NCBI GenBank assembly: GCA_902572475.1
Contig: CACGGB010000001.1
Span: 1 to 64,000, forward strand
Length of the DNA stretch: 64,000 nt
DNA from: an uncultured Pelagibacteraceae bacterium
GTDB lineage: Bacteria; Pseudomonadota; Alphaproteobacteria; Pelagibacterales; Pelagibacteraceae
Direction of reading: 5' to 3'
Made by a program: the position numbers and the translations under genes. Below the pieces are notes generated by a model, which was not told the DNA's origin, did not search any database, and saw only the letters and a program-made list of their open reading frames with translations. Positions 1-64,000 of this stretch are shown piece after piece. The stretch's first letter is position 1. Each line of letters starts with the position of its first letter.

Positions 1-928
1 TTGAATAAAAAAGACTTAAATCATAAGTCTCAACTTGTTGTTTTACAATCGAGTACCTTATTATATTTTTTAAACTATTAAGTTCTATAATATCTTTTAA
101 ATGATTCTTTAAATTATCAAAAAAATTTGTTTCCATGCTTTGTAAATCTTCTGAATAATTTTTTTTTGAAATTCGACTTTCACTTTCTGTTTTAGCCCTA
201 GCTAAAAAATTTTTTATCTCTTCATATCTATTTAAATAATTTTTTGAATAATTATTTTCTAAATAATTTAATAAGTATTCCTCATTCTTTTCGAAATTTA
301 GATCATCTAAATCATTTCCTTCAAAATATAAATAAATCACATTTTGTGGTTTGAAGTATTGCCCAAATTCTTTTAAAATGCCTAGAGAAACAAGCGGACC
401 AGTATCAGTCACTCCTAAGTTAACTGTATTAATTTTCTTTTCTATTAAATTTCCCGCGATATCCTCTTTACCCACTACGCATAATCCTTCCGCATAAGAG
501 TCTCCTAAAAGAAAAGAGTTTATTTTTTTATTGTAGATTTCGTTTGAGTTTTTAAAACCATATTTATCATTACTAACAATCCTATACTTTAAGTCTTCTG
601 CACATGAAATAGATTTTTTATTTATTGGTCCTCTGAAAGGTATAATTTTATTATTTTTTTTTGCTTCTCTAAAAACTTTAAATGAACTAAAGGTCTTTGA
701 GTATAAAAATTTAGGATCAAGATCTTTATTATTTTTTTTTTCGTCAATATAAAACTGATCTGGTGATCTTAAATCGATTTCCCTGTTTAATTCTTTTGCC
801 TTTTTAATTCTTTCTTCCTTTATTTTAATCATAGTCTTTTGTTCTTCAGGAAGGGTGAAGAATAATAAAAACTCCAGAGAATAAATAATTAACAATGAAT
901 AGATAAATATTATCTTTAATAATCGCAT
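1..928 (-). CDS. SGNH/GDSL-hydrolase-like protein, N-terminal signal/TM anchor, partial at window edge
   Basis: Reverse strand reads from ATG at 928: MRLLKIIFIYSLLIIYSLEFLLFFTLPEEQ...; GDSYAEG and EGNDLDD motifs; open to window edge so not in the ORF track. Confidence 0.65.
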   Translation of the reverse strand, partial: MRLLKIIFIYSLLIIYSLEFLLFFTLPEEQKTMIKIKEERIKKAKELNREIDLRSPDQFYIDEKKNNKDLDPKFLYSKTFSSFKVFREAKKNNKIIPFRGPINKKSISCAEDLKYRIVSNDKYGFKNSNEIYNKKINSFLLGDSYAEGLCVVGKEDIAGNLIEKKINTVNLGVTDTGPLVSLGILKEFGQYFKPQNVIYLYFEGNDLDDLNFEKNEEYLLNYLENNYSKNYLNRYEEIKNFLARAKTESESRISKKNYSEDLQSMETNFFDNLKNHLKDIIELNSLKNIIRYSIVKQQVETYDLSLFYS

Positions 929-962
929 ATTAAGGATTATTAGCTTAAATAATTTTTATATT

Positions 963-1634
963 CTAGGCAGCGATAGTTTGAAGCTTATGCTTAGATGTCA
1001 TCCCACTCAAAAAGTTCCAAAGATATCTAGCTGTTAACAAAGATGCTGTTTCAGCTTTTGCTTGTTCTTCTTTTGATAGTCCATCTAATAGCTTTTCACA
1101 CTCAGCTCTATGTATAACATCTGCCGATTTATGTGCTTCAAAAAATTCTAATCCTTCGTTGGAGCTTACTCCATAGAATTTTTTCAAACCTTGTATTTTT
1201 GTTTCAGCGATCTCAGGTATTTGTCTCTCATAAGTATATAGTGAAGCAAGTCCCTCTGCATATGATTTTCTTGCTTGAGAAAAGAAATTTTCGATCATGT
1301 CCTTAGTAAACCAATCAAGTTTTACATTCTCTATTTCGTTTTCATCAGCTCCTAATGCTTTTGCAAAATTTTTCCACAACTTAGGATGATCTCCGTCTTT
1401 GTTTTCTTCATCCTGCAAATTTTCTAAAAGAATTCTTCTCTTCTCTATGTCTTCACATATAGAGTGAGTAGCACTTATATATCTAGGGAAAGCTTTAACG
1501 TGTTGATAATACTGTTCTGCGTAGTCTTTAATAATCTCTCTAGTTAATTTTCCTTCGTTCCAATATATTTGATAAAATGGATGCTTAAGTAAGTGGAATT
1601 TATCTAGTTTTAAACCTAATTCTTTTGAAAACAT
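963..1634 (-). CDS. CADD/PqqC-like (heme-oxygenase-fold) metal-dependent protein, putative pABA-forming CADD family
   Basis: LLKHPFYQIYW...QYYQHVKAFPRYIS; E-x6-H and H-x3-D-x2-H metal ligand spacing. Confidence 0.8.
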   Translation of the reverse strand: MFSKELGLKLDKFHLLKHPFYQIYWNEGKLTREIIKDYAEQYYQHVKAFPRYISATHSICEDIEKRRILLENLQDEENKDGDHPKLWKNFAKALGADENEIENVKLDWFTKDMIENFFSQARKSYAEGLASLYTYERQIPEIAETKIQGLKKFYGVSSNEGLEFFEAHKSADVIHRAECEKLLDGLSKEEQAKAETASLLTARYLWNFLSGMTSKHKLQTIAA

Positions 1635-1726
1635 TTTACTCCTTTTGTTATTTTGAAACCTATTACGTAATTATAAGGTATTTGAACAAAAAATTATCCA
1701 CACTTTTTAGTTGAGTGTTTTAAATG

Positions 1727-1756
1727 TTCACCTTTTGATTCACTTTTGATTCACTT
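1727..1756. repeat. Three TTCAC(TTTTGA) iterons spaced 12 and 11 bp
   Basis: TTCACCTTTTGA TTCACTTTTGA TTCACTTAAGG at 1727, 1739, 1750. Confidence 0.6.
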
Positions 1757-1775
1757 AAGGACTCAAATTACAACC

Positions 1776-2999
1776 TTAGATAGTTTTATCCACAGTTGCT
1801 AAAGGCTTTTCGTCTATAGGAAGATGAAGTGCTGTAGCTACAAATGATAAAACTATTGCTAAATACCAGGCATAATCAAAACTTCCAAATTGATCATAAA
1901 AGTAACCTCCAAGATATGCACCCAGAAATGATCCGAATTGATGATTTAGAAATACTATACCAAAAAGAAGAGTTAAATTTTTTGTTCCAAAAATTTGAGC
2001 AACGATACCGTTAGTAGCTGGTACGGTGGCGAGCCATAATAATCCAAAAGTCGTACCAAATAATACAGCTGACAAATTTGATGCAGGTAAAAAAATAAAT
2101 AATATTAATGTTATCCCTCTTAAAAAATAAAGACCACTTAAAAGTACCTTTTTACTATACTTGTCTCCTAAATAACCCATTATTAAAGTTCCAATAATAT
2201 TAAAAAAACCAATTAATGCTAAAATTGCCATTCCTGTCCAATCTGCTAGCCCTTTATCTTGAACATATCTAGGAACATGAGTAGCTATTAAAGTAATTTG
2301 AAAACCGCAAACAAAAAAACCTAAAACTAATAATCTAAATCCATTATGTGCGAATGACTCCTTTAAAACTTCTTTTAAGCTTCGATTGTCAATATTGGTG
2401 TTAAGATTTGACACTTGGTTTTTAGGAAGTTTAACAAAAAACGCAGGGATGCACATAAGAAATAAAATAATTGAAAAAATAATAAAAGACATTTGCCAAG
2501 AAGAGATATTTTTAAAAATATTTGCCAGTATTGGAAAAATAAACATTCCTAAACCTCCACAAGCTGTTACAAAGCCGGCTGCTTTACTTCTATTTTCATT
2601 TGGAAAATGTTTTGAAATCATTGGGGTAAGAATAGTCCCTGCTGCACCTGCTAAGCCTAGACCCACTAATAAACCTAAATTAATTTGTAACCACATTCCT
2701 GAAATAAAGTTATTTCCCATTAATAGCATTGATATCGAGTAGAAAATTAAAGCAGGAACAATTACAACGTAGCCACCTAGCCTGTCAGAAATTCTTCCAA
2801 AAATCGGAGTAAATATTCCCCAAAAGATTGCGTGAACTGCAATCGCTAATCCAAATTCTGTACTGGATGTTCCTCCAGCTGTTTCAAATTCACTTGAGTA
2901 AAGACCAAATGTTTGTCTAACTCCCATAGTTGCACAAACGACAAAGCATGCAGCTATTAAAGCGTATAATGCGGTTTTATTTGGAAAAAAATTTTTCAT
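1776..2999 (-). CDS. MFS transporter
   Basis: 407 aa, ~12 TM, MFS loop motif GRISDRLGG. Confidence 0.9.
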   Translation of the reverse strand: MKNFFPNKTALYALIAACFVVCATMGVRQTFGLYSSEFETAGGTSSTEFGLAIAVHAIFWGIFTPIFGRISDRLGGYVVIVPALIFYSISMLLMGNNFISGMWLQINLGLLVGLGLAGAAGTILTPMISKHFPNENRSKAAGFVTACGGLGMFIFPILANIFKNISSWQMSFIIFSIILFLMCIPAFFVKLPKNQVSNLNTNIDNRSLKEVLKESFAHNGFRLLVLGFFVCGFQITLIATHVPRYVQDKGLADWTGMAILALIGFFNIIGTLIMGYLGDKYSKKVLLSGLYFLRGITLILFIFLPASNLSAVLFGTTFGLLWLATVPATNGIVAQIFGTKNLTLLFGIVFLNHQFGSFLGAYLGGYFYDQFGSFDYAWYLAIVLSFVATALHLPIDEKPLATVDKTI

Positions 3000-4195
3000 T
3001 ACTTTATTCTTTTTAAACCCTTTTTTAGATCGTTAATTAAGTCTTTTGGATCTTCTAAACCAATATGTAGTCTTACTATAAATTCATCTTTATTAAATCG
3101 GTAAAATTGACGTCCTTTTAAATATTCATCTTTTTTATTATTTTTTAATTCTTGAAGTATAGCTAAGCTTTCAAAACCTCCCCAACTATATCCTATGCCG
3201 AATAATTCTAAAGAATTAACAAATTTTATCACAGAAGATTTTTTTTTGCTTTTTATAACGATTGAAAGCAAACCAGTTGCACCAGAATAATATTTTTTCC
3301 ATAGTTTATAATTTTTAGTAGAAGGATTGTGAGGATAAAGAATTTCTTTTATTTTTTTTTGTTTTTTCAAAAAGTTAATAACGGCTTTTGTATTTTCACT
3401 ATGTTGCTTTAATCGTGTATCTAAAGTTCTTAAACCTCGAATTATTAAATAAGCCTCATCAGCTGACATTCTGTAACCAGATAATTTATAAAAAAACATA
3501 ATCTTTTTGAAAACTTTCTTATTTACTGCTAGGGAACCACCCATAGCATCAGAATGGCCTGAAAAATATTTTGTTGCAGAGCAAAAAGACATATCAAAGC
3601 CTAATTTTAAAGGCTTAAGATAAAGTGGTGTTCCCCAGGTATTATCCAATAAAGTAAAAATTTTTTTTCTTTTTGCTATCTGAGTGATTTTTGACAAATC
3701 TTGAAATTCAAAAGTATTACTTCCTGGATTTTCTACTAAAATCATTTTTGTTTTTCTTGAAATTTTATTCTTTAGGTCTTCAAAAGATTCTGGATTATAA
3801 AATTTAGCACTTACATCAAACTCTTTGAGTAATTCTTGTGAAATTTCCTTTGTAGGACCATAAACATTGTCAGAAACTAAAATTTCATCTCCTGGTCTGC
3901 AGAGAGACATTAATGCTAAAGCTATCCCTCCGAAACCTGTTCCAGTTAAAAATACGTGATAAGCTTGTTCTAATTCTTTTAAAATATTTTCGAGCTCTAT
4001 TGTTGTCGTGCTTCCATATCTTCCATAAGTATAGTGTGATATTTTTTTATGTTTCTTTATTTTCAATTCATGTTGATACATTTCTTGTATTGAATTAAAT
4101 AAAATAGTTGAGGCTCTAGTTACAGGAGGATTTGCAGATCTATTAGTATTATCTTTTGTAGGGTGTTTTAAGAATGTGCTTATAGACTTTTTCAT
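2999..4195 (-). CDS. metC: Cys/Met-metabolism PLP-dependent enzyme, cystathionine beta-lyase-like
   Basis: SATKYFSGHSDAMGG PLP-lysine motif; YGRYGSTTTIELE. Confidence 0.85.
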   Translation of the reverse strand: MKKSISTFLKHPTKDNTNRSANPPVTRASTILFNSIQEMYQHELKIKKHKKISHYTYGRYGSTTTIELENILKELEQAYHVFLTGTGFGGIALALMSLCRPGDEILVSDNVYGPTKEISQELLKEFDVSAKFYNPESFEDLKNKISRKTKMILVENPGSNTFEFQDLSKITQIAKRKKIFTLLDNTWGTPLYLKPLKLGFDMSFCSATKYFSGHSDAMGGSLAVNKKVFKKIMFFYKLSGYRMSADEAYLIIRGLRTLDTRLKQHSENTKAVINFLKKQKKIKEILYPHNPSTKNYKLWKKYYSGATGLLSIVIKSKKKSSVIKFVNSLELFGIGYSWGGFESLAILQELKNNKKDEYLKGRQFYRFNKDEFIVRLHIGLEDPKDLINDLKKGLKRIK

Positions 4196-4261
4196 AAAAT
4201 AAGTATATCTGACTTTTATATAGAACTTTACTAATTAAGATATAAAAAAGGAGGCAAAAAT

Positions 4262-4345
4262 ATGGGTTATCCAAAAAAGCACCGAGGTAGAAGAAAAATC
4301 GGATCAAAAAAAAGAAGAGCTAGAAAAAGAAATAAGAAGAAATAA
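4262..4345 (+). CDS. 27-aa highly basic microprotein MGYPKKHRGRRKIGSKKRRARKRNKKK
   Basis: ATG preceded by AAGGAGG Shine-Dalgarno; intergenic between metC and a membrane protein gene; below the ORF-track size limit. Confidence 0.7.
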   Translation: MGYPKKHRGRRKIGSKKRRARKRNKKK

Positions 4346-4359
4346 TCTTTTAATATTTT

Positions 4360-5061
4360 ATGCTAGAAATAACTCAAATTAGAAAATTGAGTATTTGGAT
4401 ATTTTTAATTCCATTATTAGCTATAAATCTTTGTTTAATAATATCTCAAAATTACCAATTTTTAGAAGGTACGATATTCACAGTTGATCAAGTTGGAAGG
4501 TCGGCTTTTTCAATTCCATATCTTGATGGGAGTTTGTCTATAAGCAGAGCCTCAAGAACATTCCCACAATATCTAATTTTTAAACCTTCTATGATATTAA
4601 CAGCGGTTTTATTATATTATTATTGGAGAGAAAATAATAATTTAGTAAATAAATTTAATTCTTCAGACATAAATTTTAACTTTAAAAAATTTGGAATTTT
4701 ATCAGCAATATTTCTAGCTATTCATTCTATTTTTCTAGGAATAAAGTTTGATATTCAAATTTATAAGCTTTTTAGAAGAGTTATTTTATTGTTATTTATA
4801 ATTTTTGAACTTATAGCTCAAGGATTGCTCATTTATCATTTTTACAAACTTAAGAATAAATTAGATAAATTAATTAATAAAAAAATCTTATTCATAAAAG
4901 CTTTTCTTGTTTCAATATTAATAGTTATTGCGATTCTAAGTTTGCCAATACTCGTCACCAAAGGAAATACGCATTTCAAGCATGCGCTTGAATGGAATTA
5001 TTTTGTTGGTGTAGTATTTTTTTATTTATTATCTAGATTTTTTTGGAAGAGAACCACGTAA
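4360..5061 (+). CDS. Multi-pass membrane protein, unknown function
   Basis: 233 aa, several hydrophobic segments. Confidence 0.7.
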   Translation: MLEITQIRKLSIWIFLIPLLAINLCLIISQNYQFLEGTIFTVDQVGRSAFSIPYLDGSLSISRASRTFPQYLIFKPSMILTAVLLYYYWRENNNLVNKFNSSDINFNFKKFGILSAIFLAIHSIFLGIKFDIQIYKLFRRVILLLFIIFELIAQGLLIYHFYKLKNKLDKLINKKILFIKAFLVSILIVIAILSLPILVTKGNTHFKHALEWNYFVGVVFFYLLSRFFWKRTT

Positions 5062-5235
5062 ATTTCTAGGCTTTCGCCCAGAAATTTAGTAGTTTTGGCT
5101 CGTCGTTGTAGGCGCTACCGCCAAGCCATCCCGATGAACTATTCTAGCGCTACTAGGTTCACCTTTCTGCCCTTTAAGCTTGAACCTCTCGGTTTTTCCT
5201 TAAATGGCCAGTTAAGAGTTGCCTCTTAATTAATT
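5060..5235 (-). ncRNA. Candidate structured ncRNA, unclassified (3' of mnmA on the same strand)
   Basis: GC-rich island with nested inverted repeats: AAGAG-GCAA-CTCTT, GGTTCA/TGAACC, TAGTAG/CTACTA, TTGGC/GCCAA, AAATTTCT..GGC-GAAA-GCC..AGAAATTT; GNRA loops only on the minus strand. Confidence 0.6.
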
Positions 5236-5299
5236 TCATTAGAACATATAGTAAAAAATATTGTAATCACTTAATGCGTGTCTTAAAACTGGTTGTTAA

Positions 5300-6427
5300 T
5301 TAAGTGGATAAATTATTGTTTAAAGTCCTGTTTATCCAACCACCCCCGAGAACTTTATCCCCATAAGAATCTTTAGAGTAAAAAACACAAGCTTGGCCAG
5401 GCGAAATTCCAGTTTCTTTATCTAGAATTTCTACCTTTGCATGTTCATTGAAAAGATTAATTTTTGCTTTAAGTAATCTTCCAGTTGATCTTACTTTTAT
5501 ATTTATTATTTCACTGAATTCTTTTTTATCTGCTAGAATATTTAATTCTCTAAGTTGAATTTCTTTAATTTCTAAATTTTCTTTACGCCCTACAATAACA
5601 GTATTATTTTTTGCATTTATATTTACTACATATAATGGTTTATCACTTGAAATTTTTATCCCTTTTCTTTGTCCTATTGTATAATTAATAATTCCTTCAT
5701 GCTCACCAATTTGATTTCCTTTCAAATCAACTATTTTTCCTCTCTTAAATGACTCAGGTCTAAATTTTTTTATTACAGAACTGTAGTCTCCATTTGGAAC
5801 AAAGCATATATCTTGACTATCTGGCTTATCTGCTACATTTAAATTTAATTTTTTTGCAATAGATCGTGTTTCAGATTTATCAATTTCACCTAAAGGAAAT
5901 CTTAAATAATCTAGCTGCTCTTGTGTTGTACTAAATAAAAAATAGCTTTGATCTCTATTGTAATCTTTAGCTCTATACATACTTGCACGGCCATTTTTTT
6001 GAACTCTTGAAACATAATGTCCTGTTATTAATGCGTCTGCTTTTAAATCTTTTGCGTATTTAAATAGATCTCTAAATTTAACTGTTTGATTGCATTGAAC
6101 ACATGGGATAGGTGTTTCACCTGCTGTGTAACTATCAATAAATGAGTCGATTACCTCTGATTTGAACTTTTTTTGATAATACAAAATTTCGTGATTGATA
6201 TTTATTTTTTCTGAAACTCTTTTGGCATCCATTATATCTTGTCCTGCACAACACTGCCTACCTTCTTTGGACTGTTTTATATCATCGTAAAGTTTAAGAG
6301 TAATTCCTGTAACATCATAACCTTCTTGTTTCATCAAGGCTGCAACAACAGATGAGTCTACTCCACCTGACATGGCTACAACTATTTTAGTTTCTTTTTT
6401 TGGTTTATTAATTCCTAGGGAATTCAT
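5300..6427 (-). CDS. mnmA: tRNA-specific 2-thiouridylase MnmA
   Basis: [47 protein letters not shown], ITGxS-type C-terminal [11 protein letters not shown]. Confidence 0.97.
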
Positions 6428-6467
6428 AATTTAAAGTGTATAATATATTTATAATTTATTTTCCATA

Positions 6468-6641
6468 ATGCTTATTGATTTTGAACCAGGTGATTATGTA
6501 AAAAACCCTGCAAATAAGAATTGGGGTTTAGGACAAGTGCAGTCCATAATAGGCAATAAAGTAACTGTAAATTTTGAAAATTTTGGAAAAAAAGTAATAA
6601 ATATTGAAAATGTAAGGTTAGAAAAAGTTCAGGATGAATAA
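6468..6641 (+). CDS. DUF3553-like small protein, 57 aa
   Basis: MLIDFEPGDYVKNPANKNWGLGQVQSIIGNKVTVNFENFGKKVINIENVRLEKVQDE. Confidence 0.75.
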   Translation: MLIDFEPGDYVKNPANKNWGLGQVQSIIGNKVTVNFENFGKKVINIENVRLEKVQDE

Positions 6642-7413
6642 AGAGAACTTGAAAAAAATAGCTGAAGGTTTAATTGATACTTTTAATAACGCCGGCAAAG
6701 AGTCGATAAAACTTTATAATGAAGGTTTAAAGATTACAATTAAAGAAGATAAGTCTCCAGTAAGTAATGGTGATTTAAAAGTTAATGAAATTATATCAAA
6801 AAAAATTTCTGAATTAACTCCAAACATTCCAATAATTTCAGAGGAAACAGTTGACTTAAAAGTAAAAAATAAATCTAAAATATTTTGGTTAATTGATCCA
6901 ATAGATGGAACTAAAGAATATATTGCTGGTAAAGACGAATATACTTTAAATGCAGCTTTAGTAATTAATTCAGTACCAGTCGTGGGCTTAGTTGGGGTGC
7001 CAAAAAAAAATAGACTTTTTTTTTCATATGCGCAAGGAGAAAGTTATTTAATGGAAGAAAACAAAACAAAAAAAATAAGCTGCAAAAAAAAACAGCCTAA
7101 AGGTAAAGTGGTTGCATTATCAAGTGTATTTAAACCATCTGATATGATTTTAAATAAATTAAAACAACATAACGTTACTTCTATTGTGAAAATGGCAAGT
7201 TCGTATAAATTTTGTGTTATAGCGACTGGCGAATATGATATTTACGCTGCAAAAGAGAGAGCAAACGAGTGGGATTATGCTGCTGGGCATGCGGTAGCAC
7301 AAAATGCAGGCGCTATAATAAAAACTCTTGATGATAAGCCTTTTTTATATGGAAAAGAAGATTATAGAAACCCAAGCCTTTTAATAAAACGTGCTGAAAA
7401 TTTAAATGATTAA
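6634..7413 (+). CDS. cysQ: 3'(2'),5'-bisphosphate nucleotidase CysQ
   Basis: IMPase family; IPIISEET, WLIDPIDGTKEYI, EWDYAAGHAVAQNAG. Confidence 0.9.
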   Translation: MNKENLKKIAEGLIDTFNNAGKESIKLYNEGLKITIKEDKSPVSNGDLKVNEIISKKISELTPNIPIISEETVDLKVKNKSKIFWLIDPIDGTKEYIAGKDEYTLNAALVINSVPVVGLVGVPKKNRLFFSYAQGESYLMEENKTKKISCKKKQPKGKVVALSSVFKPSDMILNKLKQHNVTSIVKMASSYKFCVIATGEYDIYAAKERANEWDYAAGHAVAQNAGAIIKTLDDKPFLYGKEDYRNPSLLIKRAENLND

Positions 7414-7549
7414 AACTATTCTTATTATTATTCTATCAGTTTCTATTTTTGGAATTTTATTTTTTATTTTAGTAAGAAATGCTTTAAAAAGAAAACTTGA
7501 TGTTTTAGTTGAGGAGGAAAAAAAAAGAAAATCAGATAAGCTTGATTAA
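7406..7549 (+). CDS. 47-aa single-TM small protein
   Basis: MIKTILIIILSVSIFGILFFILVRNALKRKLDVLVEEEKKRKSDKLD; overlaps cysQ stop and recX 3' end. Confidence 0.5.
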   Translation: MIKTILIIILSVSIFGILFFILVRNALKRKLDVLVEEEKKRKSDKLD

Positions 7550-8092
7550 TTTATTAAACTCTTCAGTTTCAAGTTCCAAAACTCTCTTAGATAAATCAAA
7601 ACTAAATCCTCCTCTCGCTAATATACCCATATCCTTTTTATAAAATAATTCTCTGTTACTTTCTGGTCTAATAGGTCCGATTCTTCTCCTTTTACAAAGT
7701 TTTAATGCAGATACAAAATCTGGTTCAATTTGATCTTCTTTTATTTTTTCTATACTTTGCCTTACAAACTTATCTTCGATACCCTTGTTTCTTAAAGATT
7801 GATTTATTTTATTTAAAGAATAGCCTCTTCTTAAGAACATTCTAGCTTTTGAGTCAGAGTACATTTCATCATTCAAAAATTTATTACTTTCTAAATTTAA
7901 AATAATCTTATCAATTATTGAGGTAACTTCTTTTTTTGATTTACTCCCCTTAATTTTAGTTAAATATTTCTTCAATAGATATACTTTCAATTGTTGCTTT
8001 GATGGGCTGTACTTTTCTAAATAAGAGTAAGCAAGGTCTTTTAAATTAGTCGTCAAGTCTTCAAAATCACTTTTATTAGATGTGGGATTCAT
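7532..8092 (-). CDS. recX: Regulatory protein RecX
   Basis: YLEKYSPSKQQLKVYLLKKY; ARMFLRRGYSLNKINQSLRNKGI. Confidence 0.8.
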   Translation of the reverse strand: MNPTSNKSDFEDLTTNLKDLAYSYLEKYSPSKQQLKVYLLKKYLTKIKGSKSKKEVTSIIDKIILNLESNKFLNDEMYSDSKARMFLRRGYSLNKINQSLRNKGIEDKFVRQSIEKIKEDQIEPDFVSALKLCKRRRIGPIRPESNRELFYKKDMGILARGGFSFDLSKRVLELETEEFNKLIKLI

Positions 8093-8118
8093 TTCTTTAA
8101 TATACTATATTATTTTGA

Positions 8119-8589
8119 ATGATAAATGATCTATTAGCGTTAATAAATTCTGAAACTATTTATTTAATAGCTAACTGGGGAGTAATTCCATTTTGGCTGT
8201 TATTAATTATTGTACCGAACCACGGTTTAACCAATTTTTTTGTACAATCAATAATTGCTCCTTTACTTCTAGGTATCGCTTATTCCTATTTGTCTTATAG
8301 TCTTTATTTAGGAAATAATCTTTTTGATGGATTTGAACTTTATAGTGGGCTAGATGGCTTATATTCGATGTTTGCTAATGAAACATTATTATTAATTTTC
8401 TGGCTTCATTTTCTTTCAATAAGTTTATTTGCGGGCGCTTGGGTAGTTAGAGACGCAAGGAGATATTTTATTCCTAAAATTGTTACTATACCCTCCTTAA
8501 TATTAACTTATTTCACAGGACCTATTGGATTAATTTTTTATTGGTTTATAAGAATTTTATTTGCCAAAAAGATCAGTTTTAATGATTAA
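8119..8589 (+). CDS. ABA4-like (DUF4281) membrane protein
   Basis: ANETLLLIFWLHFLSISLFAGAWVVRDARR. Confidence 0.75.
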   Translation: MINDLLALINSETIYLIANWGVIPFWLLLIIVPNHGLTNFFVQSIIAPLLLGIAYSYLSYSLYLGNNLFDGFELYSGLDGLYSMFANETLLLIFWLHFLSISLFAGAWVVRDARRYFIPKIVTIPSLILTYFTGPIGLIFYWFIRILFAKKISFND

Positions 8590-9169
8590 GCCGTTTGATT
8601 TTTATTTTGACTTTATAAGTCCATATTCTTTTCTCGCACATAAAGAAATTAGAAAAATTGAGCACAAAGCCTCATTAAAAGTCAGATACAAACCCATTCT
8701 GTTAGGTGGATTACATAATCTTCATGGGATAAAGGCACCTGCTTTCATACCTGCAAAAGCTAAACATATGATCAGGGACTGTAAATTAGTAGCTGAAAGA
8801 AATAATATAAAGTTTAAATTTAATTCTTATTTCCCAATTAGGAGTTTGAATTTGATGCGTGGAGTGTTTGTTGCAGAGGAAGATAATTATAAAAGTTATT
8901 ATATTGATAGTATTTTCGATGCTATCTGGCAAGACGGGCTAAATATGAACGATGATAATATTATTCAAAAAGTATTAAAAAATCTTAGTGTAAATCCTAA
9001 GACATTTGCTTTAAGGGCCACTTCATCTTCAATAAAAGAAAGTCTTAAGAAGCGAACTAGTGAGGCATATGAAAAAGGTATTTTTGGTGCTCCTACTTTT
9101 GTTTCAAATAATAAAATTTTTTGGGGCCAAGATAGAATTGAGTTCGTTTTAAAGGAAGCTAGTAAATAA
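8582..9169 (+). CDS. 2-hydroxychromene-2-carboxylate isomerase family (DsbA-like fold)
   Basis: FDFYFDFISPYSFLAHKEI...GIFGAPTFVSNNKIFWGQDRIEFV; ORF extends to 8561, start at 8582 preferred. Confidence 0.85.
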   Translation: MIKPFDFYFDFISPYSFLAHKEIRKIEHKASLKVRYKPILLGGLHNLHGIKAPAFIPAKAKHMIRDCKLVAERNNIKFKFNSYFPIRSLNLMRGVFVAEEDNYKSYYIDSIFDAIWQDGLNMNDDNIIQKVLKNLSVNPKTFALRATSSSIKESLKKRTSEAYEKGIFGAPTFVSNNKIFWGQDRIEFVLKEASK

Positions 9170-9170
9170 A

Positions 9171-9569
9171 TTATTTTTTTTCTTTAGCAACTACTTTTAA
9201 TCCAGCGTTTTTTAAAGCATCAAATCCACCACTTGCATTAGCTACATTTTTAAAACCCATATCAACTAAAGCCTTAGTCGCTAGTGCAGAACGAAAACCA
9301 AGAGCGCAGAAGAAAACCATCTTTTTTAAATCTTTAATTTTATTTTCTTGATAATAGGTGCTATTTGGATCTAACCAAAACTCTAACATTCCTCTTGGTA
9401 TATGTATTGAATTTTCTATAGTCCCCTCTCTCCAAAGTTCCCTAATATCTCTTACATCAACTAATGTTATTTCCTTTTTTTCGGCAAGTTTTTTGACTTC
9501 GCTTGCACTTAAGGTCTCAATCATTTCATTAGCTTCCTCGACTAATTTCTGTGAAGATTTAATACTCAT
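9171..9569 (-). CDS. Rhodanese-like domain protein
   Basis: LVDVRDIRELWREGTIENSIHIPRG, FFCALGFRSALA. Confidence 0.9.
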   Translation of the reverse strand: MSIKSSQKLVEEANEMIETLSASEVKKLAEKKEITLVDVRDIRELWREGTIENSIHIPRGMLEFWLDPNSTYYQENKIKDLKKMVFFCALGFRSALATKALVDMGFKNVANASGGFDALKNAGLKVVAKEKK

Positions 9570-9607
9570 AGATCAAATAATTAAACTATTATATATATTT
9601 TACTAGT

Positions 9608-10636
9608 ATGAAAAATATTAAAAATTTTAAAAAAGCTGGTTTTTTTAAAAAAATCTTTATTAAAATTTGTAGAAAGTTAGGTTACGAAATTATTGATCAA
9701 AATCAATTTGAAATAGTTACATTAAATAAAAAAATAAACGAACAAATAAGTGATATTGGACAAAATTCAATTAACCTTCCTCTAGGTAAAGTCAAAATTA
9801 CAAGACCAGTGAAAGCATTAGATATTATTATAAGAACTTGCTCAAACGTTAACATGCTTACTCAAAATAAAGCGAGACTATTTGAAAGGGAAAAAATTGA
9901 GTATACTTTAAGAACAATCATATCAATAATTAATTCTGTAAATTATAACCCTATGCTAAAAAAAATAAGAATTAGTTATAAAGTAGTAGATCATAACTCT
10001 TCTAGGGAAAATTTACTAAAAATTGATACTATTTTTAAAAAGTACAACATTGATTATAAACTAATAAATTTAGATGTTTCAAAATTTGAAAAAGAAATTC
10101 ATGAAGTTAATGAGCGAGGAGACAAAGTTTCTTATAACCAGATTTCTAATATGGCAAATATAAATCAATCTCTAGAGGAATCTAAGAATTCCGAAGATTT
10201 AATTTATTTTGTTGAGGATGATTATATTCACCAAAAAAATTCTATCGGTGAAATGATCTTGACTTATGAGCGTATTGCATCACAGTTTAATAAAGAAATA
10301 ATCATTTGTCCCTCAGATTATCCATATTTATACACAAAAACTGAACCTACTCAAAATTTTTTAGGTCAGGATTATCATTGGAGAAAAGTTAATGAAACTC
10401 TCTGTACTTTTTTGACAAGCAAAAAGATGGTTGAGAAATATTGGGATAAATATTTAAGTATGTGTAAAAAGGAACATGCTCCTTTTGAAAAACCATTGCA
10501 TGAAATATATGAAAAAGAACTATGTATTTCGCCTATTCCGTCACTTGCAGTGCATTTTACAAATGTTAATTCTATATTTGGGTTGTCACCGAATGTTGAT
10601 TGGGAAAAAATTTGGGAAGAAAATAAGCTAAATTAA
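9608..10636 (+). CDS. Putative glycosyltransferase-like protein
   Basis: FVEDDYIH DXD-like motif; 342 aa. Confidence 0.5.
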   Translation: MKNIKNFKKAGFFKKIFIKICRKLGYEIIDQNQFEIVTLNKKINEQISDIGQNSINLPLGKVKITRPVKALDIIIRTCSNVNMLTQNKARLFEREKIEYTLRTIISIINSVNYNPMLKKIRISYKVVDHNSSRENLLKIDTIFKKYNIDYKLINLDVSKFEKEIHEVNERGDKVSYNQISNMANINQSLEESKNSEDLIYFVEDDYIHQKNSIGEMILTYERIASQFNKEIIICPSDYPYLYTKTEPTQNFLGQDYHWRKVNETLCTFLTSKKMVEKYWDKYLSMCKKEHAPFEKPLHEIYEKELCISPIPSLAVHFTNVNSIFGLSPNVDWEKIWEENKLN

Positions 10637-10658
10637 AGGCCTGATTTCTCAGGCCTTT
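10635..10658. terminator. Bidirectional Rho-independent terminator
   Basis: AAAGGCCTGA-TTTC-TCAGGCCTTT between convergent genes. Confidence 0.8.
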
Positions 10659-10670
10659 AATTAAAACTGA

Positions 10671-11993
10671 CTAATCTCTTATAGAATATGCTGATACACC
10701 AACTTCAGCTTTATCAGTTCCTAATTTTTCTGCAGCTTTACTAATTCTTAAACCAATTGTTGATTTGAGAGCGGTAAAAGTTGCCCAAGATAACGCAAAG
10801 CTAAATATACACACAGATGCTGTGCCTATAAATTGAGTTCCAAAAGATGTGTCTGGATTAGTTAAAGGAACCACAAGTGTTCCAAATATACCAGCAAACA
10901 TGTGTACCGGAATAGCTCCAACTACGTCATCTAAACCATAACTTTCTAACATTTTTGTTCCAAAGTACATTATAATTGCACCAACTGAACCTATGAACAT
11001 AGCTGTTATAGGACCAGGCGTTAAAGGCTCTGCTGTAATAGCAACTAGTCCTGCTAAAGCACCATTAAGCATCATAACAATATCAGTTTTACCACCGATC
11101 AATCTTGTAATTGCCGCTCCAGTAAAGGTTCCTGCAGCTCCAGCCAAATGAGTATTAACTGCAATTTTAGAAATTGCATTTACATCGTCAAACGTCCCCA
11201 TAGCTAACTGGCTGAATCCATTAAATCCGAACCAACCAAACCATAGAAGAAATGTTCCTAAAGTTACTAAAGGAATACTTGAGGCAGCAAAAGGTTGCAT
11301 AGATTTTTTTTCACCTCTTCTACCAAATCTTCCTTCTCTAGCACCTAAGACAATAACTCCAGCGAGCGCTGCTGCTCCTCCACATCCATGAACTAAAGTT
11401 GATCCAGCAAAATCTGAGAAGCCCCCACTAGCTAACCAGCCTCCTCCCCATTGCCAACCCATAGAAATAGGATAGATAACTCCTGCCATAACTGCTGCAA
11501 AAATAAAGAATGGCCAAATCTTAATTCTTTCTGCTACTGCTCCAGATACTATTGAAGCTGTTGCACATACAAACATAGTTTGAAAGAACCAGTCAGAATA
11601 ACCTGAATAGCCTGTTGAAGCATCAGATGAGTCTGTCCAGATAGTAAATGAGCCTACGTAACCACCTTCTGGCACTCCGTAAGCTAAATTATAACCTACT
11701 AAAAAGAATACCAGTGAGCATATTGCGAATTTACCTATATTTTTCGCGGCAATTGTCGACACACTTTTTGTAGTCACCAATCCGCTCTCAAGCATACAGA
11801 ATCCTGCTGCCATGAAAGCTACTAATACTCCTCCTATGTAAAATCCTAGTGAGTTAAAAATATATTGTCCCTCTTGAGACATAGTTGTTTCTGCAAAGCT
11901 TTGAGAGCTTATTAGTAAAGCAGAAATACAACCTAATAAAATGAAAGTTAATTTTTTCATGTTTCCCCCCTTTTTTTGAAGCTTTGATATCAA
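10671..11993 (-). CDS. amtB: Ammonium transporter AmtB (copy 1); likely start ~11960
   Basis: Signal peptide, AMT family; strong paralogy with 12116..13408. Confidence 0.95.
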   Translation of the reverse strand: MISKLQKKGGNMKKLTFILLGCISALLISSQSFAETTMSQEGQYIFNSLGFYIGGVLVAFMAAGFCMLESGLVTTKSVSTIAAKNIGKFAICSLVFFLVGYNLAYGVPEGGYVGSFTIWTDSSDASTGYSGYSDWFFQTMFVCATASIVSGAVAERIKIWPFFIFAAVMAGVIYPISMGWQWGGGWLASGGFSDFAGSTLVHGCGGAAALAGVIVLGAREGRFGRRGEKKSMQPFAASSIPLVTLGTFLLWFGWFGFNGFSQLAMGTFDDVNAISKIAVNTHLAGAAGTFTGAAITRLIGGKTDIVMMLNGALAGLVAITAEPLTPGPITAMFIGSVGAIIMYFGTKMLESYGLDDVVGAIPVHMFAGIFGTLVVPLTNPDTSFGTQFIGTASVCIFSFALSWATFTALKSTIGLRISKAAEKLGTDKAEVGVSAYSIRD

Positions 11994-12044
11994 ATTTAAG
12001 GGTTTCGAAGCATGAATTTAATGCATATGAGCTTTGTAAAATAA

Positions 12045-12080
12045 ATAAGGCCTGGACGGGGGAACCGAACCAGGCCTTAT
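12045..12080 (-). terminator. Hairpin terminator downstream of amtB copy 2
   Basis: ATAAGGCCTGG / CCAGGCCTTAT followed on minus strand by TTATTTT. Confidence 0.75.
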
Positions 12081-12115
12081 AATTTTTCCCAACTAACGAG
12101 GGAGGGAATATTTTA

Positions 12116-13408
12116 TTAGTCTCTTATACCGTAAGCTATTACACCAACTTCTGCTTTGTCAGTTCCTAGTCTTTCAGCTTCCTTGCTTATTCTTAATCCA
12201 ATTGTGCTTTTGATAATTTGGAAAACAATAAACGAGACTATGAATACGAATACCACAACTGAGATAGTTCCTAGGAATTGTGCTCCGAAAGTAACATCTC
12301 CATTTGTTAATGGCACTGCTAATGTACCCCATACTCCAGCTACTAAGTGTGCTGGGATGGCTCCAACTACGTCATCAATTTTCATTTTGAACAATAGTTT
12401 TGTTGAGAAGTACATTAATACTCCTGCTATTGCTCCAATGAAGATTGCAGCTAACGGACTTGGTGTTAATGGTTCTGCGGTAATACCTACTAATCCAGCA
12501 ATTGCGCCGTTTAGCATCATTACAACGTCAGTTTTTCCACCGATAACTCTTGATACTGTTGCAGCAGCTAATACACCACCACCTGCAGCTAAGTTCGTAT
12601 TGATATAAATTGTTGCTACTGCTGAAACGTCTTCTAGCGTTCCAGAAGCTAACTGAGATCCACCATTAAATCCGAACCAACCTAACCAAAGTATAAATAC
12701 TCCTAATGTTGCTAACGGAATTGATGATGCAGCAAATGGTGCCATCGGTTTTGCCTCACCTTTTCCTGAGAATCTGCCACTTCTAGCACCTAATACGATT
12801 GCACCTGCAAGAGCCGCAGCTCCTCCAGCAGCATGTACTAAAGTTGAACCAGCAAAGTCTGAGAATCCAGCTACCGATAACCATCCGCCACCCCACTGCC
12901 AACCCATTGAAATTGGATATATTATACCAGTTAAAATTGCGGCAAATAAGAAAAATGGCCAGATCTTAATTCTTTCAGCTAATGTACCAGATACGATTGA
13001 CATTGTAGTTGCACAGAAAACCATTTGGAAGAACCAATCAGAACCATCAGAATATCCTGTCTCTAATGATGAATTGTCACTCCATGGTGTAAATGAACCT
13101 ATATATCCGCCTTCTGGTATACCGTAAGCTAAATTGTAACCAACCAACCAGAACATTACTCCGGCGATTGAATATAAACCTATATTTTTAGCACAGATTG
13201 CAGATACAGATTTTGATGTTACTAATCCTGACTCTAACATTGCGAAACCTGCGGCCATCCACATGACCAAGAAACCTGACATTAAAAATAATAGGGTATT
13301 AAAAATGTATTGTACTTCTGCAGACACTGTAGTCTCAGCATATCCAAGACCTGCAAAGCCAAAGTAAATGGCTGTACCTGCTAAAAAGTATCCTAAGTAT
13401 TTTTTCAT
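12116..13408 (-). CDS. amtB: Ammonium transporter AmtB (copy 2)
   Basis: AMT family; near-parallel to copy 1. Confidence 0.95.
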   Translation of the reverse strand: MKKYLGYFLAGTAIYFGFAGLGYAETTVSAEVQYIFNTLLFLMSGFLVMWMAAGFAMLESGLVTSKSVSAICAKNIGLYSIAGVMFWLVGYNLAYGIPEGGYIGSFTPWSDNSSLETGYSDGSDWFFQMVFCATTMSIVSGTLAERIKIWPFFLFAAILTGIIYPISMGWQWGGGWLSVAGFSDFAGSTLVHAAGGAAALAGAIVLGARSGRFSGKGEAKPMAPFAASSIPLATLGVFILWLGWFGFNGGSQLASGTLEDVSAVATIYINTNLAAGGGVLAAATVSRVIGGKTDVVMMLNGAIAGLVGITAEPLTPSPLAAIFIGAIAGVLMYFSTKLLFKMKIDDVVGAIPAHLVAGVWGTLAVPLTNGDVTFGAQFLGTISVVVFVFIVSFIVFQIIKSTIGLRISKEAERLGTDKAEVGVIAYGIRD

Positions 13409-13502
13409 AACTAACTCCCTTGTTAAGCGAGCGTTATAGGGTTTTAACTATTGAAAAAGAATTGAATTGTCTTAATTTGAGCTATGCATTTTTTGCAAGT
13501 AG

Positions 13503-13537
13503 TTAGCCCTTATTTGAGATCTTCAAATAAGGGCTAA
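13503..13537. terminator. Terminator hairpin downstream of the HU gene
   Basis: TTAGCCCTTATTTGA / TCAAATAAGGGCTAA perfect 15-bp stem. Confidence 0.75.
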
Positions 13538-13546
13538 ATAAAACGT

Positions 13547-13822
13547 TTATCTATTAAACATTTCTTTTAAGCTTTTAGCTGGTAAAAACTTAACTTTTTG
13601 TGACGCAGCAATTTGAATAGACTCTCCTGTACGAGGATTTCTTCCTACCCTAGCTTTTCTTTTTGCTACTTTATAAGTACCAAAACCAGCTATTTTTACA
13701 GTATCGTCATTCTTTAAAGCATCTAAAATTATAGTCGTTATTGAATCAAAGGTTCTCTCAGCATCAGCTTTGCTTTGACCCAGTGTGGACGATATTTTTG
13801 CTACTAGTTGTTTTTTATTCAT
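13547..13822 (-). CDS. hup: HU-family DNA-binding protein
   Basis: GFGTYKVAKRKARVGRNPRTGESIQIAASQKVKFLPAKSLK. Confidence 0.97.
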   Translation of the reverse strand: MNKKQLVAKISSTLGQSKADAERTFDSITTIILDALKNDDTVKIAGFGTYKVAKRKARVGRNPRTGESIQIAASQKVKFLPAKSLKEMFNR

Positions 13823-13964
13823 TTATGCCCCTTAGTTATTATCTAATCTCTATAAAAATCTAATAAAATCAACATTTTTTTGGTGTTTCACGTAAATATC
13901 AACACAATATATTGTGTGGTCAAAAATCGTTGAATTTATTGACTTTTTTGAATAAAAAAATGGC

Positions 13965-15083
13965 TTAAAATAAGCCTAAATCTCTTAAATCGTTAAAAGT
14001 TGTAAAAAACATTAAAGAAAGTAGTAAAAAAAGACCGATTCGAAAAAATCCCTCTTGGGTTCTTTGTGTAAGAGGTCTCCCTAAAACCTTTTCAAAAGCA
14101 TAAAACATTAAATGTCCTCCATCCAACATAGGAATAGGCAACAAATTAATAAACCCCAAACTTATTGAAATGTAAGCCATAATGCTTAGAAAAGCTATAA
14201 AACCAAGTTTTGCAACCTGACCAGTGATTTTCGCTATTTTTATAGGACCGCCCAGTTGAGTGGTGTCTCCCGTGCCTTTAAACATTGAAATGATAAAATT
14301 CCATGAAGCATCAATTACAAACCAAGTCTCTTTAAAAGCGTAAAGCAAAGCAGTTGCTGGGCCTAATCTTTCTCTATTAATCTCATCATTTAAAGGAGCT
14401 ATTTTTATACCGATAATCTTTTTATTTGCTTTATTACCCAAAGAATCCTCGCCTTTAGTTACTTCAGGTTTTACAGAAAATGTAATTTCACTGTCATTTC
14501 TTAATATGCCGATATCAATTATCTCTGATGTAGAGGAATTAATGAAAGCGGAAACTTCCATAATACTGTTTACATCTTTGCCATTAATCGATTTAATAAT
14601 ATCGCCTGACTTAATTCCTGCCTCTTCTGCAGGACTTTCTATTTGAACTTCCTGTATTTGAGCAGGGGTAAAATCTTTTCCAGCAAACATATAAATGAAT
14701 GCAAAAATAAATATTGCTAATAAAAAATTTGCAAATGGACCAGCTGCTACAATAATAGATCTTTGATATAAAGGTTTAACTACAAATAATTTTTCTTGAT
14801 CTTCTTTATTATATTTTTTTAATAGCTCTACTTGCTCTGCTTGGCTAAAAACATTTCTATCGCCAAAAAATTTTACGTACCCACCCAGAGGAATTGCACA
14901 GAATTTCCATCTTGTTCCAGATTTGTCGTTAAACCCAAATATTTCTTTACCAAATCCAATAGAAAAGTCTGTAACTCCTACACCATACTTCTTGGCATAG
15001 TAATAATGGCCATATTCGTGGATAAATACTACAACTGTAAGTAGTATTATGAAAGGTACTATAAAAGAGATTAAAATTTCCAT
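13965..15083 (-). CDS. rseP: RIP metalloprotease RseP
   Basis: HEYGHYYYAKKYGV HExxH, PDZ-like domain, NLLPIPMLDGGHL. Confidence 0.93.
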   Translation of the reverse strand: MEILISFIVPFIILLTVVVFIHEYGHYYYAKKYGVGVTDFSIGFGKEIFGFNDKSGTRWKFCAIPLGGYVKFFGDRNVFSQAEQVELLKKYNKEDQEKLFVVKPLYQRSIIVAAGPFANFLLAIFIFAFIYMFAGKDFTPAQIQEVQIESPAEEAGIKSGDIIKSINGKDVNSIMEVSAFINSSTSEIIDIGILRNDSEITFSVKPEVTKGEDSLGNKANKKIIGIKIAPLNDEINRERLGPATALLYAFKETWFVIDASWNFIISMFKGTGDTTQLGGPIKIAKITGQVAKLGFIAFLSIMAYISISLGFINLLPIPMLDGGHLMFYAFEKVLGRPLTQRTQEGFFRIGLFLLLSLMFFTTFNDLRDLGLF

Positions 15084-15961
15084 TCGTTAACTTTACTAAA
15101 TAAAAAGTTTCTAAAAGCTACAAGTCTCGCGTTATTTTTTAACGATGATGGATAAACAAAATGAGTTTCCGTTGGCTTACCAGGTTCATCAGGTAAAACT
15201 CTTGTTATGCCATTAATATTGTGAGTAATGTAATCTGGTAAAGCGGCAAGACCAACTCCGCTTTGAACTGCTAGTAATAAGCCATAAACACTATTTACCT
15301 TCATTAAAGATCTTCTTTTTTTACCTTCTTTTGCACCGACTTTTAATACCCAATCAGGATTATAAACAGGTGACGGAGCACCCTTGCCATAAGTTATAAA
15401 CTTATGCTTATCTAGATCTTTAAGTGTTTTTGGGTAACCATTTTTTTCCAAATAATCGTTTGAACCGTAAATATGATAATTAAAATCCACAAATTTTTTT
15501 TGAATTAAATTAAGTTGTTTAGGTCTTCTCATCCTGATAGCTACATCGGCTTCACGAGTGGCTAAATCAAGTTCTCTATCATCAAATATCAATTCTATTT
15601 CAATACCAGGGTTAAGATCCATAAATTCTTTAATTCTAGGAGTTAACCATGTAGTTCCAAAACTTACGACGGTGGTCACAACTAATTTTCCGTTTATCTT
15701 ATCTTTTTGACCACTTAGATTTGACTCAACATCTTTAAGTTTTGAAATAATTTCATGAGCTGATTTAAAAAGGTACTCACCATTTTCTGTAAGAACTAAT
15801 CCTCTCGCATGACGTTCGAATAGCTGAACTTTCAAATCACTCTCTAAGCCTTGTATTTGGCGACTTATTGCTGATTGGCTTAAATTTAATATCGTAGATG
15901 CCTTTGTAAAACTTGAAGCTTCAGCAACAGTGTGAAAAATTTTAAGTTTATCCCAATCCAT
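15071..15961 (-). CDS. LysR-family transcriptional regulator
   Basis: N-terminal wHTH SFTKASTILNLSQSAISRQIQGLE. Confidence 0.95.
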   Translation of the reverse strand: MDWDKLKIFHTVAEASSFTKASTILNLSQSAISRQIQGLESDLKVQLFERHARGLVLTENGEYLFKSAHEIISKLKDVESNLSGQKDKINGKLVVTTVVSFGTTWLTPRIKEFMDLNPGIEIELIFDDRELDLATREADVAIRMRRPKQLNLIQKKFVDFNYHIYGSNDYLEKNGYPKTLKDLDKHKFITYGKGAPSPVYNPDWVLKVGAKEGKKRRSLMKVNSVYGLLLAVQSGVGLAALPDYITHNINGITRVLPDEPGKPTETHFVYPSSLKNNARLVAFRNFLFSKVNEWKF

Positions 15962-15978
15962 ACTGAATTTATTATAGT

Positions 15979-16980
15979 TTATTTGTTAGGATTTACTATA
16001 GCTCTTCCAGAAAACTCACCTTTTAAAAGCTTAGGGTAAGTATCTAAAAGTTCAGTAAACGAGAGCTCTTTAGTAAAAGATTGTACTTTAGAAAAATCAA
16101 TTAATTTGGCTGCTTCACCCCAAACAAACTCTCTCCTTTTTATTGAGGAACCAGACGAATCGATACCCCATAATTTAACCCCCCTTATTATAAAAGGCAT
16201 CACATTTGTGTTTATTTTTATTCCTCCAGCATTTCCGCAAGCCGCAACAATCCCACCAGGTTTTGTTTGTGCAAATATTTTTGTTAAAGCAGCACCGCCT
16301 ACAGTATCAACAACACCATCCCAAATTCCTTTTTCGAGAAGCTTACTTTCTCCCTCAAATTCTTTTCTCTCAATAATATTTTTTGCACCTAAACTTTTTA
16401 AATAGTCATTTTTATCTTTTTTTCCTGTTACAGCGTGAACATCATATCCCATTTTAGATAAGATCATTACGGCTATACTTCCAACGCCACCTGTAGCACC
16501 AGTTACCAAAACATCTTTTACTTTTTCACCTAACAATAATTCCTCTTTAGCTTTTACTGCAAAAGAACATAGAAGAGCTGTAAAACCTGCTGTACCTAAC
16601 ATCATAGATTTATGAGTATCTAAACTTTTTGGAATTTTTATTAAAAAATTGGCGTCAACTTTTGCGTATTGAGAAAAACCACCATAAAAAGCTTCTCCTA
16701 CTCTAAATCCAGTTAAAATTACCTTATCATCTTTTTTAAATTTATTATCTTCACTTTCAACAACAGTACCTGAAAAATCTATACCTGGTACAAAAGGAAA
16801 TTTTCTAACAATCTTTCCTCCATTATTTAAAATTAATGCATCTTTATAATTTAGACTTGAAAAATCTACTTTTACTAAAACATTTCCATCTTTAAGATGG
16901 CTTGTATCGATTTCTTTTATTTCTCTTGTAAATTTTTCGTTTTGATTATCTATTATTACGGCTTTAAATTTTTGAGACAT
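15979..16980 (-). CDS. acuI: YhdH/AcuI-family quinone oxidoreductase (putative acrylyl-CoA reductase)
   Basis: SSLNYKDALI...FPFVPGIDFSGTV; VTGATGGVGSIAV; GKKDKNDYLKSLGA. Confidence 0.85.
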   Translation of the reverse strand: MSQKFKAVIIDNQNEKFTREIKEIDTSHLKDGNVLVKVDFSSLNYKDALILNNGGKIVRKFPFVPGIDFSGTVVESEDNKFKKDDKVILTGFRVGEAFYGGFSQYAKVDANFLIKIPKSLDTHKSMMLGTAGFTALLCSFAVKAKEELLLGEKVKDVLVTGATGGVGSIAVMILSKMGYDVHAVTGKKDKNDYLKSLGAKNIIERKEFEGESKLLEKGIWDGVVDTVGGAALTKIFAQTKPGGIVAACGNAGGIKINTNVMPFIIRGVKLWGIDSSGSSIKRREFVWGEAAKLIDFSKVQSFTKELSFTELLDTYPKLLKGEFSGRAIVNPNK

Positions 16981-17589
16981 TTATTTCTTAATATATCCTA
17001 GATATCTATTTTGAATACTTAAGTCTTCTCTAAAAGAACCTAAAAAGTAATTTGTAACTGTCGTTGCTTTTTCTTTTTTAACACCTCTCATAGTCATGCA
17101 TTGGTGGGCTGCATTAATTGTAACTGCTACTCCTTTCGCGTCCAATGACTCCATTAATGTTTTTGCAATTTGCATTGTAAGTCTTTCCTGAGTTTGAAGT
17201 CTCTTAGAAAAAATCTCAACGGTTCTCGCTAATTTACTTAATCCCACTACTTTTTTATTTGGAATATAAGCGACATGTGCAACTCCTATGATTGGAGCCA
17301 TGTGGTGCTCACAATGACTTTCTAAAGTAATATTTTTCTCAACTACCATGTCGTCGTAACCTTCAACATCTCCAAAAGTTTTAGATAAGTCAGCATGCGC
17401 ATCTTGATGGTAACCTTTGAAGTATTCTTTGAAGGCTTTTACTACTCTCTTTGGTGTCTCTAGAAGACCTTCCCTATTAGGATCTTCTCCTATCCATTTA
17501 AGTATAATTTTAAAAGCCTCTTCAGCCTGTTTATCAGAAACCTCTGGCTTTTTTGATGAGCTTTTATCTATGTCTTTTACTAGTTTCAT
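16981..17589 (-). CDS. folE: GTP cyclohydrolase I
   Basis: ESHCEHHMAPI, QERLTMQIA, HQCMTMRGV. Confidence 0.97.
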   Translation of the reverse strand: MKLVKDIDKSSSKKPEVSDKQAEEAFKIILKWIGEDPNREGLLETPKRVVKAFKEYFKGYHQDAHADLSKTFGDVEGYDDMVVEKNITLESHCEHHMAPIIGVAHVAYIPNKKVVGLSKLARTVEIFSKRLQTQERLTMQIAKTLMESLDAKGVAVTINAAHQCMTMRGVKKEKATTVTNYFLGSFREDLSIQNRYLGYIKK

Positions 17590-17663
17590 TGAATGTTGGT
17601 TTTATAGGACATATTTCATTAATGCAAATTGCTATTTTGTCTTTTTTTCATTATTTTACGCTC

Positions 17664-18131
17664 ATGTTTAAAAAGAGAGAAAGTATTTTTGAGGTAGAAG
17701 AAGGAAAATTTCTATCTCCAAAATTTGATAATGATGGGCTTATTCCTGTGACTACAACAGATAGTGGTTCTGGAGATCTTTTAATGCACGGTTATATGAA
17801 TGAAGAGGCATTAAAAAAAACAATTGAAACTAAAGAGGCTCACTATTGGAGCAGGTCTAGAAAAGCTTTATGGCACAAGGGAAAAACTAGTGGATTTATC
17901 CAAAAAGTAAAAGAATTAAGAATTGATGATGATCAGGATGCTTTATGGATGTCAGTTGATATCGGAAATGGAGCTAGCTGTCATGTTGGATATAAATCTT
18001 GTTTTTATAGATCAATTCCACTTGGAAAAATAAAAAATTCAGAACAAATAGAATTAGAATTCAAAGAAAAAGAAAAAAAGTTTGATCCTGAAAAAGTATA
18101 TAAAGGTCAACCTAACCCTACAAAATTATAA
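17664..18131 (+). CDS. hisI: Phosphoribosyl-AMP cyclohydrolase (ORF extends to 17553; start 17664 preferred)
   Basis: MHGYMNEEALKKTIETKEAHYWSRSRKALWHKGKTSG; Cys motif CHVGYKSCFYR. Confidence 0.95.
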   Translation: MFKKRESIFEVEEGKFLSPKFDNDGLIPVTTTDSGSGDLLMHGYMNEEALKKTIETKEAHYWSRSRKALWHKGKTSGFIQKVKELRIDDDQDALWMSVDIGNGASCHVGYKSCFYRSIPLGKIKNSEQIELEFKEKEKKFDPEKVYKGQPNPTKL

Positions 18132-18132
18132 A

Positions 18133-18741
18133 ATGAAAATACTTAGTCCTTTTGGTCCAAAAATTGCGAAATTAAAATTTTCCCCAAATTTAATTAAAAC
18201 AATTAATAAAGAAGTTGATTTAATAATCAAGAAAAAGACATTGATGAAAAAATTAAACTACTCGAAAAAATTGGTTGGGCAAGTAAAGCAAGAATTTCAA
18301 TTACCTAAAACTTTTGTTAAAAAAAATTTAGAAAAAACTATCACTAAAGAAGTTAAAAAATATATAAAACATTGTCTAGGTAAAACAATAAAAAAAGTTT
18401 CAATAAAAAATTTTTGGGTTGTAAGACAATTTAATAATGAATATAACCCCGTACATTATCATGACGGACACATTTCTGGTGTAGGATATTTAAAAATACC
18501 TAAATTCTATTCAAACAATATAAAAAAAACAAAAATAGATGGAACTATTGATTTTATAAATGGAAATAAAATGTTTTTAAGTGATAGTATTCACAATCAC
18601 CAACCAAAAGTTGGAGATGTGATTTTATTTCCAAATTATCTTATGCACACTGCTTATCCATTCAAGTCAAGTGGTGAAAGAAGATCTTTCTCATTTAATT
18701 TAGAAATTGACAACAAAATAGCTAATGTGTTTTCCAGATGA
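18133..18741 (+). CDS. Putative 2OG-Fe(II) oxygenase
   Basis: NPVHYHDGHISGVGYLKIP...GDVILFPNYLMHTAYPFKSSGERRSFSFN. Confidence 0.8.
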   Translation: MKILSPFGPKIAKLKFSPNLIKTINKEVDLIIKKKTLMKKLNYSKKLVGQVKQEFQLPKTFVKKNLEKTITKEVKKYIKHCLGKTIKKVSIKNFWVVRQFNNEYNPVHYHDGHISGVGYLKIPKFYSNNIKKTKIDGTIDFINGNKMFLSDSIHNHQPKVGDVILFPNYLMHTAYPFKSSGERRSFSFNLEIDNKIANVFSR

Positions 18742-19115
18742 GTGACAAAATACAAAAAAATGTGTTTGGAGAACCTTTGGAGCTTTGCTCTAATGATCCG
18801 GTCACTGGTTGGTTTAGAGATGGTTGTTGTAACACAGATAAAAATGACAAAGGTTTTCATACAGTCTGCGCAAAGGTTTCAGATAAGTTTTTAATTTGGT
18901 CTAAACAAGCAGGAAATGACTTAATTACACCTCATCCAGAATTTGGCTTTCCAGGACTTAAAGAAGGAGATAGTTGGTGCGTCTGTGCTACTTGGTACGC
19001 TAGAGCATTAGAGGAGGATGTAGCTTGCCCTATTTATTTGAAAAAAACAAATATGAAAACTCTAGAGTTAATACCTATTGAAAAATTGAAAAAATTTGCT
19101 GTGGACTTATCTTAA
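18738..19115 (+). CDS. DUF2237 family protein
   Basis: NVFGEPLELCSNDPVTGWFRDGCC...HTVCAKVSDKFL. Confidence 0.9.
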   Translation: MSDKIQKNVFGEPLELCSNDPVTGWFRDGCCNTDKNDKGFHTVCAKVSDKFLIWSKQAGNDLITPHPEFGFPGLKEGDSWCVCATWYARALEEDVACPIYLKKTNMKTLELIPIEKLKKFAVDLS

Positions 19116-19606
19116 TAAACTTTTACACCTCGAGTTTTAATTATTAACTCAAGTTCACTGTACTCTTTACAACCACAATTCTTTAGAACTGCTAGTCTCT
19201 CATTTGCTTTATCAATTCTGTTAGTTTGCACGTAGAGCTCACCAAGATATTCATTAATTCCGTTATGATTTGGTTTAATGTTGAGACCTTTTAAATAAAA
19301 TTTTTCTGCTTCTTTAAAATTTCCTGTCTTTCTAGATGTGTATCCAAGATAATTTAAAATATCAGGATTATTCTTATCTTTTGAATATGCCTTTTCAAAT
19401 TTGCTAAATGCTTTTGAGTAAAGCTTTTTTGCTTTATCATTTTTTTCTTTCTTTTCTAACTTGCCTGCTTTTTTTACTAAGCTTACAGCTTCGTCATAAA
19501 GTGATAATTTGCTTGCATCACTAGATGAGCTGCTACTATCACTTCCGGCTGCAAAGCTAGAAGAGCTAAAAGTTATCAAAAGTAGTGTAATGATTATTTT
19601 CTTCAT
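19112..19606 (-). CDS. Secreted TPR-repeat protein
   Basis: Signal peptide; TPR pattern NPDILNYLGYTSRKTGNFKEAEKFYLKGLNIKPNH. Confidence 0.85.
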   Translation of the reverse strand: MKKIIITLLLITFSSSSFAAGSDSSSSSSDASKLSLYDEAVSLVKKAGKLEKKEKNDKAKKLYSKAFSKFEKAYSKDKNNPDILNYLGYTSRKTGNFKEAEKFYLKGLNIKPNHNGINEYLGELYVQTNRIDKANERLAVLKNCGCKEYSELELIIKTRGVKVY

Positions 19607-19637
19607 AGAGTTTATATAGCGCTTAAAAAAAAATTTG

Positions 19638-20363
19638 TTATGCGACAGATGATCTTCCTCCGTCTACACCTAAAATTTGACCTGTTATCCAAGAACTTTC
19701 GTCTGTAAGCAAAAATTTTGCAACTGATGCGGAGTCTCCACCTTCACCTATTCTTTTCATGGGGTGCATTTTAGCTATACCTTCAGCAACTTTTTCATTT
19801 TTGAGTAAAAAATTTGAAATTTTTGAGTTTGTCAAACTTGGTGCAATACAGTTAACTCTTACATTTGGGGCAAACTCAGCAGCTAAAGCTAAAGTCAAGC
19901 CTTCTATAGCACCTTTTGCTGATGAAACTATTGCATGGTTTGGAAAGCCTTGTTTTACAGCTACCGTTGAAAATAAAACAACTGAACCTTTATTTTTTTT
20001 TAAATTGTCTGCTAAGGCTTTAATTACTTCTGTTGCAGAAATAAGATTTAAATTGAATGATTGCATAAAGTCACTTTTTTTTGTTAGCTTTAATGGTTTC
20101 AAATCAATTGATCCCACACAAAAAGCTAATCCATTTATTGGCTCATCTTTCAAATCATTCAGTATTTTTTCAGAAAAATTCTCCTCTAAAACATCACAAA
20201 CTGTAAATGTAGAATTTAAATTCTTTGCTAACTTTGATAAGCTATTTTCGTCTCTGCCAACCAAGTGCACCTCTTCACCGCTGTCAGTTAACTTTTTTGC
20301 TAAAGAAGAACCAATTGATCCGGTTGCTCCTAAAATTACTTTTTTCATAATTAAAAATAACAT
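19638..20363 (-). CDS. SDR-family oxidoreductase
   Basis: LGATGSIGSSLAKKL; C-terminal WITGQILGVDGGRS. Confidence 0.9.
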   Translation of the reverse strand: MLFLIMKKVILGATGSIGSSLAKKLTDSGEEVHLVGRDENSLSKLAKNLNSTFTVCDVLEENFSEKILNDLKDEPINGLAFCVGSIDLKPLKLTKKSDFMQSFNLNLISATEVIKALADNLKKNKGSVVLFSTVAVKQGFPNHAIVSSAKGAIEGLTLALAAEFAPNVRVNCIAPSLTNSKISNFLLKNEKVAEGIAKMHPMKRIGEGGDSASVAKFLLTDESSWITGQILGVDGGRSSVA

Positions 20364-20432
20364 TATTAATGGTTATTTACATGCAAATAATGACGCGTGT
20401 AATATCTAAATAAAATATGTATTTTATTACTT

Positions 20433-21914
20433 ATGAAGCTTTTTATAATTTTAGGAAATCAACTTTTTAACCCAAAATATCTCTCTGATTATAAAGACCA
20501 TACTTTTTTTATGGCAGAAGACTATGGTCTATGCACCTTTGAAAAACATCACAAACTGAAAATACTGTTATTTTTGTCTTCAATGAGATCATTTAAAGAA
20601 GAGCTTAAATCAAAAAATTTTAATTTAATATATAAAGATGTAAATAAAGATTTTAAATTATCCTACGAAAAAAAGTTAGAAAAGACTATTAAAGAGAAAA
20701 AGATAAAAGAAATTACGTTTTTTGAAATCGAAGATAAATTTTTTGAAAAAAGAATATTAAATTTAGGAAAAAAAAATTCACTTAAGATTAACCAAGTGAG
20801 ATCTCCAATGTTTTTAATGGAGAGACAGGAATTTAAAGATTACCTTTCTAAAAATAAAAGGCCTTTCATGGCGAATTTTTATAAAATTGTAAGAACAAAA
20901 ATGAATTTATTGATGAATAAAAATGGAACTCCAAAAGGAAATAAATGGAGTTTCGATGAAGAAAATAGAAAAAAACTTCCCAATAATATTCAAGTTCCTG
21001 TAATTTCTAAGGTAAAAGAGACAAAGGAAACTATTACTCTTAAAAAATTTATAAATTCTAATTTTAAAGATCATCCAGGGACTACTGATAAATTTTGGTT
21101 TCCAACAACTCGAAAAGACGCAATTAAATGGCTTGATGAGTTTTTAAAAGAGAGAATAAAGCTTTTTGGAGATTATGAGGATACAGTGACAGATAAATCA
21201 AATACTGTTTTTCATAGCGCGCTAAGTCCACTTATAAACTTGGGTTTAATAGCCCCAGAAGAGATAATAGAAAAGTTAAGAAAGATTGAAAATAAAGTAC
21301 CTATGAATTCCTTAGAAGGTTATATTAGACAAATTATAGGTTGGAGAGAATTTATGAGAGGAATTTACCAAAACTACGATCAACGATTGGATAACACTAA
21401 TTTTTTTAATCATAAAAGAAAAATGAAAAAATCTTGGTATGACGGAAATACTGGTTTAGATCCGTTAGATCATGCAATCAATAATGCTAAAAACTACGGC
21501 TGGTCACATCATATTGAAAGGCTAATGATATTGGCAAACATAATGAATCTATGTGAGATAAATCCTAAACAAGTTTACAAATGGTTTATGGAAATGTTTG
21601 TAGATTCATCAGACTGGGTAATGGCACCGAATGTATATGGAATGGGATTATTTAGTGATGGTGGGATTTTTGCTACTAAACCTTATATTTGCGGTTCAAG
21701 TTATTTTTTAAAGATGATGCATTTTAAAAAAGGTCCATGGTGTGATGTAATGGACGGATTGTATTGGAAGTTTATAGATAGACATAAGAAATTCTTCTTA
21801 AAAAATCCTCGACTTGCAATGATGGTTAGAGTTTCTGAAAAAATGAATAAAGAGAGAAAAACAAGAATATTCAAAGCTGCCAATAATTTTATAAAAGAAA
21901 ATACTAATGGTTAA
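20433..21914 (+). CDS. Cryptochrome/photolyase-related protein (FeS-BCP / PhrB-like)
   Basis: IILGNQLFNP; LEGYIRQIIGWREFMRGIY; DWVMAPNVYGMGLFSDGGIFATKPYICGSSY. Confidence 0.9.
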   Translation: MKLFIILGNQLFNPKYLSDYKDHTFFMAEDYGLCTFEKHHKLKILLFLSSMRSFKEELKSKNFNLIYKDVNKDFKLSYEKKLEKTIKEKKIKEITFFEIEDKFFEKRILNLGKKNSLKINQVRSPMFLMERQEFKDYLSKNKRPFMANFYKIVRTKMNLLMNKNGTPKGNKWSFDEENRKKLPNNIQVPVISKVKETKETITLKKFINSNFKDHPGTTDKFWFPTTRKDAIKWLDEFLKERIKLFGDYEDTVTDKSNTVFHSALSPLINLGLIAPEEIIEKLRKIENKVPMNSLEGYIRQIIGWREFMRGIYQNYDQRLDNTNFFNHKRKMKKSWYDGNTGLDPLDHAINNAKNYGWSHHIERLMILANIMNLCEINPKQVYKWFMEMFVDSSDWVMAPNVYGMGLFSDGGIFATKPYICGSSYFLKMMHFKKGPWCDVMDGLYWKFIDRHKKFFLKNPRLAMMVRVSEKMNKERKTRIFKAANNFIKENTNG

Positions 21915-22266
21915 AGTTTTTTTTAACAATTCATGTAATATTTGTAGAGCCGAAATCAATCATTACAAAAAACACAGTGATAACAGTATTGAGTGGATAG
22001 ATGTAACTAATAATGAAGAAGCTCGGAAAATTACTTCCAAATCTTATAAAGAACTTTTAAGAAGAATGCATGTTATTAAAGATGGTAAAGTAATTGACGG
22101 AGCAGAATCTTTTTTAATAATTTGGAAAAACGTTCCTAAATATAATTTTTTATATAAAATATTTAAGATTAAACCTTTATTTTTCATATTAAATATTTTC
22201 TATGAGATTGCAGCTTATTTTCTTTTTATAAAAAATAAACATCAACTAAATGATGAAAAAAGCTAA
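21907..22266 (+). CDS. DUF393 (DCC) thiol-disulfide oxidoreductase-like
   Basis: VKVFFNNSCNICRAEINHYKKH CxxC motif. Confidence 0.85.
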   Translation: MVKVFFNNSCNICRAEINHYKKHSDNSIEWIDVTNNEEARKITSKSYKELLRRMHVIKDGKVIDGAESFLIIWKNVPKYNFLYKIFKIKPLFFILNIFYEIAAYFLFIKNKHQLNDEKS

Positions 22267-22378
22267 TTTGCCAAAAAAAACTTGCCCGGTTTGTAATAAA
22301 CCTTTTTCTTGGAGAAAAAAATGGAGACTTAATTGGGATAAGGTAAAATATTGTTCGAAAAAGTGTTCTTCTAAATAA
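22250..22378 (+). CDS. DUF2256 small zinc-finger-like protein, 42 aa
   Basis: MMKKANLPKKTCPVCNKPFSWRKKWRLNWDKVKYCSKKCSSK; two CxxC/CxxxC pairs. Confidence 0.85.
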   Translation: MMKKANLPKKTCPVCNKPFSWRKKWRLNWDKVKYCSKKCSSK

Positions 22379-22379
22379 G

Positions 22380-23516
22380 TTATTGTAAATTAAAACTAGT
22401 TAAAATTTTAGGAATGTTATTTTTAAAATTAAAATATCCTTTATTAGAAAATTGCCAAGAAAATTTATCTTCCTCGCTCAAAATAAAGTTTAATACTAAA
22501 TTTTGCTTTTTTCTCATAATATTTAAATATGAATAATTTTCTCCAATACTTGGGTGAACGACATCAAAAGATTTAATTTCATCTGTTAGAGTTTGAAATT
22601 TTAATTCATCTATGATTTGCAAATCTTTAAATCTTTTTTTTTGGTCATCAATTATTTTTGACTTATAATCTAATACCTTTCGTTCGAGATTTATCTTTCG
22701 AGCCTTATTACTTAATAAAACTAAGTAAATATTTTTGTATTTTTTAAGATTTTTATTTTCTAAATTTAATTCGTTTTCAAAAACTAATAAATCTTCATTA
22801 GAATTATCCTCTATAATAAAATTAAGTGGACTTAATTTATATTCTCTTTTGTCTGTTAAAGGTAAAGCGTTTTCATTTAATTTAATATTCTTGTATTTAT
22901 TATTAGTAAACTTGCTTATATTCCAAGATTGAGCAACGTAATGCTTTCCTTTAGTTTGAAGTCCAGCAACCCATCTCCAACTCAATGTGTTTGACGCGGC
23001 ATCACCATCAAATAAATTTTTCATAAAGAATTCTGCTCCTTTTTGCCAAGGTAGATTTAAAGTAAATATCCAAATGCTAGCAAACCACATTCTTGTATGA
23101 TTATGCAAATAATTACTTTCTTTAAGCTCTTTTACCCAATCATTAAAACATTCAATTTGAGTTTCACCATTGATTGCTTTTTTATAATTGTCATCTTCCT
23201 TCAATCCTTTTAAATCTTCTATAAAGTCAGTCCAAACTTGAGGTCTAAGTTCTAACCAACCTTTCCAATAAACTCTCCAGAATATTTCTTGGATATATTT
23301 TTCAACTCTTTGATATGGAAATTTTGATAAAACTGTCTTTGCGACTTCATACTCAGTGATTAATCTATGAGAAATATAAGGTGATAAACAAGATACATTT
23401 GATTTATTTGTTGGCCCTAAATCAAAATTTCTTTTGAAACTATAATTTGCTAATTCACTGTTTATGAAAGTATCGAGCTGTTTTAAGGCTCCATTTCTCG
23501 AGATTTCGAATTTCAT
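22380..23516 (-). CDS. Photolyase/cryptochrome FAD-binding-domain protein lacking an N-terminal antenna domain
   Basis: LHNHTRMWFASIWIFTLNLPWQKGAEFFMKNLFDGDAASNTLSWRWVAGLQTKGK. Confidence 0.9.
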   Translation of the reverse strand: MKFEISRNGALKQLDTFINSELANYSFKRNFDLGPTNKSNVSCLSPYISHRLITEYEVAKTVLSKFPYQRVEKYIQEIFWRVYWKGWLELRPQVWTDFIEDLKGLKEDDNYKKAINGETQIECFNDWVKELKESNYLHNHTRMWFASIWIFTLNLPWQKGAEFFMKNLFDGDAASNTLSWRWVAGLQTKGKHYVAQSWNISKFTNNKYKNIKLNENALPLTDKREYKLSPLNFIIEDNSNEDLLVFENELNLENKNLKKYKNIYLVLLSNKARKINLERKVLDYKSKIIDDQKKRFKDLQIIDELKFQTLTDEIKSFDVVHPSIGENYSYLNIMRKKQNLVLNFILSEEDKFSWQFSNKGYFNFKNNIPKILTSFNLQ

Positions 23517-23716
23517 TAGTCTTCGTCATCCCTCCAACCATCAATAAAAAGTTTCCAGCATGCAAAAGATACACTAACTATTCCAACGCAAAATCCTAAA
23601 AGAACCCCGTTATCTTTTCCTAAATAAATTGTACCGTAATGAGTGCTAAGTATTGGTGGTACAACCAATATAGCACCGATAATTAGATATCGTATTGCAA
23701 ACGGTGGTCTTTTCAA
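23516..23716 (-). CDS. Small two-TM membrane protein
   Basis: 66 aa hydrophobic ORF, stop/start overlap with neighbours. Confidence 0.6.
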   Translation of the reverse strand: MKRPPFAIRYLIIGAILVVPPILSTHYGTIYLGKDNGVLLGFCVGIVSVSFACWKLFIDGWRDDED

Positions 23717-24168
23717 ATTGAATTTCCTTGATCAATCGGCATTGAAACAGCTGTAGTAAACCAGCAATTATTACAACTTTCTTCATTACCTCTACTTACA
23801 TGCCATTCATAAAAAAACTGTTGTTTCTCATTGTTCAAAACTTTTACTCCATAAACAAATTTATTTTCTGTATTCATAATTAAATCTATCTTATGTGAAA
23901 AATGGTTTAAAAGTATTCTGTAATGAACATCATAAAGCATAATTCTAAATCTATGATATGGACCAGTCATTTTTTTATTATCAGGATGAGCGAATATCCA
24001 TGTTTGTTTTATGCCATTATCTTTTTCGTCATTATTTTTTAGAGCATCTAATTGTATTTTTATAACATCATAAGCGGATAAATTTTCAGCTGGCTTTATC
24101 ATTTCTGCGTTTGCTGAATTAAACACACTTACAAAAAAAACTGCTATGATTATTTTTTTTAATTCCAT
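23713..24168 (-). CDS. DUF4864-like secreted protein
   Basis: Signal peptide; YDVIKIQLDALKNND...GPYHRFRIMLYDVHYRILLNH. Confidence 0.65.
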   Translation of the reverse strand: MELKKIIIAVFFVSVFNSANAEMIKPAENLSAYDVIKIQLDALKNNDEKDNGIKQTWIFAHPDNKKMTGPYHRFRIMLYDVHYRILLNHFSHKIDLIMNTENKFVYGVKVLNNEKQQFFYEWHVSRGNEESCNNCWFTTAVSMPIDQGNSI

Positions 24169-24731
24169 ATTTTTTTCAAGGTATCTTCTCTTTTACACGC
24201 CTTTTTATACATTAGATAACGAATAAAATTTTTTTCATAATAATCTTGGTGATAATCTTCAGCTTGATAAAATTCTTCAAATTTCCATACTAAAGTGACA
24301 ATTTTTTTACTAAATTTTTTTTCTAAATTTTTAAAGGATTTATCAATAAATTCTTTTTCTAGTTGAGTTTGATAAAAAATAACTGATCTATAGCTCTTCC
24401 CTTTGTCACAAAATTGACCTTCTGAGTCGAAGGGATCTATATTTCTCCAAAAAATGCTTAGTAATTTTTCAAAATTTACTTTGTTTGGATCATAAGTTAT
24501 TTCTAAGGCTTCTACATGGCCTGTATCTTTATAAATAACATCATGGTAAGTAGGATTTTTTAAGTGCCCACCTGAATAACCTGAAATTGTTGACAAAACA
24601 CCTTCAACTCCATCGAAAGACTCCTCCATGCACCAAAAGCATCCTCCAGCAAAATATACTTTTTTAAAATTTTTTGATTGGGCAGACGTGCTTATTAAAA
24701 AAATAAAAATTATAAATAAATATTTTTTCAT
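24159..24731 (-). CDS. msrA: Peptide-methionine (S)-S-oxide reductase MsrA, exported
   Basis: FAGGCFWCMEESF; GYSGGHLKNPTYHDV; N-terminal signal peptide. Confidence 0.95.
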   Translation of the reverse strand: MKKYLFIIFIFLISTSAQSKNFKKVYFAGGCFWCMEESFDGVEGVLSTISGYSGGHLKNPTYHDVIYKDTGHVEALEITYDPNKVNFEKLLSIFWRNIDPFDSEGQFCDKGKSYRSVIFYQTQLEKEFIDKSFKNLEKKFSKKIVTLVWKFEEFYQAEDYHQDYYEKNFIRYLMYKKACKREDTLKKIWN

Positions 24732-24754
24732 ATTTTAATGATATATTAAATTTC

Positions 24755-24919
24755 ATGAAAAACGATGATCATATTGTCATAGACAATAACAAAGAGACTA
24801 CAGACAATGTTTGCGAAGAATGCAGAAAAGAAGATGTAAGTGTAAAACAAAACTTAATTATGCATAGCTACAAAATTTGTAACAGTTGTAACCTTTCAAA
24901 AAGAATTTTTCCTCTTTAA
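24755..24919 (+). CDS. 54-aa small zinc-ribbon-like protein
   Basis: MKNDDHIVIDNNKETTDNVCEECRKEDVSVKQNLIMHSYKICNSCNLSKRIFPL; two CxxC pairs. Confidence 0.6.
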   Translation: MKNDDHIVIDNNKETTDNVCEECRKEDVSVKQNLIMHSYKICNSCNLSKRIFPL

Positions 24920-25437
24920 AATCCTTTGAATAAAACAATTATTAAAAATAAAAAGAATGCTTGAACTAACCAAGAAACTACAACAACTCCAAAAGCTTTC
25001 CAAAGGCTATCGTAGTCTAACGCAGATTTAACTGCAACAACCATACAAGCTAGCATCCAAAACGCTGAACCAATGAATGTCACTGTCATTAATTCTGGTG
25101 TGACACCAAAGACTCTAATTAATCCTGGTGCGCTTGAAAACCCAATTGTTCTTAAAAGTTCACCGTGATCACTTTTAGTTTTAATATCCCCAAAAAGTTT
25201 TACGCCAACAAAATAAATTATATAAGCCCATACATACCAGCTTAGAAGAGATAGCGCAGGAGCAATTAAAAAATTTGAAGCTCCCAAATGTAAAGATCCA
25301 ACCCCGGCGGCAAGACTTGATAACACAACTACTATTCCTGCTTGAAAAGTTGCTTTTTTATCTTTTTCAACTTCTTCGTAAAGATCTATATCTATTTTGA
25401 TAGCTCTAAAAACTCTATTTATAAATAAATTAATCAT
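24916..25437 (-). CDS. YIP1-family membrane protein
   Basis: RAIKIDIDLYEEVEKDKKATFQA...LLRTIGFSSAPGLIRV. Confidence 0.75.
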   Translation of the reverse strand: MINLFINRVFRAIKIDIDLYEEVEKDKKATFQAGIVVVLSSLAAGVGSLHLGASNFLIAPALSLLSWYVWAYIIYFVGVKLFGDIKTKSDHGELLRTIGFSSAPGLIRVFGVTPELMTVTFIGSAFWMLACMVVAVKSALDYDSLWKAFGVVVVSWLVQAFFLFLIIVLFKGF

Positions 25438-26228
25438 TTTTTCGTAAAAGGTTTTAGTAATCTTAGAATCTTATTATGTAAAGCTTTATTAGATGAAGCA
25501 ATTATATTTCCTCCTATTTCTGCGGGTTCGTTTTTCCAGTTAGTTACAATTGCACCTGAGTTTTTAATAATGGGTATTAAAGGTAAAATATCATAAGGCT
25601 TTAAGTTAGCTTCTATTACAGCATCTACTGTTCCTTCAGCTAATAAACAATAATTTAAAGCATCAAACCCGGCTAACCTAAATGACCATCCAAATTTTTT
25701 TATAACTTTTCTTTGTCTTTCATAACTTAAGGTTCCATGAAAGTTTCCAATAATTTTAATTGTTTTTAAATTACTATTATTAGAGGATTTAATAATTTTT
25801 TTTTTATTATTTTTAAAAATATAGGATTTTTTTTGATCATTTATATAAAATTTATTTAATTCTGGGAAATTTGCTAAACCAACTTTTGATTTTTCGTTAA
25901 AAGAAAGGCCTATTAGGTTGGACCATGTCGGCGCTCCAATTACAAAAGCTCTTGTGCCATCTATTGGGTCGATTGACCATTGAAAATGATTATCAGACTT
26001 TTTATCATCAAACTCTTCTCCAATGATAGAGTCGTTAGGGAATTTTTTTAAAATTAACGATCTGATATATTTTTCAAAAGATTTATCAAAATTAGTCACC
26101 GGATCAAAATCTTTTTTATTTTTCGATTTGTTGTTTACTTTAATACCAGATTTTGATTTTTTTTTGTAAAATGAATTTAATTTTGCAGGTAAAGACTTTA
26201 AAAAATTAAAAGTTTTTTTGTAGTTCAT
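25434..26228 (-). CDS. Inositol monophosphatase family (histidinol-phosphatase HisN-like)
   Basis: GEEFDDKKSDNHFQWSIDPIDGTRAFVIGAPTWSNLIGL. Confidence 0.85.
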   Translation of the reverse strand: MNYKKTFNFLKSLPAKLNSFYKKKSKSGIKVNNKSKNKKDFDPVTNFDKSFEKYIRSLILKKFPNDSIIGEEFDDKKSDNHFQWSIDPIDGTRAFVIGAPTWSNLIGLSFNEKSKVGLANFPELNKFYINDQKKSYIFKNNKKKIIKSSNNSNLKTIKIIGNFHGTLSYERQRKVIKKFGWSFRLAGFDALNYCLLAEGTVDAVIEANLKPYDILPLIPIIKNSGAIVTNWKNEPAEIGGNIIASSNKALHNKILRLLKPFTKK

Positions 26229-26246
26229 GCATGTATATAGCTTAAT

Positions 26247-26711
26247 TTAGTTTAAAATAAAAATATTAAAATTTAAAACTAAAGCATAAGCGCTCCATAA
26301 AAAGTAAGGCACCATTAGAGAAAAACTAATCTTATCCTTCAAATAATAAATTTTCATTAGGAGGACTATAAATATGAGAATAATAACTAAATCTAATAAT
26401 GCTAATCCTATTTGATGAAAACCAAAAAAAATAATACTCCAAATCATGTTAAAAAAGAGGTGTAAAAAATATAAATTTAAAATTTTATTATCATAATAAT
26501 TTATCCAAATACGCCAAATCGCTACTGACATTAAGATATATAAAGTTGTCCATACAGGTCCAAACACCCAGCTTGGAGGATTAAAGCTTGGCAGAATTAT
26601 CTGAGAATACCAAGGCTCTTTAAAAGTAGCAGTAGCAAATCCACCAATTCCAGATGCTAAAAATGTTATTAAAAGAATGAATGTAAGAGATAAATATTTA
26701 TTCTTAGTCAT
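26247..26711 (-). CDS. tspO: TspO/MBR family protein
   Basis: 5 TM; PWYSQIILPSFNPPSWVFGPVWTTLYILMSVAIW. Confidence 0.92.
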   Translation of the reverse strand: MTKNKYLSLTFILLITFLASGIGGFATATFKEPWYSQIILPSFNPPSWVFGPVWTTLYILMSVAIWRIWINYYDNKILNLYFLHLFFNMIWSIIFFGFHQIGLALLDLVIILIFIVLLMKIYYLKDKISFSLMVPYFLWSAYALVLNFNIFILN

Positions 26712-26732
26712 AAATTAAGGTATAACTAATTT

Positions 26733-27485
26733 ATGTCTGAAAATCAGAAAAAAATATGGATTACAGGTGCAAGTAGTGGGATTGGAAAAGCAGTAGCAGA
26801 AAAATTTGCTAACGAGGGATGGAAAGTTGCTGTATCAGCAAGAAGAAAAGAGCTTTTGGATGATCTAGCTAAACATAAAAACATAAGTTCATTTCCCTTG
26901 GATGTAACTAACCGGTCTCAAATTAATAATGTATTTAATGAAATTTTAAACGTCTTTGGAGACATTGACATTTGTTTATTCTCCAGTGGTACTTATGAAC
27001 CAAAAGACGAACAAAGTATAGATCCAGATAAAATTAAAAATGTAATTAATGTTAATTTTTTAGGTGTTATTGATTGTGTAAAAGTTGTTGAAGATTATTT
27101 TAAAAATAAGAAATCTGGACACATTTCGATAGTTTCCTCAATTGCAGGTTACAGAGGTCTGCCAAATTCAAGTGGTTATGGTCCTTCAAAAGCTGCTTTA
27201 ACTAATTTTAGCGAAAGTATTTACTTTGATTTTAAAAAATTTGGAGTGAGAGTCTCAGTTGTATCACCAGGTTTCATTAAAACTCCTTTGACTGATAAAA
27301 ATGAATTTCCTATGCCATTTTTAAAAACTCCTGAATACGCCGCAGACAAAATTTATAATGGCTTGGTGAAAGGAAATACTTTTGAAATTCATTTCCCAAA
27401 AGGATTAACTTTAATTTTAAAATTTTTAAGAATATTACCTTATAGACTCTATTTATTTTTAGTAGATAAACTAGTAAAGCGTTAA
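26733..27485 (+). CDS. SDR-family oxidoreductase
   Basis: WITGASSGIGKAVAEKFA; SGYGPSKAAL. Confidence 0.95.
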   Translation: MSENQKKIWITGASSGIGKAVAEKFANEGWKVAVSARRKELLDDLAKHKNISSFPLDVTNRSQINNVFNEILNVFGDIDICLFSSGTYEPKDEQSIDPDKIKNVINVNFLGVIDCVKVVEDYFKNKKSGHISIVSSIAGYRGLPNSSGYGPSKAALTNFSESIYFDFKKFGVRVSVVSPGFIKTPLTDKNEFPMPFLKTPEYAADKIYNGLVKGNTFEIHFPKGLTLILKFLRILPYRLYLFLVDKLVKR

Positions 27486-28006
27486 TCTTTAATAAACATT
27501 ACAGTTAATTCTGCAACTTTTATTCCAAACTTAGTCATTGTCGCTCTATTTATTGCCACGCGATCATCCTGCATAAAAATCCAATCATCAAAAGTAATTT
27601 TAATATTTTTGCCTTTAACCGGTACCAGCAATACATATTCGAATTTAAAAGCTGGACCATATGAATATCCTTTAGCTGTTCCAACTACATCAGAGGCTGT
27701 TCCCTCATAGTTATGTTCATCAATTTTTTTAATAGTCCATTGACGAGTTTGTCTTTCCCCATCATTCCAATCAAAAACTTCGTCTAAAATTAATTGAGAA
27801 CCATCCCATTTTCCGTTTAAATCAGCTTTAAATTGTCGTGTAACTTTTCCAGATCTATTTTGTAATACCCCCCAGGCTTTGACATTACCAGATAAATAAT
27901 TTTCGATAACTAGTCTTGGTTTTTGATCTTTAAAATCTGTCGGTTTCATTTTATTTGCACATCCTGTTGTTAAAATTAGTAAAAATAGAAATATTAATTT
28001 TTTCAT
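27482..28006 (-). CDS. DUF3833 lipoprotein
   Basis: Lipobox LTTGCANK; NYLSGNVKAWGVLQNRSGKVTRQFKADLNGKWDG. Confidence 0.9.
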   Translation of the reverse strand: MKKLIFLFLLILTTGCANKMKPTDFKDQKPRLVIENYLSGNVKAWGVLQNRSGKVTRQFKADLNGKWDGSQLILDEVFDWNDGERQTRQWTIKKIDEHNYEGTASDVVGTAKGYSYGPAFKFEYVLLVPVKGKNIKITFDDWIFMQDDRVAINRATMTKFGIKVAELTVMFIKD

Positions 28007-29193
28007 GACGAATATCTATTAGACATGGAGAATTGAATCAAGTTAATGTTTCTAGACTTAAAACCGCCTTCACAATAAGATAAGTAAAATTCCCACATAC
28101 GCTTGAAATATTCATCAAAACCAAGTGGTGTAATTTTTTCCCAAGCGCCTAAAAAATTTTTTCTCCAAGTTGCTAAAGTTTTAGCATAATCGTCAGAGTA
28201 GGTATTAATTTTTTCTAGTTTAAGGTCATTCTTTTTAATTATATTCTCTATAAATTTAATTGAAGGTAAAAATCCACCTGGAAATATATATTTTTGAATA
28301 AAATCCTCATTCGCTCTATATCTTTCAAATAAGTCATCTTTTATCACAATGCCTTGAATTGCAGCATTTCCCCCGTAATTAAGAACATTTTTAATTGTAC
28401 GAAAATATTGGTCCATATATTTTTCACCAACAGCTTCTATCATTTCTATTGAAGCTACGTGATCATATTTTTCCTTGAGATCTCTGTAATCTAAAAATTT
28501 AACATTAACTTTATTGTTTAGTCCTGAGTTGAAAATCTTCTTTTTAGTAAACTCATATTGATTTTTAGAAATTGTAATACAGTCTACACTCACATCATAA
28601 TTTTTAGCTAAGAATTCAGCAAATCCTCCCCATCCACACCCTATCTCTAAAACCTTGTTTCCATCTTTTATATTCATTAAATTTATAAGCTCTTGAAATT
28701 TATTTCTTTGAGCTATTTCTAAATCATCTTTTTCATTTTTATAGACAGCGCTGGAATAAGTGAGAGATTTATCAAGCCATGACGAAAAAAATTCATTTCC
28801 TAAATCATAATGTTTTGAAATATATTTTTTACTTTTAGATTTTGTATTTGATGCAAATATTTTTTTAAGAAAATTTTTGATTTTTTGTAATTTTAAACTT
28901 CCTGAAAAAGAATATATTGTATTGATATTTCTCGCTGTAAGTTCAATTAAATTTGTTAAATTTGAGGTATAAAAATCTTTTTTCATATGAGCTTCTCCTA
29001 AAGCTGAGCTTCCACCCATTATGACGTTTAGGTAAAAATTGGGTTTATTAATTTTGATATCTGAAGATAATTTGCTCTCTAAGTCACCAAAATGAAAAAC
29101 TTTTCCATCATAATTTATAAGCTTAAGATTTCCTTGTGAGATTTTTTTCAATTTATTTAATACGAATCTTTCTGATATTTTTATTAAACTCAT
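28003..29193 (-). CDS. cfa: Cyclopropane-fatty-acyl-phospholipid synthase family methyltransferase
   Basis: SKHYDLGNEFFSSWLDKSLTYSSAVY; VLEIGCGWGGFAEFLA. Confidence 0.92.
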   Translation of the reverse strand: MSLIKISERFVLNKLKKISQGNLKLINYDGKVFHFGDLESKLSSDIKINKPNFYLNVIMGGSSALGEAHMKKDFYTSNLTNLIELTARNINTIYSFSGSLKLQKIKNFLKKIFASNTKSKSKKYISKHYDLGNEFFSSWLDKSLTYSSAVYKNEKDDLEIAQRNKFQELINLMNIKDGNKVLEIGCGWGGFAEFLAKNYDVSVDCITISKNQYEFTKKKIFNSGLNNKVNVKFLDYRDLKEKYDHVASIEMIEAVGEKYMDQYFRTIKNVLNYGGNAAIQGIVIKDDLFERYRANEDFIQKYIFPGGFLPSIKFIENIIKKNDLKLEKINTYSDDYAKTLATWRKNFLGAWEKITPLGFDEYFKRMWEFYLSYCEGGFKSRNINLIQFSMSNRYSS

Positions 29194-29954
29194 TAATATT
29201 CCTCGTAACTTAAGTTATTTTTTAATTTAGTATTTCTTCCCCTGTATATTGCCCCTTTTTTCCATAAAAGTAATGCTTCATAATGTATCGAACCAATAAT
29301 TTTAATTGTCATTAACGGATACTTAAAAAAGTTAGAGATGAGTTGTTTTGAGTTGAATTCTTTTCTCTCTCCTGTTTGGGTAGCTGTTAAAACTGTTCCT
29401 ATCGAGTCTGTTTGTTTTATAAAAACTGAGAGTTTATCATTGGGGTTAAGTAATTTAAAATTATAGTAAGTTTCCATATCCATAAATGGCGAAACGTAAA
29501 ATTTTTTTTTGCATTTTTGAATTATTTCTTCTTCATCTTTAATTTTAAAAATATATGTGTGCTGCTCATTAAAAGTATTTTTTACTTCGTAAAAAATTGC
29601 TTTCAATTTATTACCCTCATAGCAGTAAAAAATACTTAAAGGGTTGAACACATAACCAAAAATTCTTGGATAACAAAGTATTTTTACTTTATTAATTTCA
29701 CCTTTTATATTGAGTTTACTAATGTTTTTAAGCACCCATTCTTTTAAATCGCTTCCGTCGCGTTCTCCATGATCTTTGTCATAAAAGCTGAAAATGTTAA
29801 ATTTATTATGAGAGAAAATATTTATTGAACTGTCTAATTGAGTGATTTCATCTAAATCAATTAATAACGAAAAAGTTTTATATTTTAAAAAATGTCTTAC
29901 AGGTTTAAATCTTGTATGAGTTACTTCACCGTTATAAATGCAGGAGTTCATCAA
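29193..29954 (-). CDS. DUF1365 family protein
   Basis: YNGEVTHTRFKPVRHFLKYKTFSLLIDLDE; YPRIFGYVFNPLSIFYCY. Confidence 0.93.
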   Translation of the reverse strand: MMNSCIYNGEVTHTRFKPVRHFLKYKTFSLLIDLDEITQLDSSINIFSHNKFNIFSFYDKDHGERDGSDLKEWVLKNISKLNIKGEINKVKILCYPRIFGYVFNPLSIFYCYEGNKLKAIFYEVKNTFNEQHTYIFKIKDEEEIIQKCKKKFYVSPFMDMETYYNFKLLNPNDKLSVFIKQTDSIGTVLTATQTGERKEFNSKQLISNFFKYPLMTIKIIGSIHYEALLLWKKGAIYRGRNTKLKNNLSYEEY

Positions 29955-31177
29955 ATTTTAAAGTTATTTATCAAATCTATAGACGATTTTAATCCATCTT
30001 CGTGAAATCCGTAACCAAAATAACTTCCACAAAACCAGGTTCTTTTTTTTCCTTGTATTAATTTTAGATCTTTTTGAAGCGCAGTATTCTTTGAGTCTAA
30101 ATATGGGTGGGTAAAATAAACTTTTTTTATAACAGAATTTTCGTTAATTTTATAAATAGGGTTTAAAGTTAAAAAATAGTCTTTAGATGTTTCTAAATTT
30201 TGTAATTTATTTAACCAATAGGTAATGCATGTCTTTTCTCCATCTGAAACAGAATTCCAACTAGACCAGGCCCTTTTTTTTTGAGGCATTAATCTCTTAT
30301 CAGTATGTAAATAAGCCTCGTTCTTCACGTAATTAAATTTTTCCAATATATTTTTTTCTTGATCCGTTGGTTTTTCTATCATTCTTAAACTTTGGTCAGC
30401 ATGAGAAGCTAGTACTACTTGATCATAGTCAACATATTCATTGCCAATATTTAGCCTGATATTGTCATCACTTCTAATTAACTTATCCACTTTATAATTT
30501 TTAAAAATTTCCCCACTAATTTTATCTGTTACTTTTTTTACATAGGCTCTACTTCTATTTGAAACTGTGTACCATTGCGGTCTATTTTTGAATTTAAATA
30601 AACCATGATTAGTAAAAAAATTTAAAAAAAATTTTAATGGCATTTCTTTTGCTTTATTAAATGGCATTGACCAAATAGCGGCAACCATGGGAATTAAGTG
30701 ATACTCGATGAAGTATTTTGACAATTTTTTTTTATTAAGAAAATTTCCTAAAGTTTCTTCTTTAATTTCACTTTCAAGTAATTTTGGGGCAGTTCTATAA
30801 AATGAGATTATCTCTCTAATCATATATAAAAATTTGAAATTAAAAAAATTTAATTTATTGGCAAAAATACCTCCTAAACCACTTCCGCTATATTCAACAT
30901 TGCTATTCTTAATAGATACAGAAAATGACATGTCGCTTTTTTCATAAGGGACTTTTAATTCATTAAAAAAATTTACTAAATTTGGATAAGTAACCTCATT
31001 AAAAACAATAAAGCCCAGATCTACTGGAATAATCTTATCATCTTCTTTAATCTCATAAGTGAAAGAATGACCTCCAAAGTGATCATCTTTTTCGTATAAA
31101 TCAACTTTATATTTTTTTGAGAGAAAATATGCGGAAGATAATCCTGAGATACCTGAGCCGATAACAGCAATTTTCAT
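29951..31177 (-). CDS. NAD/FAD-binding amine-oxidase-like oxidoreductase
   Basis: IAVIGSGISGLSSAYFLSKKYKVDLYEKDDHFGGHSFTYE; FCGSYFGYGFHEDGLKSSI. Confidence 0.93.
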   Translation of the reverse strand: MKIAVIGSGISGLSSAYFLSKKYKVDLYEKDDHFGGHSFTYEIKEDDKIIPVDLGFIVFNEVTYPNLVNFFNELKVPYEKSDMSFSVSIKNSNVEYSGSGLGGIFANKLNFFNFKFLYMIREIISFYRTAPKLLESEIKEETLGNFLNKKKLSKYFIEYHLIPMVAAIWSMPFNKAKEMPLKFFLNFFTNHGLFKFKNRPQWYTVSNRSRAYVKKVTDKISGEIFKNYKVDKLIRSDDNIRLNIGNEYVDYDQVVLASHADQSLRMIEKPTDQEKNILEKFNYVKNEAYLHTDKRLMPQKKRAWSSWNSVSDGEKTCITYWLNKLQNLETSKDYFLTLNPIYKINENSVIKKVYFTHPYLDSKNTALQKDLKLIQGKKRTWFCGSYFGYGFHEDGLKSSIDLINNFKI

Positions 31178-31186
31178 TAAAAAAGA

Positions 31187-34054
31187 TTAAGCAGCTTCAT
31201 CTTTATATTCATCCATTGAAGGACATGAACATACTAAATTTCTATCTCCGAAAACGTTATCTACTCTAGCAACTGGTGCCCAATATTTATTATTTTTTAC
31301 ATACTCAGTTGGAAAAGCTGCCTCCTCCCTTGAGTAAGCATGTTTCCACTCACTGGAAGCTAATTCGACATAAGTATGAGGTGCATTTTTCAGTGGGTTA
31401 TCTATTTTGTCAAACTTTGATGACTCCACTAAATTAATTTCTTTTTTAATTTTTATAAGTGCATTACAAAATTTATCAATCTCCTCCAAATTTTCACTTT
31501 CAGTTGGCTCAATCATAATTGTGCCAGCAACAGGCCATGACATTGTTGGAGCATGGTAGCCAAAGTCAATCAGTCTTTTTGCTAAATCCTCCTCAGAGAT
31601 ACCTGAACTTGCTTTAATTGGTCGTATATCAATTATGCATTCATGTGCAACATTTCCATTTTTACCAGTGTAAAGAACTTTGTAATCTTTGGATAATTTT
31701 TTTGAAATATAATTTGCATTTAAAATTGAAACTTGCGAGGCTTTTTTCAATCCTTCAGCTCCCATCATCTTTATATACATCCAAGATATTGGAAGTATAC
31801 TTGAACTACCCCAAGGTGCAGCTGATACAGCACCCATTCCATTCTTAGGGCCTGCCTCTTTGATAATTTCGTGTGTTGGTAAAAAATCAGCTAGATGCTT
31901 AGCACAAGCGATTGGGCCCATTCCTGGTCCGCCTCCACCGTGAGGTATACAAAATGTTTTATGTAAATTAATATGACAAACGTCTGGTCCAAATTTCCCT
32001 GGCTTTGCAACACCTACAAGTGCATTTAAATTTGCTCCATCCATATAGACTTGTCCGCCGTGCTTATGAATAACTTCACAAATATCCATAATCTTTTCCT
32101 CGAATACTCCATGCGTAGATGGATAAGTTACCATTAAAGCAGCTAAATCTTTTGAGTGTTTTTCAGCTTTATTTTTAAGATCGTCTATATCAACGTTTCC
32201 ATCGTCATCACAATTGACTACAACTACTTTCATCCCACACATTTGGGCACTTGCTGGATTAGTTCCATGAGCCGAGTCCGGAATTAGACAGACGTTACGA
32301 TTTTCTTGTTTATTGTTTTTATGGAATTTTCTTATAGTCATTAAACCTGCGTACTCTCCTTGAGCTCCAGAGTTTGGTTGTAAAGAAACTGCATCATATC
32401 CAGTAATTTCTTTTAGGTCATTTATTAGATCATTAAAAAGAATTTTATAGCCTTCCATTTGATTTGTAGGAACAAATGGATGTGGAAGTGAAAACTCTTT
32501 CCAGGTAATAGGTATTAATTCCGCTGTTGCATTGAGCTTCATTGTACAAGATCCTAAAGCAATCATTGATCTATTGAGCGCAATATCACAATCTTCTAGT
32601 TTCTTTAGATATCTTAGCATCTCAGTTTCAGAATGGTATTTGTTAAAAACTGGATGGGTTAAGTATTTTGAAGTTCTTAAAAGATTTTTTGGAAGATTAT
32701 CTAGTTCAACCTTTACATCTTGTTTTATAATTTTAGAAACCCCAAATAACTTTAAAAGTAAATTAACATCATCAAGTTTTTTTGCTTCATCAAAAGCAAC
32801 TGATAAATGCTCTTTATCGACTTTTCTAAGGTTTATATTCTCTTTTAATGCAGCTTCATAAATAGAGCTTGTTTTTTCATTGGTCTTAATTGTAACGGTA
32901 TCAAAGAAATGATCTGATAAAATCTTGTAACCACCTGTTTTAATGTTATCAGCAAAAATTTTAGCTAATTTCGAAGTTCTATTCGCTATTTTAAGTATTC
33001 CTTCAGGTCCATGATAAATCGCAAAGGCAGCAGAAATGATAGCTAGCAATGCTTGAGCAGTGCAAATATTGCTTGTCGCTTTGTCTCTTCTGATATGTTG
33101 CTCTCTAGTTTGTAAAGAGAGCCTGTAAGCTTTTTTTCCGTGTCTATCTTTTGAAACGCCTATAATTCTCCCCGGCATTGATCTTTTAAATTCCTCTTTA
33201 GTTGCAAAAAATGCTGCGTGAGGTCCACCGTATCCCATTGGAATACCAAATCTTTGAGCGCTTCCGACAGCAATGTCTGCTCCAAGTTCTGCTGGAGTTT
33301 TCAATCTAGCTAAAGCTAATAAATCGCAAACCAAAATAGCTTTTCCATTTTTTTTGTGTATTTGACTAATACTTTCACTAGGATCGTTTATCTCACCTAA
33401 AGTTCCAGGATATGATAAAACTCCGCAAATAATATCTTCGTTAATTTTCGTAAGTTCTTTTTTTTCATCACCAATGATCAATTCTAAACCAAAAGGATTT
33501 GTTCTTGTTTTTATGAGATCAATTGTTTGAGGATTGCAATTGCTTGAGATAAATATTTTTTTTGAATTAGTCTTATCTAATCTCTGGCTTAAACCTACTG
33601 CTTCTGCTGTTGCTGTTGCTTCATCCAATAAAGAAGCATTAGCTATATCCATGCCTGTTAAGTCAATAATTGATTGTTGAAAATTTAAAAGCATTTCAAG
33701 ACGACCTTGTGCCACTTCTGGCTGATAAGGTGTATAAGACGTGTACCATCCTGGATTTTCTAAAATATTTCTAAGAATTACGTTAGGTGTAATAGAATTA
33801 TAGTATCCCATTCCAATAAAATTTTTAAAGATTTTATTTTTTTTGGATATAGATTTTAATTTTTTTAAAGCATCATTTTCTGACATTGGCTGATCAACTT
33901 TTAGATCATCTTTTAATAAGATTTTTTCTGGCACAGTATTGCTCATTAGATCCTCTAGCGTCTTATATCCAACGTATTGCAACATTTTAGATTGATCTTC
34001 CTCAGAGGGACCAATGTGTCTTTTAATAAATTCTTTTGAATTATCGTCAATCAT
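31187..34054 (-). CDS. gcvP: Glycine dehydrogenase (decarboxylating), GcvP
   Basis: Full-length 955 aa; DSAHGTNPASAQMCGMKVV, NLHKTFCIPHGGGGPGMGPI. Confidence 0.98.
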   Translation of the reverse strand: MIDDNSKEFIKRHIGPSEEDQSKMLQYVGYKTLEDLMSNTVPEKILLKDDLKVDQPMSENDALKKLKSISKKNKIFKNFIGMGYYNSITPNVILRNILENPGWYTSYTPYQPEVAQGRLEMLLNFQQSIIDLTGMDIANASLLDEATATAEAVGLSQRLDKTNSKKIFISSNCNPQTIDLIKTRTNPFGLELIIGDEKKELTKINEDIICGVLSYPGTLGEINDPSESISQIHKKNGKAILVCDLLALARLKTPAELGADIAVGSAQRFGIPMGYGGPHAAFFATKEEFKRSMPGRIIGVSKDRHGKKAYRLSLQTREQHIRRDKATSNICTAQALLAIISAAFAIYHGPEGILKIANRTSKLAKIFADNIKTGGYKILSDHFFDTVTIKTNEKTSSIYEAALKENINLRKVDKEHLSVAFDEAKKLDDVNLLLKLFGVSKIIKQDVKVELDNLPKNLLRTSKYLTHPVFNKYHSETEMLRYLKKLEDCDIALNRSMIALGSCTMKLNATAELIPITWKEFSLPHPFVPTNQMEGYKILFNDLINDLKEITGYDAVSLQPNSGAQGEYAGLMTIRKFHKNNKQENRNVCLIPDSAHGTNPASAQMCGMKVVVVNCDDDGNVDIDDLKNKAEKHSKDLAALMVTYPSTHGVFEEKIMDICEVIHKHGGQVYMDGANLNALVGVAKPGKFGPDVCHINLHKTFCIPHGGGGPGMGPIACAKHLADFLPTHEIIKEAGPKNGMGAVSAAPWGSSSILPISWMYIKMMGAEGLKKASQVSILNANYISKKLSKDYKVLYTGKNGNVAHECIIDIRPIKASSGISEEDLAKRLIDFGYHAPTMSWPVAGTIMIEPTESENLEEIDKFCNALIKIKKEINLVESSKFDKIDNPLKNAPHTYVELASSEWKHAYSREEAAFPTEYVKNNKYWAPVARVDNVFGDRNLVCSCPSMDEYKDEAA

Positions 34055-34435
34055 TTAACTTGGGTTCTCCTTACAAAACTTATCATATTCGTCTTTTGAC
34101 ATAAGCGAGTCATACTCACCTTTATCCTTTATCTTTAACTTAAAAAACCAACTTGCACCTTCAGGGTCTGAATTTACGCTACCGGGGTCATCAGCAATAG
34201 CTTTATTTCCCTCAGTAATTTCCCCAGAAATGGGAGAGTAAACATCACTCGCAGCTTTAGTAGACTCTACAACAGCTGCTTGACCTTCTTTTTCTACAGC
34301 TTTTCCTGCATCAGGAACCTCTACAAAAACAATATCACCGAGCATTTCTGTTGCATGCTTAGTTATTCCAACTGTAGCAACATCTCCATCCAATGAGACC
34401 CATTCGTGTTTTTTAGAAAATTTTTTTTCGCTCAT
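34055..34435 (-). CDS. gcvH: Glycine cleavage H protein
   Basis: [19 protein letters not shown] lipoyl-lysine motif. Confidence 0.98.
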
Positions 34436-34447
34436 ATTTGTTTCTCC

Positions 34448-35542
34448 TTATTTAACATAACTTTTTTTATAAAATGGAAGTTCGGAAATTTTACCCCCAT
34501 ATTTTTTTCCCCTTACTTCAAGCTGAATAGATGTACCTATTTCAGAAAATTCAGATTTAACATATCCCATTGCAACTGGAGCGTTTACACTTGGGCCAAA
34601 AGTACCGCTTGTTACGAATCCTATTTCATTATTATCTGATGAAAAGATTTTGGTATTTTCTCTTGCTATAACTTTTCCATCTGGCTTTATACCAACTCTA
34701 ATTTTTTCACTACCGTTAGCTAATAAATTTTTTATTTTTTCCCAGCCATTAAATCCACCAACTTCTTTTCTTTTTTTTGCTATAGCCCATTTTAAATTAG
34801 CCTCTACCGGATTTATTTTTTCGTTTAAATCATGACCATATAAACACAGACCTGCCTCTAATCTTAATGTATCTCTAGCTCCTAAACCTATAGGTTTAAC
34901 TTCATTTGAAATTAAGTAATCGATTAGTTTTTCAACTTTTGTATTAGAAATTGAGATTTCAAAACCATCTTCACCAGTGTATCCAGATCTTGTTACATAA
35001 AGTTTTTCACCCTCATACTCAAAATTACTTCCTGTCATAAATTTTAAATTAGCGACACCTGGGATTAACTTTTCTAAAATCTCTACAGATTTGGGACCTT
35101 GTAATGCTATTAAAGATAAATCATTGTTTAAAAGATGTTTATGATCTTTATTTAAAAATTGTGAAATTTGCTTAATATCGTTTTCCTTACAAGCTGCATT
35201 TAAAATGATACAAAAACCTTTTTCTGTTCTTGTTATAATTAAATCATCAATTATTCCACCTTCGTTATTAAGTAAAAAAGAATATTTTGAATGGTTAACT
35301 TTCAAATTTTTTAAATCTGCTGGAATAATTTTTTCTAAAGAAACTATTAATGTTTCATCCCCTTCTAAAAAAAATTGTCCCATATGTGACACATCAAAAA
35401 ATCCAGCGTGTGTTCTTGTAGAAATATGTTCCTTTACAATACCATCTTTATATTGGATAGGCATTTCATAGCCAGCGAACGGAACAAATTTTGCTCCTAA
35501 GTTTTTATGATAATTATATAAAGCTGTTTTTTGTACTTCCAT
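34448..35542 (-). CDS. gcvT: Aminomethyltransferase GcvT
   Basis: FVPFAGYEMPIQYKDGIVKEH; GYTGEDGFEI. Confidence 0.98.
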   Translation of the reverse strand: MEVQKTALYNYHKNLGAKFVPFAGYEMPIQYKDGIVKEHISTRTHAGFFDVSHMGQFFLEGDETLIVSLEKIIPADLKNLKVNHSKYSFLLNNEGGIIDDLIITRTEKGFCIILNAACKENDIKQISQFLNKDHKHLLNNDLSLIALQGPKSVEILEKLIPGVANLKFMTGSNFEYEGEKLYVTRSGYTGEDGFEISISNTKVEKLIDYLISNEVKPIGLGARDTLRLEAGLCLYGHDLNEKINPVEANLKWAIAKKRKEVGGFNGWEKIKNLLANGSEKIRVGIKPDGKVIARENTKIFSSDNNEIGFVTSGTFGPSVNAPVAMGYVKSEFSEIGTSIQLEVRGKKYGGKISELPFYKKSYVK

Positions 35543-35557
35543 AATAACTCTTATCTA

Positions 35558-35718
35558 ACCCCATCTGTCTATGTACCTGAGAGATTTAATCCTTCGGTGA
35601 GGCTTTCGCCTGCTTTCCAGAGTTATTACAGTAACGGTCCTTTTGCCTGAGAGTTTCCGGGGTGGTTGCTCCTTCGGCGCCTAAATGGTCTCTCCCGTTA
35701 CGCTGGGGACTCTCCTCT
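35558..35718 (-). promoter_or_regulatory. Tandem glycine riboswitch upstream of gcvT
   Basis: Minus-strand CGGGAGAGACC..GCCGAAGGAGCAA..CCGGAAACTCTCAGGCAAAAGGACCGTTAC then AACTCTGGAAAGCAGG..CACCGAAGGATTAAATCTCTCAGGTACATAGACAGATGGGG. Confidence 0.93.
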
Positions 35719-35748
35719 AAATACAGTAAAAAGTCAAATGCAAATTAT

Positions 35749-36612
35749 TCAAGTCTTGCTATGTTTTTTATCAAAACTCTTCAATATTATTGCCGAAATT
35801 ATGACTGCACCGCCTATAAATACACTAATTGGAGGAATTTCATTTAAAAATAACCATACCCAAAGAGGCGCACATAAAGTTTCCATCAACATTAAAAGTC
35901 CTACTGTTGCTGATTCAACTGTTCTTGATCCAATTGTTATACAAATAAAGCTAACTGCTAATTGTGGAACTCCAAGAAGAAAACCCATCCAAAGATCGTG
36001 TTTAGTGAATTCAAATGACTCTGCTAAGAAAAAACCGTAAATCAAACTGAATATTCCAGAATAAAAAATTGCTGGAACCATATCAACTTTAGTATTTTTT
36101 CTAATTATCATTACTAAAATCGCAAAATTTATTGGGATTGCTAATGCCACTACATTTCCGAATAGTGATCCGCCTGAAATAGAGTCACCAACCATTATAA
36201 TAATACCGCTCATCGCAAGAAAGATTGATATTAAACCGATTAAAGAAACTTTTTCTTTTAAATAAAAGTAGCCGAATATTGCCAGAAACATAGTTTGGGT
36301 GCTTATAATAAAAACGACATTTGCTACTGTTGTATTGCTCATCGCAACTACAAAAGCAACAAAGCTAAATGATAAAACAAAACCTCCTAATAATCCTGGA
36401 AGGCCAGATTCTTTAATAATATTAAAGGTATTTTTTTTATAAGTTACCAAAAGAAAAGCTATTAAAGCTAAAAGGAAAAAAAATGATCTTAGAAATAATA
36501 TTTGCCAGATACTTGCCTCTTCAAAAGATCTAATTATAAATCCTCCCCAGCTTAAACAAAATCCGCCAAATAAGAGTAGAATATAACCTGGTATTTTATA
36601 TAAAAATTGCAT
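35749..36612 (-). CDS. EamA/DMT-family transporter
   Basis: ~10 TM, two EamA-like halves. Confidence 0.88.
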   Translation of the reverse strand: MQFLYKIPGYILLLFGGFCLSWGGFIIRSFEEASIWQILFLRSFFFLLALIAFLLVTYKKNTFNIIKESGLPGLLGGFVLSFSFVAFVVAMSNTTVANVVFIISTQTMFLAIFGYFYLKEKVSLIGLISIFLAMSGIIIMVGDSISGGSLFGNVVALAIPINFAILVMIIRKNTKVDMVPAIFYSGIFSLIYGFFLAESFEFTKHDLWMGFLLGVPQLAVSFICITIGSRTVESATVGLLMLMETLCAPLWVWLFLNEIPPISVFIGGAVIISAIILKSFDKKHSKT

Positions 36613-37938
36613 TTAGAATTTTTTCAAAATATTTTTAAAATAATATTGTAAAGTCAGGGACCTAAATATCATAAATAATAAAAGAGATAACCAAATACCA
36701 TGATTATCTAGATATTTTGTAAGAAGGATTGATGCTCCAATATAACCTAAAACAGATATTATCATTGCATTTCTAATTTCTTTTGTTTGGGACGCTCCGA
36801 TAAATATTCCATCTAATTGATAACAAAAACACGCAATCGGTGGAATTATAATTACCCATAAGACATGTTGAAAAGAAATAAATCTTAAAATTTCAATATC
36901 AGTAATTATATAAATTATTTCTTTAAAAAATATTAAATAAATAAAAGAAATAATTATTGCGGTGATAAAGCTTACCTGAATAGAATTTTTTACAACCTCT
37001 AAAAAAGATTTTCGATTTCTTCTCCCTACAGCGAAACCTACAATTCCTTCAGTCGAAAATGCATAAGCATCTAAGAAGAATGATGATAAAATTATAAATT
37101 GCATTAATATTGTATTAACTGCTAAATAGTCTTCTCCAATTTTTGAACCAAGATAAGTTACCCATAGAAAAGCAAATGTGAGAAATAAAGTTCTTATAAA
37201 AATATCTAAATTTATATTTAAAAGTTTGAGTAATTTAGACCTTACTACTAAATTTTCAAATTTAGGAATTACTTTGAATTTTTGAATAATATAATTATAG
37301 GTAAATATCGTGAAAATAATTAAGGTTATATAACTCGAAATTAAAGTTCCTAGAGCTACACCAAAAACTTTTAAATCATATGTTAAAACTAGAAGAGAGC
37401 TAAAAATAATATTCAAACTTGATAGAACAATTATTAAAAAACTTGAAATTTTTGTTTTTTGTATGCCTAGATAAAAACCCACTAGAACATAAATAATTAA
37501 TTCTGCAGGAATTGAAAAAATTCTTACATTTAAATAAGTTTTTATTAATACTTCTGTTTCATCAGAGGGTGAGAAAAAATAACTTATCGCAATTTTTAAA
37601 GCTGGGAAAAAAATAATTATTATAAATGCTGCAATTAAAGCAAGTGCTATATTTCTTAAGATCGTTTTTACTATCTCTCTATAATCACTTCTTCCATAAG
37701 CTTGTGCAACTATGCCAACGGTACCCATTCTTAAAAAACCAAAACTCCAAACAATCATTGTCATAACTGATGTAGCTATACTTGTTGCAGCTAAATACTT
37801 GGTTTCACTTAGATTTCCCATCAAGCCTGTATCAACCATTCCTACTAATGGAATGGCCATGTTTGAAAAAAAAACCGGTATGGACAACAAAATTATTTGT
37901 TTTTTTGAAAATTTTGATGAGCTTTTGAACAGTTCCAT
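36613..37938 (-). CDS. MATE-family efflux transporter
   Basis: SIPVFFSNMAIPLVGMVDTGLMG; 12 TM. Confidence 0.92.
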   Translation of the reverse strand: MELFKSSSKFSKKQIILLSIPVFFSNMAIPLVGMVDTGLMGNLSETKYLAATSIATSVMTMIVWSFGFLRMGTVGIVAQAYGRSDYREIVKTILRNIALALIAAFIIIIFFPALKIAISYFFSPSDETEVLIKTYLNVRIFSIPAELIIYVLVGFYLGIQKTKISSFLIIVLSSLNIIFSSLLVLTYDLKVFGVALGTLISSYITLIIFTIFTYNYIIQKFKVIPKFENLVVRSKLLKLLNINLDIFIRTLFLTFAFLWVTYLGSKIGEDYLAVNTILMQFIILSSFFLDAYAFSTEGIVGFAVGRRNRKSFLEVVKNSIQVSFITAIIISFIYLIFFKEIIYIITDIEILRFISFQHVLWVIIIPPIACFCYQLDGIFIGASQTKEIRNAMIISVLGYIGASILLTKYLDNHGIWLSLLLFMIFRSLTLQYYFKNILKKF

Positions 37939-37985
37939 TTTATTCTTTAATATATCTTAATAACCTTATATACATTGATTCTCGA

Positions 37986-38603
37986 ATGTTAGAGCAAGTA
38001 ATTATCTCAGTACAAATAATCCTTATAGATATTGTTATGGCTGCGGATAACGCGATCATAATAGGTTTAATCGCTGCAGGATTTGCAACAGATAATAGAA
38101 GAAAAATTATAGCATGGGGTGTTGCTGCAGCATTCTTGTTTAGAATTATTTTTGCATCAGGAGCTAATTATCTGTTTGAATTTGCCTGGATAAAGATTCT
38201 AGGCGGGGTTTTGCTTTTATGGGTAATAAATAATTTAAGACAAGACTTCTTTGGTAAAAATAAAATTAAAACTCCTCAAGTAAAATCAGCTGAAACTAAA
38301 AGTTTTAGCGTTGGGGTTTATCAAGTTTTAATTGCTGATCTTACACTAAGTTTCGACAACACTATTGCAGTAGTTGCCGCCTCAAAAGGTAATTTTCATT
38401 TAATGGTAATAGGTCTGTTATTATCAGTATTTTTGATCGCAACTCTTGCAAGTTATTTTGCTGACTATATCAAAAAACATATGTGGCTTGGATATTTAGG
38501 ATTATTTGTAATTTTAGTTATTTCTATACAATTAATAATTGGCGGACTTGTAAGTTACGAAGTTCTATCAATTAATGAAAAATATAAATTTTTATTCTTA
38601 TAA
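37986..38603 (+). CDS. TerC/YjbE-family integral membrane protein
   Basis: ILIDIVMAADNAIIIGL and ADLTLSFDNTIAVVAASKGN paired DN motifs. Confidence 0.9.
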   Translation: MLEQVIISVQIILIDIVMAADNAIIIGLIAAGFATDNRRKIIAWGVAAAFLFRIIFASGANYLFEFAWIKILGGVLLLWVINNLRQDFFGKNKIKTPQVKSAETKSFSVGVYQVLIADLTLSFDNTIAVVAASKGNFHLMVIGLLLSVFLIATLASYFADYIKKHMWLGYLGLFVILVISIQLIIGGLVSYEVLSINEKYKFLFL

Positions 38604-39565
38604 TGTTAGATTTTTGTGTTATAGGGTCAGGTATATCTGGCTCTACAATAGCTCACCATCTTTCAAAAAAGTACTCGGTACATATTCTTGATAAAGCAAG
38701 AGGTCCGGGCGGACGTGCATCAAATAAAAGATTTAAACAAAATTTAAGTTTTGACCATGGGGTTCAATATATTTCTCCAAAATCTAAAGAATTTTTAAAG
38801 TTTATAAAAACTCTTTGTAAAAAAAAAGAAGCAAAAATTTGGACTGGCAATCATTTAGATTTTACATTTGAAAAAAAGGAAATTTCAGAAAAGTTTATTG
38901 GTAAGAAAGGCAACAATTTTATTTCTAAATTTTATACCAAAAAAATAAAAAAAAGTTTTCAATCTTCAGTCAAAACTATCTTAAATAATAAATATTTTTG
39001 GGAAATAAGACTTGATAATGGTGAAAATATACAAGCTAAGTCTATAATTTTAACTTGTCCTTTTCCTCAAACAAAAAAAATCGCAGGTAAATATCTTGAA
39101 AAAAAAATATCAAATTTAAAGATAAATATGGAGCCTAACATTACAACAATGTTGGCTTTTAAAAATCAAAAAACTGTTCCTGTGAGTAGTATAAAATTCA
39201 ATGATGACATTTTAACATGGGCAGCTTTTGAAAACAGTAAAAACAGATTTAACTCTTCAAATTCACTTTGGACATTACAATCCTCAATTGGATGGGCTAG
39301 AAAGAATATAAATCATTATAAAAAAAGTAAAAAAGTAGAAAATACTTTAATATCAAAATTTTTAAACTTTACAGGCTACAAAAAAAATAAAATTATTTTC
39401 AAAAGAACACACGGATGGAAATATTCTTATAATTTAAATGGTTCGCCTTTAAAGAGTTATTGGAATAAAAAGTTAAGGTTAGGATTGTGCGCTGATTGGT
39501 TTATCGGTCCTAAAGTTGAAAATGCATGGTTAAGTGCTAATGATTTAGCAAAGAAAATCAAATGA
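38603..39565 (+). CDS. Renalase-like NAD(P)/FAD-dependent oxidoreductase
   Basis: CVIGSGISGSTIAHHL..DKARGPGGRASNKRF..FDHGVQYI. Confidence 0.88.
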   Translation: MLDFCVIGSGISGSTIAHHLSKKYSVHILDKARGPGGRASNKRFKQNLSFDHGVQYISPKSKEFLKFIKTLCKKKEAKIWTGNHLDFTFEKKEISEKFIGKKGNNFISKFYTKKIKKSFQSSVKTILNNKYFWEIRLDNGENIQAKSIILTCPFPQTKKIAGKYLEKKISNLKINMEPNITTMLAFKNQKTVPVSSIKFNDDILTWAAFENSKNRFNSSNSLWTLQSSIGWARKNINHYKKSKKVENTLISKFLNFTGYKKNKIIFKRTHGWKYSYNLNGSPLKSYWNKKLRLGLCADWFIGPKVENAWLSANDLAKKIK

Positions 39566-41071
39566 TTAAAAAATACTTTTACCGTTTTTAATTCTTTTTC
39601 TCATTTTAGGTAAAATTTCAACATTCAATCCTTTTAAATCTTTAGGTTTTAATTTTCTTAAATTTTGAACGCATTTTAAAAATCTTTGTGACTCTTTTTT
39701 TGAAATAATATTATCTGTTAGAACTTTAAATTTATTAATATATTCTTTTCTTCCGAATGGTCGTTTGCCAGCTGGGTGAGCATCTGCAACATTGATCTCT
39801 TCTGATATTGTAGAACCATTTTTCATTTTGACAATAACTTTTCCACCAAAACATTTTTTTTTAGGATCCCTGTTATGATATTTTTTTGTCCATTTCTTAT
39901 TCTCTTTGGTTACTATTTTCCGCCAAAGTTGAACTGTGCTTTTTCGTCTAGCTCTTTGTGGTGTGTACGACTTTACGTGATGCCAAGCTCCATCCTCTAA
40001 AGCTACAGCAAATATATACATTATAGAGTGATCTAAAGTTTCTCTACTTGCATAAGGATCCATTTTTTGAGGATCGTTAGCGCCAGTTCCAATTACATAA
40101 TGTGTATGATGACTTGTTTCTATTGTAATTTTTTTTATGTTATTTAAATTTTTAATTTTCTTATTTAAACTTCTTGCTAAATCAATTAATGCCTGTGACT
40201 GATACTCAGCAGAATGCTCTTTGGTGTAAGTTTCTAATATTGCTTTTTTTGGCTCATTAACTTTTGGTAAAGGAACAATATATTTTTTTCCAGGGCCTGA
40301 TAGAACATAAGCTATAACACTATCCTCACCCTCATATATTGGACTAGGAGCACCCTCGCCTCTCATACATCTATCAACTGCCTCGATTGCTAACTTACCA
40401 GCATGTGCAGGAGCAAAAGCTTTCCAACTTGAAATTTCTCCTTTTCTTGATTGTCTAGTTGAAATAGTTGTATGTAGAGCTTGTTGAACTGACTGATAGA
40501 TTGTTTCTGTATTTAATTTTAATAAACTTCCTAAACCTGCTGCAACACTTGGTCCTAAATGTGCTATATGATCAATTTTATGTTCGTGTAAACAAATCCC
40601 TTTTACTAAATTAACTTGAACTTCATAACCAGTTAAAATTCCTCTAATAAGATCTAATCCATTGCATCCTTTTTGTTGAGCAACTGCTAAAATTGCGGGT
40701 ATGTTATCTCCAGGGTGGCTATAATCTGCTGCTAAAAAAGTGTCATGATAATCAAGTTCTCTTACTGCAGTACCATTCGCCCAAGCAGCCCATTCACAGT
40801 CAACTTTTACTTTAGGATTTAATCCAAAAACGTTTGCTCCATTCTTTCTGGGGTGTGCTAAAGCCATTTGTCTTGAAGAAACAACGGGCTTCCTATTGTA
40901 AGACGCTATTGCAACCGATGCATTGTCAATAATTCTATTAATGACCATCTCAATTGCATCTTTATTTAATTTTGCTTTGTCAGATGAAATTTCTGCAATT
41001 TTCCATGCTAGTTGGTCCTTCTTTTTTAAATTCGCTTTAGATGGATGAACTTTTACCGTGATATTTCTCAT
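39566..41071 (-). CDS. prpD: MmgE/PrpD family protein (2-methylcitrate dehydratase-like)
   Basis: [29 protein letters not shown]. Confidence 0.88.
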
Positions 41072-43743
41072 TAATTGAGCATGTTACGTAAAACATACTG
41101 AAGAATTCCTCCGTTTTTATAATATTCTATTTCATTTTCAGTATCTATTCTACTCAAAGCTTGTATCTTTTTAATTGTGCCATCTTTATATTTTATTTCG
41201 CAAGCTACCTCTGCTCTTGGTTTAATTCCTTTTTCAATATCAACTATTGTAATGAGTTCAGCTCCTGTTATTTTTAATTTTTTTCTATCAAAACCTTCTT
41301 TAAATTGTAGTGGCAAAACACCCATACCTACTAAATTTGATCTATGAATTCTTTCAAAACTCTCAGCTAATACAGCTTTAATACCTAGTAGCTTTGTTCC
41401 TTTAGCTGCCCAGTCTCTCGAGGATCCTGTCCCGTATTCTTTACCAGCAATGACAACTAAATCATTATTTCTTTTTTTATATTCCATTGCAGCTTCATAA
41501 ACACTCATAACCTTGCCATCAGGCTGTAGAGTAGTAAATCCACCCTCTGTTCCAGGTGCCATTTCATTTCTAATTTTAATATTTCCAAAAGTTCCTCTCA
41601 TCATTACTTCATGGTTTCCTCTTCTGGCTCCATAAGAGTTGAAGTCTTTTTGTTGGATTTGATGTTCCATAAAATAATCCCCCGTTGGACTATCTTTCTT
41701 GATGCTTCCTGCTGGTGAAATATGATCCGTAGTTACTGTGTCTCCTAATAACAAAAGTATTCTAGCATCATTAATTGCCTTAAATCCCTCAGGTTTATCA
41801 GGAAGATTATCAAAAAAAGGTGGTCTTTTTACATATGTTGAGTTTTGTTCCCAGTTATAAATATCACTGTCAACTGTATCGATCTCTCTCCATTCTTTTG
41901 GTCCTTCTGAAACGTTAGAATATCTTTTTTTAAACATTTCAGCATTTAAAGAGGTAAGCATAATATCCTCAATTTCTTTATTGCTCGGCCAAATATCTTT
42001 TAAGAAAACATCTTTGCCAGCTTTATCTTTCCCAAGAGAAGATTTATATAAATCAAAATTCATATTCCCAGCTAAAGCATAAGCAACAACTAGAGGAGGC
42101 GAAGCTAGATAATTCGCTTTTACATCAGGATTTATTCTACCCTCAAAGTTCCTGTTCCCAGATAAAACTGAAACCGCATATAAATCTTTTTCGTTGATTG
42201 CATCTGATATATTTTTATTTAATGGCCCTGAATTTCCAATGCATGTAGTGCAGCCGTATCCTACAAGATTAAAACCTAATTCATCTAAATATTTATTTAA
42301 GCCAGCTTTTTCTAAGTAGTCAGTAACAACTTGTGATCCTGGCGCTAAAGAAGTTTTGACCCACGGTTTTACTTTTAATCCTCTCTCATAAGCTTTTTTG
42401 GCAAGAAGTCCAGCTCCAATTAAAACGCTTGGATTTGATGTATTAGTACATGAGGTAATTGCTGCAATAACAATATCCCCATCTTTTAATTTAAAATCTG
42501 CTCCTGCAACATCAGACTCTACAACTTTAGATCTTTTAGCGTTTTCTTTATAAACTTTAGCGAACGAACTTGCTGCCTCAGTTAGTAAAACTTTATCTTG
42601 AGGTCTTTTAGGTCCAGAGATACTTGTTACAACTGTGCTTACATCTAGAGATACTGTATCAGTAAACTCTACATCATTACTTGCCCATAGCCCTTGTTCT
42701 TTAGAATATTTTTCTACCAAAGCAATTGTTGCACTATCTCGTCCAGATAATTTTAAATATTTAAGTGACTCATCATCAACAGGGAAGAAGCCACACGTCG
42801 CTCCATATTCAGGAGCCATGTTAGCAATAGTTGCTCTATCAGCTAAAGTTAAATTTTTTAGTCCTTCTCCATAAAATTCTACAAATTTTCCTACAACACC
42901 TTTTTTTCTTAACATTTCCACAATTGTTAAAACTAAATCAGTTGCAGTTGTGCCCTCTTTGAGTTTACCTTTAATTTCAACTCCAACCACTTCTGGAATT
43001 AACATTGAAATTGGTTGTCCTAACATCGCAGCTTCAGCTTCAATACCACCAACTCCCCAACCTAATACGGATAACCCGTTAACCATTGTAGTGTGGCTGT
43101 CTGTTCCAACTAAAGTATCTGGATAAGCATATAAATCATTCCCGCTTTTAGATGACCAAACAACTTTGGATAAATATTCTAAGTTTACTTGGTGACAAAT
43201 ACCTGTTCCTGGTGGTACTACTCTAAAATTATCAAAAGCTTGTTGACCCCATTTTAAGAAAGAATAACGCTCTCCGTTTCTAGAAAATTCCCTTTCTACA
43301 TTTTTATCAAATGATTTCCCTGAAGCATATTCGTCAACCATTACTGAATGATCGATTACTAAGTCTACAGTTGATAAGGGATTTATTTTTTCTGGATCTT
43401 TATTTTTATCTTTTACAGCATCTCTCATAGCAGCTAAATCCGCTACTGCTGGGATTCCTGTGTAGTCCTGCATTAAAACTCTAGCTGGTCTGTAAGCTAT
43501 TTCAGTATTAGATTTTTTATTTTTTAACCATTCTTTAATTGCCAAAATCTGTTTTCTATCTACAGTTATATCGTCTTCGTATCTAAGTAAATTTTCTAAT
43601 AAAACTTTGAGAGATTTTGGTAATTTTGAAATTCCGTCTAAACCATTCTTTTCGGCTATTTTTAAATTGAAAATTTTATATTCTTTACCTGATGATGAAA
43701 TATTATCTAATGATTTAAAGGAATTTTTACTATTAAATTTCAT
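41071..43743 (-). CDS. acnA: Aconitate hydratase A
   Basis: [62 protein letters not shown]. Confidence 0.98.
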
Positions 43744-43746
43744 GCG

Positions 43747-44334
43747 CTATACATAGAACAAAATCACACAAACGATAAGTAAAAAAGACATTGTATAATT
43801 AAAATTCTTAATAAATTTATCACTTGTGGCGAATTTTCTCATGTATTTACCCATTAAACACCAGGCTGTTTGACTTCCAACAGCCATCAAAAACCATACA
43901 AATGTTAAAACAATCGAGTCTCTTAAATAGTTATTTTGTGTATCAATAAATAAAGAAATTGAAGTTAATCCAACAATAATGCTTTTGGGATTTACGAATT
44001 GAAACCAAAAAGTATTTAAAAAAGTTACTGGCTTTGGATCAATTTTTTTATCTTTTGTTTGTCCTGCAAAAGATAATTTGTATGCCATATATAACAGGTA
44101 GATTGATCCTAATATTTTTATTGCAGTTTGAATAAATGCATACTTTTGAAAAATAGCTCCAGATGTAAGTTGCAAAAGAATAATTAAAAGCGTCCATCCG
44201 ATAATTACTCCAAGCATAGTGGGAATGGCTTTTCTAAAACCAAAATTAAAAGCCGTATAAGATGTCATAATATTATTTGGACCAGGAGAAAACGCGGTTG
44301 CAATACCGAATAATATTAATGGAAATAGTTGCAT
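43747..44334 (-). CDS. LysE-family translocator
   Basis: FSPGPNNIMTSYTAFNFGFRKAIP. Confidence 0.9.
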   Translation of the reverse strand: MQLFPLILFGIATAFSPGPNNIMTSYTAFNFGFRKAIPTMLGVIIGWTLLIILLQLTSGAIFQKYAFIQTAIKILGSIYLLYMAYKLSFAGQTKDKKIDPKPVTFLNTFWFQFVNPKSIIVGLTSISLFIDTQNNYLRDSIVLTFVWFLMAVGSQTAWCLMGKYMRKFATSDKFIKNFNYTMSFLLIVCVILFYV

Positions 44335-44340
44335 TTTAAT

Positions 44341-44790
44341 TTAATGAGGCGCTCTAAACTTACTATGACAAGCCGAACAATTACTCCACATTAATTCCTT
44401 CTGTGCTGCTCTTAAATCTTCAGCAGTCTCAATAGCTTTGGCAAGTTTTATCATATCATCTGATGCTTTTTTCATCAAAGCATTGAATTCATTTTTATTT
44501 TCCCAAATGCTCGGTAGTGCTTCTGTTTTAAATCCCTCTTTTGTATTTTCAGGAAAATAATCTAATAATTTTATATAATTATCTGAAATTTTTTTCATTA
44601 AAGGTTTAGCCTCCTCAATTCTTTTAGATTTCAGTAATATAGATATTTTTTTAGCATTTTGATAGTTTTCACTAAACATTGCTTTTCTACCTTTAATAAT
44701 TTCTTCTACAGTTTGAGCATTAGCAGAAAAAGAAAGGGTTAAAGAAAAAATAATAATAAGTGTTTTTATTATTTTTATCTTTTGTATCAT
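44341..44790 (-). CDS. Class II cytochrome c (c'-like)
   Basis: Signal peptide, C-terminal CSACH heme motif. Confidence 0.88.
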   Translation of the reverse strand: MIQKIKIIKTLIIIFSLTLSFSANAQTVEEIIKGRKAMFSENYQNAKKISILLKSKRIEEAKPLMKKISDNYIKLLDYFPENTKEGFKTEALPSIWENKNEFNALMKKASDDMIKLAKAIETAEDLRAAQKELMWSNCSACHSKFRAPH

Positions 44791-44795
44791 AAAAT

Positions 44796-45278
44796 TTATA
44801 TTGTCATGAATACTGAAGATTTCCCATCTTTAAGTTGATAAATAACAAAGGGCTCATCTTTATCACCTGGCATTCCTGGTGTGCCGATAGGCATCCCAGG
44901 TAAAGCTATACCATCAATATCTGGTTGCTCTTTTAATAATTTATTGACTGCTTCAATCGGGACATGTCCTTCAATAAAGTATTTACCCATAATTGTAGTA
45001 TGACAAGACTGCATTTCTACTGGGATATTATATTTTTGTTTTATTGTATGAAGGCTTCTCATATCTGTTTGTTTTACTTTAAATTTTTCCTCTTCTAAAA
45101 ATAAGACATACCCATAGCAACATCCGCATGAGGGTGTCTTAAAGACTTCAACAATTTGTTTATTGTTAATATTGGCTAAAGCGTCTTTTTTATCTGTGAC
45201 AAAATTAAAGATATAAAAAACAAAGAATAATACTACTGTAAATATAATGAATTTAGATGTGGTGCTTTTAAATGACAT
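44796..45278 (-). CDS. DUF411 metal-binding-like protein
   Basis: VEVFKTPSCGCCYGYVLFLEE; SCHTTIMGKYFIEGHVP. Confidence 0.92.
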   Translation of the reverse strand: MSFKSTTSKFIIFTVVLFFVFYIFNFVTDKKDALANINNKQIVEVFKTPSCGCCYGYVLFLEEEKFKVKQTDMRSLHTIKQKYNIPVEMQSCHTTIMGKYFIEGHVPIEAVNKLLKEQPDIDGIALPGMPIGTPGMPGDKDEPFVIYQLKDGKSSVFMTI

Positions 45279-45296
45279 GTTTAATTATAATTAATA

Positions 45297-45827
45297 ATGA
45301 GAATTTTTAACAGTCAAAATGAATATGGCCTATTGGCCAAATTGTTCCACTGGATTACATTTATTGTCTTAATAGCCCAAGTTCCTTTTGGATTTTATTT
45401 AGTAGGGCTTGAATTTTCTGATGAAAGAATTGAACTTGAAAATATACATATCCTAGTAGGAATAACCGTTTTCTATCTTACTTTGTTTAGATTAATTTGG
45501 AAATTTTTTAACAAAAGTCCATCTGAAACTAGAAGTTTTTTTAAAGGCCAAGTCTTTATTGGTAAGGCTAATCATTTCTTACTTTATTTAAGTATTTTTA
45601 CTATAACTATCTCTGGAATTCTTAAGAAACTTTATATGGGAGAAACGCTTAATTTTATATTTTTTAAATATGGATTTGAAAAAGATAATTTTGTTTTAGC
45701 TGATGCTTATTACCAAGTTCACATTTACGCTAATTACTTATTATTAGCACTTGTAAGTCTGCATATACTTGCGGTAATTGTTCATCATTTTGTTTTTAAG
45801 GATAAAATCTTAAACAAAATTACTTAA
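45297..45827 (+). CDS. Cytochrome b561
   Basis: KLFHWITFIVLIAQVPFGFYL; conserved HxxxA/H heme ligand pattern in 4 TM. Confidence 0.9.
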   Translation: MRIFNSQNEYGLLAKLFHWITFIVLIAQVPFGFYLVGLEFSDERIELENIHILVGITVFYLTLFRLIWKFFNKSPSETRSFFKGQVFIGKANHFLLYLSIFTITISGILKKLYMGETLNFIFFKYGFEKDNFVLADAYYQVHIYANYLLLALVSLHILAVIVHHFVFKDKILNKIT

Positions 45828-46261
45828 TGGCAAGCTTCGTTGAATTTTTTGAGTCTCCAATAATTATATGGCCAAGGGGTAACAAATCCAACAGCTAACA
45901 TTATTGGCACAACCCACCAAGTTAAAACAGCTCCTCCAGTGAGAAAATAGTCTGTAGCATTCATAGCAATTTCCATACTTACCATTGAGATTAAACTCAT
46001 TCCAACAGCTGTTTTAAAAGCTAATTTTAAAGAAAAATTTTGCCTTAATAAGATAATCGTTTCTAAAATAATGCTTGTAATAATCCCATTAATTATCGCT
46101 AAAACCATAATTGCTAAAACAGGAAAAGGAATTTTTGTTAATTGAAAAAATAAAATAGTTCCAAAATCACCAATAGAGCAACCAAGTAAACACCAAAATG
46201 TATTTTTTGCACTTCTAGACCAAGTGTGTTTACAGCTCCAATTAAATGTTTCAGAACTCAT
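45824..46261 (-). CDS. DUF4396 membrane protein
   Basis: WSRSAKNTFWCLLGCSIGDFGTI..PWPYNYWRLKKFNEACH. Confidence 0.82.
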   Translation of the reverse strand: MSSETFNWSCKHTWSRSAKNTFWCLLGCSIGDFGTILFFQLTKIPFPVLAIMVLAIINGIITSIILETIILLRQNFSLKLAFKTAVGMSLISMVSMEIAMNATDYFLTGGAVLTWWVVPIMLAVGFVTPWPYNYWRLKKFNEACH

Positions 46262-46596
46262 TACGCAATATCTAAACCATTATCAGTTTTCTGAGATGGG
46301 TGCACTAGGACAACTTTTCCGTCTTTTTCAATAGCTCCAAGCACTAAAACTTCTGATGTAACGCCAGCTATATTTTTTATCGGAAAATTACAAACCCCAA
46401 TTACTTGTTTTCCTACTAAATTTTCAGGAGTGTAATAGTGAGTGATCTGAGCTGAGGATTGCTTAATCCCTATTTCTTTTCCAAAATCTACCTTAACTAC
46501 TAATGAGGGTTTTCTTGCTTTTTCATTTACTTTTGCTTCTAAGATAGTACCAACTTTAATTATTACTTTTTTAAATTCTTCGTAAGTTATTTCCAT
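46261..46596 (-). CDS. csaA: CsaA-type tRNA-binding domain protein
   Basis: IIKVGTILEAKVNEKARKPSLVVKVDFG; QVIGVCNFPIKNIAGVTSEVLVLG. Confidence 0.92.
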   Translation of the reverse strand: MEITYEEFKKVIIKVGTILEAKVNEKARKPSLVVKVDFGKEIGIKQSSAQITHYYTPENLVGKQVIGVCNFPIKNIAGVTSEVLVLGAIEKDGKVVLVHPSQKTDNGLDIA

Positions 46597-46616
46597 AAAT
46601 TCCTTTCTATAAATAA

Positions 46617-46640
46617 AAAAGGGGGCCTAAGCCCCCTTTT
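46617..46640. terminator. Terminator downstream of livK
   Basis: AAAAGGGGGC-CTAA-GCCCCCTTTT. Confidence 0.85.
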
Positions 46641-46660
46641 AAATTAGTTAAGCAATTGAA

Positions 46661-47764
46661 TTACAGTTCTTTGTAATTACCTTTGCTCCACTCATAAAAT
46701 ACGTAACCTGGTAAGCTCACGTCACCTTTTTTATCAAAGCTTAGTGAACCAATTACAGTATCAAACTTACCTTTTCTCATTACTTTAAGAACCTTAGCAG
46801 GGTCGTTTGATCCAGCTTGGTTAGCAGCTTGTTCAAATACTTGTAAAGCAGCGTATGAGTAAAGAACATAACCTTCTGGCTCAATACCAGCAGCTTTAAA
46901 TTCTTTTACAACATCTGCAGCTGCAGGATTATTTCTTGGATCTGGAGAGAAAGTCATTAACGTACCTTCACCTGCATCACCAGTAATATCCCAATATTCA
47001 GCTGTAACTAAAGCGTCACCACTGATTAATTTAGTTTTCATACCTTGGTCTCTCATTTGTCTTACGATCAAACCACCTTCTGTGTGGTAACCACCAAGAT
47101 AAACTGCATCGATGTTATTAGATTTTAGTTTCGAAACTAAAGCAGAGTAATCTTTCTCACCTGCTGTGTAAGCTTCGTACATAGCTTCTTTAAGGCCAGC
47201 TTTCTTCATATTTTTTCTCGTCGCATCTGCTAAACCTTTTCCGTAAGCAGTTTTGTCGTGAAGGATAGCAACTTTTTTACCTTTATAGTTATCAGCTAAA
47301 AATTTACCAGCAACTTCACCTTGCTGATCATCTCGACCACAAACTCTAAAAGTATATTTACCACCTTTATCCGTTAACGCTGGATTTGTTGAAGCTGGTG
47401 AAACTTGTATAATTCCTTCTTCGTTGTAAACCGCAGAAGCTGGAATTGAAGAACCGGAGCAAAAGTGACCTGCAACATAAGCTACACCTTGACCAGCAAA
47501 TTTGTTGGCTACAGCAACAGCTTGTTTAGGATCACAAGCATCATCTCCGATTTCTAATTTAACTTTCTCGCCATTAATTCCACCTTTTTTATTAACGTGC
47601 TTTAACCACATTTCAGCACCAGCTTTTAACTGAGCACCAAATGAAGCGTACTGACCAGACATAGGTCCAGCAGAAGCAACAACAACGTCAGCTTTAGCTG
47701 AAACTGTTGCAAGCATTAATATTCCGGCAATTAATGAAAGAAGTTTATTGAACGTTCTTAACAT
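46661..47764 (-). CDS. livK: Branched-chain amino-acid type ABC substrate-binding protein
   Basis: Signal peptide; GPMSGQYASFGAQLKAGAEMWLKHVNKKGGINGEKVKLE. Confidence 0.95.
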   Translation of the reverse strand: MLRTFNKLLSLIAGILMLATVSAKADVVVASAGPMSGQYASFGAQLKAGAEMWLKHVNKKGGINGEKVKLEIGDDACDPKQAVAVANKFAGQGVAYVAGHFCSGSSIPASAVYNEEGIIQVSPASTNPALTDKGGKYTFRVCGRDDQQGEVAGKFLADNYKGKKVAILHDKTAYGKGLADATRKNMKKAGLKEAMYEAYTAGEKDYSALVSKLKSNNIDAVYLGGYHTEGGLIVRQMRDQGMKTKLISGDALVTAEYWDITGDAGEGTLMTFSPDPRNNPAAADVVKEFKAAGIEPEGYVLYSYAALQVFEQAANQAGSNDPAKVLKVMRKGKFDTVIGSLSFDKKGDVSLPGYVFYEWSKGNYKEL

Positions 47765-47842
47765 ATTATTTCCCTTTGTTGTTAATTAATTAATTATCGA
47801 TATTGAACACCTTAATTCCAATATTGTAAATATGAAAAAAAG

Positions 47843-48562
47843 TTAATTTTTTGCCCCACCTTCGAGATAAGCAGCTTGTATATCTTTATTTTTGAGTAAC
47901 TCTTGACCGGGACCCTTTATGGTCACCTTCCCGTTTACTAAAACATATGCTCTATCAGCAAGCTCCAAAGCCTTTTTTGCATTTTGCTCAACTAAAAAAA
48001 TAGTAACATTTTTTTCTTTATTAATATTTTTTATTGAAATAAAAATTTGATTTACTAGTTTAGGTGCTATTCCGAGTGAAGGTTCATCTAATAAAAGTAC
48101 TTTGGGTTTACTCATTAATGCTCTTCCTATCGCCAGCATTTGCTGTTCTCCTCCAGAAAGTGTTCCACCTCTTTGCGTTTTTCTATCACTTAATACAGGA
48201 AATAAATCGTAAACTTCCTTAATATCATTTTCAAAGTGCTTTCCTTTTTCGTTAGCATGAGCTCCTAATCTTAAATTTTCTTCTACAGTCAATCTTGAAA
48301 ATATTCTTCTTCCTTCTGGAACTTGGCAAATACCCATATCAACTATTTTATGAGGGGCTTTGTTCTCAATATTTTCACCATTGAAAACTATATTTCCTTT
48401 TCTAGCTTTATTCACTCCACTTATAGTCATAAGTAAAGTTGATTTACCTGCTCCATTAGAGCCAATTAAAGAGACAATTTCACCGTCATTTACATCAAGG
48501 TCAACACCTCTAAGAGCTTGAATTTTTCCATAAAAAGTTTCAACATTAGAAATCTTAAGCAT
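47843..48562 (-). CDS. livF: HAAT ABC transporter ATPase LivF
   Basis: GSNGAGKSTLL; LSGGEQQMLAIGRALMSKPKVLLLDEPSLG. Confidence 0.95.
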   Translation of the reverse strand: MLKISNVETFYGKIQALRGVDLDVNDGEIVSLIGSNGAGKSTLLMTISGVNKARKGNIVFNGENIENKAPHKIVDMGICQVPEGRRIFSRLTVEENLRLGAHANEKGKHFENDIKEVYDLFPVLSDRKTQRGGTLSGGEQQMLAIGRALMSKPKVLLLDEPSLGIAPKLVNQIFISIKNINKEKNVTIFLVEQNAKKALELADRAYVLVNGKVTIKGPGQELLKNKDIQAAYLEGGAKN

Positions 48563-49353
48563 TATTCATCTACTCCAAGGTAAGCTTCGATAACCTCTTT
48601 GCTATTTTTAGTTTGTTCGGCTGTTCCTTCAAAGATTTTTTTACCATAATTCAAAACAACAACATGGTCAGAAATACCCATTACCACACTCATATCATGT
48701 TCAATTAATAAAATTCCTGTTTGTTTTTCTGTTTTAATAAATTTTAAAAGTTTATTTAGTTCAGCTGACTCTTTTGGATTTAACCCTGCGGCTGGTTCAT
48801 CTAAACACAATAACCTTGGTTCAATACACATTGCACGAACAATTTCTAATTTTCTTTGATCCCCGTAAGGTAGATCACCTGCATTGTCATCTGCTCTATG
48901 AGTTAAACCAATAATATCTAACCAGTACTTCGCTTTATCAACTGCTAGCTGTTCTTTATCTCTATAGCTTTTAAGATTAAGTAAACCAAATAAAGAGTAA
49001 CCAGAAGCTACCATTAATTCATTATGTTGAGCGACTAACAAATTTTCAAGAACTGACATTGCTGGGAATAATCTAATATTTTGAAAAGTTCTAGCCACCT
49101 TAGCTACATAAGCAATTTTAAAATCTGTATATTTTCTTAATGAAATTTTGCTATCCTCTTTGTGTAAAAACATTTGACCATTAGTAGGCTTATAAAATCC
49201 TGTTAGACAATTGAATACAGTAGTTTTTCCTGCACCGTTAGGTCCAATGATAGAGGTAATTTGATTATTTTTTGCATCAAAACTTAAATCATCAATTGCG
49301 GTCAAGCCACCGAACTTCATTGTTAAATTTTCTACTGATAATAAATTGCTCAT
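48562..49353 (-). CDS. livG: HAAT ABC transporter ATPase LivG
   Basis: GPNGAGKTTVFNCLTGFYKPT; LPYGDQRKLEIVRAM. Confidence 0.95.
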   Translation of the reverse strand: MSNLLSVENLTMKFGGLTAIDDLSFDAKNNQITSIIGPNGAGKTTVFNCLTGFYKPTNGQMFLHKEDSKISLRKYTDFKIAYVAKVARTFQNIRLFPAMSVLENLLVAQHNELMVASGYSLFGLLNLKSYRDKEQLAVDKAKYWLDIIGLTHRADDNAGDLPYGDQRKLEIVRAMCIEPRLLCLDEPAAGLNPKESAELNKLLKFIKTEKQTGILLIEHDMSVVMGISDHVVVLNYGKKIFEGTAEQTKNSKEVIEAYLGVDE

Positions 49354-50618
49354 TTCTTATCTCCGTGCATGAGAATAGTTGGCTTCCTGTTTGCTAATAT
49401 TCCCTTTGGTTTAAACACCATAATTAAAACCATCGCTCCACCAAAAGCGATCATTCTAAATTGTTCTAAATCCCTAAACATTTCTGTTATTCCAATTAAG
49501 AAAATTGATGCAAGAACGACTCCAGTTTGTGAGCCCATGCCGCCAAGTACAACAATCGCAACAATAATTGCAGACTCAATAAATGTGAAACTTTCTGGAC
49601 TTATAAATGCTTGTCGCGTTGCAAAAAATGAACCAGCGAAACCACCAAACATAGCTCCAATTGCAAAAGCAGTTAGTTTTGTATTCGTAGGATTTACTCC
49701 TAAAGATTTACAAGCGATCTCATCCTCTCTTAAAGCTTCCCATGCTCTACCGACAGGAAGTTTTCTTATCTTTAGCGTGAAGTAATTCGTTATTAAGGCT
49801 AATACTAAAATTAAGTAGTATAGAAATATTATTCGATGCATTGTTGAATATTCAAGATTGAAAAACAAATGAAAACTTGTTTCCCCCTCATCTGGAGATC
49901 TTTTAAAAGGTAATCCAAAAAAAGATGGTCGCGGTATGCCTGTTATTCCGTCAGGTCCATTAGTTACCTCATACCAATTGATCAAAATAATTCTTATAAT
50001 TTCCCCAAATCCTAAAGTAACAATTGCAAGATAATCTCCTCTTAATCTTAAAACTGGAAAACCAAGTAAAATTCCAAAAAAAGCTGCAAATACTCCAGCC
50101 AAAGGTAAACAAATCCAAAAAGACCAACCGAACGTAGTTGCAATTAGTGCGTAAGAATAAGCGCCGACTGCATAAAAAGCTACATAACCTAAATCAAGAA
50201 GACCTGCTAAACCGACTACAATATTCAAGCCCCATCCTAACATGATGTAAGTTAAAATCATTATTGCTACATCCATAAAGTACCTGTCAGTAAACGGTAG
50301 AAATGGAAATACTACTGCAAACAAAATTCCTGTAATTGCAAAATGTTTAGCTTTATCCTCGGTAATACTGGAAAACTTTGATGATAGTGTTGAAAAAATT
50401 TTAAATTCTGTTCTTCTTGCAGAATTAATATTAATTAAAAATCTTCCTAGAATACATAATCCAACAAGTAAAAAAACTACTCCCCATTGTGGAGTTATGA
50501 ATAGCCCTTCACCTTTTGATACAGTTCTTAAACCTACTATTGGACCAAACAAAGCTAAGGCAATTAAGCCTGTAAACAAACTGTCTTTAAATGACTGAAT
50601 GATATCTTTCTTTTCCAT
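49350..50618 (-). CDS. livM: HAAT ABC permease LivM
   Basis: LNIVVGLAGLLDLGYVAFYAVGAY; GRAWEALREDEIACKSLGVN. Confidence 0.95.
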   Translation of the reverse strand: MEKKDIIQSFKDSLFTGLIALALFGPIVGLRTVSKGEGLFITPQWGVVFLLVGLCILGRFLININSARRTEFKIFSTLSSKFSSITEDKAKHFAITGILFAVVFPFLPFTDRYFMDVAIMILTYIMLGWGLNIVVGLAGLLDLGYVAFYAVGAYSYALIATTFGWSFWICLPLAGVFAAFFGILLGFPVLRLRGDYLAIVTLGFGEIIRIILINWYEVTNGPDGITGIPRPSFFGLPFKRSPDEGETSFHLFFNLEYSTMHRIIFLYYLILVLALITNYFTLKIRKLPVGRAWEALREDEIACKSLGVNPTNTKLTAFAIGAMFGGFAGSFFATRQAFISPESFTFIESAIIVAIVVLGGMGSQTGVVLASIFLIGITEMFRDLEQFRMIAFGGAMVLIMVFKPKGILANRKPTILMHGDKK

Positions 50619-51529
50619 TAAACTTTCTCGATGTCAGGTTTTCCAAGAAATCCAGTTGGAAAGAAAATCAAAACTACAATTAAAACACTGAAAGCTGCAA
50701 CATCTTTATATTCAAGTGAAACATATCCAGCCCAGAAGGTTTCTATAAGTCCGATTAACAAGCCGCCTAACATTGCTCCAGGCAACGATCCTATTCCTCC
50801 TAAAACTGCTGCAGTAAAAGCTTTGATACCAGCTAAAAATCCGATGTAAAAATCAATTACTCCATAATAAAGCACAAACATCATTCCTGCTACTGATGCC
50901 AATGAAGATCCGATTATGAAAGTAATTGAAATAGTTCTATCAACATTAATTCCGAGTAAAGCAGTCATTGTTCTATCTTGTTCACACGCTCTTTGTGCTC
51001 TTCCTAAATCAGTTTTTGTGATTAAATATGTAAATATTCCCATTAAAATAATTGTTAGTACAACAATAAAAATTTGGAGATAACTTACAGTAACAATAAA
51101 TTCCGAATTCTTAAAAAATTCTAATCCCCCTGAAAATAATGGCTGCATTGGTTTTACTCTTGCACCTTGAGAAACTTGAACATAGTTTTGTAATACAATT
51201 GACATACCTAAAGCAGAAATAAGCGGAGCTAATCTGAAAGAACCTCGTAAAGGCTTATAAGCAAGTTTTTCCACTGTCCATCCATAGCAAGCAGTAAAAA
51301 GCATAGCTATTAGTAAAACTAAGAGTAAAATAATTGGTAATGCCACTCCTGTTAAACCAAAGATAATAAATGATATTAAAGCTACAAAAGCTCCAATCAT
51401 AAAAATATCTCCATGAGCAAAATTAATCATTCCAATTATTCCATAGACCATGGTGTAACCGATTGCGATAAGTCCATAAATTGAACCTAAAGTAATCCCG
51501 TTAACCAATTGTTGTATAAAATATTCCAT
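50618..51529 (-). CDS. livH: HAAT ABC permease LivH
   Basis: GITLGSIYGLIAIGYTMVYGIIGMINFAHGD. Confidence 0.95.
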   Translation of the reverse strand: MEYFIQQLVNGITLGSIYGLIAIGYTMVYGIIGMINFAHGDIFMIGAFVALISFIIFGLTGVALPIILLLVLLIAMLFTACYGWTVEKLAYKPLRGSFRLAPLISALGMSIVLQNYVQVSQGARVKPMQPLFSGGLEFFKNSEFIVTVSYLQIFIVVLTIILMGIFTYLITKTDLGRAQRACEQDRTMTALLGINVDRTISITFIIGSSLASVAGMMFVLYYGVIDFYIGFLAGIKAFTAAVLGGIGSLPGAMLGGLLIGLIETFWAGYVSLEYKDVAAFSVLIVVLIFFPTGFLGKPDIEKV

Positions 51530-51532
51530 GAT

Positions 51533-52297
51533 TTACTTACTTACTCTTTTATTTACATTTTCAAGAGCTTTGGTGAACTTAGTAAAGAATTTTCCTTTTT
51601 TCAATTCATTAAGAACCTGCATATTTAGGCCTTTTGGGGTCTGTGAGTCCGCCACGAGTTTTTTAAATCCTTGAGATGATTTATTTAAAGCATCCTGACT
51701 TAACGCGAGAAATAATTCAGCTACGTACTTATCAGCCAGCTTTTTGTTAATGCCTTTTTTTATTAACCATGTAGAACTCGTATTTAGTATCTCATAGTAT
51801 GCTGCCATTAAAGAAGCTGTCGACCAAAACTTATAACTTAGTTTTTCATTTCTTACTTCTAAAACTTGCCCTAAATGTTTGAAAATATTTTTTGCAAATT
51901 TACTTGGTGGACAAACAATAATTGGTCCTTTTTTAATTTCGATTGGAGGTAAAGGTGTGGCTCTAGCGATATTTTTATTTTTAGTAATTTTTTTAAGTTT
52001 ATCCAAATTAATTGTCGAAATAAGACTTATTATTTTTTTATTTTTTGAAAATTTTAATTTAGGTAATATTTTATAACCCACATTAGGTGTGACACCCAAT
52101 AAAACTACTGAGGATTTGTCTATTATTTCTTGATTATTGTTTAATACTTTTACTTTTCCATAACTTTTAGATAGTTTTTTAGCTATGTTTCTATTTCTCG
52201 AAGATATATAAATTCTCTTTATTTTTAGCTTTGATTTAAAAATACCAAAAATAATTGACGATGAAATTTTACCAGTTCCTATAAATCCTAAAATCAT
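51533..52297 (-). CDS. proC: Pyrroline-5-carboxylate reductase family protein
   Basis: GFIGTGKISSSIIFGIFKS NAD-binding; C-terminal SQTPKGLNMQVLNEL. Confidence 0.8.
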   Translation of the reverse strand: MILGFIGTGKISSSIIFGIFKSKLKIKRIYISSRNRNIAKKLSKSYGKVKVLNNNQEIIDKSSVVLLGVTPNVGYKILPKLKFSKNKKIISLISTINLDKLKKITKNKNIARATPLPPIEIKKGPIIVCPPSKFAKNIFKHLGQVLEVRNEKLSYKFWSTASLMAAYYEILNTSSTWLIKKGINKKLADKYVAELFLALSQDALNKSSQGFKKLVADSQTPKGLNMQVLNELKKGKFFTKFTKALENVNKRVSK

Positions 52298-52299
52298 GA

Positions 52300-53376
52300 A
52301 TGATGCAGAATAACCAAGCTATTCCTTTTAATAAAGAAAATTTTAAACAGATATTTTCAATACCGTTTATATCTGTCATCATAATATCAATACCAAGTGC
52401 TTTAATAGCTGAATATTTTAATATACCTTTAGCCTGGTTTTTGGGGCCAATGCTTATAACTTCCTTAGCTTCATTAATGGGTCTTAAAACTAAAATGCCA
52501 AGGTTGGTGTTATCCTCGATATTAATAATTCTTGGTCTTTATATTGGTAACTACATAGACAAAGATTTATTCAATCAAATGCAAGATTGGATTTGGACCT
52601 CTTTTATTATGTTAATTTACATAATTTTAAGTGTTCTAATCGTTTCAAAATATTTAGAAAGATTTTCAAAATATGAGAAAAAAACTTCTATTTTTTCAGC
52701 TGCACCAGGTGCATTAGGCCCACTGATGATATTGGCTGAAGATGCAAAAACTGATCTAAGCCAAGTAGCTACGTCTCATCTAATAAGATTAATTATTATA
52801 ATCACAGTTTTTCCATTTATTGTGAATAGTTTTTACGATGTAGATAGCGTAAATATTTCTGAAAAAGTAATTACAAATCAAAATTTATCTCACTTAATAA
52901 TTTTAATTATATTGTCAGTAATTTTAATTTTGTTTTTCGAAAAGATGAAAGTTCCAGCAGCTTTATTGACTGGAACTTTAGTAGCAAGTGGTTTTTTGCA
53001 AATCACAGAAGTTGCAAGTTATCAAATATCTCCTGATATTATTAATTACTGTCTATTAATTTTAGGTTCTTCGGTGGGGTGTAGATTTGCTGACAAGACA
53101 TTCAGTGAAATAGGAAAAAATGCTTTACATAGTTTTGTAGCGACTTTTTTATTAGTAGTGCTAGGCATCGCAGCAGCAGTCGTTGCGGGACTTGTAATTG
53201 ATAAAAACTTCTTTACTTTGTTGTTATCATATTGTCCTGGAGGAATTTATGAAGTTGCAGTGATAGCAATTTTCTTTAATCTAGATCCTGAGTTTGTCTC
53301 TTTTCATCATATCATTCGATTATTAATGATATTATTCATAGTGCCTATAATATTAAGATTTTTAAAAAAAACCTGA
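52300..53376 (+). CDS. AbrB-family membrane protein (putative ammonia monooxygenase-type)
   Basis: ALIAEYFNIPLAWFLGPML; SAAPGALGPLMILAEDAKTD; CPGGIYEVAVIAI. Confidence 0.88.
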   Translation: MMQNNQAIPFNKENFKQIFSIPFISVIIISIPSALIAEYFNIPLAWFLGPMLITSLASLMGLKTKMPRLVLSSILIILGLYIGNYIDKDLFNQMQDWIWTSFIMLIYIILSVLIVSKYLERFSKYEKKTSIFSAAPGALGPLMILAEDAKTDLSQVATSHLIRLIIIITVFPFIVNSFYDVDSVNISEKVITNQNLSHLIILIILSVILILFFEKMKVPAALLTGTLVASGFLQITEVASYQISPDIINYCLLILGSSVGCRFADKTFSEIGKNALHSFVATFLLVVLGIAAAVVAGLVIDKNFFTLLLSYCPGGIYEVAVIAIFFNLDPEFVSFHHIIRLLMILFIVPIILRFLKKT

Positions 53377-53428
53377 TTTAAACTATCTTTTTTTTGACTT
53401 TAATCCTTAATCAATCTAGTTTTTTGGT

Positions 53429-53815
53429 ATGGCAAATGTTTTTGACTTGATTGGAAGAATTTTTATTTCGGCTTTATTTTTAATATCTGCCTTTAATAAA
53501 ATTTTTAATTTAGATGGATCAATAGGCTGGATGGAAAGTTTTGGGGTACCTGGTTTTCTAATTTTTCCTGCAATTGCAATTGAAATAATTTTACCTGTTC
53601 TTGTAATCGTAGGTTATCAAGCGAGAATTGCAGCAGGGATTCTAGCAATTTTCTGTTTAGCTACTGCATTTATTTTTCATTTTGACTTTTCCGACCAGGC
53701 TCAATTTATATCATTTTTAAAAAATATCGGATTAGCTGGTGGGTTTTTATTTATTGTAGCTAATGGTACTAAAGAATGGGCTGTAGATAGAGAAAAAAAA
53801 TATGTCAGGTTATAA
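53429..53815 (+). CDS. DoxX family protein
   Basis: IGRIFISALFLISAFNKIFNLDGSIGWMES. Confidence 0.9.
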   Translation: MANVFDLIGRIFISALFLISAFNKIFNLDGSIGWMESFGVPGFLIFPAIAIEIILPVLVIVGYQARIAAGILAIFCLATAFIFHFDFSDQAQFISFLKNIGLAGGFLFIVANGTKEWAVDREKKYVRL

Positions 53816-53818
53816 AAA

Positions 53819-53848
53819 AAACCCACTTACAATTAAGTAAGTGGGTTT
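53819..53848. terminator. Bidirectional terminator between doxX and OMP gene
   Basis: AAACCCACTTAC / GTAAGTGGGTTT. Confidence 0.85.
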
Positions 53849-53866
53849 AATTCTTTTAATTTAAAA

Positions 53867-54559
53867 TTAAAATACGTAAGAATATTTTAACGCAAGAGTA
53901 TCTAGATCTGCTTCAATCTTGTTATTAGTTGAAACATCTGTTCTCGCCACACCTGAAGTTATAGAAATATCTTCATAATCTGTGTAGACAAGTTCAAATC
54001 TTGAATTTCCACTCTCTGTCCCTATTCCAATTAAATATCCATTAATATCTACGTTACCGTATGTAGAACCTGTAGCTAAGCTTTCAGTAGTATTTAGAGT
54101 TACCTGAGCAATTCCACCTTTTACGAAATAACTTCCTAAGTTGTAGTTAGCGTAAAGTGTGATGTGATCAGTTAATTCAGCTTGAGCTTTTTGACTTCTA
54201 CTCGTAGTAGTCTCTGTAGCAGTTCCAGTTACAGATGTTTCCGTGTCTGTTCTAGTTTTAGTTTTAGAACTCACGTCTGCATCTAATGGAATGTAGTCAA
54301 GACCAACAGATAAGTTACCTGAGCCATACTCGAAGAAAACTGATGGAATGACAGTTATATTTTCTGCGCTTCCAGAGTTTTTCTCTCCGCCTTCAGTTTC
54401 AGAACCCGACGCATCAATCATTGTTAATGCACCAGATATACCGTATTTCATTTCAGCGTTGGCAAAGTTTGAAAATGAGAAAAATATTGCAAATGCAATT
54501 GTTATAATTTTTTTCATAGTACTATTTTCCTTATTAATGTTAACAATCGCTTGTAACAA
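53867..54559 (-). CDS. Outer-membrane beta-barrel-like protein; likely start ~54517
   Basis: Signal peptide MKKIITIAFAIFFSFSNFANA; amphipathic alternation; C-terminal TLALKYSYVF. Confidence 0.8.
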   Translation of the reverse strand: MLQAIVNINKENSTMKKIITIAFAIFFSFSNFANAEMKYGISGALTMIDASGSETEGGEKNSGSAENITVIPSVFFEYGSGNLSVGLDYIPLDADVSSKTKTRTDTETSVTGTATETTTSRSQKAQAELTDHITLYANYNLGSYFVKGGIAQVTLNTTESLATGSTYGNVDINGYLIGIGTESGNSRFELVYTDYEDISITSGVARTDVSTNNKIEADLDTLALKYSYVF

Positions 54560-54620
54560 ATAGAACAGTTCTGTGGGAGTCTTTATTTTCCTAGAATTGA
54601 TGAAATTTCAACAATCCTTT

Positions 54621-54648
54621 AAAAAGCCAATAAAATGGAGCTTTTTTT
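54621..54648 (-). terminator. Terminator downstream of tctA
   Basis: Minus-strand AAAAAG-CTCCA..TTGG-CTTTTT hairpin. Confidence 0.55.
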
Positions 54649-54669
54649 TATTGTAAAAATGTCACACTA

Positions 54670-56169
54670 TTAGTTTTTTTTAATAAAACTTGTGTAAATT
54701 TGCCAAAAAACTATCAAAACGATTGTTGCCATTATCACTAGAGTTAATGGTCTATCCCACAAAAACGACCATGAGCCATCGCTAATAAGTAAAGATCTCC
54801 TTAGATTTTCCTCCATTAGACCTCCTAAAACAAAGGCTAAAATTAATGGTGGCATTGGAAAATCATATAATCTCAGTATCGTTGCAATTACTGCTATCCC
54901 GATCATCATGTAAATGTCAAAATTATTAAAAGACATAAGGTATATACCTGTCACTGAAAAAAATAGGATTAATGGAATTAAAAAAGTTCTCGGTGTAGCT
55001 AAAACCCTTGCAATATACGGGATCAACGGAAGGTTTAAAATTAATAGGATTACCATACCTATATACATTGACATTATCACTGACCAAAAAATTTCAGGAT
55101 TTGTTTGATATAATCGTGGTCCTGGTTGAATACCAAATCCAAGTAAAGCCCCAAGCATAACTGCTGTTGTACCACTGCCTGGTATACCTAAAGTTAGCAA
55201 CGGTACAAAGGAACCCGAACATGCTGCATTGTTAGCTGTTTCTGGAGCAGCCAATCCATTTATACTTCCTTTTCCGAATTTTTGCTTTTCTTCGTCGTTA
55301 ACGAAATTTCTTTCCATTCCATAGGCTAAAAAAGATGCTATCGTTGATCCAGCGCCTGGCAAAACTCCAATTATAAAACCTAAAACTGATGATCTTGGAA
55401 TAGTTGTTACCATTTTTTTTGTTTCTTCTTTATCTAATTTAATTGAACCTAGTTGAGACAAAGAAATTTGTTTAGCTACTCTTGTTGGATCGTTAGCTTT
55501 AAATATTATCGTTAAAGCTTCACTCATTGCAAATGTTGCCATAACTACTAAAACAAAGCTTATTCCGTCTGATAGGTTCATATTTTGAAAAGTAAATCTA
55601 GGTATGTCAGAAAGTGTATCCTGACCCACACTTGCTAGCATTAAACCTAAAACAACCATCATCATTGCTTTTAAAAAATGTCCTTTGGCTGAAAAAGCAG
55701 ATACAGCTGTCAAACCTAATATCATTAAACCAAAATAATCTGGTGATCTAAAAGCTAAACTTACTTTGGATAAACTTGGTGCTGCAATTAAAAGAAATAT
55801 TGCAGCAATTGTTCCGCCTGCAAAAGAACTATATGCAGCAATTGCTAACGCCTTTCCAGCTTTTCCTTGTTGTGCCATTGGATATCCATCAAATGAAGTT
55901 GCTACTGTCCCAGGTATCCCTGGTGCATTAATTAAAATTGATGATGTAGATCCACCAAAAACTGCACCATAATAAACGCCTGCCATTAAAATCAAGCCTG
56001 TTGACGGTTCAAAGCCATAAGTAATAGGTATCATTAATGCTATTGCAGTCATTGGTCCTAGACCCGGAAGCATTCCAATTATTGTTCCAGCGAAACAACC
56101 AATCATAACCATCATTAAATTTTTAATTGAAAAAGCTGTTTCTAATCCAATGAGTATACCTTCGATCAT
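54670..56169 (-). CDS. tctA: Tripartite tricarboxylate transporter large permease TctA
   Basis: GCFAGTIIGMLPGLGPMTAIALMIPITYG. Confidence 0.96.
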   Translation of the reverse strand: MIEGILIGLETAFSIKNLMMVMIGCFAGTIIGMLPGLGPMTAIALMIPITYGFEPSTGLILMAGVYYGAVFGGSTSSILINAPGIPGTVATSFDGYPMAQQGKAGKALAIAAYSSFAGGTIAAIFLLIAAPSLSKVSLAFRSPDYFGLMILGLTAVSAFSAKGHFLKAMMMVVLGLMLASVGQDTLSDIPRFTFQNMNLSDGISFVLVVMATFAMSEALTIIFKANDPTRVAKQISLSQLGSIKLDKEETKKMVTTIPRSSVLGFIIGVLPGAGSTIASFLAYGMERNFVNDEEKQKFGKGSINGLAAPETANNAACSGSFVPLLTLGIPGSGTTAVMLGALLGFGIQPGPRLYQTNPEIFWSVIMSMYIGMVILLILNLPLIPYIARVLATPRTFLIPLILFFSVTGIYLMSFNNFDIYMMIGIAVIATILRLYDFPMPPLILAFVLGGLMEENLRRSLLISDGSWSFLWDRPLTLVIMATIVLIVFWQIYTSFIKKN

Positions 56170-56636
56170 CCCATAATTCCTATATATTGTAAAAATGGAT
56201 CACGAAGATAAATATTTAATAGTCCATGAAGGAGATACATAAATATTGCTACAAAAGGAAATGATAAAAGAAATATCCATAACCACTTCCTCTCACCCAA
56301 AATAATGTAAGATAAAACTAAAAAAATTGAAGTTGATAGAAAATATCCTACTCTTAAAATTGTTAGTCCATACAAAATCATAAGTATAACCAACGTGATT
56401 GTTTTTTTATAATCTAGAACTGTTAAGTCTACATTTGAAGGTCTTGTTTCTGGCAAAAGAACGTAAAGTGCAGAAAATATTAAACCTGCATAGCCTAAGT
56501 AAATTGGAAACGTTTTTGCGTTGAATGCTGCATTTTCATCAAAAGCAAAGACTTGAATTTGATGCGCTGTGTAAAGATAAAATCCTGAAAAAATAAAAAA
56601 GAGCAGTGAAATAATCTTTGATGGACTAATTTTCAC
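56166..56636 (-). CDS. tctB: Tripartite tricarboxylate transporter small permease TctB
   Basis: 4 TM protein in tct operon. Confidence 0.92.
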   Translation of the reverse strand: MKISPSKIISLLFFIFSGFYLYTAHQIQVFAFDENAAFNAKTFPIYLGYAGLIFSALYVLLPETRPSNVDLTVLDYKKTITLVILMILYGLTILRVGYFLSTSIFLVLSYIILGERKWLWIFLLSFPFVAIFMYLLHGLLNIYLRDPFLQYIGIMG

Positions 56637-56654
56637 TGCTCTTTCCTTAACTAT

Positions 56655-57647
56655 TTATTTAATTACGCCTAAATTTTTTAACAATCCAGTCATTTCAACT
56701 GTTTGTTTTTCTAAAAATTTAACGAATTTTTTGTCTGGGTTGTAAATATTAACCCATGCATTTCTTTTTCTTACTGCTTCCCATTCAGGTGTTTTTTGAA
56801 CATCGCCTAACATTTTAGCAATTTTTTTTCTCTCACCATCACTCATACCTGGAGGGCCAAAGAAACCTCTCCAATTTACGAAGATAGCATTAGTACCTTG
56901 CTCTTTTAATGTTGGAACATCCGGAGCATCAGCAACTCTTTTTGGAGCTGTAATACCAAGAATTTTAACTTGATCTCTAGCACCCATTACTTCTCCTAAA
57001 CCAGTTGAAAGAATTTGAGTTTCACCTGATAAAAGTCCAGCTAAAGCTTTTCCACCTGCATCATAAGGAATGTAAACAACATCATTTGGATTAGCACCAG
57101 CCTCTTTAAACGCTAAAGCACCAATTAGATGGTCCATGCTTCCTCTAACAGATCCACCAGCCATTTTTACTGACTTAGGATTTGCTTTGTAAGCAGCAAC
57201 TACATCTTTCCAAGAGTTATATGGTGAATTTTTTGCAGCAACGATTGCACCATAATCACCAATAACACCAGCTATTGGCACAACATCTTTATAAGATGTA
57301 ACCTTAGCTGCATTTTTCTTGTCAACATAACCAGAGTGTCTAGTTATTGATCTAAGAACTAATGGAGTAGATTGAACTAAAATCGTATCTGAAGGTTTAG
57401 TATTTATCATGTATGATAAAGCTTTTCCTCCACCACCACCTGACATATTTTCAAATGATGCACTATTTAAAAAACCAGCTTTAGTTAAAGCTTCACCTGT
57501 TCCTCTAGCAGTTCCGTCCCAACCACCACCGGCACCACCACCAATTACAAAATGTAATTTGTCAGTCGCGAAAGAAGTGTTTGAAACTGATGTTAAAAGG
57601 ACAGTAGCAAAAACTAGGCTGATAAGTTTTTTGAACTTATTAAACAT
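56655..57647 (-). CDS. tctC: Tripartite tricarboxylate transporter substrate-binding protein TctC
   Basis: Signal peptide; GGGAGGGWDGTARGTGEAL; SVRGSMDHL. Confidence 0.95.
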   Translation of the reverse strand: MFNKFKKLISLVFATVLLTSVSNTSFATDKLHFVIGGGAGGGWDGTARGTGEALTKAGFLNSASFENMSGGGGGKALSYMINTKPSDTILVQSTPLVLRSITRHSGYVDKKNAAKVTSYKDVVPIAGVIGDYGAIVAAKNSPYNSWKDVVAAYKANPKSVKMAGGSVRGSMDHLIGALAFKEAGANPNDVVYIPYDAGGKALAGLLSGETQILSTGLGEVMGARDQVKILGITAPKRVADAPDVPTLKEQGTNAIFVNWRGFFGPPGMSDGERKKIAKMLGDVQKTPEWEAVRKRNAWVNIYNPDKKFVKFLEKQTVEMTGLLKNLGVIK

Positions 57648-57713
57648 TATTTCCCCCTGTGTTTATTAATTATTCATATTAAAATAAATAACTTGTCGAG
57701 AGTCAACTAAGTA

Positions 57714-58610
57714 TTAATGAAAAAAAGTTCCTCTTATTCTAAGCAATTCTCTAGATAACCCAGAATGCTCTTTAAAAGCTTTTCTTCCATGCAACCAAAA
57801 ATAGTTATTAGAGAAAATTGTCGATCCAACAGGTAGTGGAAAGCTTATTTTATTTTTACTTTGTTCTAAAGCGTCTGATAATTTTTGTAAAAATAAGCCT
57901 TGTTTCATATTTTTGGGTTCAGGAAATTGATCAATGTAAGAGATGGTAGGTTTACCATTTTTATCTTTTGAAAATACGGGATGCTCTACTTTATAATCAA
58001 CATTTTTACTTTTAGGTGATCCCCAAACAAAATCTTCTTGTCCAACAGGATCTTTGCTTAAATCCTCCAAATGTTCCCAATCATCTAAATGTAAAATAAC
58101 GCTTTCACCTCCACTTACGTTCTGTTCTTCCATTTTTGTCATTATTAACCAATCAGTTTTCTCTTTTACATAAGTTCCGTCAGTATGTAGATCTAAATTT
58201 GTATATGCCTTCCTTAAATAAGAGTCGCTGGTGTCTTGGTGTTTTACATAAAATCTTGCGTAATATTTCCCTGACATAGAGTCAAAGTTTGGATTGCCAA
58301 CTAAATAAGCGAGTCCTGTTGAAAGCTTGACTAAAAAATCTTTATCAAATTTCTTATTTTTAATATCAGGTTCAACGATGGCAGTCCCAGTTTTTCGATC
58401 ATTAAGAATTTCACTTAAAGTTTTACTAAGTTTATTTTGAAATACCTCATCTAGGCTTTTTGCCAAACTAAATCTAGAAAATGGCTTATATTCTAAAGAT
58501 AAAATTGAATGTTTTTTAAAAGGAAAAATCAATCTATCAAGGTCGCTTTCATTTAACTTAATTACACGAACTCTTTTAGAATTATTATGATCTGAAATCG
58601 AAAAACTCAT
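57714..58610 (-). CDS. glaH: CsiD/GlaH-family glutarate 2-hydroxylase (2OG-Fe(II))
   Basis: LDLHTDGTYVKEKTDWLIMTKMEEQNVSGGESVILHLDDWE; NNYFWLHGRKAFKEHSGLSRELLRIRGTF. Confidence 0.9.
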   Translation of the reverse strand: MSFSISDHNNSKRVRVIKLNESDLDRLIFPFKKHSILSLEYKPFSRFSLAKSLDEVFQNKLSKTLSEILNDRKTGTAIVEPDIKNKKFDKDFLVKLSTGLAYLVGNPNFDSMSGKYYARFYVKHQDTSDSYLRKAYTNLDLHTDGTYVKEKTDWLIMTKMEEQNVSGGESVILHLDDWEHLEDLSKDPVGQEDFVWGSPKSKNVDYKVEHPVFSKDKNGKPTISYIDQFPEPKNMKQGLFLQKLSDALEQSKNKISFPLPVGSTIFSNNYFWLHGRKAFKEHSGLSRELLRIRGTFFH

Positions 58611-58667
58611 TTAACTAATAGTGCCCATGATCCATAAAACAATAAAAATTGCTAATATTGGTTCCAT
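58611..58667 (-). CDS. 18-aa hydrophobic microprotein/leader MEPILAIFIVLWIMGTIS
   Basis: ATG ORF whose stop directly abuts the glaH start codon. Confidence 0.4.
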   Translation of the reverse strand: MEPILAIFIVLWIMGTIS

Positions 58668-58685
58668 TTTTAATTTTACCACAAA

Positions 58686-59036
58686 TCAAATGTTAGTCAA
58701 AAAACTTAATAAAATTGCTGAAGCAATAGTAGGAATTACTAAATTTTTTTTAGATATTATAAATATAGCAATACAAGTGAAGAATACTATCAGTCTTATT
58801 GTCAGCGCTGACTCAGCTAAAACTCCAGCAGGAAATATTATCATTCTTCCAAGTAATGCAGCCAAAGTTGAGTAAGCAACACAATTAAACCATTTAAAAA
58901 TTTTTGATTTCACACTAACTTTTTGTGAGGTAACTGCTCCCATGAATCTAGATATATATGTAGCAATTGAAGTTGCTATAATTGCAAAAATTATAATTTG
59001 ACTACTTGCCATCTTTTTCTCCCAATAAATAAGCAA
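58686..59036 (-). CDS. azlD: AzlD-family branched-chain amino-acid exporter subunit
   Basis: ~4 TM, overlaps azlC; YISRFMGAVTSQKVSVKSKIFKWFNCVAYSTLAALLGRMI. Confidence 0.85.
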   Translation of the reverse strand: MLIYWEKKMASSQIIIFAIIATSIATYISRFMGAVTSQKVSVKSKIFKWFNCVAYSTLAALLGRMIIFPAGVLAESALTIRLIVFFTCIAIFIISKKNLVIPTIASAILLSFLTNI

Positions 59037-59706
59037 TAGTCCCTGCTATTAATCCAGCAAATAATAATGACCACTCAGTAGAAAATAAATAAATTACTGG
59101 TCCTAAAGTTGTTCCTAAAATTACCGCAATAGATATAGCTATGTTTTTCATAGCACCTATCATCATGCAAAAAAAATAAATTGGATTTACTATTGCTAAT
59201 CCAATTAACATTTCTTTATTTAAAAGATCTGCTGCTAGATACCCAATAACTGTCATAAATACAGCTGTTAACCAAGTCCCAGTACCAATACCTATCCAAA
59301 AATCTATTCGATATTTTGCATTAATCTTTTTATATGAGTCTTTGGCTATTAACCACGACGAAACTGCAAGAAAATGACAAGATAAATAATATTTCCATTT
59401 AGGTTGCGATTTATGCTCAAGTAAAGGGAATAAAGAAACTGTCATTGGATAAAGTCTAAAATTGACTAACCAAACTGCTAAAAAAATATTTACGATAGAT
59501 GCACCTAATAATAATGACTCTGCCATTACTAGTTGTCCGGGTAATGCGTATGTAAAAAAACTTGAGGCTGCACTTTGTTGAATGTTAAATCCAGCATCTT
59601 TTAGTAAAGCTCCTAAAGCAACAAAGCACGCCGCCAAAGGTAAGGCAGGACTTCTTGCACCTTTTAAAGATTTTAAACCTGTAAAGAAAGCTTGCGAGTT
59701 AATCAT
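59002..59706 (-). CDS. azlC: AzlC-family branched-chain amino-acid exporter
   Basis: ACFVALGALLKDAGFNIQQSAASSFFTYALPGQLVMAESLL. Confidence 0.9.
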   Translation of the reverse strand: MINSQAFFTGLKSLKGARSPALPLAACFVALGALLKDAGFNIQQSAASSFFTYALPGQLVMAESLLLGASIVNIFLAVWLVNFRLYPMTVSLFPLLEHKSQPKWKYYLSCHFLAVSSWLIAKDSYKKINAKYRIDFWIGIGTGTWLTAVFMTVIGYLAADLLNKEMLIGLAIVNPIYFFCMMIGAMKNIAISIAVILGTTLGPVIYLFSTEWSLLFAGLIAGTIAYLLGEKDGK

Positions 59707-60488
59707 CCACCAAGGAATAATCTTCCTACGTCTGGATTTTTTAAAAGATCATCCCCTTTACCTGCAATAGCTGTCTGACCAGATACTAAAACGTAACCTA
59801 TATCTGCGAACTCTAAACCTTTTTTTGCATTTTGTTCTACAAGTATTATTGTTTTCTTCTCTGCTTTTTGAAGATCCTCTAAAATTTCAAAAACCATATT
59901 AATATATTTTGGTTCCAAACCTATTGATGGTTCATCTACTAATAAAACTGATGGCTTCATAACTAACGCTCTTGAAATTTCCAATAATCTTCTTTCACCA
60001 CCTGATAAAACTTTTGCTGGTTGATTTCTTCTATTTCTTAATCTCTCATATTTTTGAAAAATTCTCTCAGCTTCCTCATAAGCTTCGTCTTGTTTATCTT
60101 TAATGTATCCACCCATTAAAAGGTTTTCCTCAACCGTCATATCAGGAAATACTGAATTATCTTGTAAGATATAAGCTATGCCTACTTTACTAAGTTTCTG
60201 AGCAGGAGTTAATGTCGTAATTTCATTTCCTTCTAATTCAATTTTTCCATCAAAAATATTTGTGAAACCATATATTGAGTGAAGAATTGTAGATTTTCCT
60301 GCGCCGTTAGGCCCTATTAAACATAACGATTGAGCCTTACTGACTGTTAAGTCAAAATTATGTAGTATCTCCATTTTTCCGTAGCCAGCATTTAAGCCTC
60401 TAATGGTTAGATGAACATCGTTAGGAGATAATTTATTTAAATCTTCTAAACCAGGTGCTTTACCTAAAACATCATATTGATTTGCCAT
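59703..60488 (-). CDS. HAAT ABC transporter ATPase (LivF-like, second cluster)
   Basis: GPNGAGKSTILHSIYGFTNIFDG; LSGGERRLLEISRALVMKPSVLLVDEP. Confidence 0.94.
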   Translation of the reverse strand: MANQYDVLGKAPGLEDLNKLSPNDVHLTIRGLNAGYGKMEILHNFDLTVSKAQSLCLIGPNGAGKSTILHSIYGFTNIFDGKIELEGNEITTLTPAQKLSKVGIAYILQDNSVFPDMTVEENLLMGGYIKDKQDEAYEEAERIFQKYERLRNRRNQPAKVLSGGERRLLEISRALVMKPSVLLVDEPSIGLEPKYINMVFEILEDLQKAEKKTIILVEQNAKKGLEFADIGYVLVSGQTAIAGKGDDLLKNPDVGRLFLGG

Positions 60489-61222
60489 TACTGCGCTCCT
60501 AAATAAGCGTCAACAACTCGCTTATCATTCTTAATTTGATCTGGAGAACCCTCTGCTAGCATTTTACCGTGGGCTAAACAGAAAATTTTTTGTGCTAAAC
60601 TCATAATGACTTTCATATTGTGCTCTATGACTAATAAAGTAATTCCATAATCTTTATTTATTTTAATCAGTCTATCTATAATACCGTTAATTAAAGTTGG
60701 ATTTATTCCAGCTGTAGGCTCGTCTAATAAGAGCATTTTAGGCTCATTCATTAAAGCCATTGCTAATTCTAGTAATTTCTGTTGTCCAAATGATAAATCC
60801 CCTGCTCTTAAATTTCTTTTTTGATAAAGACCTACAAAGTTTAAAATATTTTCTGCTTTCTCAGTAAGTTCAACAGGTACTTTTGCAAAAATAAATCCTG
60901 AGTCACTAGCTTTGTGACTTATTAGCATATTCTCTACACAGTTAAGTTTTGAATAAATTCTTGTTTGTTGAAAGGTTCTTAACAAACCAAGTTTAGCGAC
61001 TGCTGGCACAGGCATTTCAGAAACTTCTGTATTATCAAAAACTATTGATCCTTTATCAATCGGATGAGTTCCAACAATAGAATTAAATAAAGTAGTTTTA
61101 CCTGAACCATTAGGTCCAATTAAACCAACGATAGATCCCTGTTCTACCGAAACAGAAATATCTACGTTAGCTTGAACGCCGCCGAAAGATTTACTTACAT
61201 TTTTAACTTGTAATATACTCAT
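60488..61222 (-). CDS. HAAT ABC transporter ATPase (LivG-like, second cluster)
   Basis: GPNGSGKTTLFNSIVG; LSFGQQKLLELAMALMNEPKMLLLDEPTAG. Confidence 0.94.
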   Translation of the reverse strand: MSILQVKNVSKSFGGVQANVDISVSVEQGSIVGLIGPNGSGKTTLFNSIVGTHPIDKGSIVFDNTEVSEMPVPAVAKLGLLRTFQQTRIYSKLNCVENMLISHKASDSGFIFAKVPVELTEKAENILNFVGLYQKRNLRAGDLSFGQQKLLELAMALMNEPKMLLLDEPTAGINPTLINGIIDRLIKINKDYGITLLVIEHNMKVIMSLAQKIFCLAHGKMLAEGSPDQIKNDKRVVDAYLGAQ

Positions 61223-62283
61223 TTTAATTCCACCTGTGCTTTACGATCTTTTTCATCTATCACTTCACCAAATCTTTCAGGGTATTTTTCTCTCAACCAA
61301 CCCATTAATCCCTCTGGGAAATAAACTACGATTACTACGATTAAAACTCCTAACGCCACATACTGCCAACCTAATATTAAAGTCCAAAGACCTTCTTTAA
61401 AGAAATGGAATAAAGTTGCTCCAATTACTGGGCCCCACAAAGTTCCTTTACCGCCAAGAATTGCCATAAGAACCATGAATACTCCCATTTCTCTTCCGTC
61501 AAAAGCAACATCAGTTGAGTCTATATACCCAATTAGTCCGCCCATAATTCCACCTGCAAGACCACAGAAGAATGCAGAACACATCCAACCTACAATTTTA
61601 TATTTCATAGTTTGAATACCCATTGCCTCTGCTTTATCTTCATTATCTCTTATTGCATTTAAAATTAATCTAAATCTAGAACCATAAATATATTTAACAA
61701 AAACAAATGTTCCGACTAATAATGCAAAACTTAAAAAGTAGAAAAACTTTCCTCTAGCTTCAGCGTCAACAATTTCAGCAGGAAAAGGTGGTGTAGTAAA
61801 ACCTTGACCAGCTCCAATAATTTCTATACCTCCTGCTATCTCACCTGCAGCGATTCCTAAACCTAATGTGCAAATAGCAAAGTAGTGGCCTCTCAAACCT
61901 AATATAGCGTAACCTATCGCACCTGCTATAATAGTTGGAATAATAGCTGCTACTAATAATCCGACACCTATTCCTTGAAAATATTGCGCAGTAGTATGTA
62001 CGAATGTTTTTTCTCCACCACTCTCTGTCCATTCTGCTAATGGAAAAAACATACCAACCTGAACTGAGGCGGTTAAATACATTCCTAGACCATAAAAAAG
62101 AATATTTCCAAATGTGTTATAGCCCATCTCTCCGCCTTGTAAATTCCATGTCATTGCTAGAACGATCAAAACACAAAGATATGTAAGCTGAACTTTAAAA
62201 GCAGAAAATAAATAAGGCGCGGCTAAACCTAAAATGATTAAGCCAGAATATAAAATTAAATCTTTTTGTTTTAGTTTTTCCAT
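61219..62283 (-). CDS. HAAT ABC permease (LivM-like, second cluster)
   Basis: FRLILNAIRDNEDKAEAMGI. Confidence 0.93.
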   Translation of the reverse strand: MEKLKQKDLILYSGLIILGLAAPYLFSAFKVQLTYLCVLIVLAMTWNLQGGEMGYNTFGNILFYGLGMYLTASVQVGMFFPLAEWTESGGEKTFVHTTAQYFQGIGVGLLVAAIIPTIIAGAIGYAILGLRGHYFAICTLGLGIAAGEIAGGIEIIGAGQGFTTPPFPAEIVDAEARGKFFYFLSFALLVGTFVFVKYIYGSRFRLILNAIRDNEDKAEAMGIQTMKYKIVGWMCSAFFCGLAGGIMGGLIGYIDSTDVAFDGREMGVFMVLMAILGGKGTLWGPVIGATLFHFFKEGLWTLILGWQYVALGVLIVVIVVYFPEGLMGWLREKYPERFGEVIDEKDRKAQVELK

Positions 62284-63177
62284 TTATTTTAAATATTCCC
62301 TTTTTCTTGAAAGTTTAAATCTTCTGTAAACTAATATTAAGACTAGTAGTAAGAATACTGCCCCAATTCTAAATTCTGTCCCTAAAATATAATCAGCAAA
62401 TTCCTCAAAAAGCCCTAACCCCATCCCTGAAACTGCTACTGCTGGTAAGTTTCCAAGACCTGCAACAATAACTATCATGAAAGATCTAACTGTATATGGA
62501 AGCCCTACATAAGGGTGAAGTGTTAGAGTGATTGAAATTAAAGCACCCGCAATCCCACATAACGCAGCATTAATTCCAAACGTTGCAGCATAAACTTTTT
62601 CCGTATCTACACCTAAAATTTTTGCAGCTCTAGCATTTTGTGCTGTGGCTCTTATAGCTCTTCCAAGTCTGGATTTTTTCATATAAATAACCAAAGCTAC
62701 TGCATATAAAACACTTATAAAAGCTGAGAATATTTTTGAATTTGGTAAAGTTACTGAATTATCAAATAACATTGTTGTTCCGTATTCAGACTGTGCCACA
62801 ACTACGTCTGCACCAAAAATAAAATTCATTAGTTGTTGGAATACGATAGCAATACCAAAAGTGGCTAAAATAGAAATAAATAAATCTCGGTCCACAACTT
62901 TATTAATTACAAGTTTATAAAGTCCCCATCCCACAAAAAACATTATAATTGGAGAAATAATAACTCCCCAAGCAGGATGAATTCCCCAAAGATAAATAGT
63001 GTAGGCGATATAGCCCCCAAGAATAACTAAATCACCTTGTGCAATGTTAATTATATTCATCACACCCCACTGAAGTGCCATGCCGTATGCTATTAACGCA
63101 AATAATATACCTAAAAGAATACCATCCAGTGATGCCTGGACCATTAACATTGGAGCTTTAAAAATAAGAAAGTCCAT
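62284..63177 (-). CDS. HAAT ABC permease (LivH-like, second cluster)
   Basis: GILLGILFALIAYGMALQWGVMNIINIAQGDLVILGGY. Confidence 0.94.
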   Translation of the reverse strand: MDFLIFKAPMLMVQASLDGILLGILFALIAYGMALQWGVMNIINIAQGDLVILGGYIAYTIYLWGIHPAWGVIISPIIMFFVGWGLYKLVINKVVDRDLFISILATFGIAIVFQQLMNFIFGADVVVAQSEYGTTMLFDNSVTLPNSKIFSAFISVLYAVALVIYMKKSRLGRAIRATAQNARAAKILGVDTEKVYAATFGINAALCGIAGALISITLTLHPYVGLPYTVRSFMIVIVAGLGNLPAVAVSGMGLGLFEEFADYILGTEFRIGAVFLLLVLILVYRRFKLSRKREYLK

Positions 63178-63198
63178 AAAATTTTAAAACTTATAAAA

Positions 63199-63228
63199 GA
63201 AAAGCCCCTAGAAAACTAGGGGCTTTTC
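63199..63228. terminator. Hairpin between substrate-binding protein and permease genes of the second HAAT cluster
   Basis: GAAAAGCCCCTAG-AAAA-CTAGGGGCTTTTC. Confidence 0.8.
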
Positions 63229-63245
63229 AAATTATTCAGAAGTTA

Positions 63246-64000
63246 TTAGCTTCTTTCAGACCATTTCGGGATTGGATGATAGAACTTATCAGAAGCCCAT
63301 TTTGTTGGAGCTACTACTCTATTCTCACAATCATCGCCTTTACATCTTACTTGGAACAAGATCATTGGCTTAGCAACGTTTTGGCCACCAGGTCCAAATT
63401 TAATGTTTCCATAGAAAGTTTGCATTTCTGTATCAACTAGCGCATCTCTAACTGCATCTCTGTCAAAAGAATTTGCTCTTTCGAACGCATCTTTAAACAC
63501 TAACAATGCTGCAGAAGACTCTGCTGATTGATATGGCGGGTCATATCCAAATTCTTTTTGGAAGTCTTTAGCGTATTTCTTACCAGAGCCAAAGAATTTA
63601 TCTTTGTAAGATAAATTTTTGTGCCACTGAGAAGCACACAATGCGAATTCTGATTTCTTTCCATGTTGTTTAGAAAGTTTTGCAGCATCACAGTGTGTCA
63701 TCGCTAACATAGGAACATCAACTTTCATTTCAGAAATTTGTCTGATTGCAGTTAATGCGCCTTTTGTGTGACCTGATACAACAAGTACATCTGGCTTAAC
63801 AGCTTTTACTTTAGCCAATGTAGCTGCCATATCGTTAAGTTCTTTTGGTAGTTTGTCATCGATGATGATCTCAGATCCAGTTCTTTTCGCTGCATCTAAA
63901 ATACCAAGTCTCACGTCTTGTGAGAAAGCATCTTGTTCAAATGCTTGAGCAATTTTTACTCCTTTACCACCGTTTTTTTCTACCGCTAAATCGATAGCTA
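63246..64000 (-). CDS. HAAT ABC substrate-binding protein, partial at window edge
   Basis: Reading frame remains open to 64000 (..AIDLAVEKNGGKGVKIAQAFEQDAFSQDVRLGILDAAKRTG); periplasmic-binding pattern VKPDVLVVSGHTKGALTAIRQ. Confidence 0.9.
   Translation of the reverse strand, partial: AIDLAVEKNGGKGVKIAQAFEQDAFSQDVRLGILDAAKRTGSEIIIDDKLPKELNDMAATLAKVKAVKPDVLVVSGHTKGALTAIRQISEMKVDVPMLAMTHCDAAKLSKQHGKKSEFALCASQWHKNLSYKDKFFGSGKKYAKDFQKEFGYDPPYQSAESSAALLVFKDAFERANSFDRDAVRDALVDTEMQTFYGNIKFGPGGQNVAKPMILFQVRCKGDDCENRVVAPTKWASDKFYHPIPKWSERS

Follow-up and report, generated by a model that had tools for sequence, protein, structure and literature searches.

A copy of the IMES-2 RNA gene in a Pelagibacteraceae genome: putative loop-loop helix, gene anatomy and host range in SAR11

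We report that a GC-rich non-coding segment on the minus strand of a 64,000-nt stretch of DNA from an uncultured Pelagibacteraceae bacterium (hereafter the window) is almost certainly a copy of the IMES-2 RNA gene. The family itself is already known; what is added here is a probable loop-loop helix, the anatomy of the gene and its host range. IMES-2 was named from marine environmental sequence and is, to our knowledge, an orphan RNA of unknown function; a literature search found no paper describing it. The present analysis ties IMES-2 to particular SAR11 genera, proposes a fold that can be tested, and describes an upstream region as well as genomes with and without the RNA. Experiments on cultured SAR11 can now address what the RNA does. 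The RNA and its predicted hairpins are located as follows.

5095-5236, minus strand: IMES-2 RNA (RF02035, 157.1 bits, model positions 1-141 of 141)
5212-5229, minus strand: hairpin 1, with a GCAA tetraloop
5167-5211, minus strand: hairpin 2, capped by a GNRA loop that reads GAGA in this copy, with an internal loop rich in A
5133-5163, minus strand: hairpin 3
5097-5127, minus strand: hairpin 4

The assignment rests on a cmscan match to RF02035 at 157.1 bits, compared to a gathering score of 54.7 (E 3e-41). Across the whole length of the model the window RNA agrees with the family in sequence and shares its four hairpins; nothing excludes its membership, and IMES-2 was the only one among the relevant Rfam families to match at 5095-5236. 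The earlier note, made from the letters of this DNA, had regarded the RNA as an unassigned class and had named a confident Rfam hit to a known class among the results that would refute this; the match to RF02035 is such a hit. The window's genome, which is 58% complete, contains one copy.

The description of this segment as a GC-rich non-coding island was borne out. The GC content of 5095-5236 is 45.8% versus 31.1% for the whole window, only 0.7% of 142-nt windows are equally GC-rich, and no ORF of at least 60 aa spans the segment. The earlier proposal of a structured minus-strand RNA also held: for 5060-5240 the folding energy is -62.1 kcal/mol on that strand (z -5.98 compared to shuffles) versus -49.8 kcal/mol (z -4.0) on the plus strand; in addition, the relatives covary. 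A published list of intergenic regions with high GC content in P. ubique HTCC1062 (Meyer 2009, PMC2704228) does not name IMES-2.

Covariation was evaluated on 67 distinct IMES-2 relatives with 500 shuffles as control and shows a predicted fold of four hairpins in series on the minus strand. Over 38 nested pairs, 96.6% of the cells were paired and 27 of the 38 pairs were changed on both sides, which none of the 500 shuffles reached; sliding the 38-pair structure along the alignment lowered pairing to 30-43%. Hairpin 1 was paired in 100% of cells, with three pairs changed on both sides. The corresponding figures for doubly changed pairs were 11/15 in hairpin 2, 8/8 in hairpin 3 and 5/8 in hairpin 4, the last of which also contains a non-canonical pair that is G-A in 62 and A-G in 5 of the 67 sequences. 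The minus strand is the right one, as had been argued before: 191 of the 2537 paired cells are G-U, which the plus strand would turn into A-C mismatches. The RNA does have GNRA loops, as noted earlier, with GCAA in 67/67 sequences in hairpin 1 and GNRA in 64/67 in hairpin 2, and the anticipated covarying helices in homologues downstream of mnmA were found.

Several of the helices drawn earlier from the single sequence are replaced by the structure that the relatives support. Two elements were drawn correctly, AAGAG-GCAA-CTCTT, which is hairpin 1, and the 3' hairpin capped by GAAA; the pairing of TTGGC with GCCAA corresponds roughly to hairpin 4. The proposed GGTTCA/TGAACC helix joins arms from two different hairpins and is unconserved (58.7% of cells paired versus 57.5% in shuffles). 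Pairing of CTAG with CTAG holds in a subset of sequences and is lost elsewhere, its outer pairs failing in 40/61 and 47/61, and the relatives assign the TAGTAG and CTACTA bases to loop 3 and to the terminator stem. One copy (L109) departs from the family inside hairpin 3 and is truncated, chimeric or the product of an assembly fault.

Loops 3 and 4 are complementary across the relatives in a way that is consistent with a loop-loop helix, and such a helix probably exists. Comparison of relatives places its two sides at:

5145-5150, minus strand: loop 3 side of the putative kissing helix, GCGCUA
5112-5117, minus strand: loop 4 side of the putative kissing helix, UAGCGC

This 6-bp helix was paired in 94.8% of cells and had 17 doubly changed cells compared to 2.7 in shuffles (reached by 0/500). 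Both sides were changed in three of its six pairs; the count of doubly changed pairs and the count of pair types lay within the shuffle range, and the first pair was absent in 11/67 sequences. GUACUA with UAGUAC takes the place of GCGCUA with UAGCGC in 5/61 sequences and occurs at three places on the mnmA tree (L087; L161; L033-L035 with L121). Another group of sequences has UCGCUG with UAGCGA, and in a further genus, g12, the loop cores AGCACU and AGUGCU are complementary, being neither identical nor palindromic. We consider the covariation support for the helix good, not overwhelming. A dimer formed through loops 3 and 4 would fit the data as well as a single molecule. The helix is missing from the RF02035 structure line given by cmscan, the comparison being with that line only.

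Two neighbouring stems joined by a loop-loop helix are also found in the purine riboswitch, a kissing-loop fold. IMES-2 would resemble such folds in its neighbouring, loop-tied stems, but it does not act in cis on one fixed gene, and homology is not claimed. In L033, L034, L035 and L121, which are nested among normal genomes on the mnmA tree, the 5' half is of the usual kind and hairpins 3 and 4 with their kissing loops are L087-like. Because these two hairpins resemble those of L087, recombination within the IMES-2 gene is likely in these genomes.

Within SAR11, 71 of 151 relatives matched IMES-2, all of them in the window's genus; named records with the conserved 5' pattern were Pelagibacteraceae single-cell genomes and Ca. 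Pelagibacter MAGs. Among the genomes of the same genus listed without IMES-2, mnmA was missing or cut off, and incomplete assembly is therefore the simplest explanation for these absences. For an order-wide survey a search model was built from 61 distinct sequences. It detected IMES-2 in 204 of 398 Pelagibacterales genomes and 5 of 13 genera (75/151 when restricted to genomes at least 90% complete), and among the matches listed all were in the window's family. With relaxed filters a diverged copy was found in two single-contig g12 genomes (52.9 and 48.7 bits); the one tested against RF02035 scored 68.7 bits, above the Rfam cut-off. No match up to E 10 was obtained in the single-contig genomes G153, G155, G156, G157 and G160 or in G165, and G152, G162 and G163 gave noise only. 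Since the RNA is absent from several single-contig genomes, IMES-2 is not universal in SAR11. An exact pattern search gave 0 viral copies in IMG/VR. IMES-1, considered as a possible alternative to IMES-2 in SAR11, was not found above the cut-off in the 151 relatives, nor in the 398 Pelagibacterales genomes, where the search matched nothing anywhere and absence is thus unproved.

As to function, we tentatively favour, as a whole chain of explanation that may well fail at one of its steps, a compact, Hfq-independent RNA that acts in trans through a bound protein. The kissing helix, if formed within one molecule, would yield a compact packed body together with hairpins 1 and 2 and their GNRA caps; this body would bind a protein, sequestering or scaffolding it, and its action would be neither Hfq-assisted antisense pairing nor that of a cis element of mnmA. 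A protein-bound RNA is preferred because helices, tetraloops and kissing loops contain most of the conserved bases. Hfq (PF17209) was detected in 0/16 SAR11 genomes with positive controls.

It is possible, though unlikely, that IMES-2 takes the place of 6S RNA in SAR11, binding RNA polymerase and tuning transcription. Searched at E values up to 10, neither the window's genome nor any of 21 SAR11 genomes matched the 6S model (RF00013), whereas it does match other Alphaproteobacteria and the controls, and IMES-2 resembles 6S RNA in size class and as a single-copy, strongly structured gene with its own promoter-like region. However, the four predicted hairpins stand in series, there is no long hairpin with a promoter-mimicking central bubble, and IMES-2 itself is not matched by the 6S model. 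A 6S-like role is weakened by this different fold and by several complete SAR11 genomes that lack both RNAs.

We likewise doubt that IMES-2 is an antisense sRNA whose loops 3 and 4 would be two copies of one motif pairing with target mRNAs. Both loops do read UAGCGC in most sequences, but where they differ they stay complementary and not identical, as in CAUCGC versus UAGCGA; the AGCACU and AGUGCU loops of g12, complementary yet non-identical, argue against the same motif occurring twice. The absence of detectable Hfq from the 16 SAR11 genomes also speaks against it.

IMES-2 very probably is an independent gene, judging from its neighbourhoods. The flanking features in the window are:

5300-6427, minus strand: mnmA (NF001138, 427 bits), the upstream neighbour, outside the RNA
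5294-5311, minus strand: conserved double box TTATCCACTTAATTAACA, DnaA-box-like, overlapping the last mnmA codons
5263-5280, minus strand: conserved upstream block CACGCATTAAGTGATTAC, GTGAT-centred
5238-5246, minus strand: extended -10-like element TGTTCTAAT, matching the TGnT....T pattern of the upstream flanks
5052-5094, minus strand: 3' hairpin, terminator-like in relatives; a hairpin of varying sequence lies here in nearly all copies
4360-5061, plus strand: converging 233-aa ORF that matches neither Pfam nor NCBIfam and overlaps the terminator-like hairpin at its 3' end

In the window's genus IMES-2 always follows mnmA at a spacing of about 70-90 nt, which is what one would expect if it were a product of the mnmA 3' UTR or acted on mnmA in cis. 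The association is constant there and absent elsewhere. The analysed flanks comprised 88 loci with mnmA upstream and 76 with other flanks, 11 of the latter annotated and the remaining 65 defined solely by the failure to detect mnmA, in some cases because the contig ends. A tyrosine recombinase lies upstream in all 11 annotated cases and a short methylguanine-methyltransferase-like gene downstream in 10 of them, the stretch of L108 ending first; in g12 the upstream gene is nuclease-like. IMES-2 thus occurs in at least three gene neighbourhoods that have the upstream block in common, with the 3' hairpin in nearly all copies, as expected for the independent sRNA that the earlier note had offered as one option. 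Its other option, an mnmA 3' UTR product, is very unlikely because relatives keep the RNA and the upstream block, along with the 3' hairpin, in neighbourhoods without mnmA. G152 has the recombinase-methyltransferase neighbourhood without IMES-2 and represents a natural empty site. At several loci, among them L086, L089, L096, L097 and L108, IMES-2 adjoins a conserved tyrosine recombinase beyond which the gene content varies and includes glycosyltransferase-like genes; recombinase-flanked loci possibly mark the edge of a hypervariable region.

The upstream flanks have conserved elements in common. The TGnT....T pattern was present in 85/88 mnmA flanks and 74/76 others, compared to 28 and 22 in shuffles, and GTGAT at about -45 in 87/88 and 76/76, compared to about 4 expected. 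The double box at about -85 was clear beside mnmA and looser in other flanks (strict pattern in 82/88 flanks with mnmA and 11/76 without, none expected); g12 has variants of the upstream elements at the same positions. A simple sigma-70 scan found no full promoter at the window copy. Downstream of nearly every IMES-2 copy the hairpin is usually followed by a T-rich tail; that of the window copy is weak, with no clear T run, and a simple terminator scan found no terminators in the window. That the region is part of a replication origin is most improbable: a double box of the type TTATCCAC..TTnACA does occur in most copies adjoining mnmA, but on a relative's 377-kb contig the cumulative GC skew minimum lies near 235-240 kb and IMES-2 at 99 kb, and the RNA sits at different loci in different genera. 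A regulon shared through the upstream block was rejected, as a scan of the window and of one 377-kb contig found the box pair with GTGAT at IMES-2 only.

On a broader and rather unlikely view, the kissing-loop RNA could form a lineage-specific regulatory RNP of SAR11 lacking recognisable Hfq and 6S, possibly 6S-like on RNA polymerase, with the upstream block, the RNA and its terminator travelling together from locus to locus as a cassette.

Three minor observations were made. In L235 and L246 the stop codon of the upstream gene also lands on the double box. A 27-codon ORF at 4262-4345 (plus strand), preceded by GGAGG and without Pfam or NCBIfam match, encodes a very basic peptide, MGYPKKHRGRRKIGSKKRRARKRNKKK. 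Elsewhere in the window, a glycine riboswitch aptamer lies at 35625-35707 on the minus strand (RF00504, 64 bits); the glycine riboswitch is already known in SAR11 (PMC2704228).
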